DNA from: Janthinobacterium psychrotolerans
GTDB lineage: Bacteria; Pseudomonadota; Gammaproteobacteria; Burkholderiales; Burkholderiaceae_D
Direction: 5' to 3'
Length of the DNA: 64,000 nt
Assembly: GCF_001677885.1 (NCBI RefSeq)
Contig: NZ_LOCQ01000053.1
Coordinates: 62,001-126,000 of the forward strand
The notes under the pieces are model-generated. The model saw only the letters and a list, made by a program, of their open reading frames with translations. It had not been told where the DNA came from and ran no database searches. The position numbers and the translations under genes were made by a program. Positions 1 through 64,000 of the stretch are shown piece after piece. How positions within the stretch are numbered: position 1 is the first letter of the stretch; the number at the start of each line of letters is the position of its first letter.

Positions 1-644
1 CGACGCAGTTCTTTGTCGTCTGGTGCCTGACCAAGATCCCGTACCTGACCAACTACAGCTCCTCGGGCGTGGTGACGGTGCAGGGCATGCAGATCCTCGG
101 CTACCAGTTCGATACGCCGCAAAGCAAATACCTGCTGGTGCTGGCCATCGTGGCGGGCATGGCGCTCTTGGCCAAGAACATGATCCGCTCCAACGTGGGC
201 CGCTCGTGGATGGCGGTGCGCGACATGGACATGGCGGCCGAAGTGATCGGTTTCAGGCTGATGCGCACCAAGCTGCTGGCGTTTGCCGTCAGCTCGTTCT
301 ACTGCGGCGTGGCCGGCGCCCTGTATGCCTACGCCTACCTGGGCACGGTGGAGCCGGAAGCGTACAACCTCGACCTGTCGTTCCGCATCCTGTTCATGAT
401 CATTATCGGCGGCGTCGGCTCCATCCTCGGCTCCTTCCTTGGCGCCGCCTTTATCGTGCTGCTGCCGGTGTTTTTGAACATCGTCGCCCACGGCCTGTCG
501 CTGCCCACCAGCGTGGCCTCGAACCTGGAACTGATGGTGTTTGGCGCGCTGATCATTTTCTTCCTGATCGTCGAGCCGCACGGCCTGGCCAGGCTGTGGC
601 AGATCGCGAAAGAGAAATTGCGGCTCTGGCCTTTCCCGCACTAG
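1..644 (+). CDS. livM: Branched-chain amino acid-type ABC transporter permease, LivM family (5'-truncated)
   Basis: The reading frame is open from base 3 of the window, so only the C-terminal part (about 213 residues) is present. It consists mostly of hydrophobic membrane segments. It carries the LivM-type stretch VGRSWMAVRDMDMAAEVIG (the cytoplasmic EAA-like loop that contacts the ATPase) and the glycine-rich IIIGGVGSILGSFLGAA segment, both typical of LivH/LivM permeases. It ends 53 bp before the binding-protein gene and belongs to the same operon. The PaaK-like ligase downstream suggests that the substrate could be an organic or aromatic acid rather than leucine/isoleucine/valine. The family call is firm; the substrate is inferred. 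Confidence 0.92.
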   Translation, partial: TQFFVVWCLTKIPYLTNYSSSGVVTVQGMQILGYQFDTPQSKYLLVLAIVAGMALLAKNMIRSNVGRSWMAVRDMDMAAEVIGFRLMRTKLLAFAVSSFYCGVAGALYAYAYLGTVEPEAYNLDLSFRILFMIIIGGVGSILGSFLGAAFIVLLPVFLNIVAHGLSLPTSVASNLELMVFGALIIFFLIVEPHGLARLWQIAKEKLRLWPFPH

Positions 645-697
645 TTTTGCAGTCGATGTCGGTTGAATTGAAAATCAATAAAACAAGAGGAGACACA

Positions 698-2017
698 ATG
701 AAACACATCAAATCGCTCATGCTGGCCACCGCCTTTGCCACCGCAGGCTTCACGATCGCCGGTACAGCCCAGGCGCAAGCCCAGGACCAGTACATCGCCC
801 TGCCGTCCTACCGTGTGGGGCCGTATGCGGCCGGCGGCTCGGGCTTTTACGGCGGCATCATCGACTACTTCAACCTGGTCAACCAGGCCGGCGGCGTCAA
901 TGGCGTCAAGATCAGCTGGGAAGAATGTGAAACCGAATACAACCCCTCGCGCGGCGTGGAGTGCTACGAGCGCCTGAAAACCAAGCAGGGCGGCGCCACC
1001 CTGGTCGAGACCCTGTCGACCGGCGTCGCCTACGGCATCCTCGACCGCGTGGCGCAGGACAAGATCCCGATGACCATGATCGGCTACGGCCGCTCGGACG
1101 CCGCCAACGGCAAGGTCTTCCCGTATGTGTACCCCTTGATCTCCAGCTACTGGAGCCAGGCCGCCGGCATGATCAAATACCTGGGCGACAAGGAAGGCGG
1201 CATGGACAAGCTCAAAGGCAAGAAGATCGTCCACCTGTACCACGACTCGGCCTTCGGCAAGGAGCCGATGCCGGTGCTCGAGGCGCTGTCGAAACAGTAT
1301 GGCTTCGAGCTGATCAAGATTCCCGTCGCGCCACCGGGCAGCGAACAGCAGTCGCAATGGCTGCAGATCCGCCAGGCCAAACCCGATCACGTGATCCTGT
1401 GGGGCTGGGGGGTGATGAATTCGGTGGCCATCAAGACGGCGCAGCGCAACGGTTTTCCGCGTGAAAAAATGCTCGGCGTCTGGTGGGCCGGCTCGGAAGA
1501 AGACACGATCCCGTCGGGCGACGCCGCCAAGGGCTACAGCGCGATGACCTTCAATACGCCGGGCACCTACCCGGTGCTCGACGATATCCGCAAAAAGCTC
1601 TACGCGTCCGGCAAGGGCAACCTGGCCGACCAGTCGCGCATCGGTTCGGTCTACCACATGCGCGGCGTGACAGCCGCCATCCTGTGGGTCGAGGCGATCC
1701 GCACGGCACAGGAAAAATTCGGCAAGGGCAAACCGGTCACGGGCGAGCAGATGCGCTGGGGCCTGGAAAACCTGAACGTCGACGACGCGCGCCAGAAAGC
1801 CGTCGGCGCGCTGGGCATGTTCCCCACCGTGAAAACCAGCTGCGACGACCATGAAGGTTCGGGCGCCGTGAAAGTGCAGCAGTGGGATGGCAAGAAATGG
1901 TCCGCCATCACGCCGAAATGGATCGTCGGCGACAAGGCGCTGGTGCGCAAGCTGGTCGATGAATCGTCGGGCAAGTACGCGGAAGAGAAGAAGATCACGC
2001 CGGCTTGCATGAAGTAA
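698..2017 (+). CDS. Periplasmic binding protein of a Liv-type ABC transporter
   Basis: This 439-residue protein has a Sec signal peptide (MKHIKSLMLATAFATAGFT...AQAQA) and then a type I periplasmic-binding fold of the LivK/Peripla_BP_6 kind. It should capture the substrate in the periplasm for the adjacent permease and ATPase. The ATG at 698 was chosen because AAGAGGAG lies just upstream (about 684-691) and the signal peptide begins there; the frame is open further upstream but that part looks random. Two palindromic repeats follow the stop codon before livF. Cysteines near residues 87 and 92 and near the C-terminus could form disulfides. The exact ligand cannot be told from sequence. Confidence 0.93.
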   Translation: MKHIKSLMLATAFATAGFTIAGTAQAQAQDQYIALPSYRVGPYAAGGSGFYGGIIDYFNLVNQAGGVNGVKISWEECETEYNPSRGVECYERLKTKQGGATLVETLSTGVAYGILDRVAQDKIPMTMIGYGRSDAANGKVFPYVYPLISSYWSQAAGMIKYLGDKEGGMDKLKGKKIVHLYHDSAFGKEPMPVLEALSKQYGFELIKIPVAPPGSEQQSQWLQIRQAKPDHVILWGWGVMNSVAIKTAQRNGFPREKMLGVWWAGSEEDTIPSGDAAKGYSAMTFNTPGTYPVLDDIRKKLYASGKGNLADQSRIGSVYHMRGVTAAILWVEAIRTAQEKFGKGKPVTGEQMRWGLENLNVDDARQKAVGALGMFPTVKTSCDDHEGSGAVKVQQWDGKKWSAITPKWIVGDKALVRKLVDESSGKYAEEKKITPACMK

Positions 2018-2033
2018 GCGGCTGCCGGGTGGT

Positions 2034-2149
2034 GTCGGATTACGCGCAAGGCGCTAATCCGACCTGCGCCCGAATATGCCGAACGATGCCGATATACGCC
2101 GACCGACACCGCATCCCGTAGGTCGGATTAGCCGAAGGCGTAATCCGAC
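2034..2149. repeat. REP-like palindromic repeat, two copies (2034-2063 and 2122-2149)
   Basis: Each copy has 9-bp arms GTCGGATTA ... TAATCCGAC around a 10-12 bp G/C-rich centre. The same element, with GTCGGATTA or GTCGGGTTA arms, recurs at 24946, 24994, 32640, 32702, 32764, 32825, 33949, 50065 and 50153. Here the pair fills the gap between the binding-protein stop codon and the ATPase gene, so in the transcript it would fold into hairpins immediately 3' of the binding-protein message. Confidence 0.9.
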
Positions 2150-2180
2150 AGCACCAACACCATATGAAAACGAAGCAGCC

Positions 2181-3017
2181 ATGACATCCACCGCCACGCA
2201 AACACCGGACGCACCACCGCCCTATTTGTCGGTCAATAATATCGAAGTCATCTACGACCATGTGATCCTGGTCCTGAAAGGCGTGTCGCTGCAGGTCCCG
2301 CAGGGCAAGATCGTGGCGCTCCTGGGCGCCAACGGCGCCGGCAAGTCGACCACCCTGAAAACCATCTCGACCTTGCTGCGCGGCGAACGCGGCGACGTCA
2401 CCAAGGGCGAAGTGCAGTTCAAGGGCGAGCGGGTCGACCAGCTGACGCCGAACGAACTGGTAAAGCGCGGCCTGTCGCAGGTGATGGAAGGACGCCACTG
2501 CTTCGGCCATCTGACGATCGAGGAAAACCTGCTGACCGGCGCCTACACGCGCAGCATTTCGCGCGGCGAACTGAAAGACGCGCTGGAGAAGGTCTACCAC
2601 TATTTTCCGCGCCTGAAAACGCGGCGCAGCAGCCAGGCCGGCTACACCTCGGGCGGCGAACAGCAGATGTGCGCGATCGGCCGCGCGCTGATGGCCAGGC
2701 CGTCGATGATACTGCTCGACGAACCGTCGATGGGCATCGCGCCGCAGATCGTCGAAGAGATCTTCGGCATCGTCAAGGACCTGAACCACAAGGAAAACGT
2801 GTCGTTTTTGCTGGCCGAGCAGAACACCAATGTGGCGCTGCGCTATGCGGACTTTGGCTACATCCTGGAAAACGGCCGCGTGGTGATGGAAGGCCAGGCG
2901 CAGGACCTGGCCAGCAATGAAGACGTCAAGGAATTCTACCTGGGCGTGTCGAGCGCCGGGCGCAAGAGCTTTCGCGACATGAAATTCTACCGCCGCAGGA
3001 AACGCTGGCTGGCCTGA
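2181..3017 (+). CDS. livF: Liv-type ABC transporter ATP-binding protein (LivF family)
   Basis: This 278-residue ATPase energises the Liv-type transporter. It has Walker A GANGAGKST, a signature-like motif SGGEQQM, Walker B MILLDEPSMG and a switch histidine region LAEQNTNVALRYAD, in the order and spacing of LivF. The ATG at 2181 is the best start, since the annotated core begins right after it; upstream in-frame codons fall in the palindromic repeats. The C-terminal basic extension (FRDMKFYRRRKRWLA) is longer than in most LivF proteins. A LivG partner and LivH presumably lie upstream of the window. Confidence 0.94.
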   Translation: MTSTATQTPDAPPPYLSVNNIEVIYDHVILVLKGVSLQVPQGKIVALLGANGAGKSTTLKTISTLLRGERGDVTKGEVQFKGERVDQLTPNELVKRGLSQVMEGRHCFGHLTIEENLLTGAYTRSISRGELKDALEKVYHYFPRLKTRRSSQAGYTSGGEQQMCAIGRALMARPSMILLDEPSMGIAPQIVEEIFGIVKDLNHKENVSFLLAEQNTNVALRYADFGYILENGRVVMEGQAQDLASNEDVKEFYLGVSSAGRKSFRDMKFYRRRKRWLA

Positions 3018-3119
3018 TCGACAAACACCTCATCTGCAACGCGCCTGGCGGTCACGCACAGCCGGGCGCGCGGACAAACACGCACTGATATTGCGCATTG
3101 ATACTGGAGATTGACTGAC

Positions 3120-4376
3120 ATGAACGATACGCTCGACAGTCTGGAAACACGCACCGTTGAGGCGCGCGAAAGCGAATTGATGGCGGGCCTGCCGCAGCTG
3201 ATCGCACGCGCGCAAGCAGCGCCTGGCTGGGGGCGCATCCTGGCCGGCGTCGACGCGGCCGGCATCACCAGCCGCGAAGCGCTGGCGCGCCTGCCCGTCA
3301 CGCGCAAGTCCGACCTGAAGCAATTGCAGCACGGCGCGCCGCCGTTTGGCGGCCTCAACACCACGCCGGCAAATGCGCTGTCGCGCGTATTCGTCTCGCC
3401 CGGCCCGATTTTCGATCCGGAAGGGCGCGGCCAGGATTGGTGGCGCTTTGCGCGGCCCATGTATGCGGCCGGCGTGCGCGCCGGCGGCCTGCTGCAGAAC
3501 TGTTTTTCGTATCACTTCACGCCGGCCGCCTTCATGGTCGAAGGCGGCGCCGCGCGCATCGGCTGCACCGTGATCCCGGCCGGCATCGGTCAGACGGAAA
3601 TGCAGGTGCAGGCGATGGCGGACCTGAAACCCGACACCTATGTCGGCACGCCGTCGTTCTTAAAGCTGATCATCGAAAAGGCGCGCGAAATGGGCGCCGA
3701 CATCAGCAGCGTGAAACACGCCCTGATGGGCGCCGAAGCGCTGCCCGAATCCCTGCGCAGCTGGTTCGCCGCCAACGGCGTGCCACATGTATTCCAGACC
3801 TATGCCTCGGCCGATATCGGCAGCATCGCCTATGAAACGGCTAGCGGCGGCAAGCTCAATGCCGGCATGGTGGTCGATGAAAACGTGCTGCTGGAAATCG
3901 TCCATCCGGGCAGCGGCACGCCGGTGGCGCCAGGCGAAGTGGGCGAAGTGGTGGTCACCGTCTTCAATGCCGACTATCCGCTGATCCGCTTTGCCACCGG
4001 CGACTTGTCGGCGGTGCTGGTCGACGCACCGGCCTCGCCTTGCGGGCGCACCAATACGCGCATCCGCGGCTGGATGGGCCGCGCCGACCAGACCACCAAG
4101 GTGCGCGCCATGTTCGTGCACCCGTCGCAGGTGCATGAGATCGCACGCCGCCATCCGCAGATCCTCAAGGCGCGCCTGGTGGTGTCGGGCCGCATGGCCA
4201 ACGACGAGATGACCTTGCACTGCGAGGTGGAGCGGCTCGACGATGGCGCGGCAGTGGAAGAGATTATCGCGACCATCCGCGAACTGACCAAGCTGCGCGG
4301 CGAGGTGCGGCTGGTGGCGCGCGGCAGCCTGCCGCTGGACGGGAAAATCATCGACGACGTGCGCGACTACACCTAG
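3120..4376 (+). CDS. Phenylacetate-CoA ligase (PaaK)-like AMP-binding protein
   Basis: This 418-residue protein has the overall PaaK layout: an N-terminal ARLPVTRKSDL stretch, GTPSFLKLIIEKA, ASADIGSIAYE in place of the usual acidic core motif, LIRFATGDLS, and a C-terminal lid with LVVSGRMANDEM. PaaK enzymes adenylate aryl acids and transfer them to CoA. The Ser/Thr/Gly-rich phosphate-binding loop (SSGTTGKP in PaaK) is not recognisable: the corresponding place reads VFVSPGPIFDPEGRG. GGAGA at 3106-3110 supports the ATG at 3120 over an upstream TTG. It lies 102 bp after livF on the same strand and probably acts on the imported compound. The family is clear; activity and substrate are uncertain. 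Confidence 0.8.
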   Translation: MNDTLDSLETRTVEARESELMAGLPQLIARAQAAPGWGRILAGVDAAGITSREALARLPVTRKSDLKQLQHGAPPFGGLNTTPANALSRVFVSPGPIFDPEGRGQDWWRFARPMYAAGVRAGGLLQNCFSYHFTPAAFMVEGGAARIGCTVIPAGIGQTEMQVQAMADLKPDTYVGTPSFLKLIIEKAREMGADISSVKHALMGAEALPESLRSWFAANGVPHVFQTYASADIGSIAYETASGGKLNAGMVVDENVLLEIVHPGSGTPVAPGEVGEVVVTVFNADYPLIRFATGDLSAVLVDAPASPCGRTNTRIRGWMGRADQTTKVRAMFVHPSQVHEIARRHPQILKARLVVSGRMANDEMTLHCEVERLDDGAAVEEIIATIRELTKLRGEVRLVARGSLPLDGKIIDDVRDYT

Positions 4377-4435
4377 CACGCATGGGCCAAATTGCGGGAT
4401 AATATCGGCATTAACCATCAGCCCTGTTCATCGCC

Positions 4436-5029
4436 ATGCAAGAGTCCATGCAAGAATTTCATCACAATCGTGCCCGCGATCTGCTCAAGAACGCGGAGCT
4501 GCTGTTCGACCAGGACGCCGTGCAGGCGTCGATCACGCGCATGGCCGATGTGCTCAACGCGCGCTACAACGCCGAAGGCGCCAAGGACTTCCCGCTGGTG
4601 CTGGGCGTGATGGGCGGCGCCGTGGTCTTTACCGGCAACCTGCTGCCGCAGCTGAGCTTCCCGCTGGAGTTCGACTACATTCATGTGAGCCGCTACGGCG
4701 ACGACGACAAGGGCGGCGAAGTGGTGTGGAAAGTCATCCCGCGCTCGAACGTGGCGGGCCGCACGGTGATCGTGCTCGACGATATCCTCGACGAAGGCGA
4801 AACGCTGGCCCACGTCAAGCAGCGCCTGCTCGACATGGGCGCCGCCGAAGTCATCCTGGCGGTATTCGCCGACAAGGCGATCGGCAAGAAAAAACCGGTG
4901 CAAGCCGATATCGTCGGCCTGGTGATCCCGAACCGCTTCGTGGTCGGCTTCGGCATGGATGCGTATGGCTACTGGCGCAACCTGCCTGGGCTGTGGGCGC
5001 TCAAGCCCGAGGATCTGAAGCAGGAATAA
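4436..5029 (+). CDS. hpt: Hypoxanthine-guanine phosphoribosyltransferase
   Basis: This 197-residue cytoplasmic enzyme salvages hypoxanthine and guanine by transferring phosphoribosyl from PRPP. The PRPP-binding signature VIVLDDILDEGETL is intact, preceded by the MGGAVVFTGNLL phosphate loop and followed by the purine-specificity region IPNRFVVGFGMD, in type I PRTase order. A possible -10 element GATAAT lies at 4398-4403. Two in-frame ATGs (4436 and 4448) could start translation; the first is used. It stands as a single gene and is not clearly part of the transporter operon. Confidence 0.93.
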   Translation: MQESMQEFHHNRARDLLKNAELLFDQDAVQASITRMADVLNARYNAEGAKDFPLVLGVMGGAVVFTGNLLPQLSFPLEFDYIHVSRYGDDDKGGEVVWKVIPRSNVAGRTVIVLDDILDEGETLAHVKQRLLDMGAAEVILAVFADKAIGKKKPVQADIVGLVIPNRFVVGFGMDAYGYWRNLPGLWALKPEDLKQE

Positions 5030-5166
5030 CCGAGGTGCCGGGGTGAAAAGGGTCTCGGCGACCGCTTCTGATCCTGAGCCGTCACGTGAGCGTCCCTGCC
5101 CCACAAGCACACCAGCAAAAAATTTTGAAATCGCGGTCGCACGCACAGGCGTACCGGGCCAAGCAG

Positions 5167-5259
5167 GCCTGAAAAATGTCGAGGGCAAGGCGCAGCGACG
5201 CAGACAGTACGCATGTACGGCAAGGAGCTGCAACGCCGCCATCGGCATTTTCTCAGGCC
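5167..5259 (+). repeat. Second family of intergenic repeats, about 88 bp with inverted ends (copy A)
   Basis: The element is bounded by imperfect inverted ends, GGCCTGAAAAATG at 5167-5179 and CATTTTCTCAGGCC at 5246-5259. Its interior contains GGGCAAGGCGC, AGACAGTACG, ATGTACGGC and GCAACGCCGCC. A related copy in the opposite orientation lies at 15275-15360; by eye about 80% of positions agree. It occupies most of the 266-bp gap between hpt and the convergent nitronate monooxygenase gene, where I see no gene. Confidence 0.8.
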
Positions 5260-5295
5260 CGCGTCTCCGGCCCGCCGTTGTTACGCCTTGTGGTT

Positions 5296-6249
5296 TTACA
5301 GCTTCAACCGCGCCCGTGCCGACTCATATTCGGCCGTCAAGCGCGCCACCATCTCGGCCACCGTCGGCACATCGTCCATCAGGCCCACGCCCTGGCCGGC
5401 GCCCCAGATGTCGCGCCAGGCCTTGGCGCTGCCAGAGCCGAAATTCATCGCCGTCTTGTCCGCTTCCGGCAGCGCTTCCGGGTCCAGCCCGGCCGCTTCG
5501 ATCGATTTTTTCAGGTAGTTGCCGTGCACGCCAGTAAACAGATTCGTGTAGACGATGTCGGCCGCGCTCGAATTGACGATGGCGTCGCGGTAGCCGTCGC
5601 TGACGTTCGATTCTTTCGTCGCCAGCCAGCGCGAACCGATATACGCAAAGTCGGCGCCCATGGCCTGCGCGGCCAGCACGGCGTCGCCGGTGGCGATCGA
5701 GCCCGACAGCGCCAGCGGGCCGTCGAAGAATTTGCGCACTTCGCCCACCAGCGCGAACGGCGACAGGGTGCCCGCATGGCCGCCGGCGCCGGTGGCCACC
5801 AGGATCAGGCCGTCGACGCCGGCTTCCAGCGCCTTTTTCGCATGGCGGATCGAGATCACGTCATGCAGCACGATGCCGCCATAGCTGTGGATGGCGTCGA
5901 GCATTTCCTTCGGCGGCGCGCGCAAGGACGAAATAATGATGGGCACACGATGCTTGACGCACACTTCGACGTCATGCGCGAGGCGGTCGTTCGACTGGTG
6001 CACGATCTGGTTGACGGCGATCGGCCCGACTTTTTTGTCAGGGTTGGCCACCTGGAAGGCGGCCAGTTCGGCCTGCAGCTCGGTCAGCCAGGTATCGAGC
6101 AGCTCGGCCGGACGCGCGTTCAGGGCCGGGAAGGAGCCGACGATGCCGGCCTTGCACTGCGCCGCGACGAGGGCCGGACCGCTGGCGATAAACATCGGCG
6201 AGGCGATAACGGGAAGGGACAGGTTTTGCAACGCTACAGGCAATGCCAT
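5296..6249 (-). CDS. Nitronate monooxygenase / 2-nitropropane dioxygenase family flavoprotein
   Basis: This 317-residue FMN-dependent TIM-barrel enzyme is expected to oxidise nitronates (e.g. propionate 3-nitronate) to nitrite plus a carbonyl compound. Family features visible in order are the N-terminal LPVIASPMFIASGPALVAAQCKAG-type start (substrate and flavin contact), GVDGLILVATGAGGHAG (phosphate-binding region with the conserved GGHAG), ALSGSIATGDAVLAAQAMGADFAYIGSRW (FMN phosphate loop) and a helical C-terminus. The length is normal for the short bacterial form. It is a monocistronic minus-strand gene convergent with hpt. Confidence 0.88.
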   Translation of the reverse strand: MALPVALQNLSLPVIASPMFIASGPALVAAQCKAGIVGSFPALNARPAELLDTWLTELQAELAAFQVANPDKKVGPIAVNQIVHQSNDRLAHDVEVCVKHRVPIIISSLRAPPKEMLDAIHSYGGIVLHDVISIRHAKKALEAGVDGLILVATGAGGHAGTLSPFALVGEVRKFFDGPLALSGSIATGDAVLAAQAMGADFAYIGSRWLATKESNVSDGYRDAIVNSSAADIVYTNLFTGVHGNYLKKSIEAAGLDPEALPEADKTAMNFGSGSAKAWRDIWGAGQGVGLMDDVPTVAEMVARLTAEYESARARLKL

Positions 6250-6353
6250 GGCGGACTCGCTGAAAAGTTGATCGGACGAACAGATTAAATACCAGAACGA
6301 CGATTATAGATTAAAAAAAGTACGATCGTGCTCTATTTTTGGTGCCGCCGTTT

Positions 6354-7265
6354 TCAGCCCTGGTTCAGCAGGTAGGGGCCGTCGATTCTTGCCGCCGCCG
6401 CGCGCACCAGCTGCGCCACCGCCCACTCGGCCAGGGCCGGCACCTCCTGGCGCAAAAAGCGCCGGTTCGCCTGGTGCAGCAGCGGCATATCGGCCAGCAG
6501 CACGGGCACGTCGGCAAGCACGATGCGCTGGCGTTCGAGCAGCAGAAACTTGAGCAGCACCTTGACCGCGTTTTGCGCATTGCGCGCGGGCTCGGACGAC
6601 AGGTACTCGAGGCGCGAAAAGGCCCGCGCCAGCGCCCCTTTCACATCGCCAAACACCCTGCCGTGGCCGGGGATCACCACCGCCACCTCCAGCGCCGCGA
6701 TCAGCTCCAGGGTGGCGCGCGCTTCGGCGAAACCCGACGCGCCTTCGAGTTCCGGAAAGATCACGCCAAAGCCGTTTTCCCACAGCGCGTCGGCCGACAC
6801 CAGGATGCCTTCGGCGGCGCAGTAAAAGATCAATGAATGGGGATCGTGGCCCGGCGCGCCCAGCGCCTGCCAGATCATATCGGCCAGGATAAAGCTGTCG
6901 CCGGGAGCGACGGTGGCGTCGAAAGAAAAGCGCGGGCACTGCTGGCCGGTGGCCCGAAAGCTGAGGGCCTCGGTATCCCAGGCGCGCACCTTGTCCGCTT
7001 CCGATGCCGGTATCGCCGTGTGGCAGCCGTATTCGGCCTGCAGCAGCGCGTTGCCGCCACAGTGGTCGGAATGCAGGTGGGTGTTGAACAGGCGGGCCAG
7101 GGGCCGGCCCTGCAGGCTGTGGCGCAGCAGCGCCAGCGTTTGCGGCGCGTGCGTGACGTAGCCGCTGTCGATCATGGCCACCTCGTCGCGGCCGTGCAGC
7201 ACGATATTGTTCGACGATAGCCAGCCGCGCTCGAATACTTCGATGGAGTCGGGCAGCAGCGTCAT
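6354..7265 (-). CDS. MBL-fold metallo-hydrolase
   Basis: This 303-residue metallo-beta-lactamase-fold protein has the zinc-binding motif THLHSDHCGGN (residues about 62-71), a later GAPGHDPHSL histidine, an SADALWENGFGV aspartate region and VVIPGHGRVFGD, giving a full set of ligands for a dinuclear site. The ATG at 7265 begins MTLLPDSIEVFERGW; the longer open frame upstream is only the shadow of the DUF1289 gene. The gene starts 7 bp after the DUF1289 stop, so the two are surely cotranscribed. Substrate unknown; thioester or lactone hydrolysis are typical of the family. Confidence 0.88.
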   Translation of the reverse strand: MTLLPDSIEVFERGWLSSNNIVLHGRDEVAMIDSGYVTHAPQTLALLRHSLQGRPLARLFNTHLHSDHCGGNALLQAEYGCHTAIPASEADKVRAWDTEALSFRATGQQCPRFSFDATVAPGDSFILADMIWQALGAPGHDPHSLIFYCAAEGILVSADALWENGFGVIFPELEGASGFAEARATLELIAALEVAVVIPGHGRVFGDVKGALARAFSRLEYLSSEPARNAQNAVKVLLKFLLLERQRIVLADVPVLLADMPLLHQANRRFLRQEVPALAEWAVAQLVRAAAARIDGPYLLNQG

Positions 7266-7272
7266 GGCGGCC

Positions 7273-7521
7273 TCAGTAATCGGGCTCGACGTCGAGCCGG
7301 GACTCGCGTCCTGGCAGCTGGGCCCAGACGGCGCGCTTGAAGTCGTCATCGGCCTTGCTCCAGGCGATGATCTCGTCGAGCGTGCGCAGGCAGCCTTCGC
7401 ACAAGCCGCTGTTGCGGTGCATCTTGCACAGGCTGACGCACGGCGACGGCACCGGGACCGGGACCGGCGTGGACAGGGCTGGGGGAACAACTGGCGCGGT
7501 ATCGACCATCATGAAGGGCAT
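7273..7521 (-). CDS. DUF1289 small cysteine-rich protein
   Basis: The protein is 82 residues. After a Pro/Val-rich N-terminus it carries the DUF1289 pattern: SPCVSLCKM, then GLCEGCLRTLDEI, then W and a final R, giving four cysteines that could bind a metal or iron-sulfur cluster. The function of this widespread family is not established. It lies directly upstream of the MBL hydrolase in the same operon. The start at 7521 is followed by two nearby in-frame ATGs, so the true N-terminus could be slightly shorter. Confidence 0.85.
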   Translation of the reverse strand: MPFMMVDTAPVVPPALSTPVPVPVPSPCVSLCKMHRNSGLCEGCLRTLDEIIAWSKADDDFKRAVWAQLPGRESRLDVEPDY

Positions 7522-7668
7522 CTTTGTACGGGAACTGCATTATGCCGCGAAACGGGCGACGGCGGCGTGGCCGGAAAAGACTGCCGGATATGCAAGAGTG
7601 CACACTTTTTTACGCGTATTTCACATTCTGTAGGACAAGAACCCGTGCCAAAATCAGACGGGAAAGAC

Positions 7669-7696
7669 TTGACTGGTATTATTTCAGGCCTATACT
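7669..7696 (+). promoter_or_regulatory. Sigma-70-type promoter of the ribbon-helix-helix gene
   Basis: TTGACT at 7669-7674 and TATACT at 7691-7696 are separated by 16 bp, a near-consensus promoter. It would start transcription about 45 bp before the ATG at 7747. Confidence 0.6.
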
Positions 7697-7746
7697 ACCA
7701 TCCATACAGATGGCAATTGGATGCCACATGGAGTTTATGGAGCGCT

Positions 7747-8160
7747 ATGGCCACGCAAGAGAGCAAGCCCAAAATTGGGGAATCGGAAAAAATCACCATC
7801 AATCTGGGCCTGATCGACCTGGGCCAGATTGATTTACTGGTGCAGGAGGGATTTTATTCCAACCGAACGGATCTGATCCGTACGGCGATACGCAACCAGC
7901 TCGGTACGCACGCCGAAGTGGTCAGGCAGACGGTGGCGCGGCGCAGCCTGGTATTGGGCATGCAGCATTATTCGCGCGCCGACCTCGAGGCGATCCAGGC
8001 GGCAGGCCAGCGCCTGCAGATCCAGGTCCTGGGGCTGGCCAGCATCGGCAGCGACGTCTCGGTGGAACTGGCCCTGGCCACCATCGAATCGATTTTTGTA
8101 TTAGGTGCCCTGCATGCCAGCACCGTCGTCAAGACGGCGCTCGCAGGGCGAATTCACTAG
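7747..8160 (+). CDS. Ribbon-helix-helix (CopG-like) transcriptional regulator
   Basis: This 137-residue protein has an N-terminal ribbon-helix-helix pattern: a beta strand KITINLGLIDLGQIDLLV, then a turn and EGFYSNRTDLIRTAIRNQL, which is the classic MetJ/CopG arrangement. The C-terminal half contains VQVLGLASIGSDVSVELALATIES, which looks like an effector or oligomerisation part. It lies 57 bp upstream of the PHB-depolymerase-family gene on the same strand and may control it. A longer open frame upstream is ignored because the conserved part and the promoter spacing fit the ATG at 7747. Confidence 0.78.
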   Translation: MATQESKPKIGESEKITINLGLIDLGQIDLLVQEGFYSNRTDLIRTAIRNQLGTHAEVVRQTVARRSLVLGMQHYSRADLEAIQAAGQRLQIQVLGLASIGSDVSVELALATIESIFVLGALHASTVVKTALAGRIH

Positions 8161-8217
8161 CGCGACGGTTGCGGCAAGCTGCCGGACCAGTTGCGCATGC
8201 AACAGTTAAGGACTGCC

Positions 8218-9510
8218 ATGAAACTACCGCACGACATGATGGCGCAGATGCGCGCCGCGACCAGTAAATTGATGGGCAGCGGCCCGCACGCCGCCACCGA
8301 AGCGATCCAGAACGCGCTGTCGGCCGCCGGCCTGATGCCGTCGGCCGGTACGGCCACGCCCGCGCCGCAAACCACGACCACGCCGCAACAGCGGCCGATG
8401 CAGGATATCAATCCGCCGCCGGCAAACAGTCAGGCCCAGGCCAAGGCGGCCCAACCCCAGCCCGAGGCGCCCCAGGCGCAAGCGGCGCCGGTGCCGCCCT
8501 CGCCCGTGCAGGCGGCCCAGGACTTCGCCCAGGACTTCATGGCGCGCCTGGGCGTGCCGGCCGGCCTGGGCCAGCACAGCTTCGACATGCCCAGCTTCGA
8601 GATGCCGAACTTCCAGCCGTCGGGCATCCCCGGCTTTGGCGGCCCGGCGGCAACGCGCGCGCCGCTGCCCGAAGGCGCGCAGTTCATCGACGGCAGCTAC
8701 GCCAACCATGCCGGCACGCGCGCTTACAAGCTGTATATCCCCAGCAGCTACCACGGCCAGGCCATGCCGCTGATCGTGATGCTGCACGGCTGTACGCAAA
8801 ACCCCGACGACTTCGCCGCCGGCACGCAGATGAATGCGGTGGCCGAGGAAAAGCAGTGCTTTGTGGTCTACCCGGCGCAAACCCAGGGCGCCAACAGCTC
8901 GCGCTGCTGGAACTGGTTCAATGCGATCGACCAGCAGCGCGGCCAGGGCGAGCCTTCGCTGATCGCCGGCATCGCCCAGCAGATCATCGAACAATACCCG
9001 GTCAATGAACGCGAAGTGTTTGTCGCCGGCCTGTCGGCGGGCGGCGCCATGGCCGTCATCGTCGGCACCCTGTATCCGGAACTGTTTGCCGGCGTGGGCG
9101 TCCATTCCGGCCTGCCCTTCGCCTCGGCGCAGGACCTGCCGTCGGCGCTGTCGGCCATGAAAGGCGGCGCCATGTCCAAACGCCAGGCGCCCGAAGGCGG
9201 CGTGCCCATCATCGTCTTCCACGGCGACCGCGACACCACCGTCAACCTGCGCAATGGCGAAGAAGTCATTGCGCAAGCGGTACGCGGCCAGGACGCCACC
9301 AGCGACTCGATCGGCGGCGCCGTGCCCAATGGCCACAGCTACACGCGCACCACCCACAGCCAGGCGGACGGCTCGCCGCTGGGCGAATACTGGGTGATCC
9401 ATGGCGCCGGCCACGCCTGGTCCGGCGGCAGCGACAGCGGCAGCTATACCGACGGCAAGGGACCGGACGCCAGCCGCGAAATGATGCGCTTCTTTACGAC
9501 CCTGGGCTGA
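8218..9510 (+). CDS. PHB depolymerase family esterase (standard domain order)
   Basis: The protein is 430 residues. About 140 N-terminal residues are Ala/Pro/Gln-rich and look disordered, with no signal peptide. The alpha/beta-hydrolase domain follows in the usual order: oxyanion-hole motif LHGCTQ (189-194), lipase box GLSAG with Ser273, an Asp in HGDRDTT (337/339) and His399 in GAGHAWSGG. Such enzymes cleave short-chain polyhydroxyalkanoates or related esters. AAGGA at 8208-8212 supports the ATG at 8218. The last 17 bp overlap the 3' end of the convergent HD-GYP gene. Without an export signal it may be intracellular; the substrate is not proven. Confidence 0.88.
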   Translation: MKLPHDMMAQMRAATSKLMGSGPHAATEAIQNALSAAGLMPSAGTATPAPQTTTTPQQRPMQDINPPPANSQAQAKAAQPQPEAPQAQAAPVPPSPVQAAQDFAQDFMARLGVPAGLGQHSFDMPSFEMPNFQPSGIPGFGGPAATRAPLPEGAQFIDGSYANHAGTRAYKLYIPSSYHGQAMPLIVMLHGCTQNPDDFAAGTQMNAVAEEKQCFVVYPAQTQGANSSRCWNWFNAIDQQRGQGEPSLIAGIAQQIIEQYPVNEREVFVAGLSAGGAMAVIVGTLYPELFAGVGVHSGLPFASAQDLPSALSAMKGGAMSKRQAPEGGVPIIVFHGDRDTTVNLRNGEEVIAQAVRGQDATSDSIGGAVPNGHSYTRTTHSQADGSPLGEYWVIHGAGHAWSGGSDSGSYTDGKGPDASREMMRFFTTLG

Positions 9511-10642
9511 ACGCCGCCACCTGGCGCTGCTTGTCCGCCAGTTCGCGCACGCCGTCGGCGTAGCGGCTGGCGATGGCCTGGAACTGATCCTGGATCTGCA
9601 GAAAGGCGTCGACGATGTCGGCGTCAAAATGCGTGCCGCGCCCATCAAGAATGATTTTTACCGCCTCTTCATGGCGCATGCCGTCCTTGTAGATGCGGCA
9701 GCTGATCAGGGCGTCGTAGACGTCGGCCAGCGCCATCAGGCGCGCAGAAATGGGAATCTGTTCGCCGGCCAGGCCCTGTGGATAACCGCTGCCGTCCCAT
9801 TTTTCATGGTGGCTGTAGGCGATCTCCTTGGCATGCTTCAAAAAATCGACCTCGATGCCCAGCTCGCGCTCGGCGGCCAGGATGGCGTCGCGCCCCAGGG
9901 TGGTATGGGTTTGCATGATGGCCATTTCATGCGGCTCGAAGCGGCCCGGTTTGAGCAGGATATGGTCGGGAATGCCGACCTTGCCGATATCGTGCAGCGG
10001 CGCCGTCTTGAACAGCAGTTCGATGGTCTTGTCGGTCAAAAACTCGCGGAAGCGCGGCAAATGGCGTACCTGTTCGGCCAGCGCCCTGAGGTAATGCGAG
10101 GTGCGGCGGATATGGTTGCCCGTTTCGCTGTCGCGCGTTTCGGCCAGCGAGGCCATGGCGTGGATGGTGACGTCCTGCAGCGCCGCCACTTCGCGCACCC
10201 GGCGTTCCACTTCGCTTTCCAGGTAATGGTTCTGGTCGCGCAAAAAATCCTGCATGTGCTTCATCCCCAGCTGGGTCTTGATGCGCGCCAGCACCAGCGG
10301 CGCCGAAATCGGCTTGGTGATGTAGTCGACCGCGCCCAGGGCCAGGCCCAGCTGCTCGTCGGCCACCTCGCTCATGGCGGTGACAAAAATGACCGGGATA
10401 TTGACGGTGGCCGGATCGGCCTTCAGCGCGCGGCACACGTCGTAGCCGCTCATGCCCGGCATCATGATGTCGAGCAGGATCAAATCGGGCTGGTCGCTGC
10501 CGGCGGCGATCTTCAGCGCGCGCTCGCCATTGACGGCGATCTTGGTGCGGTAGTCGTCTTCGAGCACCGCGCGCAGCAGGTCGATATTGTCGGGGGTGTC
10601 GTCCACCACCAGGATGGTCGGCTTGCTGTTCAGTGCTTTCAT
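9494..10642 (-). CDS. Response regulator with HD-GYP cyclic-di-GMP phosphodiesterase domain
   Basis: This 382-residue protein has an N-terminal receiver domain (DD near residue 14, phosphoacceptor Asp58 in LILLDIM, Lys at about 110) and an HD-GYP domain with [10 protein letters not shown] (His217-Asp218), [17 protein letters not shown] (residues 277-288) and [12 protein letters not shown]. The full set of metal ligands suggests an active phosphodiesterase hydrolysing c-di-GMP. Its ATG overlaps the stop of the hybrid kinase gene by 4 bp (10639-10642), so the kinase, probably through its phosphotransfer domain, is the likely partner. Confidence 0.93.
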
Positions 10643-13600
10643 GCTTGTCCTGTCTGCAGCGAAGGCAGTGTCATGTCCAGCGCGGCGGCCACCTCGCCCA
10701 GCTGCGCCAGCGCACCTTCAAAATCGTATTGGCCCAGCATGCGTTTCAGCTGGCGCGCATGTTCGGCCTGGCCGGCCGCCACCAGCATGGGGGCGATGCC
10801 GTCGAGATGTTTCACGGCCTGCGCATCGTCCTGCAGCAGCAGCTGCGACAGCTCGCGCAGGCGCGACTCCAGCTGCGCGCGGTCCACCGCCACCGCCAGG
10901 CCTGGCGCCGGCGTGACGCGTCCCTGCAGCGCCTGCGCGATCTTCGGCACCAGTTCGTCGAGCGCCTGCGTGCAGGCTTCGAGCGCCTGCGGCAAGCCGT
11001 CGTGCGAGCCAAGGCTGAGCAAATGCTCGACCCGCGCCGCGCTGTCGGCCAGGCCGCCGGCGCCGATATTGCCGGCCAGTCCCTTCAGGGTATGGGCTTC
11101 GCGGATCGCCTTTTCCAGCTGGTTGTTCTCGATCGCGACGGCGATGCGCAGCATGGCGTCGAACTGGGTTTCCACGAAACGGTCGAGCAATTTTCGCATC
11201 AAACCGGCATTGCCGCCCACACGGCGCAAGGCCTCGGCCATCTTCAGGCCCGGTACCGCCGGCAAGGCCTCGTCGAGCTGCGGTTGCGCCTGCGCCACGG
11301 CCGCGGCCTGCGGCGCGCTCGGGGCCACCCAGCGCGCCAGGGTGCCGAACAGCTGCGCCACGTCGATCGGCTTGGCGATAAAGTCGTTCATGCCGGCGTC
11401 CAGGCATTTTTCCCGGTCGCCGACCATGGCGTTGGCCGTCATGGCGATCACCGGCAAGCTGGAATAGCGGGGATCCTGACGCAGCTTGCGCGTGGCCTGG
11501 TAGCCGTCCATGACCGGCATCTGGCAGTCCATCAGCACGCCGTCGTACTGGTTCTCGGCGATTTTCGCCAGCGCGATGGCGCCATTGCCGGCGATGTCGA
11601 CGCGGATGCCGGCGTCGCCGAGTATGTGCTGTGCCACTTCCTGGTTCACTTCGTTGTCTTCCACCAGCAGCAGCCAGGCGCCGCGCAGGGCGCGCTCGTC
11701 TTCCTTGTAGCTGCTCTGGCGCTGCGTCTTGCGGCTTTGCCCGGTGGCGCCGCCAAACACAAAGGCGATCTGGTCGAGCAGGCTCGACGCGCTGACCGGC
11801 TTGTTCAACACGCCATCGAGGGGCAGCTCGCGCCGGCGCGCCGCCTCCAGCAGCGCTTCGCGGTGGTAGGCCGTGACCATGATGCAGGCCGGCGTGGCGT
11901 CGATCCCGGCCGCCTCGGCGCGGATGGCGTCGAGCGCGTCAAGGCCGTTCATGTCCGGCATCTTCCAGTCCATCAGCACCAGGCCAAACGGACGGCCTTC
12001 GCCGCGCGCCTGCGCCACGGCGGCGATCGCCGGCGCGCCGCCGTGCACCGCGCGCGCCTCGAAACCGAGGCTGGCCAGCATGCCGACAAAGATCTCGCGC
12101 GCGCTGGCGTTGTCGTCGACCACCAGCACCCGCAGGCCGGCAAATTGCGGCAGCGGCTGCAAGTGCGCCAGCTGGTCGCGGCGCACGGCGGCCAGGCCGA
12201 AGCGCGCCGTGAAATAAAAAGTGCTGCCCACGCCGGCCACGCTGTCGAGGCCAATTTCGCCGTCCATCATCTCCACCAGGCGCTTGCTGATGGTCAGTCC
12301 CAGGCCCGTGCCGCCATGGTGGCGCGTGGTCGAGGTATCGGCCTGCGTAAAGGCCTGGAACAGTTTGCTGCGCTGCTGGGGTGTCAGGCCGATGCCGGTA
12401 TCGCGCACATCGACGCGCAGCACGGCCGCATGGTCATCCTGCTGCTGCAGGCGGATGGTGACGACGATCTCGCCCTGGTCGGTAAATTTGATGGCGTTGT
12501 TGGTGAGATTGATCAGCACCTGGCCCAGGCGCAGCGGGTCGCCCTGCAGCGCATTGGGCACGTCGGCGGCGACGTCGAACAGCAGTTCCAGGCCCTTGTC
12601 CTGGGCCCGCATCACGGACAGGTCGGCGATCTGCGCCAGCACGTCTTCAAGGTAGAAATCGACTTTTTCAAACGTCATCTTGCCGGCCTCGATCTTGGAA
12701 AAATCGAGGATGTCGTCAATGATGGCGAGCAGGTTTTTCGACGCCGATTCGACCTTGTCGAGATAGTTGCGCTGGGTCGGCGTGAGGTCCGTCTGCAGTG
12801 CCAGGTGGGTCATGCCGATAATGCCGTTCATCGGCGTGCGGATTTCATGCGACATATTGGCCAGGAAATCGGACTTCATCTTGGTGGCGTCTTCGGCCAC
12901 CTCGACCGCATGGCGCAGGTCCTGCTCCAGCGCCAGGCTGATGCTCATGTTTTTCAGCGCCTGCATCAATTCGCCCGTCTCGTCGCGCGAATCGACGTCG
13001 ATCACGGAACTGAGGTCGCCATTGGCCACGCGCGTGGCGATCGCCACCGCCTGGCCCAGCGGGCGCGTGATCGAGCGCGCCGACCACGCAAACGCCAGGC
13101 CCACCAGCAGCGCGGCCAGGCCGATGCCGCCCATCAGCAGCAAAGAGGTATCGATATCGCTGCGGATGCGCGCCGCGCTGTCGACGATCTGCCGCTGCTG
13201 CAGGCCGTCGAGCTGGCCCACGTATAGCAGCACCTGCTCCAACACCGGCAGGGCGCGCGCATGCAAGGTCTTTTCGGCGCCCGCATGCTCGCCACTGGCC
13301 ACCTGCGCAAGGATCTGCTCGAGCGCTAAAAAATAGTCGGCGCGCGCGCGGCGGATCTGCGCCAGCAACTGGCGTTCTTCAGGGCGAGCGTCGAGGCTTT
13401 CAAGAATGCGCATCTGGCCGTCGATGCCCTCCTTGATCGCTTCCAGGCGGGCCTGGTTTTCCTGGCGCAGCACTGTGCTTTGCGAAAGCGGCAGGCTGAC
13501 GATGCGCGTGGCCGCCTCGCGCGCCATCGCGTGGATCTTGCTGGTGGCCTTGGCGGCGACCCAGTCGCGCTGCAGGATATCGTCGGTCTCGGCACTGATG

Positions 13601-13707
13601 GCGTAGATGCGGCTGCCCGACAGCACGATCACCACCAGCATCAGCACGATCAGAATGGCGTAGCCCGCATTGATGCGCACGCCGATGCGGATATCCCTGA
13701 AACGCAT
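10639..13707 (-). CDS. Hybrid sensor histidine kinase with two receivers and an HPt domain
   Basis: The protein is 1022 residues. In order: transmembrane helix (about 15-32), a helical periplasmic sensor, a second transmembrane helix (about 189-208), HAMP, HisKA with phosphoacceptor His287 in MSHEIRTP, HATPase_c (N box [21 protein letters not shown]), receiver 1 with Asp580, receiver 2 with Asp727, and a C-terminal HPt domain with His872 in [10 protein letters not shown]. This is a complete BarA/TorS-like phosphorelay. The sensor domain looks like a four-helix bundle, so the stimulus is unknown. Output is probably the overlapping HD-GYP regulator, linking the signal to c-di-GMP turnover. Confidence 0.93.
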
Positions 13708-13804
13708 GACTATTTCCTAGTAGAAACTCTCAAAGCCGCCAGTCTGGGGCGCTTGCCATGGCCATGGCAAGCTCAAATGCAAAGGAAACGGACAGTGGCG
13801 GCGC

Positions 13805-13996
13805 TTATTTCGCTGGCAGCGGCAGGCTGGCGATATGCGCGCGCAGGCAGTCCGGGCACCAGCAGCCGGTGGCCGTGCCACCGGGCAGCGGCACGGGCAC
13901 GGCAGGTGGCAAGGCCGCACACCAGCATGCTCCGCTGGCCGATGGATCGGCCTGGCCGCAGGTGAAAGTGGCGCCGCAACGCGTGCAAAGACTCAT
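13805..13996 (-). CDS. Small cysteine-rich CWC family protein
   Basis: The protein is 63 residues. The pattern CTRCGATFTCG, ACWCAALP and a C-terminal CWCPDCLRAHI matches the CWC cysteine-rich family, with eight cysteines suited to binding zinc. No function is established for the family. It stands alone between the hybrid kinase and argB; the ATG at 13996 is the first start in the frame and the gene is close to the family's usual length. Confidence 0.8.
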   Translation of the reverse strand: MSLCTRCGATFTCGQADPSASGACWCAALPPAVPVPLPGGTATGCWCPDCLRAHIASLPLPAK

Positions 13997-14197
13997 GAAT
14001 AGTAATTAACTACCAACTGTGTGACACACGCCAGGCAGGCGCGACGCAGGTGTAACTGGCGGTAAAAAGGCTGGTTGAGGCGCATATCGGGCCAGACTAT
14101 AGGATCGTCAGGGAAAATACAACAAGATCGTCCTATAATGCCTCCAGGATTTTCGTCTTCCCTGTAAAATCCCCCCTATCTATTTTCCGGACTCGCC
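13997..14197. promoter_or_regulatory. Divergent spacer upstream of argB with a candidate -10 element
   Basis: No gene is seen here. TATAAT occurs at 14134-14139, 58 bp before the argB ATG, but no good -35 hexamer lies at the proper distance. It is therefore only a candidate argB promoter. Confidence 0.35.
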
Positions 14198-15121
14198 ATG
14201 AATCAACTCGCTAAATTGAACCTGGACATGAATGACGACTTGACGGCGGTATCGCCGCAAATCAAGGCGCAGATTCTGGCCGAGGCCCTGCCCTACATCC
14301 GCAATTTCCACGGCAAGACCATCGTCATCAAATACGGTGGCAACGCCATGACCGACGAGCGCCTCAAGCACGGCTTCGCGCGCGACGTCATCCTGCTCAA
14401 GCTGGTCGGCATGAACCCGGTGGTGGTGCACGGCGGCGGACCGCAGATCGACAATGCGCTGAAAAAAATCGGCAAGCAAGGCACTTTCGTGCAGGGCATG
14501 CGCATCACCGACGAAGAAACCATGGAAGTGGTGGAGTGGGTGCTGGGCGGCGAAGTGCAGCAAGATATCGTCATGCTGATCAACCATTACGGCGGCCAGG
14601 CTGTCGGCCTGACCGGCAAGGACGGCGGCTTGATCCGCGCGCGCCGCATGCAGATGCCGGACCGCGAAAAACCGGGCGAATTTCTCGACATCGGTTTTGT
14701 CGGCGAGATCGACGCCATCAATCCGGCTGTCGTCAAGGCGCTGCAGGACGACGCCTTCATTCCCATCATTTCGCCTATCGGTTTCGGCCAGGACGGCCAG
14801 GCCTACAACATCAACGCCGATGTGGTAGCCGGCAAGATCGCGGAAATCCTGAAAGCGGAAAAGCTGATCATGATGACCAATATCGCCGGCGTGCAGGACA
14901 AGCAGGGCAACCTGGTGACCGACCTGTCGGCGCGCGAGATCGACGAGATGTTCGCCGACGGCACGATTTCGGGCGGCATGCTGCCAAAAATCTCGTCCGC
15001 ACTGGACGCCGCCAAGTCCGGCGTGAACACCGTGCACATCATCGATGGCCGTATCGAGCACTCTTTGTTGCTGGAAGTGTTGACCGAGCAGGCTTTTGGT
15101 ACTATGATCCGTTCGCACTAA
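14198..15121 (+). CDS. argB: Acetylglutamate kinase
   Basis: This 307-residue enzyme phosphorylates N-acetyl-L-glutamate, the second step of arginine synthesis. It has the amino-acid-kinase core [10 protein letters not shown] near the N-terminus, [11 protein letters not shown] (substrate and ATP phosphate binding), TGKDGGLI, and the C-terminal [15 protein letters not shown] region. An N-terminal helix of about 30 residues precedes the kinase fold, as in hexameric arginine-sensitive forms, so feedback inhibition is plausible. A tRNA-Thr gene follows 61 bp downstream. Confidence 0.96.
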
Positions 15122-15182
15122 ACAATTCGCAGCCCATCGCGAGCAGTACGGCGGCGCACTCACCTGGCGCCGCTTTCAATTT

Positions 15183-15257
<75 letters not shown>

Positions 15258-15274
15258 TCAGCTTCGATCCGTAT

Positions 15275-15360
15275 CTGAAAAATGTCCATGGCGGCGTTGC
15301 CTTTCCTCGCCGTACATTCGTACTGTCTTCGTCAAGGCGCCTTGCCCTGAACACTTTTCA
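15275..15360 (-). repeat. Second family of intergenic repeats (copy B)
   Basis: Read on the minus strand, this segment matches copy A at 5167-5259: TGAAAA ends, GGGCAAGGCGC, AGACAGTACG, ATGTACGGC, GCAACGCCGCC, then CATTTTTCAG. It lies 17 bp after the tRNA-Thr gene and before the convergent TraB/GumN gene. Confidence 0.8.
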
Positions 15361-15413
15361 TCTACTTAGCCGCGTACGGTTGTGCGGCTAAGCTACTGTC
15401 TTCAATTCAAACT

Positions 15414-16334
15414 CTAGTACACCCGCTCTACCTTCAGGCCCTTCTTGCGCAGGAGGTCGGGGACGCTTTGCTGGCCGACCAGGTGCAGTACGCCGATGGC
15501 GGCCACGCTGGATTTTTCGCGTTTGAGCAGGCTGGCGATGCCGTCGGCGAGTTTCGGGTTGCGGCCGTCGAGCAGCACTTTTTGCACGAAGCGGGCGGCG
15601 AAGGAGGGGTCGGTGGCGGCTTTGGCGGCCAGGCGCTCGAAGGCGGCGGCGTCGGCCGTGCGCCAGGCGTTGGCGATTTCGCGCGCTTCTTCTTTCTGGT
15701 CCTTGTCTTCGATGGACGCGAGGCTGTCTTCGAGGAAGCGGCACTGGTCGGCGGGCGCCATGCCGGCGAACAGCGCCAGCTGGCTTTCCATCGATTCGAG
15801 TTCCAGCACCGGGATGCCGCGCTGCCTGGCCTGCTGCGCCAGATAACTGTCGACGGCCAGGTCGGCGCGGTAGCCGAGAGTGGAAAATTCGCTGATGGCC
15901 AAGACGCTGGCCAGCATCCACGGCTTCATCGGCGTCGCCGCCTCGGCGGCAATGCCATATTTTTGCAACAGCGGCGCGACGCGCGGCGCCAGCGCCTGGC
16001 GGCAGTCGGCAGGCGCCTTGCCGCCAGGCGCGTCCATGCCGTATTTGAGCACGGCGCTGGCGGCCACGCGCGGGTCGCCGGTGGGGTCGATTTCCAGCGC
16101 CAGCGCGCCGGCGTCCTGCAGCGCGCGCGTGACGGTGGGCTCCAATGGATAAAAATCGGCCGCGCCGACGTGGATGGTGCCGAACAAATACAGGGTATGG
16201 TGATTGTCTCCCATGCTGTCCTGCACCTTGAACAGCGCGCCGCGGTGGACGGCCGCTGGCGGTGCTTCGGCAAAGGCCGCCGGCAGGGGCAGCAAGAATA
16301 ATCCGCAGAACATCACTATAATCTGGCGTCGCAT
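15414..16334 (-). CDS. TraB/GumN family protein
   Basis: This 306-residue protein has a Sec signal peptide (MRRQIIVMFCGLFLLPLPAAFA). It shows the TraB/GumN pattern YLFGTIHVG near the N-terminus, ALEIDPT, a central LELESMESQLALF and C-terminal AAIGVLHLVGQQSVPDLLRKKG. The paired conserved GxxH motifs suggest a metal-dependent hydrolase related to the Tiki proteases, but bacterial members are largely uncharacterised. The start at 16334 was chosen from the signal peptide; the longer frame upstream overlaps the divergent HAD gene. Confidence 0.88.
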   Translation of the reverse strand: MRRQIIVMFCGLFLLPLPAAFAEAPPAAVHRGALFKVQDSMGDNHHTLYLFGTIHVGAADFYPLEPTVTRALQDAGALALEIDPTGDPRVAASAVLKYGMDAPGGKAPADCRQALAPRVAPLLQKYGIAAEAATPMKPWMLASVLAISEFSTLGYRADLAVDSYLAQQARQRGIPVLELESMESQLALFAGMAPADQCRFLEDSLASIEDKDQKEEAREIANAWRTADAAAFERLAAKAATDPSFAARFVQKVLLDGRNPKLADGIASLLKREKSSVAAIGVLHLVGQQSVPDLLRKKGLKVERVY

Positions 16335-16361
16335 GGTTTTCCTGATCGTTAATTTCACATA

Positions 16362-17111
16362 TTGGTAAACACTCTCGTGCCCGCGCTCCATCTTAATCGC
16401 TCCTCGCCGGTCTGGCTGTTCGACCTCGACAACACCCTGCACAACGCCTCGCACGCCATCTTCCCGCTCATTACCGCCAATATGAACACCTATCTCGCGC
16501 GGGTGCTCGGCGATGGCGTGACGCCGGCCGACGACGCCATCGTCAATGCGGCGCGCGCGGCCTACTGGCGCCGCTATGGCGCCACCTTGCTGGGCATGGT
16601 CAAGCACCACCAGGTGCGGGCCGCGCATTTTCTCAGCGAGACGCATGCCTTTGCCGACCTGCCGTCGATGATACGCGCCGAGCGCGGCCTGGGCGCCCTG
16701 CTGCGCCGCCTGCCGGGGCGCAAGATCCTGCTGACCAATGCGCCGCTGCGCTATTCGAGCGACGTGATGCGCCATTTGCGGCTGCGCCGGCATTTTACCC
16801 ATCACGTGGCGATCGAAGCGATGCAGGTGCACCGCCAGTTGCGGCCGAAACCGTCGACCCTGATGCTGCGCAAACTGATGCGCAAGCACCACATCCAGCC
16901 TGGCCGTTGTATTTTGGTTGAAGATACGCTGGCCAATCTGAAGGGCGCCAAAAAGATCGGTTTGCGTACGGCGTGGGTCACGCAATACCTGAAAATGGCC
17001 GATCCGATCGGCGCGGCGCGGCTGCCCAAAGCGTTAAATCGCCCCGCTTACGTCGATGTCAAAGTAAAATCTGTCCGGCATTTGGCACGCCGCCTTCATC
17101 GCCTGCGCTGA
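16362..17111 (+). CDS. HAD-superfamily pyrimidine 5'-nucleotidase
   Basis: The protein is about 249 residues. HAD motif I is FDLDNTLHNA (nucleophile and acid-base Asp pair), motif II is LLTNAPL, motif III includes the Lys before the C-terminal VEDTLANLKGAKKIGLRTAWV (motif IV Asp). This is the YjjG/SDT1-like subgroup that dephosphorylates UMP or dUMP. No ATG is available: TTG at 16362 or GTG at 16377 must be used, without an obvious ribosome-binding site, and the start is uncertain. It lies 28 bp from the divergent TraB/GumN start and upstream of slmA. Confidence 0.87.
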   Translation: MVNTLVPALHLNRSSPVWLFDLDNTLHNASHAIFPLITANMNTYLARVLGDGVTPADDAIVNAARAAYWRRYGATLLGMVKHHQVRAAHFLSETHAFADLPSMIRAERGLGALLRRLPGRKILLTNAPLRYSSDVMRHLRLRRHFTHHVAIEAMQVHRQLRPKPSTLMLRKLMRKHHIQPGRCILVEDTLANLKGAKKIGLRTAWVTQYLKMADPIGAARLPKALNRPAYVDVKVKSVRHLARRLHRLR

Positions 17112-17211
17112 AGGGGACCTTCTCCGCCCTCCGGTTGATCCCGGACAGCGGGCCGCTAGCGGCGGTTTCGAACTCCCCTCAAGGCAGCATTTTTTAACTA
17201 CAAGAGAAAAC

Positions 17212-17787
17212 ATGGCAAGCACACCGCCGGGCCAACGCAGGCTACAAATTCTTCAGGCCCTCGCCGCAATGCTGGAGCAGCCGAAAGGCGAAAAGATCAC
17301 CACGGCCGCGCTGGCCGCCAGGCTGGCCGTCTCCGAAGCGGCCCTGTACCGCCATTTCGCCAGCAAGGCGCAGATGTTCGAAGGGCTGATCGAATTCATC
17401 GAGTCGAGCGTCTTCGGCCTGATCAACCAGATCTCGGAAAAGCACAGCGACGGCCTGTCGCAGACGCGCGACATGGTCGGCATGCTGCTCAACTTCGCCA
17501 TCAGCAATCCGGGCATGACGCGCGTCTTGATCGGCGACGCGCTGGTCAACGAAGACGAGCGCCTGCAAGTGCGCATGAACCAGTTCTACGACCGCGTGGA
17601 ACTGTCGCTCAAGCAGGCCCTGCGCGTGGCCGCCTCCGAAGGCCATGGCAAGGAAAGCGAAGTGGCGGCGCGCGCCACCTTGCTGGTCAGCTTTGTGATC
17701 GGACGCTGGCACCGCTACGCCAAGAGTGGCTTCAAGATCAATCCGTCCCAGGAAGCGGCGCTGCAAATCGCCATGCTGCTGGGCTGA
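17212..17787 (+). CDS. slmA: Nucleoid occlusion factor SlmA (TetR family)
   Basis: This 191-residue protein has an N-terminal TetR helix-turn-helix (ITTAALAARLAVSEAALYRHFASKA) and a SlmA-type C-terminal domain (GMTRVLIGDALVNEDERLQ, SFVIGRWHRYAKSGF). SlmA binds specific chromosomal sites and blocks FtsZ ring assembly over the nucleoid. The length and the RQ-rich start agree with the family. It lies between the HAD nucleotidase and the PabB-PabC fusion, on the same strand. Confidence 0.92.
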   Translation: MASTPPGQRRLQILQALAAMLEQPKGEKITTAALAARLAVSEAALYRHFASKAQMFEGLIEFIESSVFGLINQISEKHSDGLSQTRDMVGMLLNFAISNPGMTRVLIGDALVNEDERLQVRMNQFYDRVELSLKQALRVAASEGHGKESEVAARATLLVSFVIGRWHRYAKSGFKINPSQEAALQIAMLLG

Positions 17788-17808
17788 TTTTCCATCGCCG
17801 CAGGTGTC

Positions 17809-19647
17809 ATGAGTACCGACTGCTACGCCCTGCTTGACGACGCCGCCAGCCCCGGCGCCGGCTCGCGCCTGTACACGGGCCTGGCGGGCGTGCTGCGCTG
17901 CGAGGAAGGCGGACAGTGGCCGGCATTGCTCGACGGCCTGCAAGCGGCTTTAAAACGCGGCCTGTACGCCATCACCGTGTGCAGCTACGAACTGGGCGCG
18001 CACTTGCTGGCCATGCCGCCGCGCGTGGCCGATCACGACGCGCCGCCGCTGGCGCAGGTGCTGCTGTTCGACAGCTGCCAGCAGCTGTCGCAGGACGAGG
18101 TGGCGCAGTGGCTGGCGGCGCAAGTCGCCGTAGCCGACACCCGGGCCGGGATTGCCCATATCACCGCCAGTGTCGACCAGGCGCAGTTCACGCAGGCGCT
18201 GGCCCGCATCCACGACTATATCGCCGCCGGCGACACCTACCAGGTCAATTACACCTACCGCTTGCGCTTTGGCGCCTTTGGCGCGCCGGCCGCCCTGTAT
18301 GCGCGGCTGCGCGCGCGCCAGCCGGTGCCGTATGGCGCGCTGATCATGCTGCCCGATGGCGGCGCCCTGCTGTCGCTGTCGCCCGAGCTGTTCGTGCGCC
18401 ATGCGCAAGGCGAACTGCTGGCGCGGCCGATGAAAGGCACGGCGCCGGCCGCGCCGGACGATCAAGCGGAAGAAAACACGCGCCGCGCGCAGGCGCTGGC
18501 GCAGGACCCGAAAAACCGCGCTGAAAACCTGATGATCGTCGACCTGCTGCGCAACGATATCGGCCGCATCGCACAAACCGGCACGGTCAAGGTGCCGGCC
18601 CTGTTCGAGGTCAAACGCTACAGCAGCGTGCTGCAGATGACCTCCACCGTGCAGGCCAGGCTGCGTGACGATGCCACCTTGGCTTCCATCTTCCAGGCGC
18701 TGTATCCGTGCGGCTCGATCACCGGCGCGCCCAAGCGGCGCACCATGGAAATCATCGCCGAACTTGAACCCGATCCGCGCGGGGTGTACACGGGTGCGAT
18801 CGGCTGGTTCGATCCGCCCGCACCGGACTCCAGCCACGCCGTGGGCGACTTCTGCATGTCGGTGCCGATCCGCACCCTGGCCTTGCAGCCGCCCGACCCT
18901 GCCAGCGGCAAGCGCCGCGGCGAAATGGGGGTGGGCGCCGGCATCGTCCACGACAGCGTGGCGGCCGACGAATACGCGGAATGCCAGCTCAAGGCGCGCT
19001 TCCTGACGGGCTTGAGCAACGACTTCGAACTGTTCGAAACCCTGCATGCCAGCCGCCTGCACGGCTGCCGCCAGCAGGCGCGCCACCTGGCGCGCCTGAG
19101 CGCCTCGGCCAGCTACTTCGGCTTTGCGTGGGATGAAGCGGCGGCGATCGCCGCGCTGCAGGCGGCGTGCGCCGCACGGCCTGACGATGCGCCGTTTCGC
19201 CTGCGCCTGGCATTGGCCGGGGATGGCGTATTGAGCGTGCAGAGCGGCGCGCTAAAGCCCCTGCCCGCCACCGTCAGGGTGATGCTGGCGCCGGAGGCGA
19301 CCGACAGCCATGAACTGTTCCTGCGCCATAAAAGCAGCGTGCGCGCGCGCTACGACGCGGCCTGGCGCGCGGCCGAGGCGCAGGGCTGCTTCGACATGCT
19401 GTTTTTTAACGAGCGCGATGAGCTGACCGAGGGCGGGCGCAGCAATGTGTTTGTGCAGATCGACGGCCGCTGGCTGACGCCGCCACTTGACTGCGGCCTG
19501 CTGCCCGGCGTGCAGCGCGCGGCCATGCTGAGCGACCCGGCCTGGGACGCGCACGAAGCCGTGATCACGCGCGCCATGCTGGCCAGCGCGCAGCAGATCG
19601 TGGTGTGCAATGCGCTGCGCGGCGCGATGACGGCGCAGCTGGTTTAA
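17809..19647 (+). CDS. pabB: Bifunctional aminodeoxychorismate synthase component I / aminodeoxychorismate lyase
   Basis: The protein is 612 residues and joins two steps of p-aminobenzoate (folate) synthesis. Residues about 120-400 form the chorismate-binding domain with DTYQVNYTYRLRF, the catalytic Lys209 in RPMKGTAPA, NLMIVDLLRNDIGRI and GSITGAPKRRTMEII. Residues about 405-612 form a class IV PLP lyase with FELFETLHASR, the PLP-binding Lys508 in RHKSSVRARYD, and ELTEGGRSNVFV. The fused PabB-PabC arrangement is known in other proteobacteria. The glutamine amidotransferase PabA is not in the window. The stop overlaps the convergent DUF1428 gene by 4 bp. Confidence 0.93.
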   Translation: MSTDCYALLDDAASPGAGSRLYTGLAGVLRCEEGGQWPALLDGLQAALKRGLYAITVCSYELGAHLLAMPPRVADHDAPPLAQVLLFDSCQQLSQDEVAQWLAAQVAVADTRAGIAHITASVDQAQFTQALARIHDYIAAGDTYQVNYTYRLRFGAFGAPAALYARLRARQPVPYGALIMLPDGGALLSLSPELFVRHAQGELLARPMKGTAPAAPDDQAEENTRRAQALAQDPKNRAENLMIVDLLRNDIGRIAQTGTVKVPALFEVKRYSSVLQMTSTVQARLRDDATLASIFQALYPCGSITGAPKRRTMEIIAELEPDPRGVYTGAIGWFDPPAPDSSHAVGDFCMSVPIRTLALQPPDPASGKRRGEMGVGAGIVHDSVAADEYAECQLKARFLTGLSNDFELFETLHASRLHGCRQQARHLARLSASASYFGFAWDEAAAIAALQAACAARPDDAPFRLRLALAGDGVLSVQSGALKPLPATVRVMLAPEATDSHELFLRHKSSVRARYDAAWRAAEAQGCFDMLFFNERDELTEGGRSNVFVQIDGRWLTPPLDCGLLPGVQRAAMLSDPAWDAHEAVITRAMLASAQQIVVCNALRGAMTAQLV

Positions 19648-20003
19648 ATATCGATGCGCATGTCAAACCCGCCATAAACCATGCGCTTGCCGTCAAAAGG
19701 CATGTTTTGCGGGTCCATGTACGGCTTCATGCGCGGGTCGTTCATGACCTGCTCATTGATCTCGTCGCGGCGCGAGCGCGATTCATAGACGATCCAGGAA
19801 AACACCACCAGTTCGCCGTCCTGCAGGTCGACCGCCTGCGGAAACGAGGTCCACTGGCCCGGCTTGACATCGTCGGCCACACATTCACGAAACTCGAGCG
19901 CGCCCAGTTCGCGCCAGATGGCGCCGCAGGCGCGCGACATGGCCAGGTAATCTTCCAGCCGGTCCTTCGGTACCGGCACCACGAATCCATCGACATACGC
20001 CAT
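19644..20003 (-). CDS. DUF1428 family protein (YbaA-like)
   Basis: This 119-residue protein has the DUF1428 pattern MAYVDGFVVPVPKDRLEDY, VFSWIVYESRSRRDEIN and DPRMKPYMDPQNMPFDGKRM. The fold is a ferredoxin-like dimeric alpha/beta barrel of unknown function. It is a single minus-strand gene convergent with pabB, overlapping it by 4 bp. Confidence 0.9.
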   Translation of the reverse strand: MAYVDGFVVPVPKDRLEDYLAMSRACGAIWRELGALEFRECVADDVKPGQWTSFPQAVDLQDGELVVFSWIVYESRSRRDEINEQVMNDPRMKPYMDPQNMPFDGKRMVYGGFDMRIDI

Positions 20004-20088
20004 GATGTTCTCCTTCGCTGATGGTAGAAAACTCCAGCATCCAGCTTAGGACAGCGATGGCGGATTGACAAGCGCGGCCTTGAAAAAC

Positions 20089-20691
20089 TTACATCGCCAG
20101 CGCCTTTTCCACCGCGCCCACCAGTTTCTTGTCGTCCGGCGTTACCTTGCTGGGGAAGCTTTCCAGCACCTTGCCATTGCGGTCGATCAGGTATTTATGG
20201 AAGTTCCAGGCCGGGGTCTTGCCGGTCTGCTTGATCAGGTCGGCGTAAAACGGATTCGGCGTCGCGCCGGACACCACCGATTTGGCGAACATCGGGAATT
20301 TCACGCCATAGGTGTTGTAGCACAGGTCGGCGATATCCTTGCTGTTGCCCGGTTCCTGGTTGCCGAAGTCGTTCGACGGGAAGCCCAGCACCACCAGGCC
20401 CTTGCTGCCATATTTGGCATACAGCGCTTCGAGGCCTTCGTACTGCTTGGTAAAGCCGCAATAGCTGGCGGTATTGACCACCAGCACGACCTTGCCCGCG
20501 TACTGGCACAGGTTTTGTGGCGCTTCGTCCTGCAGGCGGTTGAAGGTCTGCTTGAGGATGGCCGGGCAGGCGGCCGGGGCAACGGCGGCAGGCGCGGCGG
20601 CGGCGGCCACCACGGCAGGCTGGGCGGCGAAAGCAGGCAGGCCCGCACACAGGGCGGTCAACGCGAACAGCTGGGCAATAGTCTTGGACAT
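20089..20691 (-). CDS. Secreted glutathione peroxidase
   Basis: The protein is 200 residues. A signal peptide (MSKTIAQLFALTALCAGLPAFA) and an Ala-rich linker precede a glutathione-peroxidase fold with the peroxidatic cysteine in VVNTASYCGFTKQYEGL (Cys, not selenocysteine), the FPSNDFGNQEPG motif and WNFHKYLIDRNGKVLESF with the catalytic Trp-Asn. Such Cys-type enzymes usually rely on thioredoxin to reduce lipid or hydrogen peroxides. The ATG at 20691 fits the signal peptide; the longer frame upstream does not look coding. Confidence 0.9.
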   Translation of the reverse strand: MSKTIAQLFALTALCAGLPAFAAQPAVVAAAAAPAAVAPAACPAILKQTFNRLQDEAPQNLCQYAGKVVLVVNTASYCGFTKQYEGLEALYAKYGSKGLVVLGFPSNDFGNQEPGNSKDIADLCYNTYGVKFPMFAKSVVSGATPNPFYADLIKQTGKTPAWNFHKYLIDRNGKVLESFPSKVTPDDKKLVGAVEKALAM

Positions 20692-20859
20692 GCGGGCACC
20701 ATGATGAAAGATAAAAAAGCATTCTATGCCAATCCTTGCGCGCGCGTATGCCGCAGCCCTGCCGCGACGGCCATTGAGCGATATCAAGTCCAGGGCAGTG
20801 CTTGCCCAAGGGACATTTTTTTTGCCTATGCTCGGCCTACTCCACTACCAGGAAACGCC

Positions 20860-21963
20860 ATGACCCGACCAGCCATCAACGTCCTGCTCGCCGCCAGCAT
20901 GCTGTTCGCGCCCGGCGCCTACGCCATGACCAGCACCGTCAAGCCGGCGGCCCCGAAAGGCGAAACGGCGGCCCTGCCCGCGCTGCAGGTCGATTTGCGC
21001 CAGACCACGGTGTCGGGCCTGTCCTCGGGCGGCTATATGGCGGCGCAGTTTGCCGTCATCCATTCGGCCACCGTCAGCGGCGCCGGCATTGTCGCCGGCG
21101 GGCCGTATTACTGCGCCAGCCAGCCGGGCCGCTTTCCCTACATCGCCTACCTGAACAATGCCCTGAGCACCTGCATGAATCCGGGCGACGCCCAGGTCGC
21201 CCCGCCGGACGCGGCCGGCCTGCTGCGCGCGGCGCAGGATTTTGCGCGCGACAAGCTGATCGATGACACGGCAAACCTGCAGCGCCAGCGCATCTACCTG
21301 TTCAGCGGCACCCGGGACCAGACCGTGACGCGGCCGGTGGTCGAGCAGGTGGCCCGGTTCTACCAGCTGGCCGGCACGCCGGCGGCCAATCTCCGCTTTG
21401 CCGACACGGTGGCCGCCGGCCACGCCATCGTCACCGACAGCCTGCAGGATTCGGCCTGCGCCAGCACGCAGACGCCGTTCATCAACAACTGCGGTTTCGT
21501 CCAGGCGCGCGACATCCTGCAGCACCTGTACCCGGATTTGCAACCGCCATCGGCCACCTTGAAAGGCAAGCTGATCGCCTTCAACCAGCGCGGCTTCATC
21601 AGGAGTTCGTATTCGAGCATGGGCAATACCGGCTACGCCTATATTCCCGCCGCCTGCCACAGCGAGAGCTGCCGCGTGCACGTGGTGTTCCACGGCTGCC
21701 TGCAGACCACGCAGGCGATCGGCGAGCGGTTTTATACGCGCACCGGCTACAACCAGGTGGCCGATGCCAACAAGATCGTGGTGCTGTATCCGCAGGTCGA
21801 ACCGAGCCCGGTCTACCCCTACAACCCGAAAGGCTGCTGGGACTTCTGGGGCTATACCAGCATCAATCCTTTGGCGCCGGACTTTTACCGCAAGAGCGGC
21901 ACGCAGATCGAGGCGGTCAAGGCCATGCTCGACCGCCTGGCCGCGCGCCGCGGTTCGCGCTAG
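20860..21963 (+). CDS. Secreted PHB depolymerase family protein (circularly permuted type)
   Basis: This 367-residue protein has an N-terminal signal peptide (cleavage near AYA|MTS). Its hydrolase motifs are permuted relative to the esterase at 8218-9510: lipase box GLSSG with Ser55 comes first, then Asp153 in SGTRDQT, His188 in AAGHAIV, and only then the oxyanion motif FHGCLQ at about 277-282. That is the type-2 catalytic-domain order known for some extracellular PHB depolymerases. Paired cysteines would be oxidised outside the cytoplasm. No substrate-binding domain follows, so action on short-chain or denatured polymer is possible. GGAAACGCC precedes the ATG at 20860. Confidence 0.87.
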   Translation: MTRPAINVLLAASMLFAPGAYAMTSTVKPAAPKGETAALPALQVDLRQTTVSGLSSGGYMAAQFAVIHSATVSGAGIVAGGPYYCASQPGRFPYIAYLNNALSTCMNPGDAQVAPPDAAGLLRAAQDFARDKLIDDTANLQRQRIYLFSGTRDQTVTRPVVEQVARFYQLAGTPAANLRFADTVAAGHAIVTDSLQDSACASTQTPFINNCGFVQARDILQHLYPDLQPPSATLKGKLIAFNQRGFIRSSYSSMGNTGYAYIPAACHSESCRVHVVFHGCLQTTQAIGERFYTRTGYNQVADANKIVVLYPQVEPSPVYPYNPKGCWDFWGYTSINPLAPDFYRKSGTQIEAVKAMLDRLAARRGSR

Positions 21964-21966
21964 GTT

Positions 21967-22809
21967 TTACTCCACCTTGTAGGAAGACAGTTTCGGGTCC
22001 GGCGCCGGATAGCCAAGCTTCATCGCCTGCAGCGTTTCGAGCAGCAGCGAGGCCACCACCAGGTTGCGCTGGGTCTTGGAGTTGGCCGGCACCACATACC
22101 ACGGCGCGTGGTCGGCGTCGGTCTCGCGCAGCGTGGTTTCATAGGCGCGCTGGTAGGCGTCCCACTTCTTGCGCTGCGCGATATCGTTGGGGTCGAACTT
22201 CCACTGGCGGTCGGGATCGTCGAGCCGCTCCTGCAAGCGGCCGCGCTGTTCGTCCCTGGAGATATGCAAAAAGATCTTCAGGATGACGGTGCCCGTTTCG
22301 CTCAGCATGCGCTCGAAATCGCGGATGTGCGCGTAGCGGCGCTGGCATTCGGCCTTGTCGATCATGTCCTGCACCCGCGTGATCAGCACGTCTTCATAAT
22401 GGCTGCGGTTGAAGATGGCGATCTCGCCTTTCACCGGCACATGCTGGTGCACGCGCCACAGGTAGTCGTGCGCCAGTTCGATATCGGTCGGGCCCTTGAA
22501 GGCCACGGCGCGGATGCCCATCGGATTGATATTGCTGAAGATGGCCTTGACGGTGCCGTCCTTGCCCGAGGTGTCCATGCCCTGCAGCACCAGCAGCACT
22601 TTCTGCTTGCGCTGCGCGTACAGCATGCTCTGGCACTCGGCGATCTGCGCCGTCAGGGCCACGGTTTCCTCGCGGTCCAGCGCCTTGCATTGCGCCGGAG
22701 TCAGCTTCTTGTTGGCGGCCTTGGTGGCGGCGCCCAGCAATCGCTTGCCGGCGCGCTCTTCGTCGAGGTGAAAGTCTTTGCCGGCGCGGAACTGCGTGCG
22801 CGCCTTCAT
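21967..22809 (-). CDS. ppk2: Polyphosphate kinase 2 (PPK2) family protein
   Basis: This 280-residue nucleoside phosphotransferase uses polyphosphate. The P-loop GMDTSGKDGT is at residues about 77-86, followed by FNRSHYEDVL (Walker B-like) and the lid RRYAHIRDFERML region. The arrangement fits single-domain PPK2 enzymes that phosphorylate ADP, GDP or AMP; the class cannot be settled from motifs alone. The gene overlaps the upstream CoA-binding-protein gene by 4 bp (22806-22809), so the two are translationally coupled, and it converges with the PHB depolymerase gene. Confidence 0.92.
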   Translation of the reverse strand: MKARTQFRAGKDFHLDEERAGKRLLGAATKAANKKLTPAQCKALDREETVALTAQIAECQSMLYAQRKQKVLLVLQGMDTSGKDGTVKAIFSNINPMGIRAVAFKGPTDIELAHDYLWRVHQHVPVKGEIAIFNRSHYEDVLITRVQDMIDKAECQRRYAHIRDFERMLSETGTVILKIFLHISRDEQRGRLQERLDDPDRQWKFDPNDIAQRKKWDAYQRAYETTLRETDADHAPWYVVPANSKTQRNLVVASLLLETLQAMKLGYPAPDPKLSSYKVE

Positions 22810-23237
22810 GCGGCCGCCTGCAAATTGCGGTGCTCGATTTTCGTGCAGTGATCCATCACCACGTCCAGGCCGGCCGCGCGCGCGATCTGCGCCGCTTGCT
22901 GGTTGACGACGTCGAGCTGCAGCCACAGGCAGCCGGCCTTGACGGCGACGGCTTCTACGGCGATCGGGAAGACGTCTTCGGCCTTGCGGAAAACATCGAC
23001 GATATCGATGCGGGCAGGCGCCACCGCGCTGGCGGCGTCGGCCAGGGTGGCATGGGCGCGCTGGCCCAGCACGTCCTGGCCGGCCAGCGCCGGATTGACG
23101 GGCACGACCTGGTAGCCGTGTTCAAGCAAATATTCGGCCACCTGGTGGCTGGCGCGGTCAGGTTTGTCGGACAGGCCGACGATGGCGATGATACGGGCGT
23201 CTTGCAGGATGCGGGCGATGGAAGATGTGGTGGACAT
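22806..23237 (-). CDS. CoA-binding domain protein (YccU family)
   Basis: This 143-residue protein is a Rossmann-like CoA-binding domain: IIAIVGLSDKPDRASHQVAEYL near the N-terminus, VVPVNPALAG, DIVDVFRKAEDV and a C-terminal MDHCTKIEH with a conserved cysteine. It corresponds to the single-domain relatives of the succinyl-CoA synthetase CoA-binding domain; the cellular role is not established. It is translationally coupled to ppk2. Confidence 0.88.
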   Translation of the reverse strand: MSTTSSIARILQDARIIAIVGLSDKPDRASHQVAEYLLEHGYQVVPVNPALAGQDVLGQRAHATLADAASAVAPARIDIVDVFRKAEDVFPIAVEAVAVKAGCLWLQLDVVNQQAAQIARAAGLDVVMDHCTKIEHRNLQAAA

Positions 23238-23337
23238 GGGCTGGGCTTGGGCGGGCGTGCGACATTGCCTGCCTAGCGTAGCAGATTCAGGCCGCCGCGG
23301 TAGCCAGCCTGACGCCCTCGCCTTGCCTTGCCTTGCC

Positions 23338-23976
23338 TTATTTGCGCACGGCCGCCATCTGCGCCACGAACTCGCGCGCGCGCGCAGTGACGGCGGCGTA
23401 ATCGCCCTTGGCGCCAGGGCCGCTCAGGCTGCTGCCGATGCCGACGGCGATGGCGCCACTGGCAAACCATACACCGAGGTTTTCCACCGTCACGCCGCCG
23501 GTCGGCATCAACGGCGCGTGCGGCAACGGTGCGCGCAAGGCCTTGATATACGACGGGCCGAACATCTCGGCCGGGAAGACCTTGACGATATCGGCGCCGG
23601 CCTGCAGGGCCGTGACGATTTCGGTCGGCGTCATGGCACCCGGCATGGCCAGTACCTGGTAGCGCTGGCACACGGCGATGGTCTCGACATTGACGCCAGG
23701 CGAAATGATGAACTGGGCGCCGGCCAGGATCGCCGCGCGCGCCGTTTCAGGATCGAGCACGGTGCCCGCGCCCAGCAGCACGTCCTTGCCGTGGCGCTCG
23801 CGCAGGGTGCGCAGCACGCCCAGGGTGTCGGGGGTGGTGAACGCCACTTCCAGCGCCGTCACGCCGCCGGCGATGCAGGCCTCGGCGATCTGTACCGCCG
23901 CTTCCGGCGAGTCGGCGCGCACGATGCCCACCATGCCGCGTTCGAGGATGCCTTGAAAAACTGTTTGCTTCAACAT
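23338..23976 (-). CDS. dgoA: KDPG/KDPGal aldolase family protein (2-dehydro-3-deoxy-6-phosphogalactonate aldolase likely)
   Basis: This 212-residue class I aldolase cleaves 2-keto-3-deoxy-6-phospho-sugar acids to pyruvate and glyceraldehyde 3-phosphate. The motifs are in order: MVGIVRADSPEAAVQIAEA, LEVAFTTPD (catalytic Glu), GAGTVLD, the Schiff-base Lys in DIVKVFPAEMFGP, and MPTGGVTVENLGVWF. The ATG at 23976 begins MLKQTVFQ. It lies 22 bp after the SMP-30 lactonase and in the operon with dgoK, which supports a galactonate rather than a gluconate role; the symbol follows that context. Confidence 0.88.
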   Translation of the reverse strand: MLKQTVFQGILERGMVGIVRADSPEAAVQIAEACIAGGVTALEVAFTTPDTLGVLRTLRERHGKDVLLGAGTVLDPETARAAILAGAQFIISPGVNVETIAVCQRYQVLAMPGAMTPTEIVTALQAGADIVKVFPAEMFGPSYIKALRAPLPHAPLMPTGGVTVENLGVWFASGAIAVGIGSSLSGPGAKGDYAAVTARAREFVAQMAAVRK

Positions 23977-23998
23977 GCTGATACTCCTGATTGGTTGG

Positions 23999-24904
23999 TC
24001 AGACTGGCAATGCCTTGAAACGCACTTCGGGCAGGCCGCGCACGTCATCAAACCGTGCATGGAACAGGCCACCGGCCTGCGGCTCTGCCGCCAGTTGTTC
24101 CGGCGTCAGGTTTTCCTGCGCCGTGGTGATGAATACCTCGTTGTACCCGGGGCCGCCGACGCTCACGCAGCTCGGCTGCGACACCGGCAGGCTGACCTGC
24201 CGCTCGACCGTACCGTCCGGCGCAAAGCGCAGCACGCGCGCGGCGCCCCACTGTGCGCTCCACAGGCAGCCGTCGGCGTCGATGGTGGCGCCATCCGGTG
24301 CGCCAGGCTCACCGGCAAGATGCGCAAATACCTTGACCCGGCTGGCATCGCCACCGAGATAATCGTCCCAGCGCCAGATCACGCCCTGGATCGAGTCGCA
24401 GAAGTACATGGCCGCGCCATCGACGCTGAAGCAGATGCTGTTCGAGATGGCCACGTTCGGCAGCGGCAAACGCTCCAGGCTCAGGTCCAGGTTCAGGCGA
24501 TAGAAGCTGCCGATGGCATCACGGCACGGGCGCTCGTCCAGCGTGCCGAACACGAAGCGGCCCTGGCGGTCGCAGCGGCCATCGTTCAGGCGCGTCATCG
24601 GCATGTCCGCTTCGACCACGTGCAAAGTCGTCACGGCGCTGCTGCGCAGGTCATACCAGGCCAGGCGCGAAGCCAGTCCCAGCAGCAGCAAATGTGCGTC
24701 GTCCGTCAGGGCAAAACAGGCCAGGCGCTCGGGCATGACCCAGGTCTCGCGCACGCCGGTGGCCAGCGTCAGGGCATGCAGCTTGCAGCCTTCGATATTG
24801 GTCCAGAACACGCGCCCGCTGCGTTCGCACCAGCGCACGCCCTCGCCCAGGAAATCCTGGGAGTCGACCAGCAGTTCAGCTTGTGATTCAGCTTTTGTCT
24901 CCAT
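23999..24904 (-). CDS. SMP-30/gluconolactonase family sugar lactonase
   Basis: This 301-residue six-bladed propeller protein has the family landmarks LGEGVRWCERSGRVFWTNIEG (metal-ligand Glu), TRLNDGRCDRQGRFVFGTLDE (Asn/Asp ligands), ISNSICFSVDGAAMYFCDS and GAPDGATIDADGCLWSAQWGA. It would hydrolyse a sugar gamma- or delta-lactone to the acid before dehydration. In this cluster it could serve galactono-, arabinono- or xylonolactone; no other lactonase is in the window. Confidence 0.9.
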   Translation of the reverse strand: METKAESQAELLVDSQDFLGEGVRWCERSGRVFWTNIEGCKLHALTLATGVRETWVMPERLACFALTDDAHLLLLGLASRLAWYDLRSSAVTTLHVVEADMPMTRLNDGRCDRQGRFVFGTLDERPCRDAIGSFYRLNLDLSLERLPLPNVAISNSICFSVDGAAMYFCDSIQGVIWRWDDYLGGDASRVKVFAHLAGEPGAPDGATIDADGCLWSAQWGAARVLRFAPDGTVERQVSLPVSQPSCVSVGGPGYNEVFITTAQENLTPEQLAAEPQAGGLFHARFDDVRGLPEVRFKALPV

Positions 24905-24945
24905 ATTTTTTCCTTTTCTTGTTACTTCAGCGGCAAAAACAAGTA

Positions 24946-25019
24946 GGTCGGGTTAGCCGGAACGGCGTAACCCGACATGCTTCGCCGGCTGAATGTCGGC
25001 TTACGCTGCGCCAAGCCGA
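24946..25019. repeat. REP-like palindromic repeat, two copies (24946-24975 and 24994-25019)
   Basis: The first copy has perfect arms GTCGGGTTA/TAACCCGAC. The second is a variant with arms GTCGGCTTA/CAAGCCGAC, one mismatch, that stays nearly self-complementary. They fill the gap between the dehydratase stop and the lactonase start. Confidence 0.85.
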
Positions 25020-25028
25020 CCTACGCTC

Positions 25029-26759
25029 TTAATGCGACTCGCGCGGCACAGCGGAACCACGGCAACCCACCAGGAAGTCCAGATCGGCGCCTTCATCGGC
25101 CTGCATCACGTGCTTGATGTACATCGACTGGTAGCCGCCGCGCATGGTCGGCGCAATCGGCTTCCATTCGGCGCGGCGGCGCGCCAGTTCTTCGTCCGAC
25201 ACTTCCAGGTGCAGGCGGCGGCCGTGCACGTCGAGTTCGATCATGTCGCCATCGCGCACCAGCGCCAGCGGACCGCCGGCGGCCGCTTCCGGCGCCACGT
25301 GCAGCACCACGGTGCCATATGCCGTGCCGCTCATGCGCGCGTCCGAAATACGGACCATGTCACGCACGCCCAGTTCCAGCAGTTTCTTCGGCAAGCCCAT
25401 GTTGCCCACTTCGGCCATGCCAGGGTAGCCCTGCGGGCCGCAGTTCTGCAGCACCATGATGCAGCTGGCGTCGATGTCCAGCTCCGGATCGTCGACCCGT
25501 TCCTTGTAATGCTCGATGCTGTTGAAGACCACGGCGCGGCCGCGGTGCTGCATCAGTTCGGGCGAGGCGGCCGATGGCTTGATGACGGCGCCGCGCGGCG
25601 ACAGGTTGCCATGCAGGACGGCGATGCCGCCTTCGTCCTTGAACGGCTGCTCGAGCGGCGTGATGACTTCGGGGTTGAAGTTTTCCGCTTCGGCCACGTT
25701 GATGGCCATGGTGGCGCCGGTCACCGTCAGCGCTTCGCCATGCAGCTTGCCCAGCAGGTCGCGGATGATGACGGGCAGGCCGCCAGCGTAATAGAAGTCT
25801 TCCATCAGGTACTGGCCCGACGGCATCAGGTTCAGCAGGCACGGAATGTCGCGGCCCAGGCGGTCCCAGTCGGCCAGGCGCATGTCGACGCCGATACGGC
25901 CGGCAATGGCCAGCAGGTGGATCACGGCATTGGTCGAGCCGCCGATGGCGCCGTTGACCATGATGGCGTTTTCAAACGCGTCGCGGGTCAGCACTTTCGA
26001 CAGCTTCAGGTCTTCGTGCACCATGTCGACGATGCGGCGGCCCGTCAGCTGCGCCTGCAGCTTGCGGCGTGAATCGACGGCGGGAATGGCGGCGTTGCCC
26101 GGCAGGGTCACGCCCAGCGCTTCGACCATGCTGGCCATGGTCGATGCCGTGCCCATGGTCATGCAGTGGCCGGCGGAACGCGACATGCACGATTCGGCCT
26201 GCTTGAATTCGGCGGACGTCATGCGCCCGGCGCGCACATCTTCCGAGAACTTCCACACGTCGGTGCCGGAACCGATCGGCTTGCCGCGGTAGTTACCGTT
26301 CAACATCGGGCCACCCGACAGCACGATGGTCGGCAGGTCGACGCTGGCCGCGCCCATCAGCAGGGCCGGGGTGGTCTTGTCGCAGCCGGTCAGCAGCACC
26401 ACGCCGTCGATCGGGTTGGCGCGGATCGATTCTTCGACGTCCATGCTGGCCAGGTTGCGGAACAACATGGCGGTCGGGCGCAAGTTGGTCTCGCCCAGCG
26501 ACATCACGGGAAACTCGACCGGAAAGCCACCGGCCTCAAGCACGCCGCGCTTGACCATCTCGGCCAGGTCGCGGAAATGGGCGTTACATGGCGTCAGTTC
26601 GGACCAGGTGTTGCAGATGCCGATGACCGGACGGCCATCGAAAGCGTCGCTGGGAAAACCCTGGTTTTTCATCCAGCTGCGGTGGATGAAGCTGTCCTTG
26701 TCGTCGCCACCAAACCACGATTGGGAGCGTAATACTCGTTTGTTTTTTTGCTCGCTCAC
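25029..26759 (-). CDS. IlvD/Edd family sugar-acid dehydratase (L-arabinonate / D-galactonate type)
   Basis: This 576-residue iron-sulfur dehydratase converts an aldonate to a 2-keto-3-deoxy acid. Cysteines in GICNTWSELTPCN, LTGCDKTTPALLMGA and SAGHCMTMGTASTM are suited to a [2Fe-2S] cluster. The motifs NGAIGGSTNAVIHL, MKNCGP-like VLQNCGPQGYPGMAEVGNMG, ISDARMSGTAYGTVVLH and the C-terminal DFLVGCRGSA closely resemble L-arabinonate dehydratase as I remember it. With dgoK and an aldolase in the operon, D-galactonate is an equally likely natural substrate. Its start overlaps the dgoK stop by 4 bp. Confidence 0.87.
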   Translation of the reverse strand: MSEQKNKRVLRSQSWFGGDDKDSFIHRSWMKNQGFPSDAFDGRPVIGICNTWSELTPCNAHFRDLAEMVKRGVLEAGGFPVEFPVMSLGETNLRPTAMLFRNLASMDVEESIRANPIDGVVLLTGCDKTTPALLMGAASVDLPTIVLSGGPMLNGNYRGKPIGSGTDVWKFSEDVRAGRMTSAEFKQAESCMSRSAGHCMTMGTASTMASMVEALGVTLPGNAAIPAVDSRRKLQAQLTGRRIVDMVHEDLKLSKVLTRDAFENAIMVNGAIGGSTNAVIHLLAIAGRIGVDMRLADWDRLGRDIPCLLNLMPSGQYLMEDFYYAGGLPVIIRDLLGKLHGEALTVTGATMAINVAEAENFNPEVITPLEQPFKDEGGIAVLHGNLSPRGAVIKPSAASPELMQHRGRAVVFNSIEHYKERVDDPELDIDASCIMVLQNCGPQGYPGMAEVGNMGLPKKLLELGVRDMVRISDARMSGTAYGTVVLHVAPEAAAGGPLALVRDGDMIELDVHGRRLHLEVSDEELARRRAEWKPIAPTMRGGYQSMYIKHVMQADEGADLDFLVGCRGSAVPRESH

Positions 26760-27769
26760 GCGGCCTCCTGCTGTGAAATCAAGCCGCGCGCGGCGGCAAT
26801 TAAAAGGGCTCCATGGCCCGCCAGATTGGCTTGCTGTCCATCGTCGACGACGATGCGCTTGCCGTAAAAAAATCCGTGTTCTTCGATCAGCAACGCCAGC
26901 GCCTGGCGCAGCATGGCTTTGCCCATGATGACCAGGGTGGTCTCGGGGCGCATCTGGATGGCGCTGCTGTTGCGCAGCGCCAGCAAGTCGCCGCTGAGCA
27001 CCGCGCCCATCAGGAAATTGGCGCGCTCATTGCGCTCGACGGCGCCGAACTGGCCGAGGGTGCGCACGCTGAAGCAGGCGCGCGCCAGGCCGGTCTTTTG
27101 CGCGGCGGCGGCGCCGGCCAGCAGCATTTTCGGCACCAGCGACTCGGCAAAGTCGCCGTCGACCGACTGGCGTATCAGGGTGTGTTGGGTAATCGCCTGC
27201 AGCAGTTCGCCGGCGATGGTGGTGGCGCAGCCGAGGATGCGTCCCTGCTCGTCAACGCTGACGAGCTTGGTATGCGAACCGGGCATGATCAGGGTCGCCG
27301 CATCCTGCAATTGCAGGCGGTCGAGCAAGCCGATTACTTCCGTCTCTTCGCCGCGCATCATGTCCATCGCTTCGGCATTGTGCAGGCCGATGGTGCTATG
27401 CTGGTTGCGCACGCCCGGCACCAGCCACAGCGGCTGGGCCAGCACGTCAGGCAGGTCGCATGCCTGCATGCCCTGCGCCAGCTGCGCCAGACCGGCCGGC
27501 GCCGGCAGATGCGGTATTTCCTTGACGCCCATGGGCGAGGTGATCATGCCCGAGGCCAGCACCAGCTTGACGTCGGCGCTGCCAATGGCGGCCTGCGACT
27601 GCACGGCGGCGATGCTGTCGCGCAGCGCCTGCTTGAGCGCGCCGTTATGGCCATCGATGGCCGTATTGCGCACGCCGATTTCCTGTGACGCCTGGGCGAT
27701 GACGGCGCCGTCCCGCCATAACAGGGTACGCGTATTGGTAGTGCCGGCATCGATGGTGATTATATTCAT
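26756..27769 (-). CDS. dgoK: 2-dehydro-3-deoxygalactonokinase
   Basis: This 337-residue kinase phosphorylates 2-keto-3-deoxy-D-galactonate with ATP, feeding the aldolase downstream. It has an N-terminal ASKHA-type phosphate-binding strand ITIDAGTTNTRTLLW, GMITSPMGVKEIPHLPAP, IMPGSHTKLVSVDEQG and FLMGAVLSGDLLAL, all typical of DgoK. The ATG at 27769 is preferred over a TTG two codons earlier. It is the first gene of the dgoK-dehydratase-lactonase-aldolase run, 77 bp downstream of the mutarotase-like gene, so it could be read through from the xyl operon or from its own promoter. Confidence 0.92.
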   Translation of the reverse strand: MNIITIDAGTTNTRTLLWRDGAVIAQASQEIGVRNTAIDGHNGALKQALRDSIAAVQSQAAIGSADVKLVLASGMITSPMGVKEIPHLPAPAGLAQLAQGMQACDLPDVLAQPLWLVPGVRNQHSTIGLHNAEAMDMMRGEETEVIGLLDRLQLQDAATLIMPGSHTKLVSVDEQGRILGCATTIAGELLQAITQHTLIRQSVDGDFAESLVPKMLLAGAAAAQKTGLARACFSVRTLGQFGAVERNERANFLMGAVLSGDLLALRNSSAIQMRPETTLVIMGKAMLRQALALLIEEHGFFYGKRIVVDDGQQANLAGHGALLIAAARGLISQQEAA

Positions 27770-27846
27770 GGGCAAGTTTCGCAGCGTCGGTAAAAAGAGG
27801 GGCTAAAAACTGCCCTATGTTAGAACCGCGCGGCATATCTGACCAA

Positions 27847-28638
27847 TCACTTATTTAACGCTACCGATACCGATTCTGATATGTCAAACGCATCGATATC
27901 CTGTACCCCCAGACGATACACGAAAGTGTGGCGCGTCGCAGCGCCACACGCAATATCGAGCGCCTCGGTGGCCAGGCAAAAACGCCGGCTGTCCGACTGC
28001 AGATGCAGCCTTGGCTGGGTGGTGAAAAAGCGCAGCTCGCGGCCCGAAGCCGGGTCGGCCACGCGCGCCGCTTCGCGCAGCAGGCCGTCGGCGGCCAGGC
28101 AGAAGCCATGGTCGAAGCCCACCGTGCCGGCCGGCCGGGCGCCGGGCCAGGCCAGGCGCGCGCCGAGCGGCGCCGGCTGGCGAAAATCGAAGGCGCTGCC
28201 GGCCACGTCGGTCACATCGGCGGCCGGCAGCGCCGGCAAATAACGGTCGGCCGCCAGGCGCAGCACATGGTCGGCCACCATGCCGCCGCCATGCAGGTTG
28301 AACGCGGGCGCGGCCAGGCCGATGCGCGCCGGCGCGATGGCCACCGCCTCGCAGTCGATGCGCAGGCCGCCATTGTCTTCCAGCCGGTAGCGCAGGCGCA
28401 CGCACAGGCCGTCCTGCGCCAGGCGCAGCTCCAGGCCGGCGTCGCTGGCCGCCTCGCACTGCCAGTGCGGCGACCCGGCCTTGCCGGCGGGATCGGCCAT
28501 CGCATGATCGAGCACATCGGCCAGGCGGCCGTAGCGGTCGGGCGCCCACCACGCTTGCAGGCTGGCGTCGCGCGGGTTGACCTGCACCCGCATGCCGCGG
28601 CTGTTGCAAAGAGTATGGCTGCTGCTGGAAACACTCAT
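27847..28638 (-). CDS. Aldose 1-epimerase-like protein (short, divergent)
   Basis: This 263-residue protein has galactose-mutarotase-like landmarks: PAFNLHGGG, DHVLRLAADRYLP, FDFRQPAPLGARL, GFDHGFCL and ASGRELRFFTTQPRLHLQS. It lacks most of the N-terminal strands (the family is usually about 340 residues). The active-site His that precedes the FNL motif in GalM (NHxYFNL) is replaced by Ala in LAAPAFNL. It is the last gene of the xyl operon, overlapping xylR by 4 bp. It may interconvert sugar anomers for the dehydrogenase, or may be non-catalytic. Confidence 0.72.
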   Translation of the reverse strand: MSVSSSSHTLCNSRGMRVQVNPRDASLQAWWAPDRYGRLADVLDHAMADPAGKAGSPHWQCEAASDAGLELRLAQDGLCVRLRYRLEDNGGLRIDCEAVAIAPARIGLAAPAFNLHGGGMVADHVLRLAADRYLPALPAADVTDVAGSAFDFRQPAPLGARLAWPGARPAGTVGFDHGFCLAADGLLREAARVADPASGRELRFFTTQPRLHLQSDSRRFCLATEALDIACGAATRHTFVYRLGVQDIDAFDISESVSVALNK

Positions 28639-29828
28639 GGGGACGCCGCCTGTGGCGAGCGGCTGCGCAGCTGGAATTCGCGCGGCGTGCAGCCCAGTTC
28701 GCGCTTGAAGACGGCGTGCATGTACTGCACCGTGGTAAAGCCGCAGCGCACGGCGACGTCGGCCACCTGGCCCGGTTCGCGCGTGAGGAGTGTTTTGGCC
28801 GCGTCGAGCTTGAAGTGCAGGATCTCGTCGTGCACGCTGCGCCCGAGCTCATGGCGAAAATGCGCTTCCAGGGTCGAGCGCGACACGCCCACGTAATCGG
28901 CCACCTGTTCCGTCTTGATGCCCTGGCAGGCGTACTGGCGGATGAAATGGCGCGCCTGCATCACCTGCGGATGCTGGAACGGCTGGTGCCGGGTCGAGGC
29001 CAGCACATTGAGGCCGGCCGGCGGCACCAGGATGCGGGTGTCGGCCAGGCGCGCGCCATTCAACATCTGGTGCAGCAGGTGCGCCGCCGTGCGGCCCATC
29101 TCTTCGGCGCCCTGGATCACGGAACTCAAGGGGATGCGCGTCAGCATGCGCGCCAGCGGATCGTTGTCGATGCCGATCAGGGCCACCTGTTCGGGCACGG
29201 CGATGCCCGCATGCATGCAGGCCTGCAGCAGCTGGCGCGCGCGCGCGTCGCTGACGGCAATGATGCCGACCGGTTTTTCCAGGCTGTTGAGCCAGGCGAT
29301 CTGCTGCTCGACCGCCTCGTCCCACGACGGCGCGCTGGTGGCCACGCCGCGGTACACGTCGGCGCGCATATGGTCGCGCTCCATCAGGGTGCAAAAGGCC
29401 GTTTCGCGCTCCTGCGCCCAGCGGTTCACGTCCGCCTCGGGCAGGCTGAAACAGGCAAAGCGCATCAGGCCCGCTTCGACCAGGTGGTCGTAGGCCAGCT
29501 TGACGATCTTGAAGTTGTCGGTCGCCACATACGGTATGCCGGCCGGATAGCCGCTGTCCAGCGCATACGAGCCGCCGACGGCCACCACCGGCAGATGGCT
29601 GTTGGCCAGCGCCGCGCAGACGGCCGGATCGTCAAAGTCGGCGATGATGCCGTCGCCCTGCCAGCGCTCGATGCCGGGCAGGCGGCAGCGGAAGTCTTCT
29701 TCCAGGAACAGGTCCCACGACACGCGCGTGGTGTTCAGGTAGGCCGCAATGCCGGCGATGATGTCGCGGTCATAGATCTTGTTGCCATTGAACAGCAGCG
29801 CGATCCGGTGCGCGGTCGGCATCTTCAT
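28635..29828 (-). CDS. xylR: XylR-type xylose-responsive regulator (periplasmic-binding-like plus AraC domain)
   Basis: The protein is 397 residues. The N-terminal LacI/ribose-binding-like part (HRIALLFNGNKIYDRDIIAGI, FLEEDFRCRL, GIIADFDDP, VVAVGGSY, IGIDNDPLARML) should bind D-xylose. The C-terminal AraC helix-turn-helix pair is at about residues 290-390 (IKTEQVADYVGVSRSTLEAHFRHELG and VADVAVRCGFTTVQYMHAVFKRELG). The architecture and many residues match E. coli XylR. A hairpin with arms GGGACG/CGTCCC (29855-29872) lies between xylH and xylR. It overlaps the mutarotase-like gene by 4 bp. It probably activates the xyl promoters in the 37.8-38.1 kb spacer. Confidence 0.93.
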   Translation of the reverse strand: MKMPTAHRIALLFNGNKIYDRDIIAGIAAYLNTTRVSWDLFLEEDFRCRLPGIERWQGDGIIADFDDPAVCAALANSHLPVVAVGGSYALDSGYPAGIPYVATDNFKIVKLAYDHLVEAGLMRFACFSLPEADVNRWAQERETAFCTLMERDHMRADVYRGVATSAPSWDEAVEQQIAWLNSLEKPVGIIAVSDARARQLLQACMHAGIAVPEQVALIGIDNDPLARMLTRIPLSSVIQGAEEMGRTAAHLLHQMLNGARLADTRILVPPAGLNVLASTRHQPFQHPQVMQARHFIRQYACQGIKTEQVADYVGVSRSTLEAHFRHELGRSVHDEILHFKLDAAKTLLTREPGQVADVAVRCGFTTVQYMHAVFKRELGCTPREFQLRSRSPQAASP

Positions 29829-29898
29829 GTGGGTGTCTCCTCCATGTGGCGGCCGGGACGTATGTTCGTCCCTGGCTGCCGGTCACGCATCGGTCTTT

Positions 29899-31041
29899 TT
29901 ACCGGCGTCCCGCCCTTGTACTAACGTCTACCCAGACGGCGAGGGTGAGAATACTGCCTTTCACGATCATCTGCCAATACGTGTCGACGTCGAGCATCGA
30001 CATGCCGTTGTCCAGGCTGGCCATCACCAGCGCGCCGATCAGCGCGCCATAGACGGTGCCCGAGCCGCCGCGCATCGAGGTGCCGCCGATAAAGCAGGCG
30101 GCGATTGCATCGAGTTCGCTGAAGGTGCCGGCCGAAGGGGAACCGGCGGCCAGGCGGCCCGTGTTGATCAGGCCGGCCAAGGCGCACATCAGGCCCATGA
30201 TGCCGAAGATCCACAGCTTGACGGCTTTGACGTTGATGCCCGACAGGCGCGTCGCTTCCATATTGCTGCCGACGGCATAGATGCGGCGGCCGAAGACGGT
30301 CTGGCTGGTGATATAGCTGAACAGGCCCAGCAGCGCCAGCAGCAGCAGCACCGGCAGCGGGATGCCTTCATAGCCATTGAGGGTGCGCACGAACGCATAC
30401 AGCACGGCGCCGATCACGGCCACGCGCAGGGTGTCGACCCAGACCGCCGTTTGCGGCAGGCCATGCTGGGTGCGGCTGACACGCCCGCGCCAGGTCAGGA
30501 AGGCCGCCAGCACGAACAGGAACACGCCCAGCACCACGCCTGGCGTGGCCGGCAGGTAGCCCTGGCCCAGGTAGACCATCGGCTCGGAGACGGGAGCGAC
30601 CGTGATGCCGCCGGTGATGCCCAGCAAGATGCCGCGATAGGCCAGCATGCCGCCCAGACCGACGATAAACGAGGGGATGCCCCGGTACGCCGTCAGGTAG
30701 CCGTTCAACAGGCCGATCACCAGGCCGCAGCCGAGCACCGCCATCAGGTTCAGCGCCAGCGGCCAGTGCTGCGTGACGTCAAGCACGGCGGCGATGCCGC
30801 CCAACAGGCCCAATAGCGAGCCGATCGACAGGTCGATCTCGCCGGCGATAATTACCAGCACCATGCCGCAGGCGAGGATGCCGGTGACCGACATCTGGCG
30901 CAGCAGGTTCGACAGGTTGCGCGGCGTGACGAAGCTGCCTTCGGTCTTCCACGAAAAAAAGGCCCAGATCAGCGCTACCGCGATCAGCAGGGCCAGCATC
31001 TTGTATTGGGTGAAAAGCTGTTTCACGCTATGCGTATTCAT
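29899..31041 (-). CDS. xylH: Xylose ABC transporter permease
   Basis: This 380-residue inner-membrane permease has about ten hydrophobic segments, with the family landmarks [63 protein letters not shown] and [35 protein letters not shown]. These are typical of the XylH/RbsC sugar permeases. It overlaps xylG by 4 bp and forms the xylFGH transporter with it. Confidence 0.93.
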
Positions 31042-32609
31042 GCGGCAGGTTCCTTGTTTGCAGTGGTGGCGCCTGGCGCCGGACGCTGGTCGAGCGCCGC
31101 CGCCAGCACGGTCTCCTGGCTCAGGCCATGGTTGATAAAGTCGCCGCGCAGGCGGCCTTCGCCCATCACCAGCACGCGGTCCGACACGCCCAGCACCTCG
31201 GCCAGCTCGGACGAGACCATGATGATGGCCACGCCCTGGTCGGCCAGCGCCAGCATCAGCTTGTAAATTTCATACTTGGCGCCGACATCGACGCCGCGCG
31301 TCGGCTCGTCGAGGATCAACACGCGGGGGCGCGTCAGCAGCATCTTGGCCAGCACGGCCTTTTGCTGGTTGCCGCCGGACAGGCTGGTGATCGGCAGCGA
31401 CGGACTGGCCGTTTTCAGTTCCAGCTGGGCGATCTCGCCGCGCACGGCCGTCAGCTCGGCGTTGCCGTCGATGCGCGTGGCGCGCGCGAACTGGCCCAGC
31501 ACCGACAGGGTGATGTTCTGGCCCACGTCGAGGTCGGGCACGATGCCGTGGTGCTTGCGGTCTTCGGGCACCATCGCCAGGCCATGGGCGATGGCTTTCA
31601 GCGGAGTGCTGCTGTCGATCTGCTTGCCATCGAGCCAGACTTCGGCCTGGCACGGCCCCTGGTAGGCGCCGAACAGCGCGGACACCAGTTCCGTGCGCCC
31701 TGCCCCCACCAGCCCGGCGATGCCGAGAATTTCACCGCGGCGCAAACTGAACGACACATCGTCGACGCGCTTGCGCTGCGCATTGTCGGCGTCGATGCAG
31801 GTCACGTGGCGCGCCTCGAACAGCACCTCGCCGATCGCGTCCTGCTTGCTGCGGTGCGGATAGAGCTGGTTCATTTCGCGGCCGACCATCTGCGCGATGA
31901 TGCGTTCGACATTCATCTGCGCCATCGGCGTGGTGGCGATATGCTTGCCGTCGCGGATCACGACAATCGTGTCGCAGATGGCCGCCACTTCATCGAGCTT
32001 GTGCGAAATATAGATGCAGGTGACGCCCTTCGCCTTCAATGCGCGAATGATGTCGAGCAGTACGGCGATTTCGGACGCCGTCAGCGACGACGACGGCTCG
32101 TCGAGTATCAGCAGGCGCGCATTCTTGTTGAGCGCCTTGGCGATTTCGACCAGCTGCTGGTGGCCGCCGCCATAGTTCATCACCGGCAGCGCCACGTTCA
32201 GTTCGGGTATCTTCAGTTCGCGCAGCAGCTCGTCGGCGCGCTTGTACATGGCGCCGTAGTTCATGCGCCCGCCCGCCATGGTGATCTCGCGGCCCATGAA
32301 GATGTTCTCGGCCACCGACAGCTGCGGCACCAGCATCAGTTCCTGGTGGATGATGATGATGCCGGCCGCCTCGGTATCGCGGATCGAGCCGGCTTGCAAA
32401 GGCTTGCCATCCCACAGGATTTCGCCGTCCCAGGTGCCGTGCGGGTACACGCCCGACAGCACCTTCATCAGGGTCGACTTGCCGGCGCCGTTCTCGCCGC
32501 ACAGGCCAATGCACTCGCCGGCCCGCACCTGCAGGTCGATGCCATCGAGCGCGCGGACACCGCCAAACTGTTTGACGATGCCTTTCATTTCAAGCAGATA
32601 TTCAGACAT
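31038..32609 (-). CDS. xylG: Xylose ABC transporter ATP-binding protein (two nucleotide-binding domains)
   Basis: This 523-residue tandem ATPase of the CUT2 family has domain 1 with Walker [10 protein letters not shown] and [11 protein letters not shown], and domain 2 with the family's degenerate Walker A-like [10 protein letters not shown], signature LSGGNQQKA and [20 protein letters not shown]. It powers XylH. Its start lies about 260 bp after xylF, with four palindromic repeats between them. Confidence 0.95.
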
Positions 32610-32639
32610 CCTGATCTCACATTCACCAAGGAAGAGTAG

Positions 32640-32854
32640 GTCGGGTTAGCGCAAGGCGCGTAACCCGACACCACCACCGGCGTATTTCGGCACCGGCGAT
32701 TGTCGGATTACGCGACGCCAAGGCGTCGCTAATCCGACCTACGGCCGATCCGGGCAAGCGTAGGTCGGGATAGCGCAAGGCGCGTAACCCGACACCACCA
32801 CCGGCGTATTCGGAGCCGGCGCGGGTCAGGTTAGCGCGCAGCGCGTAACCCGAC
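32640..32854. repeat. Cluster of four REP-like palindromic repeats between xylF and xylG
   Basis: Copies lie at 32640-32669 (GTCGGGTTA arms, perfect), 32702-32738 (GTCGGATTA arms, 19-bp centre), 32764-32793 (arm GTCGGGATA, imperfect) and 32825-32854 (arm GTCAGGTTA, imperfect). They account for nearly all of the 259-bp gap; I see no gene in it. In the minus-strand transcript they follow the xylF stop codon. Confidence 0.9.
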
Positions 32855-32868
32855 ATTTGCAGAGGCAA

Positions 32869-33870
32869 TTAATTACCCAGCTGCGCCTTGGTATAGAAGC
32901 CGTCATCCACGAGAATATTGACATTGGCTTTCGTCAGCGGCGTAGGTTTCAACAGCACGGTGCTGACTTTTTTCAGGCCGTTGTCATAGCTGGAGTTGTA
33001 GGCCGGCTTTTCGTTGCGCGCCAGCTGCACGGCCAGTCTCGCCGCTTCCGAAGCGATGGTTTTCAGCGGTTTGTAGACGGTCATCGACTGGGTGCCGGCG
33101 ATCACGCGCTTGACGGCGGCCAGATCGGCGTCCTGGCCCGAGACCGGCACCTTGCCGGCCAGTTTTTGCGCGGCCAGCGCCTGGATGGCGCCGCCGGCCG
33201 TGCCGTCGTTCGAGGCGACGATGGCGTCGATCTTGTTGTTGTTGGCCGTCAGCGCGTTTTCAACGATGGACAGCGCTTCGGTGGCGCTCCAGTCCTTGAC
33301 CCATTGCTGGCCGACGATCTTGATGTCGCCCTTGTCGATGAACGGTTTCAGGACCTTCATCTGGCCTTCGCGCAGCATCTTGGCGTTGTTGTCGGTCGGC
33401 GAGCCGCCCAGCAGGTAGTAATTGCCTTTTGGCTGCAGCTTGGTCACGCCTTCGGCCTGCATTTCGCCGACTTTTTCATTGTCGAACGAGATGTAGGCGT
33501 CGATATCGGCGTTCAGGATCAGACGGTCATACGACAGCACCTTGATGCCGGCTTTTTTGGCTTCCTTGACGGTGTTGTTCAGGACCGTCGCGTTGAACGG
33601 CACGATCACCAGCACGTCGACGCCGCGCGAGATCAGGTTTTCGATCTGCGAAATCTGGCGCTGCTCGCTGGCGTCGGCCGATTGCACGAAGACCTTGGCG
33701 CCCTGCTTTTCGGCGGCGGCGATAAAGAAATCGCGGTCGCGCGTCCAGCGTTCGACGCGCAGGTCGTCGATGGAGAAACCGATTTTCGGGTTTTTGGCGT
33801 CGGCCAGGGCGGCGCTGCTGGTCATTGCCAGCATGGCGGTCATGATGGCGGCGCTGATGATCTTGTTCAT
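32869..33870 (-). CDS. xylF: D-xylose-binding periplasmic protein
   Basis: This 333-residue protein has a signal peptide (MNKIISAAIMTAMLAMTSSAALA) and a sugar-binding fold: KIGFSIDDLRVERWTRDRDFF, QISQIENLISRGVDVLVIVPFNA, VLSYDRLILNADIDAYISFDNEKVG, GGSPTDNNAKMLREGQM and VSGQDADLAAVKRVIAGTQSMTVYKPL. This matches XylF. It delivers xylose to XylGH. Confidence 0.95.
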   Translation of the reverse strand: MNKIISAAIMTAMLAMTSSAALADAKNPKIGFSIDDLRVERWTRDRDFFIAAAEKQGAKVFVQSADASEQRQISQIENLISRGVDVLVIVPFNATVLNNTVKEAKKAGIKVLSYDRLILNADIDAYISFDNEKVGEMQAEGVTKLQPKGNYYLLGGSPTDNNAKMLREGQMKVLKPFIDKGDIKIVGQQWVKDWSATEALSIVENALTANNNKIDAIVASNDGTAGGAIQALAAQKLAGKVPVSGQDADLAAVKRVIAGTQSMTVYKPLKTIASEAARLAVQLARNEKPAYNSSYDNGLKKVSTVLLKPTPLTKANVNILVDDGFYTKAQLGN

Positions 33871-33948
33871 TGTGTGTCTCCTTGTTGGATTTTATTAACG
33901 ACGTTTTGAACTACGGGTGCTGCTGAAAAATTTGATGACCGTGGTGGT

Positions 33949-33978
33949 GTCGGGTTACGCGCGCAGCGCTAACCCGAC
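33949..33978. repeat. REP-like palindromic repeat
   Basis: Arms GTCGGGTTA (33949-33957) and TAACCCGAC (33970-33978) surround a 12-bp GC-rich centre. It sits between the xylD stop codon (33995) and the xylF start (33870). Confidence 0.9.
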
Positions 33979-33994
33979 CTACCCGACCTGCCTG

Positions 33995-35791
33995 CTAATG
34001 GTTATGCCGTGGCAGGGTCTGGCCCACGGCGCGGTATTTCAGCGCCAGCTCCATGCAGGCGCCCGTTTCCAGCTGGCCCACGCTGGCGCGGTAGATTTCC
34101 TGCCACGGCGTGGCGGTTTCAACCACCGGCGGCGGCAGTTCCCGTGCGCGGCGCGCCAGTTCGGCCTCGTCGACCAGCATGTCGCAGCGGCCTTCCTGCA
34201 AGTTGACGCGAATCAAATCTCCCGTGCGCAGCAGGGCCAGGCCGCCGCCGACGGCGCTTTCGGGCGAGGCGTTCAGGATCGACGGGCTGTCCGACGTGCC
34301 GGACTGGCGGCCATCGCCGAGGGTCGGCAGGTTCTGGATGCCGGCTTTCAGCAAGGCGTCGGGCGGCTGCATGTTGACCACTTCGGCCGAACCGGGCCAG
34401 CCGACCGGGCCGGCGCCGCGCATGACCAGCATGCAGCTGTCGTCGATATTGAGCGCCGGGTCGTTGATGCGGGCGTGATAGTCGCTCGAACCGTCAAACA
34501 CGATGGCGCGCGCCTCGAAAATACCCTCGCTGCCGGGGCGCGACAGATAACGCTCGCGGAAGGCCGGCGAAATCACGCTGGTTTTCATGATGGCGAAATC
34601 GAACAGATTGCCCTGCAGGGCCAGAAAGCCGGCTTTTTCTTTCAATGGCTCGGCAAACGGGCGGATCATCTCGCGGTCGTTGGTCTCCTGGCCAGCCAGG
34701 TTTTCCGCCATGGTCTTGCCGGTGACCGTAGGCCGGTTCGCGTGCAGCAAGCCTGCCTGCTGCAGTTCCCACATGATGGCCGGCACGCCGCCGGCGCGGT
34801 GGAAGCGCTCGCCCAGGTATTTGCCGGCCGGCTGCATGTTCAATAGCAGCGGCACGTCATAGCCGTGCGCCATCCAGTCGCTCGAATGGAGTTCGACCCC
34901 GGCATGGCGCGCCATCGCCATCAGGTGCGGCTGGGCGTTGGTCGAGCCGCCGATGGCCGCGTTGACGATGATCGCATCGAGAAATGCTGCGCGCGTGAGG
35001 ATGCTCGACGGACGCACGTCATCATGCGCCAGGGCCACGATGCGGCGCCCCGTCTCATAGGCGATCTGGCCCCGTTCGCGGTACGGCGCGGGAATCGCCG
35101 AGCAGCCGGTCAACGACATGCCCAGCGCTTCGGCCAGCGCGTTCATGGTCGAGGCCGTGCCCATGGTGTTGCAGTGGCCGGCCGATGGCGCCGAGGCGGC
35201 GGCGATCTGCAGGAATTTGTCGTTGTCGATCAGGCCGGCCGACAGTTGCCGGCGGCCTTTCCAGATGGCCGCGCCCGAGCCGACCAGTTCACCGTCCATC
35301 CAGCCGTCGAGCATGGGGCCGCCCGACAGCACGATGGCGGGAATATCGACCGTGGCGGCGGCCATCAGCTGCGCCGGCGTGGTCTTGTCGCAGCCGGTGG
35401 TCAGCACCACGGCGTCGATCGGATAGCCGTGCAAAATTTCCACCAGGCCCAGGTAGGCCAGGTTGCGGTCCAGCGCCGCCGTCGGCCGGCGGCAGTTCTC
35501 GAAAATCGGGTGCAGCGGGAATTCCATCGGTATGCCGCCCGCATCGCGGATGCCGTCGCGCACGCGCTTGGCCAGGTCCAGGTGGATGCGGTTGCACGGG
35601 CTGATGTCGCTGCCGCTTTGCGCGATGCCGATGATGGGCCGGCCCGAGCGCAGTTCTTCTGCCGTGATGCCATAGTTCATGAAGCGCTCGAGATACAGCG
35701 CCGTCATGTCGATATGGTCGGGATTGTCGAACCAGTCCTGCGAGCGGAAGCGGCGCGGCGCGGTGGCCGGTGGAATATTCATCTCGCTCAT
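33995..35791 (-). CDS. xylD: D-xylonate dehydratase
   Basis: This 598-residue IlvD/Edd-family dehydratase converts D-xylonate to 2-keto-3-deoxy-D-xylonate. It closely resembles Caulobacter XylD throughout: RFRSQDWFDNPDHIDMTAL, GIAQSGSDISPCNRIHLDLA, TTGCDKTTPAQLMAA, SAGHCNTMGTASTMNAL, GAGPVGWPGSAEVVNMQPPD, LPTLGDGRQSGTSDSPSILN and the C-terminal LPRHNH. The cysteines for the iron-sulfur cluster are present. It overlaps xylB by 4 bp. Confidence 0.95.
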   Translation of the reverse strand: MSEMNIPPATAPRRFRSQDWFDNPDHIDMTALYLERFMNYGITAEELRSGRPIIGIAQSGSDISPCNRIHLDLAKRVRDGIRDAGGIPMEFPLHPIFENCRRPTAALDRNLAYLGLVEILHGYPIDAVVLTTGCDKTTPAQLMAAATVDIPAIVLSGGPMLDGWMDGELVGSGAAIWKGRRQLSAGLIDNDKFLQIAAASAPSAGHCNTMGTASTMNALAEALGMSLTGCSAIPAPYRERGQIAYETGRRIVALAHDDVRPSSILTRAAFLDAIIVNAAIGGSTNAQPHLMAMARHAGVELHSSDWMAHGYDVPLLLNMQPAGKYLGERFHRAGGVPAIMWELQQAGLLHANRPTVTGKTMAENLAGQETNDREMIRPFAEPLKEKAGFLALQGNLFDFAIMKTSVISPAFRERYLSRPGSEGIFEARAIVFDGSSDYHARINDPALNIDDSCMLVMRGAGPVGWPGSAEVVNMQPPDALLKAGIQNLPTLGDGRQSGTSDSPSILNASPESAVGGGLALLRTGDLIRVNLQEGRCDMLVDEAELARRARELPPPVVETATPWQEIYRASVGQLETGACMELALKYRAVGQTLPRHNH

Positions 35792-36555
35792 GCGCCGTAC
35801 CAGCCCGCGTCGACATAGTATTCACGCCCGGCGCACTTGGCCGCGTTGTCCGACGCCAGGAACAGCGCCAGCGCCGCCACGTCTTCCGGCTCCACGCGCA
35901 GCTGCAGGCACTGGCCTTGCAGGATCACGGCTTCGGCTTGCGGCGTATGCCACAGGCGCTCCTGGCGCGGCGTGCGCACGGCGCCGGGGATGATGCAGTT
36001 GACGCGGATGCCGTCGACGCCCAGGTCGCGCGCCAGGCCGCGCGTCAGGCCTTCGATGCCGGCCTTGGCCGTCATGTAGATCGACAGGTTGGCCTGCGCC
36101 AGGTGCCAGGAAATCGAGCCCAGGTTGAGGATCACGCCGCGCTTTTTGGCGCGCATGGCCGGCGCCACGGCCTGGGCGCAGAAATACTGGTGGCGCAGGT
36201 TGACCGCGATGCGCTCGTCCCAGTAGGCCGGCGTGACGTTTTCGATCTGGTGGCGGTCGTCGTTGGCGGCGTTGTTGATCAGGATATCGGCCGCGCCGAA
36301 CGTCGCTTCGATCTCGGCAAAGGTGGCGGCCAGGCCGGCCAGGTCGGTCAGGTCGCAATAGCGGAACACGGGCCGCTGCGGCAGGTCGGCCAGCCTGGCT
36401 TCCAGGGCGCGCGAGGCTTCTTCGGCGATATCGAGGAAAGTGACATGGGCGCCCTGGCGCGCAAACGCTTCGACGATGGCCACGCCGATGCCGGTGCCGC
36501 CGCCGGTGATGATGACGCGCTGGCCGGCCAGACTAGGGTAAGTTGCATGCAGCAT
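35788..36555 (-). CDS. xylB: D-xylose 1-dehydrogenase (SDR family)
   Basis: This 255-residue short-chain dehydrogenase oxidises D-xylose to xylonolactone with NAD+. It has the Rossmann motif ITGGGTGIG, NNAANDDRHQ, the catalytic Ser in LGSISWHL and YMTAK, and a Caulobacter XylB-like C-terminus REYYVDAGWY. The first step of the Weimberg/Dahms routes fits its place between xylX and xylD. L-arabinose may also be a substrate. Confidence 0.92.
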   Translation of the reverse strand: MLHATYPSLAGQRVIITGGGTGIGVAIVEAFARQGAHVTFLDIAEEASRALEARLADLPQRPVFRYCDLTDLAGLAATFAEIEATFGAADILINNAANDDRHQIENVTPAYWDERIAVNLRHQYFCAQAVAPAMRAKKRGVILNLGSISWHLAQANLSIYMTAKAGIEGLTRGLARDLGVDGIRVNCIIPGAVRTPRQERLWHTPQAEAVILQGQCLQLRVEPEDVAALALFLASDNAAKCAGREYYVDAGWYGA

Positions 36556-36598
36556 GGTGGTCTCTCGTTTTATATGAGGTAAAAGGTAAGTTGAATGG

Positions 36599-37759
36599 TC
36601 AGAGCAGGCCGCGCTGCGCCAGGCTGGCGTACAGCGCGCGCACGCCGAACTGCCACGGCGCGATCGCGTCGCAATGCTGGACTTCGTTGACCAGCGCGCC
36701 CAGGGCCGGGCTGGCGATGGTCACGCGGTCGCCCAGGTGGTGGGTAAAGCCGCCGCCCGGCGCGCCACGGTCTTTGACCGGCGAGAACATGGTGCCCAAA
36801 AACAGCATGAAGCCGTCCGGATACTGGTGGTACTGGCCGGCCGTCTGGCGCACCAGGTCGAGCGGATCGCGGCTGATTTCGCGCATGAAGCTGGCGCCTT
36901 CCAGCACGAAACCGTCTTCAAGGCCTTCGATCAGCAGCGACACTTCGGCGTCGCGCACGGTGTCGATGGTAAAACGGTCGTCGAACAGGCGGATGAAGGG
37001 GCCGATGGCGCAGGAGCCGTTGTTGTCCTTGGCCTTGCCCAGCAGCAGCGCGCTGCGCCCTTCGATATCGCGCAGGTTGACGTCGTTGCCCAGGGTCGCG
37101 CCCAGCACCTCGCCGCGGCTGTTGACGGCCAGCACGATTTCCGGCTCCGGGTTATTCCAGGCCGACGCCGGCAGCAGGCCCACTTGCGCGCCGCAGCCGA
37201 CCGACGACATCGGCTGGGCCTTGGTGAATACTTCGGCGTCGGGGCCGATGCCCACTTCCATGTATTGCGACCAGGCGCCGCGCTGCTGCAATTGCTCCTT
37301 GAGGCGCTGCGCCGCGTCCGAACCCGGTTTCAATGCCGACAGATCGCTGCCCAGGGTGGCCTGCAGGGCGGCGCGCAAGGTGTTGGCCTTGTCGGCGTTG
37401 CCGCCGGCCTGTTCCTCGATCACGCGCTCGAGCAGGCTGACGGCAAACGTCACGCCGCAGGCCTTGACCGCCTGCAGGTCGCACGGCGCCAGCAGCACTG
37501 GCTGGCCGGCCGGGGCGGCCAGGGCCTGGGCCAGCAGGCCGGCAACCGGGCCCAGCGGCTCGCCCTGGGCCTGGCGCACGAAATCGAGCGGATTGTCGCG
37601 CTCCAGCAACTCCGACACGGTCGCCACGGACGACGTGATATCGAATACTTCACCGCCACGCACGGCCACCACGCAGGGACCGTCGCGCCAGATGCGGCCG
37701 ACCAGGGTGGCGTCGGCGAGGTCTTGCGGCAGCAGGGAAACAGGGGAAATCGGCGACAT
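36599..37759 (-). CDS. xylX: 2-keto-3-deoxy-D-xylonate dehydratase (fumarylacetoacetate hydrolase family)
   Basis: This 386-residue FAH-family protein matches Caulobacter XylX in order: LKAxGVTFAVS-like VKACGVTFAVSLLERVIEEQ, RGAWSQYMEVGIGPDAEVFTK, NNPEPEIVLAV (metal ligands), LGNDVNLRDIEGRSALLLGKAKDNN and YPDGFMLFLGTMFSPVKDR. It dehydrates 2-keto-3-deoxyxylonate to alpha-ketoglutarate semialdehyde, the step that defines the Weimberg route. The ATG at 37759 is the first gene start of the operon; the longer frame lies in the regulatory spacer. Confidence 0.92.
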   Translation of the reverse strand: MSPISPVSLLPQDLADATLVGRIWRDGPCVVAVRGGEVFDITSSVATVSELLERDNPLDFVRQAQGEPLGPVAGLLAQALAAPAGQPVLLAPCDLQAVKACGVTFAVSLLERVIEEQAGGNADKANTLRAALQATLGSDLSALKPGSDAAQRLKEQLQQRGAWSQYMEVGIGPDAEVFTKAQPMSSVGCGAQVGLLPASAWNNPEPEIVLAVNSRGEVLGATLGNDVNLRDIEGRSALLLGKAKDNNGSCAIGPFIRLFDDRFTIDTVRDAEVSLLIEGLEDGFVLEGASFMREISRDPLDLVRQTAGQYHQYPDGFMLFLGTMFSPVKDRGAPGGGFTHHLGDRVTIASPALGALVNEVQHCDAIAPWQFGVRALYASLAQRGLL

Positions 37760-38119
37760 GGCAGCTTTCGGCAAAAGGGAGCAAGGTTCAGGTGAGGCCG
37801 ATTCTGCGCGCCGTCCCACACCACCGCAATTACGAAAATCACCAAATTGCATGATGATTATTGGTATTTCGACGCACCAAAAAACCCCTGTCCGAGGGAC
37901 AGGTCGCCCCCCTTTGCCTGCCCACGAAAATCCATGCGGCACCGCATCAATAAGGGGGGTGATATCTTTTTGGATATCGCATAAGTGAAAAAATTGATTG
38001 GTGAGGTCTCACTGGACAAACTAGTATCAGCCGTGGCCTGGATTGGCCACCAGCATCACGCCGGCCGACAGACCGCGACGCTGGACCATTCAACTATTCA
38101 AAGACGGTGGAGACCTAAT
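37760..38119. promoter_or_regulatory. Divergent regulatory spacer between xylX and chvE with several palindromes
   Basis: No gene is seen in this 360-bp stretch. Palindromes include CCTGTCC/GGACAGG (37887-37903, see terminator entry), ATGCGG-CA-CCGCAT (37934-37947), two GATATC hexamers 12 bp apart (37961-37966 and 37973-37978) and GTGAG-GT-CTCAC (38001-38012). The last lies between a possible -35 TTGGTG (37999 region) and -10 TAGTAT of a chvE promoter. These are candidate sites for XylR or another regulator. Confidence 0.5.
37879..37903 (-). terminator. Intrinsic-terminator-like hairpin in the xyl operon leader
   Basis: On the minus strand CCTGTCC-CTC-GGACAGG is followed by GG and six T residues (37879-37884). 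It lies 120 bp upstream of the xylX start, so it would act inside the leader as an attenuator if transcription begins upstream of it. Confidence 0.5.
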
Positions 38120-39196
38120 ATGAAAACAACAATGAAAATGCTGAGCGCGAGCCTGGTGCTGGCCATGTCCGGCATGACCGTGGTACCAATGGCCAACGCC
38201 GCAGACAAGGGCGCGGTCGGCATTTCGATGCCAACCAAATCGTCGATGCGCTGGATCGCCGACGGCGACAACATGGTCAAGGTATTCAAGGAACGCGGCT
38301 ACAAGACCGACTTGCAGTTCGCCGACGACGATATCCCGAACCAGCTGGCACAAGTGGAAAACATGATCACCAAGGGCGCCAAGGTGCTGGTGATCGCCGC
38401 CATCGACGGCACCACCCTGTCGAACGTGCTGCAAAAAGCCGCCGACAAGGGCATCAAGGTCATTTCCTATGACCGCCTGATCCGCGGCACGAAAAACATC
38501 GATTACTACGCCACGTTCGACAACTTCCAGGTTGGCGTGCTGCAAGCTGGCTATATCGAATCGGCGCTGAAGCTGAAAGAAGGCAAGGGCCCGTTCAATA
38601 TCGAACTGTTCGGCGGTTCGGCAGATGACAACAACGCGCACTTCTTCTACAACGGCGCCATGTCGGTGCTGAAGCCTTACATCGACAGCGGCAAGCTGGT
38701 GGTGCGTTCGAAGCAGATGGGCATGGAACGCGTGGCCACCTTGCGCTGGGACGGCGCCGTGGCGCAAGCCCGCATGGACAACCTGCTGAGCGCCTACTAC
38801 GGCAATGCCCGCGTCGACGCGGTGCTGTCGCCATATGACGGCCTGAGCATCGGCATCCTGTCGTCGCTGAAAGGCGTTGGCTACGGCTCGCCGAAGCAGC
38901 CATTCCCGATCGTGACGGGCCAGGATGCCGAAATCCCGTCGGTGAAATCGATCATCCGTGGCGAGCAGTCGTCGACCGTGTTCAAGGACACCCGCGAACT
39001 GGCCAAAGTGACCGCCAACATGGTCGACGCGATGATGAACGGCAAAACGCCGACCGTCAACGACACCAAGACCTACAACAATGGCGTGAAAGTCGTGCCA
39101 TCGTTCCTGTTGAAACCAGTCACCGTCGACAAGGCGAACTGGAAGCAAGTGCTGGTCACCGGCAGCGGCTACTACACCGAAGCGCAAGTAAAGTAA
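38120..39196 (+). CDS. chvE: Multiple-sugar-binding periplasmic protein ChvE
   Basis: This 358-residue protein has a signal peptide (cleavage near ANA|ADKG) and a ChvE/GguABC-type binding fold: [109 protein letters not shown]. ChvE proteins bind several aldoses (glucose, galactose, arabinose, xylose). GGTGGAGA at 38107-38114 supports the ATG at 38120. It feeds gguAB and diverges from the xyl operon. Confidence 0.92.
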
Positions 39197-39214
39197 TTTC
39201 GTAGATGGGTACTG

Positions 39215-39240
39215 AAGGCCCGGCGACGCCGGGCCTTTCG
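39215..39240 (+). terminator. Hairpin terminator or attenuator after chvE
   Basis: AAGGCCCGGC (39215-39224), loop GAC and GCCGGGCCTT (39228-39237) make a 10-bp perfect stem followed by a short T-rich end (TTTCG). It may stop most transcripts after the abundant binding-protein message. Confidence 0.65.
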
Positions 39241-39268
39241 CTTCACAGAATATCAAGCAAAGACTGCA

Positions 39269-39298
39269 GCACGGCCGCCACATGTGGCGCGGCCGTGC
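39269..39298 (+). promoter_or_regulatory. Long hairpin in the gguA leader
   Basis: The 10-bp arms GCACGGCCGC (39269-39278) and GCGGCCGTGC (39289-39298) flank CACATGTGGC. No T-tract follows. The structure ends just before the ribosome-binding site (AGAGAGG at about 39300-39306) of gguA (ATG at 39311) and could influence its translation or mRNA stability. Confidence 0.55.
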
Positions 39299-39310
39299 CA
39301 GAGAGGTTAT

Positions 39311-40852
39311 ATGACGAACACTATCCTGGAAATGCGCGGGATACGCAAGACGTTCCCGGGCGTGGTTGCGCTCGACAATGTCAACCTGCGCGTGCGCAGC
39401 GGCGAAATCCACGCCATCGTGGGTGAAAACGGCGCCGGCAAATCGACCCTGATGAAAGTGCTGAGTGGCGTGTACGGCTACGGCAGCTACTCGGGCGACA
39501 TCGATTATCAGGGCCAGACCCGGCAATTTCGCGGCATCAAGGACAGCGAAGAAATCGGCATCATCATCATTCACCAGGAACTGGCGCTGGTGCCCCAGCT
39601 GTCGATCGCCGAGAATATTTTCCTCGGCAACGAGCGAGCCACCATGGGCGTCATCGACTGGGAACACGCGCAAAGCAAGACGCGCGAACTGCTGCAGAAA
39701 GTCGGCCTGAAAGAGTCCCCGGACACCCTGATCACGAATCTGGGCGTGGGCAAGCAGCAATTGATCGAAATTGCCAAGGCGCTGTGCAAGGACGTCAAGC
39801 TGCTGATCCTCGACGAGCCGACCGCCAGCCTGAACGAAAGCGACAGCGCCGCGCTGCTCGACCTGCTGCTGGGCCTGAAAGCCCAGGGGATTGCGTCAAT
39901 CCTCATTTCGCACAAGCTGAACGAAATTTCGCGCGTCGCCGATGCGATCACGGTCCTGCGCGACGGCAATACCGTCGACAGTTTCGACTGCCGCGCCGAG
40001 CCGGTCAGCGAAGACCGCATCATTGAAAAAATGGTCGGCCGCGAGATGGCCGACCGCTATCCGCCGCGCACGCCGACCATCGGCGAGACCATTTTCGAAG
40101 TGCGCGACTGGAAGGTTTACCATCCCGAGCACGCCGACCGCGCCGTCATCAAGGGCATCAACATGCATGCCAAAAAGGGCGAAATCATCGGTATCGCCGG
40201 CCTGATGGGCTCCGGACGGACGGAACTGGCGATGAGCATTTTCGGCCGCGCCTACGGCCAGCGCATCAGCGGCACGGTGCTCAAAAACGGCCAGGAAATC
40301 GACGTCAGCACCATCGGCAAGGCGATCGCCCACGGCCTGGCGTATGTGACGGAAGACCGCAAGGGCCTGGGCCTGATCCTGGAAGAAGACATCCAGAAGA
40401 ACACCAGCCTGGCCAACCTGGACGCGATTTCGACGCACATGGTGATCGACGAGCAGCGCGAGTTCAGCGTGGCCGAAGATTTCCGCCGCAAGCTCAAAAC
40501 CCGCTGCTCGAGCGTGGCGCAAAAAGTGGTCAACCTGTCCGGCGGCAACCAGCAGAAAGTGGTGCTGGCGAAGTGGCTGTTTTCGCGCCCCGACGTGCTG
40601 ATCCTCGATGAACCGAGCCGCGGCATCGACGTCGGCGCCAAGTACGAGATCTACAGCATCATCAGCGACCTGGCCGCCGAAGGCAAATGCATCATCATGA
40701 TTTCGTCGGAAATGCCGGAATTGCTGGGCATGTGCGACCGGATCTATGTCATGAACGAAGGCCGCTTTGCGGCAGAACTAAGCGCAGCAGAAGCGTCGCA
40801 AGAGAGAATCATGCGCGCGATCGTCACACACGGAGAGAACAATGGACAATAA
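39311..40852 (+). CDS. gguA: Sugar ABC transporter ATP-binding protein (GguA/MmsA-type, two ATPase domains)
   Basis: This 513-residue tandem ATPase pairs with ChvE. Domain 1 has Walker [26 protein letters not shown] and [13 protein letters not shown]. Domain 2 has [10 protein letters not shown], the signature [15 protein letters not shown] and [20 protein letters not shown]. The AGAGAGG upstream supports the ATG at 39311 over the open frame from 39284. The stop overlaps gguB by 11 bp. Confidence 0.94.
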
Positions 40853-42047
40853 AATGACAGCCGGCGCGCCAGCAGCAGCCGCGCCGGAAGCGAAAAGCTA
40901 CGCCGGCTTTTTGAAAAACAATATGCGCGACTACGGCATGCTGCTGTCGCTGATCGTCATCATGGGCTTTTTCCAGTACATGACGAACGGCACGCTGATG
41001 CAGCCGCTGAACCTGACCAACCTGGTCCTGCAAAACAGCTACATCGTCATCATGGCGCTGGGAATGCTGATGGTCATCGTGGCCGGCCATATCGACCTGT
41101 CGGTCGGCTCGGTGGTCGGCTTTGTCGGCGCGCTGGCGGCGGTATTGATCGTCAACTACGAGATGAACTTTGTCGCAGCCAGCATCATCTGCCTGATCGC
41201 CGGCGCCATCATCGGCGGTGCGCAAGGCTATTTCGTCGCCTTCTTCAAGATTCCGTCGTTCATCGTCACCCTGGCCGGCATGCTGGTGTTCAAGGGCCTG
41301 ACCCTGGCGCTGCTCGCTGGCCAGTCGGTCGGTCCTTTCCCGGAAGGCTTCCAGATGCTGAGCTCGGGCTTCCTGCCGGACCCGTTCGGTGGTGAAAACC
41401 TGCGCGGCTTCTCGCTGCTGCTGGGCGTGATCGCCGCCGCGGCCATGATCTTCACCTCGCTGCGCAGCCGCGCCAAGCAGCTGAAACACGGCATGGAAAA
41501 CGAGCCGCGCGCCTTCTTCCTGCTGAAAAACGGCGTGTTCGCCGCCGTGATGGTCTACTTCAGCTACCTGCTGTCGTCGTACCGCGGTTTCCCGAACGTG
41601 CTGGCCGTGATGTCGGTCCTGATCGTCGCCTATACCTTCATCACCAACCGCACCGTGCTGGGCCGCCGCGTCTACGCCGTCGGCGGCAATGAAAAAGCGG
41701 CGCGCCTGTCGGGCATCAAGACCGAACGCGTCAGCTTCTACACCTTCGTCAACATGGGCATGCTGGCGGCACTGGCCGGCCTGATCTTCGCGGCACGTTT
41801 GAACACCGCCACGCCGAAAGCCGGTACCGGCTTCGAACTGGACGTGATCGCGGCCTGCTTTATCGGCGGCGCCTCGGCATCGGGCGGCGTCGGCAAGGTG
41901 ATGGGCGCGGTCATCGGCGCCTTCATCATGGGCGTGATGAACAACGGCATGTCCATCATGGGCATCGGCATCGACTACCAGCAAGTGATCAAGGGCCTGG
42001 TGCTGCTGGCCGCCGTGTTTATCGACGTGGTTAATAAAAACAAATGA
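40842..42047 (+). CDS. gguB: Sugar ABC transporter permease (GguB/MmsB-type)
   Basis: This 401-residue permease has the hallmarks [59 protein letters not shown] and [35 protein letters not shown], with about ten membrane spans. It forms the ChvE-GguA-GguB multiple-sugar importer. An intrinsic terminator follows at 42088-42114. Confidence 0.94.
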
Positions 42048-42087
42048 GAAGAACAAACTAGAGAAGGTTCGAGCCTTTAGGGGGTTC

Positions 42088-42114
42088 AAGCCGGCGCATG
42101 CGCCGGCTTTTTTT
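42088..42114 (+). terminator. Rho-independent terminator of the chvE-gguAB operon
   Basis: GCCGGCGCATGCGCCGGC (42090-42107) is a perfect palindrome that folds into a GC-rich hairpin followed by seven T residues (42108-42114). Confidence 0.9.
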
Positions 42115-42129
42115 ATGGGCGAACGATCA

Positions 42130-42660
42130 TCAGAATGGCACGGCGTCGGCCGTGACCAGGGTGATGGGATTGCCCGGATTGATCAGCTGGCGCCATACCC
42201 GATTATGGTGTTCGACAATGGCCGGCGCGGCCAGGTGCGGGCGGTCGCGCGTGGTATGCGCGTCACTGATCACCACCGTCGCCAGTTCCAGGCTGGCGGC
42301 GCGGCGCACGCTGGTGTCGATGCAAAACTCGGTCGCATAGCCGCACATATAAATGGTCTTGATGCCGGCCTGCGCCAGGTGCTGCTGCAGCCCGGTCTGG
42401 CGAAACGCATCGCAGGAGTTTTTGGCGCTGACATGGTCCTGCGGCTGCGGCGCGATCTGCTCAGGGAACCGCCAGCCGTGCGTACCGGCTGCCCAGTCCG
42501 AATCGGCCGTGTTGTGCTGCACATAGATCACCGGCACGCCGGCGGCGCGCGCCCTGGCGATCAGGCCGGCGATGCGTTCGAGCATGATGTCGGCCTGACA
42601 GGCGGGCGGCGCGCTCAGTACGGCGTTCTGGAAATCGATGACGATCAGGGCACTGCTCAT
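42130..42660 (-). CDS. Isochorismatase-family cysteine hydrolase
   Basis: This 176-residue protein has the isochorismatase-like fold: ALIVIDFQNAVL (catalytic Asp), a Lys in HVSAKNSCDAF, and MCGYATEFCIDTSVRRA with the nucleophilic cysteine in the second half (CID). Members hydrolyse amides such as nicotinamide or act on related substrates. The ATG at 42660 begins MSSALIVIDF, chosen from the family start. It is convergent with the gguB terminator. Confidence 0.87.
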   Translation of the reverse strand: MSSALIVIDFQNAVLSAPPACQADIMLERIAGLIARARAAGVPVIYVQHNTADSDWAAGTHGWRFPEQIAPQPQDHVSAKNSCDAFRQTGLQQHLAQAGIKTIYMCGYATEFCIDTSVRRAASLELATVVISDAHTTRDRPHLAAPAIVEHHNRVWRQLINPGNPITLVTADAVPF

Positions 42661-42700
42661 GGTGTTTCCTCGGTTGGGCTTTGCAGCCAGTTTTTTAATG

Positions 42701-44344
42701 TTACATACGGCGCGACCCTGCCGCCAGCCGCGCCGCCCTGTCGCCCCACCACGCCGCTTCCTCGAACACGGAAAAGCCCGACAAGTCGGCATGCGCGAAC
42801 AGAATCGCGCCATCATGCTCGCGCAGCGCTTTCAAGCCCGCATTGTTGCGAAAACCGGGCAAGGGTGCGGCCATGGCGTGGCCGCGCACGGTGATGTCGA
42901 CGCGTTCGACGCAGCTGGCGAAGTCGCGGCCGTACGCGGTTTTCAGGTCGACGCTGGCCAGCGCCAGCAGTTCCCCGGGGCTGGCCGTATCGAGCCATTT
43001 GCGGGCCTGTTCCGGCGTGCGGTCGGACAGCGCCACATAGGCGCTGAAGACGGTTTGCTCGGGCGGGCGCACGCGGATATCCTGGTGGGTGGAGACGACA
43101 TAGCCCAGGCCCGGCTCCTGGTACACCACGTTGTCCCAGCACAGCGGCGCATGCGGCAGTTCATGGGGAAAGCGTTTCAATAGAAAATTGGCCACCATCC
43201 ATGGCGCATACGCGGGCGTATCGCGCTTGATGTCAAAGCCATAGCTGGCAATGTCTTTTACCACGCGCGCCGCCACATACAGCGGCATGGCGCAGATGGC
43301 CTTGCGCGCCTTGACAAGATAAGTACGCGGCTGGCCGTCGACCAGTTCCATGCACAGCGCTTCGACGCCGGTCGCCGTGGTGGCGAGCGACACCACCGTG
43401 CCGGCATGGCGCTGGACCCTGGAAGCCTGTGCCAGCGCGGTGGCGACCGGCTGCATGCCGCCTGGCCATGTCAGCCAGGCGCCGTTACCGGCGTTGGCCG
43501 CCTGGCCCCAGCGGCTGCAGTAGTAGTGCAGGCCGGCCCAGGCCGAAACCTGGTCGTAGCGCGTGCCGTAGTCGTCGCGGCAGCAGTAGTTCAGATACCA
43601 GTGCAAGGTGGGCGAGGTATAGCCGTGCCGCTCCATCCAGGTTTTGAGGGTGATGGTGTCGAGCGCCTGCCAGGCCGGGTCTTGCGAAGAGGCGATGGTG
43701 GGGAATACGAACACGCGCTTGCCGTCAATACCGCGCGCCTGGCGCAGCTGCTCGACCTGGGCAAAGAAGCGCCGGTGCTGCGCCAGTTCTTCGGCCGGCA
43801 CGCCTTCGACGGGAATAAAGCCGTCCTGCCAGTGGCCGTTGAACAGCAGCCGTTCCTCCGGCGCGTGCAAAATATAACGCTCGTCGTAAGTCGGCTTTTC
43901 CGCCATCGGATCGCGCAAGATAATGCCCAGGTCATGCAGGATCTCGCGCACGTGGGTCGATTCGGGCGACGGCAAGGGCAGATAGTGGCCGCCGGTGGGA
44001 TAAGCCAGGTCGCCGAAATGGCCGCCGGCCGCATTGCCATACGGTTGCGGGCCGTCGACCATCAAAAAGTCCGTGTGGCCCAGTTTTTTCAGGCGCCAGG
44101 CGGCCGTCAAACCGGCGATGCCGGAGCCGAAGATGGCCACGTCGGTGACGAGGGTGCGCGACGGTGGCGGCAGCGCCTTGCGGTCGCGCAAAAGGTTACG
44201 CAAATAGTGTCCTTCTGCGCGGCCCGGATACAGCACCTTGGGCGTGATCTCCTGCCAGCGCAGATACGCCGCGATGCTGCCGGTGCCCGCGGCCACGGCC
44301 GCCGTGCCGCCGGCCGCCCACAGCATGAAGGAACGGCGCCGCAT
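42701..44344 (-). CDS. FAD-dependent amine oxidase-like protein with Tat-type N-terminus
   Basis: The protein is 547 residues. An N-terminal RRRSFMLWAAGGTAAVAAG stretch (twin-arginine-like signal) precedes an FAD-binding Rossmann motif VAIFGSGIAGLTAAWRLKKLG. The later GGHFGDLAYPTGGHYLP, WPGGMQPVATALA and C-terminal ILFAHADLSGFSVFEEAAWWGDRAA are typical of flavin amine oxidases. It likely acts at the cell surface or in the periplasm. The ATG overlaps the aminopropyltransferase stop by 1 bp, so they are translationally coupled. Substrate inferred: an aminopropylated product or polyamine. Confidence 0.82.
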   Translation of the reverse strand: MRRRSFMLWAAGGTAAVAAGTGSIAAYLRWQEITPKVLYPGRAEGHYLRNLLRDRKALPPPSRTLVTDVAIFGSGIAGLTAAWRLKKLGHTDFLMVDGPQPYGNAAGGHFGDLAYPTGGHYLPLPSPESTHVREILHDLGIILRDPMAEKPTYDERYILHAPEERLLFNGHWQDGFIPVEGVPAEELAQHRRFFAQVEQLRQARGIDGKRVFVFPTIASSQDPAWQALDTITLKTWMERHGYTSPTLHWYLNYCCRDDYGTRYDQVSAWAGLHYYCSRWGQAANAGNGAWLTWPGGMQPVATALAQASRVQRHAGTVVSLATTATGVEALCMELVDGQPRTYLVKARKAICAMPLYVAARVVKDIASYGFDIKRDTPAYAPWMVANFLLKRFPHELPHAPLCWDNVVYQEPGLGYVVSTHQDIRVRPPEQTVFSAYVALSDRTPEQARKWLDTASPGELLALASVDLKTAYGRDFASCVERVDITVRGHAMAAPLPGFRNNAGLKALREHDGAILFAHADLSGFSVFEEAAWWGDRAARLAAGSRRM

Positions 44345-45855
44345 CAGCGTATCACCCGATTCCAGTCCTGCTCGAATTCATGCACCAGCGACTGCGTGTT
44401 GAGACGGTTCGGCGCCATGGCCATCGGCTGCATGTCGGGCGGGAAGATGAACATTTCGCGCGTGGTGTCGGCATTCAGGTAGCGCATCGGCAGGCGGTAG
44501 CTGGTGGGCGGTGTGTAATCGAGCTGCGGCGAGGCAAGGATAAACCCCCACTCGCCGAACGACGGCACATAGGCGTGATACGGCCAGGTGCGCATGCCCA
44601 CTTCGCGCAGGGTCGAGTTAATGGTCCAGTAAGCGTGCGGCGCAAAGAACGGCGAGGTCGATTGCACCACCATCAGGCCTTTGGCCGCCAGGTGTTTTTT
44701 CACCAGGTCGTAGAACGGCACCGAATACAGTTTGCCCAGCGCGAAGCTGGACGGGTCGGGGAAGTCGACGATGGCCGCGTCGAACATATCCTGGTTGTTG
44801 CGCAGCCAGACGGCGGCGTCGGCATTGATGACGGTAACGCGCTTGTCGGAGAACGATTTTTTATTCAGTTCGGCCAGCTCGGGGCGGGTGGTAAACGCGC
44901 CCGTCATGGCCGGGTCCAGGTCGACCACGGTGACGTGCTCGATGTTCGGATAGCGCAGGATCTCGCGCAGCGCCAGGCCGTCGCCACCACCGAGCACCAG
45001 CACGCGGCGCGCCCACGGCAAGGCCTCCATGACCGGATGCACCAGCGCTTCGTGGTAGCGGTATTCATCGCGCGAGGAGAACTGCAGGTTGCCGTTGATG
45101 TAGAGGCGCGTGTCGTCCTTCCAGCGCGTGATCACCAGGCGCTGGTAGGGCGTGGTGGTGGAATAGACGATCTGGTCGCCGAACAGGCCATGCTCGCCCC
45201 ATTCCACCATGCGGTCGGACATGGCAAAGCCGGTCACCAGCAGCAGCATCACGGCGCAGGCGCGCAGGAATTGTCCGCTCATGTTTTTCAGCTCGGCGCG
45301 GAACACATAAATACTCCACAGGCCCACGCCGACATTGAGCATGCCGAACAAAAACCCGGTGCGCACCAGGCCCAGGTAGGGCGACAGCACCAGCGGGAAC
45401 AGCAGCGAGACGGCCAGCGCGCCCAGGTAGTCGAAGGTCAGCACGCGGCTGACCAGTTCGGAAAATTCGGTCTGCCGCGTGTTCAGCGCGCGCATCACCA
45501 GCGGCACCTCCATGCCCACCAGTGCGCCGATCAGGAACACCATCACATACAATAAGGTGCGAAATGGCGCGGCCATCCACGAAAAGGTCATGAACAGGAT
45601 CGCCGCCGACAGCCCGCCGATCAGGCCGACGGCCAGCTCGATATCGACAAAGCGCGACAGCACGTCTTCGTCTTTTACGTACTTTGAAAAGTGAGCGCCT
45701 ACCCCCATGGCAAACAGGTAGCAGCCGATAATCGTGGAAAACTGCAGGATGGAGTCACCCAGCAGATAGCTGGACATGGCGCCGGCGATCAGCTCATACG
45801 CAAGGCCGCAGGAAGCGACCACGAACACCGATAAAATCAGAATCTTTTTGTTCAT
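44344..45855 (-). CDS. speE: Membrane-anchored polyamine aminopropyltransferase (spermidine synthase-like)
   Basis: The protein is 503 residues. The N-terminal part (about 1-210) has seven or so hydrophobic helices, beginning KKILILSVFVVASCGLAYELIAGAMSS. The C-terminal part is a spermidine-synthase fold: YQRLVITRWKD, QFSSRDEYRYHEALVHPVM, VLVLGGGDGLALREIL, VTVVDLDPAM and the catalytic Asp in AAIVDFPDP. It transfers an aminopropyl group from decarboxylated AdoMet to an unknown acceptor near the membrane. The matching AdoMet decarboxylase is encoded in the divergent half of the cluster. Confidence 0.88.
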   Translation of the reverse strand: MNKKILILSVFVVASCGLAYELIAGAMSSYLLGDSILQFSTIIGCYLFAMGVGAHFSKYVKDEDVLSRFVDIELAVGLIGGLSAAILFMTFSWMAAPFRTLLYVMVFLIGALVGMEVPLVMRALNTRQTEFSELVSRVLTFDYLGALAVSLLFPLVLSPYLGLVRTGFLFGMLNVGVGLWSIYVFRAELKNMSGQFLRACAVMLLLVTGFAMSDRMVEWGEHGLFGDQIVYSTTTPYQRLVITRWKDDTRLYINGNLQFSSRDEYRYHEALVHPVMEALPWARRVLVLGGGDGLALREILRYPNIEHVTVVDLDPAMTGAFTTRPELAELNKKSFSDKRVTVINADAAVWLRNNQDMFDAAIVDFPDPSSFALGKLYSVPFYDLVKKHLAAKGLMVVQSTSPFFAPHAYWTINSTLREVGMRTWPYHAYVPSFGEWGFILASPQLDYTPPTSYRLPMRYLNADTTREMFIFPPDMQPMAMAPNRLNTQSLVHEFEQDWNRVIR

Positions 45856-45952
45856 TGGGCTGGTTTTGTTCTAATATGCTTGGACGTTATCAAATGCTCA
45901 TCTGGAAGCGTGGCCATCGCGCCGGCTGGGCGCGCCACTTGCGAGGAATGCC

Positions 45953-46339
45953 GTGCACGACATCCTAAACTATCTGATCCACCTTTTACTGGCCGCCGTG
46001 CTGCTGATTGCTTTTTTTATCATCTACACGCGCGTGACGCCGTATAACGAGGTGCTGCTGATACGCCAGGGTAATCAGGCGGCGGCGCTGTCGCTGGGCG
46101 GCGCCATCCTCGGTTTTTCGGCCACCATCGCCTCCTCGCTGATGCACACGGCGAATTACCAGCAGTTCTTCGCCTGGGCCTTTGGCGCGATGGTGGTGCA
46201 GCTGCTGGCCTACCTGGTCACCACGCGGCTGCTGCGCATGTCGAAGGACCAGATCGAATCGAACAACACCGCCTTTGGCGGCCTGCTGGGCGCCATCGCG
46301 CTGGCCATCGGCGCCATCAACGCCGCCTGCATTTCCTGA
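45953..46339 (+). CDS. DUF350 family membrane protein
   Basis: This 128-residue integral membrane protein has about four hydrophobic helices (LIHLLLAAVLLIAFFIIYTRV, ALSLGGAILGFSATIASS, FFAWAFGAMVVQLLAYLVTTRLL, GLLGAIALAIGAINAACIS), the layout of DUF350. Its function is unknown. GAGGA at 45943-45947 fixes a GTG start at 45953. It is the first gene of the rightward half of the polyamine-linked cluster, 97 bp from the divergent aminopropyltransferase start. Confidence 0.87.
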   Translation: MHDILNYLIHLLLAAVLLIAFFIIYTRVTPYNEVLLIRQGNQAAALSLGGAILGFSATIASSLMHTANYQQFFAWAFGAMVVQLLAYLVTTRLLRMSKDQIESNNTAFGGLLGAIALAIGAINAACIS

Positions 46340-46369
46340 CCCCGTATTCACCTTCGCAAGGACACCATC

Positions 46370-47404
46370 ATGAGCCTCGGCAGCTTTATCAAGAAGCAGT
46401 TTATCGATGTACTGCAGTGGAATGAAGAGAAGGAAGGCGTGCTGGCCTGGCGCTTTCCGATGCAGGATTTCGAGATCCAGAACGGCGCCATTCTGAACGT
46501 GCGCGAGTCGCAGGTGGCCGTGTTCGTCAACGAAGGCAAGATCGCCGACGTGTTCGGCCCCGGCACGCACAAGCTGACCACGCAAACCCTGCCCCTGCTG
46601 ACCAACCTGAAAAACTGGGACAAGCTGTTCGATTCGCCCTTCAAGTCGGACGTGTATTACTTCAGCACCCGCGTACAGACCGGCCGCAAATGGGGCACGC
46701 CGCAGCCGATCACGATCCGCGACAAGGACTTCGACATGATACGCGTGCGCGCCTTTGGCATGTACTCGTACCGCATCGCCGACGCCCGCACCTTTTTTAC
46801 GGAAATTTCCGGCACGCGCGACGTCTACACGCGTGACGAAGTGGAAGATCAATTGCGCGGCATCCTGATGGCCAGCATGGCCAGCTCGCTCGGTGGCGCC
46901 AACGTGCCCTTCCTCGACATGGCCGCCAACCAGGCGCTGATGGCGCAAGAGGTCAAGGACGGCTTGCGCCAGGCGTTTGCCCGCTATGGCGTGGGCCTCG
47001 ATGAATTCAATGTGGCCAGCATCAGCCTGCCCGAAGAACTGCAGGTGGCGCTGGACGAGCGCATTTCGGCCGGCATGAAGGGCGGCCTGGGCGCCGACAA
47101 GATGAGCGGCTTTACCAAGTTCCAGGTGGCGAACGCGATTCCGCTGGCGGCGCAGAACGAAGGTGGCCTGGCCGGCGTCGGCGCGGGCCTGGGCGCCGGA
47201 CTGTCGATCGGCCAGGTAATGGCGCAGGGCATGGGCAATGCGCTGCAGCAGCCCGCGCCGGCGCCAGCCGTGCCTCCCGCGCCTGTCGAAGAACCGGTCG
47301 AAGCGCGCCTGGAAAAGCTCAAGGGCCTGCTCGACAAGGGACTGATTTCGCCGGCCGACTACGACGGCGCGAAAGTGGAACTGCTGAAAAAACTGATCGG
47401 CTAA
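46370..47404 (+). CDS. SPFH-domain protein with C-terminal SHOCT domain (YdjI-like)
   Basis: This 344-residue protein has an N-terminal SPFH/band-7 region (LAWRFPMQDFEIQNGAILNVRESQVAVFVNEGKIADVFGPGTHKL, with the usual PGTH-like element), a helical region with RGILMASMASSL and DEFNVASISLP, a Gly/Ala-rich linker (GLGAGLSIGQVMAQGMG) and a C-terminal SHOCT motif LEKLKGLLDKGLISPADYDGAK. Such proteins assemble on membranes and may scaffold enzymes. It starts 30 bp after the DUF350 stop. Confidence 0.88.
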   Translation: MSLGSFIKKQFIDVLQWNEEKEGVLAWRFPMQDFEIQNGAILNVRESQVAVFVNEGKIADVFGPGTHKLTTQTLPLLTNLKNWDKLFDSPFKSDVYYFSTRVQTGRKWGTPQPITIRDKDFDMIRVRAFGMYSYRIADARTFFTEISGTRDVYTRDEVEDQLRGILMASMASSLGGANVPFLDMAANQALMAQEVKDGLRQAFARYGVGLDEFNVASISLPEELQVALDERISAGMKGGLGADKMSGFTKFQVANAIPLAAQNEGGLAGVGAGLGAGLSIGQVMAQGMGNALQQPAPAPAVPPAPVEEPVEARLEKLKGLLDKGLISPADYDGAKVELLKKLIG

Positions 47405-47425
47405 ATATCGGCGAAATACGACTGC

Positions 47426-48883
47426 ATGCAAACTGTTTCCTGTCCCAGCTGCGGCGCGGAAGTCCACTTCCGCTCGCACGCTTCCGTGCTGGCCGTGTGC
47501 GAGTACTGCCACGGCACCATCCTGAAAGACGCCGACGCGGTGCGCGACATCGGCAAGATGTCGGCCGTGCTGGAAGACTATACGCCGATCCAGGTCGGCA
47601 CGGCCGGCGTGCATGACGGCGTCAACTTCACGGTGATCGGGCGCATCCAGCAGCGCTATGCGGCCGGTACCTGGAACGAATGGTATGTGCTGTTCGACGA
47701 CGCCAGCACGGCGTGGCTGGGCGACTCGTCCGGCCTGTACACGCTCACGCGCGAGCGCAAGGCCAACGGCGCCCTGCCCGCCTTTGCCGAACTGCGACCG
47801 GGCCAGCAATACAACATCAATGGCGAGCCGTACACGGCGGCCGAAGTGCGCAGCGGCGAGTGCATCGCCGGCCAGGGCGAACTGCCGTTCAAGGTCGGCA
47901 GCGGCTGGCGCATCCAGGTGGCGGACTTGCGCAACTACGCCAGCTTCGCCACGCTCGACTATACCGATGGCCCGCAGCCGGTGCTGTACCAGGGCGTGGC
48001 CGTTACATTGGAAGGCATGCAGTGCCAGCTGCTGCGCGACACCGACGCGATCGCGCGCACCGCCGGCAAATACCGCGGCAAGCTCGATGCGCTCGACTGC
48101 CCTTCCTGCGGCAGCGGCATCAAGTATGTGCCGGGCGCCGCCGCGCAGCTGGTCTGCCCGGCCTGCCATGCGCAGCTCGACGCCAGCGGCCCCGAGGCGC
48201 AGGTTCTGGCCAAGGGCAAACAGGTAGAAGACGAAGCCGACATCACGCTGGAACTGGGCGCCAGCGCCAGGATCAACAACACCGAGTTCACCGTGATCGG
48301 CATGATGCGCCGCGCCGACGACGAAGGCACCGAGTGGAACGAATACCTGCTGTACAACGCGCACGCCGGCTTTTTCTGGCTGGTGGAAACCGACGACGGC
48401 TGGTCGCGCGCCAACGTGCTGCCGAACTGGCCCACCTGGGCCTCACTGGAAGCCGAAAAATGCACGCTCGACGGCGCCACCTATACCAAGCTGTATGACT
48501 ACGGCTCGCAAGTGACGTATGCGGCCGGCGCCTTCAACTGGAAGGTGGCCGTCGGCGACACCACCCACGTGTATGAATTCGAACAGGGGCAAACAAAACT
48601 GGCGGCCGAGCTGACCGCCGAAGAGATGACCTGGTCGCGCTCCACGCCGGTCGCCTACGACCAGATGAGCGCCTGGTTCGGCGCCGCCTTTCACGGCGTC
48701 ACGCCGTCCTCGGACAGCAAGATGAGCCACCGCGGCGTGGCCAAGGTCTTCATCATCATCACCCTGGTGTTGAACGCGATTCCGATGTTCGTCTCGTTTT
48801 CCAGCACCCTGATGTGGAGCATGCTCGGTTGCCTGGCGCTGTTCGTGCCCGCCCTTTTTCTCGACAAGAACAAGACCCCATAA
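47426..48883 (+). CDS. DUF4178 zinc-ribbon membrane protein
   Basis: This 485-residue protein has an N-terminal zinc ribbon (CPSCG at 6-10 and CEYCHG at 25-30), one DUF4178 domain (about 55-190, WNEWYVLFDDASTAWLGDS), a second zinc ribbon (CPSC 225-228, CPACH 244-248), a second DUF4178 (about 280-410, EWNEYLLYNAHAGFFWLVETDDGWS) and two C-terminal transmembrane helices (FIIITLVLNAIPMFV and LMWSMLGCLALFVPALFL). The function is not established. Its stop overlaps the next small gene by 1 bp. Confidence 0.85.
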   Translation: MQTVSCPSCGAEVHFRSHASVLAVCEYCHGTILKDADAVRDIGKMSAVLEDYTPIQVGTAGVHDGVNFTVIGRIQQRYAAGTWNEWYVLFDDASTAWLGDSSGLYTLTRERKANGALPAFAELRPGQQYNINGEPYTAAEVRSGECIAGQGELPFKVGSGWRIQVADLRNYASFATLDYTDGPQPVLYQGVAVTLEGMQCQLLRDTDAIARTAGKYRGKLDALDCPSCGSGIKYVPGAAAQLVCPACHAQLDASGPEAQVLAKGKQVEDEADITLELGASARINNTEFTVIGMMRRADDEGTEWNEYLLYNAHAGFFWLVETDDGWSRANVLPNWPTWASLEAEKCTLDGATYTKLYDYGSQVTYAAGAFNWKVAVGDTTHVYEFEQGQTKLAAELTAEEMTWSRSTPVAYDQMSAWFGAAFHGVTPSSDSKMSHRGVAKVFIIITLVLNAIPMFVSFSSTLMWSMLGCLALFVPALFLDKNKTP

Positions 48884-49053
48884 TGAGCAAATACGTGATC
48901 TACGCGCTGATGGTGACCTTCTCCGTCACGGCCGCCAACTGGGTGCGCATGTTCAAGGTGGCCGGCAGTGGCGGCGGCAGCAGCTGGAGTTCGCGCACCG
49001 GCAGCGGCGGCGGCAGCTATGGCGGCGGCTCGAGCGGCGGCAGCCACAAGTGA
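48883..49053 (+). CDS. Small Gly/Ser-rich membrane protein
   Basis: The protein is 56 residues: one transmembrane helix (YVIYALMVTFSVTAANWV) and a tail made almost entirely of Gly and Ser (SGGGSSWSSRTGSGGGSYGG then HK). The ATG overlaps the stop of the DUF4178 gene by 1 bp (TAATG). It is too short for easy recognition, but the coupled starts and the position between two conserved genes argue that it is real. Confidence 0.65.
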   Translation: MSKYVIYALMVTFSVTAANWVRMFKVAGSGGGSSWSSRTGSGGGSYGGGSSGGSHK

Positions 49054-49054
49054 C

Positions 49055-49435
49055 ATGACGGCAAGCGTGCACCTGCCATTGGGCACCCATCTGCTGGCCG
49101 ATTTGTCCGGCGTCGATGCGGCCGCTTTGCGCGACTGCGCGGCACTGGAGTCGCTGCTGCGCCAGGCGGCCGTTGCAGCCGGCGCGCAGGTATTGCATGG
49201 CCACTTCCACAGCTTTGGCCAGGAAGCCGGCGTGACCGGCGTGCTGCTGCTGGCCGAATCGCATATCTCGATCCATACCTGGCCGGAAGCCGGCTTTGCC
49301 GCCGTCGATATCTTCATGTGCGGCGCAGCCAGGCCGCAGCTGGCGCTCGATATCATCAGTACACAGCTGCAAGCGCAGCACTGCACATTGCATACGGCGC
49401 GGCGCGCGCCACCGGGCCAGGCCATTGCTGGCTGA
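49055..49435 (+). CDS. speD: S-adenosylmethionine decarboxylase (SpeD, short prokaryotic type)
   Basis: This 126-residue self-processing pyruvoyl enzyme makes decarboxylated AdoMet, the aminopropyl donor. The cleavage site is Glu68-Ser69 in LAESHISIHTWPE, where the Ser becomes the pyruvoyl group, and VDIFMCG carries the conserved catalytic Cys. The ATG at 49055 lies 1 bp after the preceding stop codon, so the operon is tight. It supplies the membrane aminopropyltransferase encoded divergently. Confidence 0.92.
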   Translation: MTASVHLPLGTHLLADLSGVDAAALRDCAALESLLRQAAVAAGAQVLHGHFHSFGQEAGVTGVLLLAESHISIHTWPEAGFAAVDIFMCGAARPQLALDIISTQLQAQHCTLHTARRAPPGQAIAG

Positions 49436-49485
49436 TCGCCGGTGGATCGCTTACACTGTCGGCTCACTTCTTATCGATCACGCCC

Positions 49486-50040
49486 ATGCGCCGTTCCGCC
49501 CTGCTTGCTTTCCCACTCCTGCTGCTGGTGTCCGCCTGCGACGACTATACGGCGCCCAGCCTGTACCAGGCCACCACGCCTGACTGCAAGACATGGACCG
49601 AAGGCTCGCGCTTCGAACTGCCGCGCGGCATTTCCGTCTACGCCACGCCGCCGACCACGCTGAAAGACGGCGGCACGGAACTGGCGCTGATCTTCACTTT
49701 ACCGGTCGGCACCCAGGCCAGTTTTACAAGGTTGTCCTTCCTGCTGGAAGAGCCGAAAAAACCGCCTTTTGCGAATGCCAGGGTGACCACCATCTACCAG
49801 CGCGGCCTGGACCAGAAGGCGGAAATCGTCGACGTGATCGAGCAGCTGCCCATCATGTTTTCGGCGGTCGGCAACAGCAAGGCCACGCAATGGCGCTTGC
49901 GCCTGCAGCTGCCGCGCCAGCTGCCGCAGCGCTTTGACCTGAACATGCCGGACATGCTGGTGGCCGGCAAGCGCTATCCGGTGCGCACGTTTACGTACCG
50001 GTATTTTGACGAGCGCAAGGCGTACGGCATGTGCAGCTGA
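49486..50040 (+). CDS. Putative lipoprotein of unknown function
   Basis: This 184-residue protein starts with a lipoprotein signal peptide, MRRSALLAFPLLLLVSAC, whose lipobox VSAC gives a lipidated Cys18. The Asp that follows favours inner-membrane retention by the E. coli +2 rule, which may not hold here. The rest is a predicted beta-rich domain (LALIFTLPVGTQASFTRLSF, TYRYFDERKAYGMC) that I do not recognise. It lies 50 bp after speD and could be a part of the same operon. Confidence 0.75.
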   Translation: MRRSALLAFPLLLLVSACDDYTAPSLYQATTPDCKTWTEGSRFELPRGISVYATPPTTLKDGGTELALIFTLPVGTQASFTRLSFLLEEPKKPPFANARVTTIYQRGLDQKAEIVDVIEQLPIMFSAVGNSKATQWRLRLQLPRQLPQRFDLNMPDMLVAGKRYPVRTFTYRYFDERKAYGMCS

Positions 50041-50064
50041 TCCAGCAGTGGCGCCAACGATGTT

Positions 50065-50182
50065 GTCGGATTACGCTACGCCTGGGCGGCCCCGCTAATC
50101 CGACCTGCGCATGGCACGTATCCAATACCACCAACATCAAACAGCATCGTAGGTCGGGTTAGCCGGCACGGCGTAACCCGAC
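50065..50182. repeat. REP-like palindromic repeat, two copies (50065-50104 and 50153-50182)
   Basis: The first copy has GTCGGATTA/TAATCCGAC arms with a 22-bp centre. The second has GTCGGGTTA/TAACCCGAC arms with a 12-bp centre. They fill the gap between the lipoprotein gene and the atp terminator. Confidence 0.9.
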
Positions 50183-50202
50183 ACCACCACCACCACCACC
50201 AG

Positions 50203-50237
50203 CAAAAAAAAAGCAGCCCGAAGGCTGCTTTTTTTTG
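50203..50237. terminator. Bidirectional intrinsic terminator between the lipoprotein gene and atpC
   Basis: AAGCAGCC (50211-50218), loop CGAA and GGCTGCTT (50223-50230) are flanked by an A-run before and a T-run after, so a U-tract is present on both strands. It ends the atp operon on the minus strand and can also end the plus-strand operon. Confidence 0.9.
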
Positions 50238-50249
50238 CATGCGCGTAAA

Positions 50250-50669
50250 TTAATGCTTGCGCAGCTTCTGGATCGCGGCCAGTTGCGCAATTGCGCTGGC
50301 CAGTTCGGCTTGCGCTTGCGCGTAGTCGATGCCCGAATCCTTGTTGTGGATGTTTTCTTCCGCCAGCTTCTTCGCTTCCAGCGCTTTCGCTTCGTCGAGG
50401 TCGTGACCGCGGATCGCGGTATCGGCCAGGACGGTCACGGTGTCAGGCTGCACTTCCAGCAAGCCGCCGGCGACGAAGACGAACTCTTCTTCAGCCTGGC
50501 CGACTACCTTGATGCGGACCGCGCCCGGACGGATGCGGGTAATCAAGGGCGTGTGGCGTGGGTAGATGCCCAGCTCGCCTTGTTCACCCGGCAACGCGAC
50601 GAATTCTGCTTCACCTGAAAAAATCAATTCTTCAGCGGAAACCACGTCAACGTGAATTGTGTGTGCCAT
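50250..50669 (-). CDS. atpC: ATP synthase F1 epsilon subunit
   Basis: This 139-residue subunit has an N-terminal beta-sandwich ([25 protein letters not shown], the family signature) and a C-terminal helical pair ([14 protein letters not shown]...[16 protein letters not shown]). It is part of the rotor stalk and regulates hydrolysis. Last gene of the operon. Confidence 0.97.
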
Positions 50670-50731
50670 GTGTGTCCTATCGGGTTGAAGAACCCCGCCC
50701 GGTGAGGGGCGGGGTTAGGCCCAGACTTAAC

Positions 50732-52162
<1,431 letters not shown>

Positions 52163-53038
52163 TTAAACCGCTGCCGCACCGGCGACGATTTCGGAGAGTT
52201 CTTTGGTAATCGCAGCTTGGCGGGTCTTGTTGTAGACGAGCTTGAGTTCGCCGATCACACTACCTGCGTTGTCGCTTGCAGCTTTCATCGCAACCATCCG
52301 TGCCGATTGCTCGGACGCCAGATTTTCTGCGACTGCCTGGTACACCAGCGCTTCTACATAGCGCTCCAGCAATTCGTCGATGATGCTTTGTGCATCCGGC
52401 TCGTAGATGTAATCCCACGAGTGCGCGCTCTTGTCGGCGACCATTTTGTCGGCCGTCAAAGGCAGCAGCTGTTCGACCACTGGTTCCTGCTTCATCGTGT
52501 TGATGAATTTGGTGTAGCACAGGTACACTGCGTCGAGCTTGCCAGCCTGGAACTCTTCGAGCATGACCTTGACAGGTCCGATCAATTTATCCAGGTGCGG
52601 CGTATCACCAGTTTGAATGGCAGAGGCGACGATCTTGACGCCGATGCGATTCAGAAAACCCAAACCCTTGTTACCGATAGCGACTGCTTCAATCTTGTTG
52701 CCGGCTGCTTCCAGCTCGCGCGACTTGGACGTCACCTGGCGCAAGATATTGGTGTTCATGCCGCCGCACAGACCCTTGTCGGTCGTGACGACGATGAAAC
52801 CCACTGCCTTGGCTTGCGTGCCTTGCGCTGCCGCCAGGAACGGGTGCGTGTATTCCGGATTGGCATTCGCCAGATTGGCGGCGATATTACGAATCTTGTC
52901 ACTGTAGGGACGAGCGGCCCGCATCCGGTCTTGCGCCTTGCGCATTTTGGACGCGGCGACCATTTCCATCGCCTTGGTGATCTTCTTCGTATTCTCTACG
53001 CTTTTGATCTTGCCACGTATCTCTTTGCTTGATGCCAT
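52163..53038 (-). CDS. atpG: ATP synthase F1 gamma subunit
   Basis: This 291-residue central stalk subunit has long N- and C-terminal helices forming the coiled coil ([28 protein letters not shown] at the start, [25 protein letters not shown] at the end, including the gamma-family signature). A Rossmann-like middle domain lies between. Confidence 0.97.
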
Positions 53039-53100
53039 GAGTCCTTACTCCTTCTGCGCGTAGGGCGGCGCCTCGCTCGAGGCGGGCGCCGCCTGGCCGC

Positions 53101-54642
53101 TTAATATGCGCCGGATTTCTTGAAATCAGCAATGGCCGCCGACAGAGTTGCTTCGCTGTCTTTGTCGAGTTGCTTGGTTTCTTCGATCTTGGCCAGCAGA
53201 GCAGCTTGCTTGGTTTTCATGTAAGCGTGGACGCCTGCTTCGAACGACAGCACTTGCTTGACTGGCACGTCGTCCATGAAGCCCTTGTTCACCGAGAACA
53301 GCGACACGGCCATCAGCGAGATCGACAGTGGCGAGTACTGGGCTTGCTTGAGCAATTCCGTTACGCGCGCACCACGGTCGAGCTGCTTGCGGGTCGATTC
53401 GTCCAGGTCCGAAGCGAACTGCGCGAACGCGGCCAGCTCACGGTACTGCGCCAGGTCGGTACGGATACCGCCGGACAGGTTTTTGATGACCTTGGTCTGG
53501 GCGGCGCCACCGACGCGCGATACGGAAATACCGGCGTTAATCGCAGGACGGATACCGGCGTTGAACAGCGACGTTTCCAGGAAGATCTGGCCGTCGGTAA
53601 TCGAAATCACGTTGGTTGGCACGAAGGCCGACACGTCACCTGCCTGGGTTTCGATGATCGGCAGTGCCGTCAGCGAACCGGTCTTGCCGGTGACGGCGCC
53701 GTTGGTGAACTTCTCGACGTAGTCGGCGTTCACGCGGGCTGCGCGTTCGAGCAGGCGGCTGTGCAGGTAGAACACGTCGCCTGGGTACGCTTCACGGCCT
53801 GGTGGACGGCGCAGCAGCAGCGAGATTTGACGATAAGCAACAGCTTGTTTGGACAGATCATCGTAGACGATCAGTGCATCTTCACCGCGGTCACGGAAGT
53901 ATTCGCCCATGGCGCAACCGGAGTACGGCGAGATGTATTGCATGGCGGCCGATTCCGAAGCGGAAGCGGCGACAACGATGGTGTATTCCATCGCGCCGTG
54001 CTGTTCCAGCGAGCGCACGATGTTCTTGATCGACGAGGCCTTCTGGCCAATCGCGACGTAGATACATTTCATGCCCTGGCCTTTTTGATTGATGATCGCA
54101 TCAATCGCCACGGCCGATTTACCGGTTTGACGGTCGCCGATGATCAGTTCGCGCTGGCCGCGGCCAACTGGAACCATCGCATCGATCGACTTCAGGCCGG
54201 TTTGCATTGGTTGCGAAACGGATTCACGGGCGATCACGCCCGGAGCGATTTTTTCAATCGCGGCCGTCATTTTCGCATCGACTGCGCCTTTGCCGTCGAT
54301 CGGCTGGCCCAGCGCGTTGACCACGCGGCCCAGCAGTTCAGGACCGACCGGTACTTCCAGAATGCGGCCGGTGCATTTCACCGTGTCGCCTTCGGAGATG
54401 TGCTCGTAAGCACCCAGAATCACGGAACCGACGGAGTCGCGCTCCAGATTCATCGCCAGGCCAAAGGTATTGCCCGGGAATTCCAGCATCTCGCCTTGCA
54501 TCACGTCCGACAGGCCGTGGATGCGGCAGATACCGTCGGCGACGGAAATAACCGTGCCTTGGTTACGCACTTCAGCGCCGCCATCAAGACCTTGGATCCG
54601 GCTCTTGATCAACTCGCTGATTTCAGATGGGTTGAGTTGCAT
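53101..54642 (-). CDS. atpA: ATP synthase F1 alpha subunit
   Basis: This 513-residue non-catalytic nucleotide-binding subunit has the P-loop [27 protein letters not shown]-type stretch and the alpha signature [17 protein letters not shown] with the arginine that completes the catalytic site. Length is normal for the family. Confidence 0.98.
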
Positions 54643-54720
54643 ACTAACTCCTAAAAGTGTTTCTCTCAGCTTGCGCGAGGGGTAAGGGTCTGTCTAAGCT
54701 GGCCTGCCGAAGCGCGTGTC

Positions 54721-55266
54721 TTACGACACCAGTGCGGCGTGCAATTGCTGCAGTCTGGCGCGCACCGAGGTGTCGAGCACCTGGTCGCCAACAACTACGC
54801 GCACGCCGCCAAGCAGCGATGGATCCACTGTGACAGCAGGGTTGAGCTTACGACTGAATTTCTTTTCCAGCGTTGCGACCAGCTCGGCCGTTTGGCCTTC
54901 GCTCAGATCGAAAGCGCTCGTGATCTCGGCGTCAGCCGCACCTTCCAGGCCATTTTTCAAGGCATGGAATTGCGCGCCGATTTCCGGCAGCAGGCTGATG
55001 CGGCCATTTTCGATCAACAGATTGACGAAGTTTTTGACTTCTTCGTTGAGCGGCGATTTCAACAACGACAGGATGGTGGCGGCGACGTCGCTCTCCGAAA
55101 CTTTCGGATTGCGCGCGTACGCCTGTACCTCGGGGTGGCTACCGATCTGGGCCAATTCGGACACCAGTTCGGACCACGCCGCGAGGTTGCTTGACTCCTT
55201 ACCTGCTTGGGCTACGCGGAACAAAGCTTCCGCGTAGGGACGGGCGACGGTTGCGAGTTCTGCCAT
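54721..55266 (-). CDS. atpH: ATP synthase F1 delta subunit
   Basis: This 181-residue OSCP/delta protein connects F1 to the peripheral stalk. The N-terminal helical bundle starts [17 protein letters not shown] and the C-terminal part contains [29 protein letters not shown], the delta signature. It lies 2 bp after the atpF stop. Confidence 0.96.
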
Positions 55267-55268
55267 GA

Positions 55269-55739
55269 TTACAGCTCGACAGCAAGACGCTGCAACATTT
55301 CGGCGTGTGCCGTCGCGTTGACTTCACGCTTCAGGATCTGCTCGGCACCTTTGATCGCCAGGTCAGCCACCTGAGCGCGCAGTTCTTCGCGTGCTTTCGA
55401 CAGTTGCTGCTCGGCGTCGGACTGGGCTTGCGCAATGATACGCGCCGCTTCAGCCTGGGCATTTTGCTTGATCTCTTCAGCAACCAGCTGGGCACGCTTT
55501 TCAGCGTCCGCAACGCGTTGCGACGCTTCTTCACGTGCACCGTTCAATGCTTCTTGCGCACGCTTCTCGGCGACAGCCATCGAAGCCTGACCTTGATCGG
55601 CCGCAGCCAATCCATCCGCGATTCGTTTGGCACGCTCATCCAGCGCTGTATTCAGCGCTGGAAATACGAACTTCATCGAGAACCAGACCAACACCGCGAA
55701 GGTGATCATCTGGCCGATGAGCGACATATTGATGTCCAT
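55269..55739 (-). CDS. atpF: ATP synthase F0 b subunit
   Basis: This 156-residue peripheral-stalk subunit has one N-terminal transmembrane helix ([18 protein letters not shown]) followed by a long charged, alanine-rich helix ([23 protein letters not shown] onward) typical of the dimeric b stalk. Confidence 0.96.
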
Positions 55740-55782
55740 ACCTTTGCTCCTGACTAAAAGTTTCTCCTAGGATTGGAGCGAA

Positions 55783-56073
<291 letters not shown>

Positions 56074-56126
56074 CTAAATTTAAAAACGAAAGGTACTAAC
56101 AAAAAAACAAAATATAAAGTTGCTGA

Positions 56127-56987
<861 letters not shown>

Positions 56988-57356
56988 TTAAACAGCGAGC
57001 AATGAAAACCAGTATGCTAAGGTTGCCACCGCGAAACCCAAGATCAGCCATAACCAGGCGGCCGACTGAAACAACACCAGTGCCAATACAAACAGCACTG
57101 CTGTGATAAACATTTTCACCGCTTCCGCGCGCACGTGCGCACGAAAAGCCTTTTTGGCGTCGCTGGAGCCGCGAACGACCAGCATGGCATATGTCATGCT
57201 GCCAATGACGGCGATTGCACCGCCAACTGCGGCGGACCAGCCCTTCACACTACCACCGAAAAACAGGGTAACAGTGGCGAAGCTGATCACGATTGCTAGC
57301 TGCAAGGCAACTACTTTGTAGACCGGCTTGGCAATGTTTTGCTTCGAATCACTCAA
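56988..57356 (-). CDS. atpI: ATP synthase I subunit
   Basis: This 122-residue membrane protein has four hydrophobic helices (VVALQLAIVISFATVTLFF, AAVGGAIAVIGSMTYAMLVV, MFITAVLFVLALVLF, WLWLILGFAVATLAYWF). AtpI commonly precedes atpB and helps assemble the c ring. It is the first gene of the atp operon. Confidence 0.9.
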   Translation of the reverse strand: MSDSKQNIAKPVYKVVALQLAIVISFATVTLFFGGSVKGWSAAVGGAIAVIGSMTYAMLVVRGSSDAKKAFRAHVRAEAVKMFITAVLFVLALVLFQSAAWLWLILGFAVATLAYWFSLLAV

Positions 57357-57398
57357 TTACCAAGTTCCCGGAAAAATCTACACACGCAAAGACACGGG

Positions 57399-57428
57399 AT
57401 TATAGTTGGCTTTGTTCCACAGAGTCAA
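57399..57428 (-). promoter_or_regulatory. Sigma-70 promoter of the atp operon
   Basis: On the minus strand TTGACT (57423-57428) and TATAAT (57399-57404) are separated by 18 bp. Transcription would start near 57392, about 36 bp before atpI. The rest of the 214-bp gap up to parB holds a hairpin AAGCGGC/GCCGCTT (57514-57534), a possible parB 3' structure without a T-tract, and no visible gene. Confidence 0.75.
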
Positions 57429-57570
57429 ACGTTGACGCACCGCAGCAGGGCGATTGCTGCATGAAACAGACGCTTTATCGACACTTCGCGGCGATTTGCA
57501 CCAACATATGGCAAAGCGGCTTGCCGCGCCGCTTGCCGCCGTGCTTGTGACTGTATTATCAGCCCGCCAT

Positions 57571-58452
57571 TTAACCACGCAAACGGCTTAACAAACCGTC
57601 CAGTACGTCAAGATCGGCAAAATCGATCACCAGCTGGCCGCGGCCCTTGTTACCCATCTTGAAAACCACGGGTGTCGCCAGCGCGTCGGACAGTTCTTCT
57701 TCCAGCCGCGCGATATCGCCCGACTTCTCTTTTACGCGTGGCTCGGCCGGGTTGGCCGCTTCTTCCACCGTGCGCGTGACCAGTTTTTCCGTTTCACGCA
57801 CCGACAGGCGTTTCGCCACCACCTGGTGGGCCAGCGTGATCTGGCTGGCCGCGTCGACCGCCAGCAGCGCGCGCGCATGCCCCATGTCGATATCGCCGGC
57901 CATCAGCATGGTCTGCACGGGAGCTGCCAGGTTCATCAGCCGCAACAGGTTCGACACAGCACTGCGCGAGCGTCCGACCGCAGTGGCCGCTTGCTCATGG
58001 GTAAAACTGAAGTCGGTAATCAGGCGGTGGATGCCTTGCGCTTCTTCCAGCGGATTGAGGTCTTCGCGCTGGATGTTTTCGATCAGCGCCATGGCCGCCG
58101 CCGCCAAGTCATCGACATCGCGTACCAGTACCGGCACTTCCGTCAGGCCGGCCAGCTGCGAAGCGCGAAAGCGCCGCTCGCCGGCGATAATTTCATATTT
58201 GACCAGACCGCTCAGGGTGTCCTGGCCGATCGGGCGCACCAGGATAGGCTGCATCAGTCCCTGTGCCTTGATCGAGGCGGCCAGTTCATTCAGGGCGCCC
58301 TCGTCCATGCGCGTGCGCGGCTGGTATTTGCCGGCTTGCATTTGCGTTACCGGCAAGCTTGTCGGTGTATTCACTTCGGGACTGGCGAAGTCGCCGCCGC
58401 CCAACAGGGCGTCGAGGCCGCGCCCCAGTCCTTTTAATTTTTTGGTAGCCAT
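57571..58452 (-). CDS. parB: Chromosome partitioning protein ParB
   Basis: This 293-residue CTPase clamp loads at parS sites and spreads on the DNA. It begins with the typical KLKGLGRGLDALLGG, has the CTP-binding motif AGERRFRASQLAGL, ENIQREDLNPLEEA and a helix-turn-helix FTHEQAATAVGRSRSAVSNLLRLM. The C-terminal dimerisation domain is present. It lies 58 bp downstream of parA. Likely parS targets are in and around the mnmG upstream region. Confidence 0.96.
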   Translation of the reverse strand: MATKKLKGLGRGLDALLGGGDFASPEVNTPTSLPVTQMQAGKYQPRTRMDEGALNELAASIKAQGLMQPILVRPIGQDTLSGLVKYEIIAGERRFRASQLAGLTEVPVLVRDVDDLAAAAMALIENIQREDLNPLEEAQGIHRLITDFSFTHEQAATAVGRSRSAVSNLLRLMNLAAPVQTMLMAGDIDMGHARALLAVDAASQITLAHQVVAKRLSVRETEKLVTRTVEEAANPAEPRVKEKSGDIARLEEELSDALATPVVFKMGNKGRGQLVIDFADLDVLDGLLSRLRG

Positions 58453-58510
58453 GCTGTCCTAATCAGTTTTCAAGTAAGCGCTCACATTATGTAGCGTGGG
58501 CGCCTGCTTC

Positions 58511-59281
58511 TTACATATGCTTGATGCGCTCGACCATTTCGGCGCCGAAGGCGATGTACGCTTGCGCGCCTTTCGAGCTCGGATCGAAGTTGACACCAGG
58601 TAAGCCATACGACGGCGCTTCGGCCAGGCGCACGTTGCGCGGGATGATGGTCTTGAAGACCTTGTCGCCGAAGTGCTGTTCCAGCTGGGCCGACACCTGT
58701 TGCGATAATGTCATGCGTGGATCGAACATCACGCGCAACAGGCCGATGATCTTCAACTCGGGGTTCAGGTTGGCGTGCACCTTCTTGATGGTGTTGACCA
58801 GGTCCGACAGCCCTTCGAGCGCGTAATACTCGCACTGCATCGGGATAATCACGCCATGCGCGGCGCACAAGCCGTTCAGGGTCAGCATCGACAGCGCCGG
58901 CGGACAATCGACCAGGATGAAGTCGTAGTCGCCATCGACTTCGGCCAGCGCATCCTTCAGGCGGCTTTCGCGGCGGTCCAGTTCCACCATCTCCACTTCG
59001 GCGCCGGCCAGTTCGCGGTTCGACGGCAGCACATCGAAGCGTCCCGCTTCCGAACGCTGGCGTGCCGTCCTGACATCGGACTCGCCCAGCATCACTTCAT
59101 ACGTCGAGGCATGCAGGCCGGCCTTGTTGATGCCGGCGCCCATGGTGGCATTGCCTTGCGGATCGAGGTCGACCAGCAGCACACGCTGGTCCAGTTTGGC
59201 CAGGCCGGCGGACAGGTTGACGCTCGTTGTGGTTTTACCAACACCACCCTTTTGATTTGCTACACAAAAAATTTTGGCCAT
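58511..59281 (-). CDS. parA: Chromosome partitioning ATPase ParA
   Basis: This 256-residue deviant-Walker ATPase moves origin regions with ParB. The motifs are VANQKGGVGKTTTSVNL (Walker A' with signature lysine), VLLVDLDPQGNAT, DFILVDCPPALSMLTLN and IPMQCEYYALEGL. Start at 59281 begins MAKIFCVANQKGG. The 9-bp array at 59344-59451 lies 63 bp upstream. Confidence 0.96.
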   Translation of the reverse strand: MAKIFCVANQKGGVGKTTTSVNLSAGLAKLDQRVLLVDLDPQGNATMGAGINKAGLHASTYEVMLGESDVRTARQRSEAGRFDVLPSNRELAGAEVEMVELDRRESRLKDALAEVDGDYDFILVDCPPALSMLTLNGLCAAHGVIIPMQCEYYALEGLSDLVNTIKKVHANLNPELKIIGLLRVMFDPRMTLSQQVSAQLEQHFGDKVFKTIIPRNVRLAEAPSYGLPGVNFDPSSKGAQAYIAFGAEMVERIKHM

Positions 59282-59343
59282 GTATCTTCTAGTTGTAAAT
59301 GGATGCAAACTTCATTGTCGCGTTCCGGCTTGCGCCAAAAACG

Positions 59344-59451
59344 ATTTATACTGTTTATTCGATTTATACCATTTATATGATATAAATCGTTTATATCATT
59401 TATACTGTTTATATAATTTATACCGTATAAATTATTTATATCGTTTATTTT
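59344..59451. repeat. AT-rich 9-bp tandem array, 12 units
   Basis: Twelve consecutive 9-mers with an exact 9-bp period, consensus RTTTATAYN on the plus strand: ATTTATACT, GTTTATTCG, ATTTATACC, ATTTATATG, ATATAAATC, GTTTATATC, ATTTATACT, GTTTATATA, ATTTATACC, GTATAAATT, ATTTATATC, GTTTATTTT. Units 5 and 10 are inverted (GATTTATAT and AATTTATAC when reverse-complemented). Only 17 of 108 bases are G or C, in a clearly GC-rich genome. It lies in the rsmG-parA gap, just beyond the rsmG stop codon. Confidence 0.97.
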
Positions 59452-59458
59452 TCAGCCT

Positions 59459-60103
59459 TCAAATTCTTGTTATATACACCAGATGACGCTCTGCATTTAG
59501 CCCTGGCACCTGAATCGGGGTCAATTTCGTCACTTTCCAGTCTGCCGGCAGTCGCTCGCGCTCGTCTGGTGGCGCCACCCCTTTCAAGGCGATGAATTGA
59601 CCGCCCTCGGCCAACACGTGGTTCGACCAGTTGACGAAGTCCGACAGGTCGGCAAAGGCGCGCGAGGTGATCACGTCAAATTTCTGCTGCACTTCCAGCT
59701 GCTCCACGCGCTTGGTGTACACCGTGACGTTGGCCAGGCCCAGTTCGGCCTTCACCTGCGTCAAAAACGCGGTCTTCTTGTGCACCGTATCGATCATCGA
59801 CACCTTGATATCGGGCCGCGCGATGGCCAGCACCATGCCCGGCAGGCCGCCACCGGCGCCCACGTCAAGCACGTTTTTGGCCTCCGCGAAAGCAGGCACG
59901 GCCGCCAGCGAATCGAGCACGTGCAGGGTCAGCATCTGCAGCGGATCGCGCACCGAGGTCAGGTTGTAGACGCTGTTCCACTTGGCCAGCAGCGCCAGGT
60001 AATCGAGCAGTTGTTCCGCTTGTGCAGCGCTCAGGTCCAGCCCCAGCGCAGTAATGCCATCATTTAAAATCTGGGCCAATGCGGCCCGGTCAAACTGCTT
60101 CAT
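59459..60103 (-). CDS. rsmG: 16S rRNA (guanine527-N7)-methyltransferase
   Basis: This 214-residue AdoMet-dependent enzyme methylates G527 of 16S rRNA. It has the SAM motif [36 protein letters not shown] and [15 protein letters not shown], with the normal GidB length. It overlaps mnmG by 4 bp. Confidence 0.96.
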
Positions 60104-62049
60104 TCAACAACCTCGTCCTGTAAATTGGTGGTCTGTATTTCGGCCTGACCTGCGCCGAAACCGCGCTTTTTCAGGTGTACCAGCAGCAGCGAAATGGCGG
60201 CCGGCGTGACGCCGGAAATGCGCGAGGCCTGACCCAGGGTTTCCGGGCGCTGCTTGTCGAGTTTCTGGCGCACTTCGACCGACAGCGCGCCGATATCGAG
60301 GTAGTTGAAACCGTCGGGCAAGGCCAGGTTTTCATAGTGTTCGTGACGCTCGATTTCCTTGCTCTGGCGCTCGATATAGCCGGCGTACTTGAGCTGGATT
60401 TCCACCTGTTCGCGCACCGCCGGGTCTTCCACGCCGGGGCCGGCCAGGGCTTGTCCTGCCATGCCCGTCATGCTCATCAGGGTGTCGTAGGCCACGTTCG
60501 GGCGGCGCAGCAGGTCCGCCAGCGAGTATTCACGCTCGATGGCCTGGCCAACGATACGCTCCGATTCGGCCGCCGCCAGGATGCGCGGATTGACCCACGT
60601 GGAACGCAGGCGCTCGAGTTCAAGCGCCACCGCTTCGCGCTTGCGTTCGAACGCTTCCCACTGCGCATCGCCGACGCAGCCCAAAGCGCGGCCGATTTCC
60701 GTCAAGCGCATGTCGGCATTGTCTTCACGCAGGCTCAATCTGTACTCGGCACGGCTGGTAAACATGCGGTAAGGCTCCTGCACGCCTTGCGTGATCAGGT
60801 CGTCGACCAGCACACCCAGGTAGGCTTCGGAGCGCCCTGGCGTCCACGAGTCCTTGCCTTGCGTCAGCAATGCGGCGTTCAGGCCTGCCAGCATGCCTTG
60901 CGCGGCCGCTTCTTCGTAACCGGTGGTGCCGTTGATCTGGCCGGCAAAGAACAGGCCTGCCACCACCTTGGTTTCCAGCGAGGCCTTCAGGCCGCGCGGA
61001 TCGAAATAATCGTATTCGATGGCATAGCCGGGTCTTAAAATATGCGCGTTTTCCATGCCTTTCATCGAGCGCACCAGGGCGATCTGCACGTCGAATGGCA
61101 GGCTGGTGGAGATGCCGTTCGGATAGAATTCATGCGTCGTCAAGCCTTCCGGCTCGAGGAAAATCTGGTGCGATTCCTTGCCTGCAAAGCGGTGGATCTT
61201 GTCTTCGATCGACGGGCAATAACGCGGTCCCACGCCTTCGATCACGCCGGTATACATGGGACTGCGATCAAGGCCGGCGCGGATAATGTCATGCGTCTGG
61301 CTATTGGTGTGGGTGATCCAGCACGGCACCTGTTGCGGGTGCATGGCCGTGTTGCCCATGACCGAAAACACGGGCACCGGATCGAGGTCGCCCGGCTGTT
61401 CCTGCATCACGGAAAAGTCGATGCTGCGTCCGTCAATGCGTGGCGGCGTGCCGGTTTTCAGGCGGCCTTGCGGCAGTTTCAGTTCCTTCAGGCGGGCGGA
61501 CAAGGAGATCGCCGGCGGGTCGCCGGCGCGGCCAGCCGAGTAGTTGTTCAGGCCGACGTGGATCTTGCCGTCGAGGAAGGTACCGGCCGTCAGCACCACG
61601 GCACGCGCCAGGAACTTCAGGCCGATCTGGGTGACAGCGCCGACCACGCGGTCGCCTTCGACGATCAGGTCATCGACCGCCTGCTGGAACAGCCACAGAT
61701 TGGGCTGGTTTTCCAGCCGCGACCGGATCGCGGCCTTGTATAAAATACGGTCGGCCTGGGCGCGCGTGGCGCGTACTGCCGGGCCTTTCGAGGAATTCAG
61801 GATGCGGAACTGGATGCCGGACTCGTCGGTGGCAATCGCCATCGCGCCGCCCATGGCGTCGACCTCCTTGACCAGATGGCCCTTGCCGATGCCGCCGATC
61901 GACGGATTGCACGACATCTGGCCCAGGGTCTCGATATTATGCGTGAGCAAAAGCGTCTTCTGCCCCATGCGGGCGGAAACGAGGGCCGCCTCGGTACCGG
62001 CGTGACCACCACCGACGACGATGACGTCGAATTCTGTAGGAAATAACAT
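60100..62049 (-). CDS. mnmG: tRNA uridine 5-carboxymethylaminomethyl modification enzyme MnmG
   Basis: This 649-residue FAD-dependent enzyme, with MnmE, modifies the wobble uridine. It has the FAD motif [64 protein letters not shown] and a C-terminal helical domain with [20 protein letters not shown]. The reading frame is complete. Confidence 0.97.
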
Positions 62050-62168
62050 GAGTAATAGGTAATTGCGAGGAGTGAGCTCCGATTATAGAGTCTTTTTGCA
62101 GCCATAACTTTTTACGGGCCATTTTTTGCCTATTTTTTACTCAGCAAGCAAGCCAGGCATCGTTTTTT

Positions 62169-62184
62169 TGTTCCACGTGAAACA
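62169..62184. promoter_or_regulatory. parS site 1
   Basis: TGTTCCACGTGAAACA differs by one base from the usual parS TGTTTCACGTGAAACA. It lies 120 bp upstream of mnmG. Confidence 0.9.
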
Positions 62185-62204
62185 ACGCTGAGGTTCGTCA
62201 AGAT

Positions 62205-62220
62205 GGTTTCACGTGGAACA
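62205..62220. promoter_or_regulatory. parS site 2
   Basis: GGTTTCACGTGGAACA, with the central CACGTG and both arms of the parS palindrome, 36 bp from site 1 centre to centre. It touches the ATG at 62220 of the extended alcohol dehydrogenase frame. Confidence 0.87.
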
Positions 62221-62276
62221 TGCGTTATCGCAAAAAGCGGAGTAAGCTCGTGGAACCTTCTTCTCCGGGAGTTCGC

Positions 62277-63434
62277 ATGTCCGCCTTTCAGTTCCGCACC
62301 GTTCCCCATCTGATCAGTGAACCGGGCGCCAGCAGCCAGTTAGGTCTCCATGTACGCCACCACTTCCCCGCCGTGCGCCGCGTGCTGCTGGTCACCGATC
62401 CCGGCTTTCTTGCCACCGGCCTGGTCGATGGGCCGCTGCGCAGCTTGCGGGACGCGGCCATCGCAGTGCAGGTGTTTTCGGATGTCCAGGCCGACCCGCC
62501 GGAGTCGGTGGTAGTGGCCGCCGTGGAGCACGCCAGATTGTTTCACGTGGAACTGGTGATCGGCCTCGGTGGCGGCAGCTCGATGGATGTGGCCAAGCTG
62601 ATCGCGGTGCTGGCGCCAGGCCAACAAGCGCTGGCCGACATGTATGGCATCGGCAAGGTGCAAGGGTCGCGCCTGCCGCTGGTGCAGCTGCCGACCACCG
62701 CCGGTACCGGCTCGGAAGTGACACCTATTTCGATTGTCACCACTGGCGCCACCAGCAAGATGGGGGTGGTGGCGCCGCAGCTGTATGCGGACCTGGCCAT
62801 CCTCGACGCCAGCCTGACCCTGGGCTTGCCACCGGCAGTGACGGCGGCGACCGGCATCGACGCCATGGTGCATGCGATCGAAGCGTACACCACAGCCCAT
62901 TTGAAAAATCCCCTGTCCGATATGCTGGCGCGTGAAGCCCTGTCCTTGTTGTCCACCAACCTGCTGCGCGTGTGTCGCAACGGCCAGGACCTGGTGGCGC
63001 GGCAAGCCATGCTGCTGGGCGCCATGCTGGCTGGCCAGGCATTTTCCAACGCGCCCGTCGCCGCCGTGCATGCCCTCGCCTATCCGATCGGCGGCATGTT
63101 TCACGTGCCCCATGGGTTGTCGAATGCGCTGGTGCTGCCACATGTGCTGCGCTTTAACCTCAGCCATGCCACACCCTTGTATGCGGAACTGGCGGCCATC
63201 GTTGCACCACAAGCGACCGGCAGCGAGGAAGCGCGCGCAGAAGGTTTGATCACCGCGCTGCAGGCGCTGGCGTTGGAAACGGGCATCGCGCGCACCCTGC
63301 ATGAGGTGGGCATAGTCGAAGGCGACCTCGACGCGCTGGCCGAAGCCGCCATGCTGCAGACGCGCTTGCTGGGCAATAACCCGCGCACGGTCGCTTTACA
63401 AGACGCACGCGCCATTTATGCGGCTGCTTGGTGA
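62277..63434 (+). CDS. Iron-containing alcohol dehydrogenase
   Basis: This 385-residue group III dehydrogenase has the NAD(P) site GLGGGSSMDVAKLIAVL, PTTAGTGSEVTPISIV and metal ligands GIDAMVHAIEAY (Asp and His) and AVHALAYPIGGMFHVPHG (two His). GGGAG at 62267-62271 supports the ATG at 62277; ATG 62220 would add 19 residues and overlap parS. The substrate is unknown. A parS site lies inside the gene at 62539-62554. Confidence 0.9.
   Translation: MSAFQFRTVPHLISEPGASSQLGLHVRHHFPAVRRVLLVTDPGFLATGLVDGPLRSLRDAAIAVQVFSDVQADPPESVVVAAVEHARLFHVELVIGLGGGSSMDVAKLIAVLAPGQQALADMYGIGKVQGSRLPLVQLPTTAGTGSEVTPISIVTTGATSKMGVVAPQLYADLAILDASLTLGLPPAVTAATGIDAMVHAIEAYTTAHLKNPLSDMLAREALSLLSTNLLRVCRNGQDLVARQAMLLGAMLAGQAFSNAPVAAVHALAYPIGGMFHVPHGLSNALVLPHVLRFNLSHATPLYAELAAIVAPQATGSEEARAEGLITALQALALETGIARTLHEVGIVEGDLDALAEAAMLQTRLLGNNPRTVALQDARAIYAAAW
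62539..62554. promoter_or_regulatory. parS site 3, inside the alcohol dehydrogenase gene
   Basis: TGTTTCACGTGGAACT fits the parS palindrome with the central CACGTG and one arm perfect. It encodes LFHVEL in the dehydrogenase. A further half-site, TGTTTCACGTG followed by CCCC, occurs at 63097-63111. Confidence 0.82.
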
Positions 63435-63477
63435 AGCAGCACACCGAAGCTGCCGCTGACGCTGGTACACTAGCAGC

Positions 63478-64000
63478 ATGAAGACCGCCATTTCCATCCA
63501 TCCGGACGCCACCGTCTTTCCTTACCAGGGATGTGCCGGTTGCCATGACAGCGAACCGCTGCCATTTTCCTTCGAGTATGCCTATCAACCCATCGTGGAT
63601 TTGGACACGCGCAGCATCTACGCCTATGAGGCGCTGGTACGCGGCCCGAACGGCGAAAGCGCCGCCAGCGTGCTGGCGCAGGTAACCGATGAAAACCGCT
63701 ACCGCTTCGACCAGGCTTGCCGCGTCAAGGCGGTAGCCGGCGCCGCGCGGCTGGGCATGCAGCAATTCCTGTCGATTAATTTTTTGCCGAATGCCGTCTA
63801 CCGTCCCGAGGTCTGCATCCGCAGCACCCTGGAAGCGGCGCGCACGCACAACTTCCCGACCGATAAAATCATCTTTGAAGTCACGGAAGGCGAGCGGGTG
63901 CAGGACCGCCCTCACCTGGTCAATATCTTCCGCGAATACCGGCGCTTTGGTTTCCAGACCGCCATCGACGATTTTGGCGCCGGTTACGCAGGCCTGAACC
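63478..64000 (+). CDS. EAL-domain cyclic-di-GMP phosphodiesterase (3'-truncated by the window)
   Basis: The first 174 residues are present. The EAL domain begins FEYAYQPIVDL, followed by YEALVRG (EAL signature), FLSINFLPNAVY, IIFEVTEGERV and TAIDDFGAGYAGLN (metal and loop residues), so the visible active-site residues are intact. The end of the gene lies beyond the window. The 43-bp gap after the alcohol dehydrogenase suggests possible cotranscription. Residues 19-23 read CAGCH (see rejected observations). Confidence 0.9.
   Translation, partial: MKTAISIHPDATVFPYQGCAGCHDSEPLPFSFEYAYQPIVDLDTRSIYAYEALVRGPNGESAASVLAQVTDENRYRFDQACRVKAVAGAARLGMQQFLSINFLPNAVYRPEVCIRSTLEAARTHNFPTDKIIFEVTEGERVQDRPHLVNIFREYRRFGFQTAIDDFGAGYAGLN

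Follow-up and report, generated by a model that had tools for sequence, protein, structure and literature searches.

A divergent membrane aminopropyltransferase cluster of Janthinobacterium psychrotolerans includes a mini-protein with an invariant C-terminal lysine, a candidate acceptor

The gene cluster around a membrane aminopropyltransferase (mSpeE) of Janthinobacterium psychrotolerans, located in a window of 64,000 nucleotides (the whole stretch of DNA that was analysed), encodes a mini-protein whose invariant C-terminal lysine is predicted from sequence comparison to be a strong acceptor candidate. The cluster as such has been published; the mini-protein with its conserved lysine end as a core part of it is new here, and we are highly confident that the lysine tail belongs to this core. 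We suggest that the lysine of this dedicated tail protein is aminopropylated with decarboxylated AdoMet outside the cytoplasm and that a Tat-exported oxidase processes the resulting spermidine-like cap, which would constitute a new bacterial post-translational modification. We assign a probability of roughly 35% to this complete reading.

The original prediction had described eight divergent genes facing outward from a 97-bp start region, and profile searches identified all eight open reading frames there with the claimed identities. The conserved set consists of two leftward genes (oxidase and mSpeE) and five rightward genes (DUF350, SPFH/SHOCT, DUF4178, mini-protein, and SpeD). The spacing is tight: the genes of mSpeE and the oxidase as well as those of the DUF4178 protein and the mini-protein overlap by 1 nt, and the mini-protein gene and speD are 1 nt apart. 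In the divergent intergenic region, read directly (45856–45952, 97 bp), a consensus scan found no sigma-70-like promoter and no terminator. The remaining gene codes for an adjacent lipoprotein of 184 aa (49486–50040, plus strand, best start ATG at 49486), for which Pfam and NCBIfam searches yielded no match. The original prediction had counted it as a member of the system; however, a homologue is present in just one of 108 related loci (L107), and therefore we place this lineage-specific protein outside the conserved system. A role in anti-phage defence was also rejected, as PADLOC matched the SpeE domain to mad2 with only 54 bits and the oxidase no more than negligibly.

The mini-protein (48883–49053, plus strand, 56 aa) consists of one TM/signal helix and a Gly/Ser tail with the end ...SGGSHK, and its homologues adjoin or are fused to DUF4178 proteins. 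The 85 DUF4178 loci come from many phyla, and 84 of them have a local tail with C-terminal lysine, either encoded by a separate mini-gene directly after the DUF4178 gene (73 loci) or fused to the C-terminus of the DUF4178 protein (11 loci), so that in some species DUF4178 and tail are one protein; in the 85th genome the tail lies beside speD instead. The last residue is lysine in all 85 sequences and the penultimate residue is histidine in 70. Both histidine codons (CAC/CAT, 46/24) and both lysine codons (AAA/AAG, 49/36) are in use, which argues for selection on the protein end and not on the DNA. The mixed synonymous codons and the differing downstream genes also led us to reject the idea that the HK end is a by-product of a ribosome-binding site. 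The other proteins of the same loci have no such fixed C-terminal end, and among 26,291 short open reading frames of the loci only 68 have an HK end, the mini-proteins accounting for most of them. As a test on new data we inspected split clusters, taken from genomes whose mSpeE locus is without the rest: the tail is readable in nine of the second loci and has the HK end in eight. In addition, the tail ends in lysine in all five plasmid-borne clusters fetched later, and in the PspA-type clusters L061, L062, L064, and L065 the end is ...GGK. The K+R values on the two sides of the mini-protein TM helix, 1.03 and 1.38, are not taken as evidence of its orientation; 10 of the 11 fused proteins have one or three TM helices between the CxxC-bearing domain and the tail.

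The genes of the cluster co-occur far above chance. In 17 Burkholderiales loci chosen by their DUF4178 protein alone, DUF350 is present in 17, mSpeE in 16, the oxidase in 14, the SPFH protein in 13, and SpeD in 10. At the 85 DUF4178 loci DUF350 is found 82 times and the SPFH protein 63 times, with some loci being truncated by contig ends; the oxidase or a local SpeD is missing from some clusters. In twelve genomes the mSpeE locus is without the other genes, and 11 of these genomes carry DUF4178 elsewhere. Among 120 genomes, SpeD occurs in 18 of 18 with a DUF4178 protein as compared to 24 of 102 without one (Fisher 3e-10, uncorrected for relatedness). Thus the genes stay together; a rare linkage of the neighbours, which the original prediction had named as speaking against it, was not observed.

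The enzyme mSpeE (44344–45855, minus strand, 503 aa) matches the membrane polyamine aminopropyltransferase profile NF002956/PRK03612 with 690 bits (cut-off 472). Its AF2 model (pLDDT 90) has seven TM helices followed by a spermidine-synthase (SpeE) domain, and the C-terminal half matches solved SpeE enzymes. The donor site GGGDG (G289–G293) as well as D364 and D367 of the motif D-[FL]-P-DP are kept in at least 98% of 107 homologues, and E21, E116, and D142 in the 7-TM domain are invariant. The K+R content per loop in the 107 sequences (N 1.43, L12 0.02, L23 1.84, L34 0.01, L45 2.50, L56 0.32, L67 2.38) predicts that the N-terminus is inside and that the aminopropyltransferase domain faces the periplasm. 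The cysteine content of the SpeE domain, considered as a further topology indicator, averages 0.58 and is not taken as evidence. Residue 256 of mSpeE (N, H, or A) is asparagine in 69 of 71 cases with an HK tail versus 1 of 18 with a GK tail. As this association goes back to about two events on the tree and is phylogenetically confounded, we do not use it as proof of coevolution.

The FAD amine oxidase (42701–44344, minus strand, 547 aa; Pfam Amino_oxidase PF01593/NAD_binding_8) starts with MRRRSFM, and its RRxF motif (R3, R4, F6) is invariant in 12 homologues. This twin-arginine signal predicts export by the Tat pathway. The best PDB folds for its AF2 model (pLDDT 86.7) are putrescine oxidase (Z 28), monoamine oxidases, and spermidine dehydrogenase (Z 25.7); the protein has a PF01593 domain and, by its model, an amine-oxidase fold, although sharing this fold does not indicate the substrate. 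Together with the topology signal of mSpeE the Tat signal supports the proposal of the original prediction that the chemistry takes place at the envelope, and the conserved linkage to the other genes bears out a membrane polyamine-linked module distinct from plain spermidine synthesis. Apart from the lipoprotein, what did not hold in that interpretation is an omission: the invariant C-terminal lysine of the mini-protein had been missed.

Three further rightward genes encode an integral membrane protein of the DUF350 family (45953–46339, plus strand, GTG start, 128 aa; 111 bits, 4e-32), an SPFH/band-7 protein (46370–47404, plus strand, 344 aa; Band_7_1, 247 bits, 2e-73), the SHOCT-like C-terminal segment of which gives a weak match (21 bits, 2e-4) under the 27-bit cut-off, and the DUF4178 protein (47426–48883, plus strand, 485 aa; Pfam 4e-23, two stretches) with two DUF4178 copies, zinc-ribbon-like CxxC pairs ahead of each, and a C-terminal TM region. 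SpeD (49055–49435, plus strand, 126 aa) matches AdoMet_dc with 122 bits and TIGR03330 with 127 bits (cut-off 75.65). It aligns with the AdoMet decarboxylase of T. maritima and with the solved AdoMet decarboxylase entries 2iii, 1vr7, and 1tlu, with Ser, His, Cys, and Pro all kept. The pyruvoyl Ser, the His, and the Cys together with the Pro which distinguishes AdoMet decarboxylase from arginine decarboxylase mark a bona fide AdoMet decarboxylase (PMC10407285). Thus SpeD carries the residues of a true class 1b enzyme, and a neofunctionalised ornithine or arginine decarboxylase was rejected.

These proteins might give a hint how a membrane-bound system could modify a protein tail, which we suggest is the role of the cluster. 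SpeD would supply decarboxylated AdoMet, with which the periplasm-facing domain of mSpeE would aminopropylate the mini-protein at the epsilon-amine of its C-terminal lysine. The mini-protein would be a Gly/Ser tether that is anchored in the membrane and has its tail on the outer side. As the lysine side chain resembles putrescine in being a four-carbon primary amine, the product N6-(3-aminopropyl)lysine would be a spermidine-like cap. The Tat-exported amine oxidase would then oxidise or remove the cap, leaving a reactive aldehyde or a reset tail, and DUF350, SPFH/SHOCT, and DUF4178 may make up an assembly in the membrane by which the tail is held. The cationic donor would have to cross the membrane, either via the 7-TM domain of mSpeE (E21, E116, D142) or via DUF350; we know of no precedent for the export of decarboxylated AdoMet that a periplasmic aminopropyltransferase needs. 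The central step, aminopropylation of the tail lysine by mSpeE outside the membrane with the oxidase acting afterwards, is a tentative proposal to which we give somewhat less than even odds. Its purpose would most likely lie in envelope stress or in surface charge. Rather than being a substrate, the tail end could also act as a signal for recognition or assembly.

As mSpeE keeps the small-amine catalytic residues (GGGDG, D364, D367), a small acceptor has to be considered: at the envelope, mSpeE might aminopropylate a small molecule (such as an exported diamine) or a lipid amine (such as phosphatidylethanolamine), with the lysine tail being a structural or sensing subunit that places the enzyme. 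This would fit to a cluster which is entirely membrane-linked. We regard it as unlikely though deserving attention, as such an acceptor alone does not account for a variable tail in which conservation is confined to the final one or two residues, whether the tail is encoded in trans or fused. With a still lower likelihood, the C-terminal lysine, whose conserved feature is the free primary amine at the very terminus, may be the direct substrate of the exported oxidase with its amine-oxidase fold (in a lysyl-oxidase-like manner, giving allysine for cross-linking). It may also be a signal for docking or a pseudosubstrate which regulates mSpeE by occupying its acceptor site; however, the tail is also kept where no local oxidase was found (e.g., L043, L060, L064, L067), and the linkage to SpeD would be left unexplained.

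The cluster SpeD is the single genomic match and the sole SpeD of the genome, whose only full-strength SpeD and SpeE sit in the cluster. For carboxyspermidine decarboxylase the genome gave a TIGR01047 match of 28 bits, far from the 409-bit cut-off and as expected of an alanine-racemase-fold relative; a second spermidine route through this enzyme was therefore rejected, and any spermidine would have to come from this pair. Nevertheless, plain spermidine synthesis by a membrane-tethered SpeE amid incidental neighbours is very improbable, as the association with five other genes is kept over several phyla, the SpeE domain is predicted to lie outside the cytoplasm, and MFS-SpdSyn fusions of this kind, studied by Li and co-workers in 2019, reportedly fail to complement a spermidine-synthase deletion, with spermidine being absent. 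Moreover, Ralstonia soli (L083) carries the cluster, and its relative Ralstonia pickettii is reported to make putrescine and 2-hydroxyputrescine (PMC7857480).

Operons with a TM-spermine-synthase, DUF350, DUF4178, band-7/SHOCT, AdoMet decarboxylase, and polyamine oxidase have been described by Ravi et al. 2024, who leave the acceptor open (PMC11237479); the statement in the original prediction that such neighbourhoods had been noted and their biochemistry not settled was thus correct. The gene set is the same in our cluster, which matches their PspA-free variant in the TM-fused spermine-synthase domain, DUF350, DUF4178, AdoMet decarboxylase, and polyamine oxidase. Their band-7 protein has a C-terminal 2TM region and SHOCT; here Band_7_1 is strong and SHOCT under the cut-off. 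In the main text of that paper we found no mention of the mini-protein or its lysine tail. The MFS-SpdSyn fusions of Li and co-workers are said to occur with an active class 1b AdoMet decarboxylase and DUF350, and a non-putrescine acceptor was reportedly proposed, none being named. AdoMet decarboxylase, membrane-fused SpdSyn domain, and DUF350 are thus common to both systems, whereas we propose a specific protein end as acceptor and a periplasmic orientation.

Aminopropylation of the tail lysine would parallel peptide-spermidine ligation, for which the -GG tails of DUF1190 proteins are possible sites. YjfC and YgiC of E. coli are peptide-spermidine ligases (Pederick 2023, as cited in PMC12568646), and their partners YjfM and YgiB have Gly/Ser tails with a fixed ...GG end. 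Like our cluster, yjfIJKLMC/ygiBC combine a DUF350 protein (YjfL), a Gly/Ser-tailed membrane protein with fixed C-terminus, and a polyamine-handling enzyme. On the contrary, their enzyme is an ATP-grasp amide ligase joining polyamine to peptides in place of an aminopropyltransferase, the tail ends in Gly-Gly and not in His-Lys, and SpeD is absent from the yjf and ygi genes shown. No protein of our eight-gene cluster has a Pfam match to an ATP-grasp family. A polyamine-derived aminoalkyl group is placed on a protein lysine also in hypusine synthesis, where deoxyhypusine arises in the cytoplasm by NAD-dependent aminobutyl transfer from spermidine to an internal lysine of eIF5A. The likeness lies in the proposed polyamine-derived group on a protein lysine; no homologue is involved here.

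Membrane aminopropyltransferases are widespread and occur here in several phyla, and the C-terminal lysine offers a concrete, testable acceptor candidate for them. As the lysine end is kept even when the mini-protein is fused to another component, the acceptor question is reduced to one peptide. If the proposal is true, the cluster would carry out a new protein modification and, to our knowledge, would be the first case in which decarboxylated AdoMet is put to use outside the cytoplasm. It would also explain many genes annotated as spermidine synthase or AdoMet decarboxylase, and the polyamine predictions for those genomes would change.

All eight genes of the cluster (42701–50040 in the window) lie where the original prediction had placed them. 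The leftward genes encode a flavin amine oxidase and mSpeE, a membrane polyamine aminopropyltransferase (PRK03612), and the rightward genes a DUF350 protein, a band-7 (SPFH) protein with a weak SHOCT match, a protein with a double DUF4178, a 56-aa Gly/Ser mini-protein, the class 1b AdoMet decarboxylase SpeD and a lipoprotein; Pfam and NCBIfam, which gave these assignments, yielded no family match for the mini-protein and the lipoprotein. The leftward and rightward start codons are 97 bp apart, one base is shared at the mSpeE/oxidase and at the DUF4178/mini-protein junction, and speD starts one base after the mini-protein stop. REP-like palindromic repeats (GTAGGTCGGGTTAGC...) and a CACCAC run are found at 50080–50190, in the gap that separates the lipoprotein gene from that of the ATP synthase epsilon subunit.

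In a sample of 120 genomes of the order, 18 encode a DUF4178 protein and all 18 also SpeD, compared to 24 of the 102 genomes devoid of DUF4178 (Fisher 3e-10, relatedness not corrected). A complete 5.2-Mb genome of the same family (G170) has neither, which fits a joint loss of the entire system. When loci were retrieved by DUF4178 alone, the 17 non-self ones contained DUF350 (17), mSpeE (16), the oxidase (14), SPFH (13) and SpeD (10). A further 80 loci came from a scan of 84,980 species genomes with an mSpeE alignment. They belong to Pseudomonadota, Acidobacteriota, Gemmatimonadota, Bacteroidota, Verrucomicrobiota and Leptospiraceae, and most have the same gene set in several gene orders; the closest loci belong to Duganella, Massilia and other Oxalobacteraceae (mSpeE identity 84–86%). 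The lipoprotein occurs in only 1 of 108 loci and is dropped as a cluster member. Judged by eye, some clusters carry inserted genes: alpha/beta-hydrolase-like and protease-like ORFs in L043, small bactofilin-like and glutathione-dependent-formaldehyde-activating-like ORFs in L048, and extra genes also in L049.

The locus is of a known but unsolved kind. Li and co-workers are said to have found in 2019 that such AdoMet decarboxylases are active, that membrane SpdSyn fusions fail to rescue a deletion of spermidine synthase, and that DUF350 is a linked gene. Operons with the cluster's genes have been described, among them a variant that has no PspA and contains band-7/SHOCT, AdoMet decarboxylase and polyamine oxidase; it was suggested that they sense polyamines or aminopropylate other substrates (Ravi et al. 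2024, PMC11237479). Thus, the original prediction of a membrane assembly that may aminopropylate an acceptor at the envelope comes close to the published view.

SpeD, the sole SpeD of the genome, carries the diagnostic Ser, His, Cys and Pro of a true AdoMet decarboxylase as opposed to the ornithine/arginine variants. Among the SpeE matches of the genome only mSpeE is strong (127.6 bits); three others are weak (21.6–32.2 bits), one of which shows partial similarity to PRK04457 (193.8 bits, under its 304-bit cut-off), and no carboxyspermidine decarboxylase scored above cut-off in the genome. The SpeE domain of mSpeE (44347–45855) also matches PADLOC mad2 with 54 bits, probably only through the common methyltransferase-like fold. 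The oxidase model (pLDDT 86.7) is nearest to putrescine oxidase (Z 28.2), followed by bacterial and human monoamine oxidases and, lower down, spermidine dehydrogenase (Z 25.7); as amine oxidases have a common fold, the substrate is not settled by it.

The mini-protein has a low-complexity tail (C-terminal ...SGGSHK), directly follows DUF4178 across loci and has a fixed C-terminal end. The tail is local in 84 of 85 DUF4178 loci, in 73 as a separate gene and in 11 fused to the DUF4178 C-terminus in place of a separate mini gene (L058, L059, L067, L088, L091, L134, L137, L138, L139, L146, L148); in the 85th (L045) the mini-protein lies just upstream of SpeD on another contig. In all 85 tails, that of L045 included, the last residue is Lys, preceded by His (70), Gly (14) or Ile (1). 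Both His codons (46/24), both Lys codons (49/36) and three stop codons are used, and hence selection acts on the protein end. The other proteins encoded in these loci have no comparably fixed C-terminus, and just 68 of their 26,291 short ORFs end in HK, mostly mini-proteins. In Solitalea agri (L121, 5440–8662) the DUF4178-mini-DUF350 cassette is tandemly duplicated and both minis end ...SYYHK.

Twelve genomes have an mSpeE locus without the other cluster genes; a search for DUF4178 found it elsewhere in 11 of them, and in two of these a contig end cuts off the tail region. An HK tail is present in eight of the nine readable loci, as a fusion in two, and in the ninth (L159) no tail adjoins DUF4178. 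Five previously unused plasmid-borne clusters (Novosphingobium, Tritonibacter, Ensifer, Alteromonas, Gemmatirosa; mSpeE identity 31–54%) all encode a Lys-ending TM/signal protein (SHK, RVK, SGK, SGK, HGK); those of Tritonibacter, Ensifer and Gemmatirosa, where it lies just upstream of mSpeE, are weaker tests because only Lys-ending candidates were inspected. In the Alteromonas variant (L188), mSpeE and SpeD are accompanied by DUF4178, DUF350 and a toxic-anion-resistance protein, and the mini-protein is replaced by a 510-aa secreted protein ending ...SSGK; in Ensifer (L187), mSpeE adjoins SpeD, DUF350 and a tail with the end ...ESGK. PspA-type clusters (L061, L062, L064, L065) encode a small Gly-rich protein ending GL[RH]GGK. 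Residue 256 of mSpeE is Asn with HK tails and His, Ala or Ser with GK tails, a correlation that is strong in counts but rests on about two evolutionary events. The conserved lysine tail is very probably a core part of the cluster.

Three independent pieces of evidence point to chemistry on the periplasmic side. The mSpeE AlphaFold model (pLDDT 90) has seven long helices followed by a SpeE domain matching solved aminopropyltransferases, and along 107 homologues positive charges alternate sharply (N-terminus 1.43, then loops 1-2 to 6-7 with 0.02, 1.84, 0.01, 2.50, 0.32 and 2.38); with the N-terminus inside, seven crossings would put the SpeE domain outside. The oxidase has an invariant twin-arginine motif, which predicts export in folded form. 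In ten of the 11 fused proteins the CxxC-bearing domain and the tail are separated by one or three hydrophobic segments, so that the tail would lie opposite this presumably cytoplasmic domain. Donor supply is a difficulty for the periplasmic reading, as SpeD has no signal and its product, decarboxylated AdoMet, would have to be moved through the membrane; the TM domain of mSpeE, with the invariant acidic residues E21, E116 and D142, is a candidate path.

The most economical reading is that the cluster enzymes act on the tail end. As a four-carbon primary amine, the lysine side chain resembles putrescine, the classic acceptor, and an aminopropyl group on it would give a spermidine-like cap at the tip of a flexible tether. 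Amines are the substrates of FAD amine oxidases of this type, with polyamines and N-alkylated amines used by several of them, so that the cluster's oxidase could either trim the cap or generate an aldehyde that serves in cross-linking. For this full mechanism we estimate a probability of roughly 0.4. Alternatively, the tail may serve as a signal for docking or as a regulator, or may itself be the direct substrate of the oxidase. The mSpeE acceptor may also be a small amine or a lipid.

A suggestive parallel to aminopropylation of the tail is found in Escherichia coli, where YjfC and YgiC are named as peptide-spermidine ligases (Pederick 2023, as cited in PMC12568646). The genes of YjfM and YjfC adjoin that of YjfL, a DUF350 protein, and the gene of YgiB adjoins that of YgiC; YjfM and YgiB (MG1655; L173, L184) have Gly/Ser-rich tails ending Gly-Gly. 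DUF1190 proteins, neighbours of these ligases, often end so: among nine matches in other genomes (L175–L182 among the loci) five have a clear GG end, three end GS, SSS and EGS, and one end is not readable. The DUF1190 Gly-Gly tail may be the natural ligase substrate. Both systems would place polyamine on a tethered tail, although by different chemistry.

Among the papers searched, DUF4178 appears in a single one (Ravi et al. 2024, PMC11237479), and neither the mini-protein nor its lysine was found in the main text of that paper. What is new here is the lysine tail, an unusually strong sequence clue to the substrate of the cluster.
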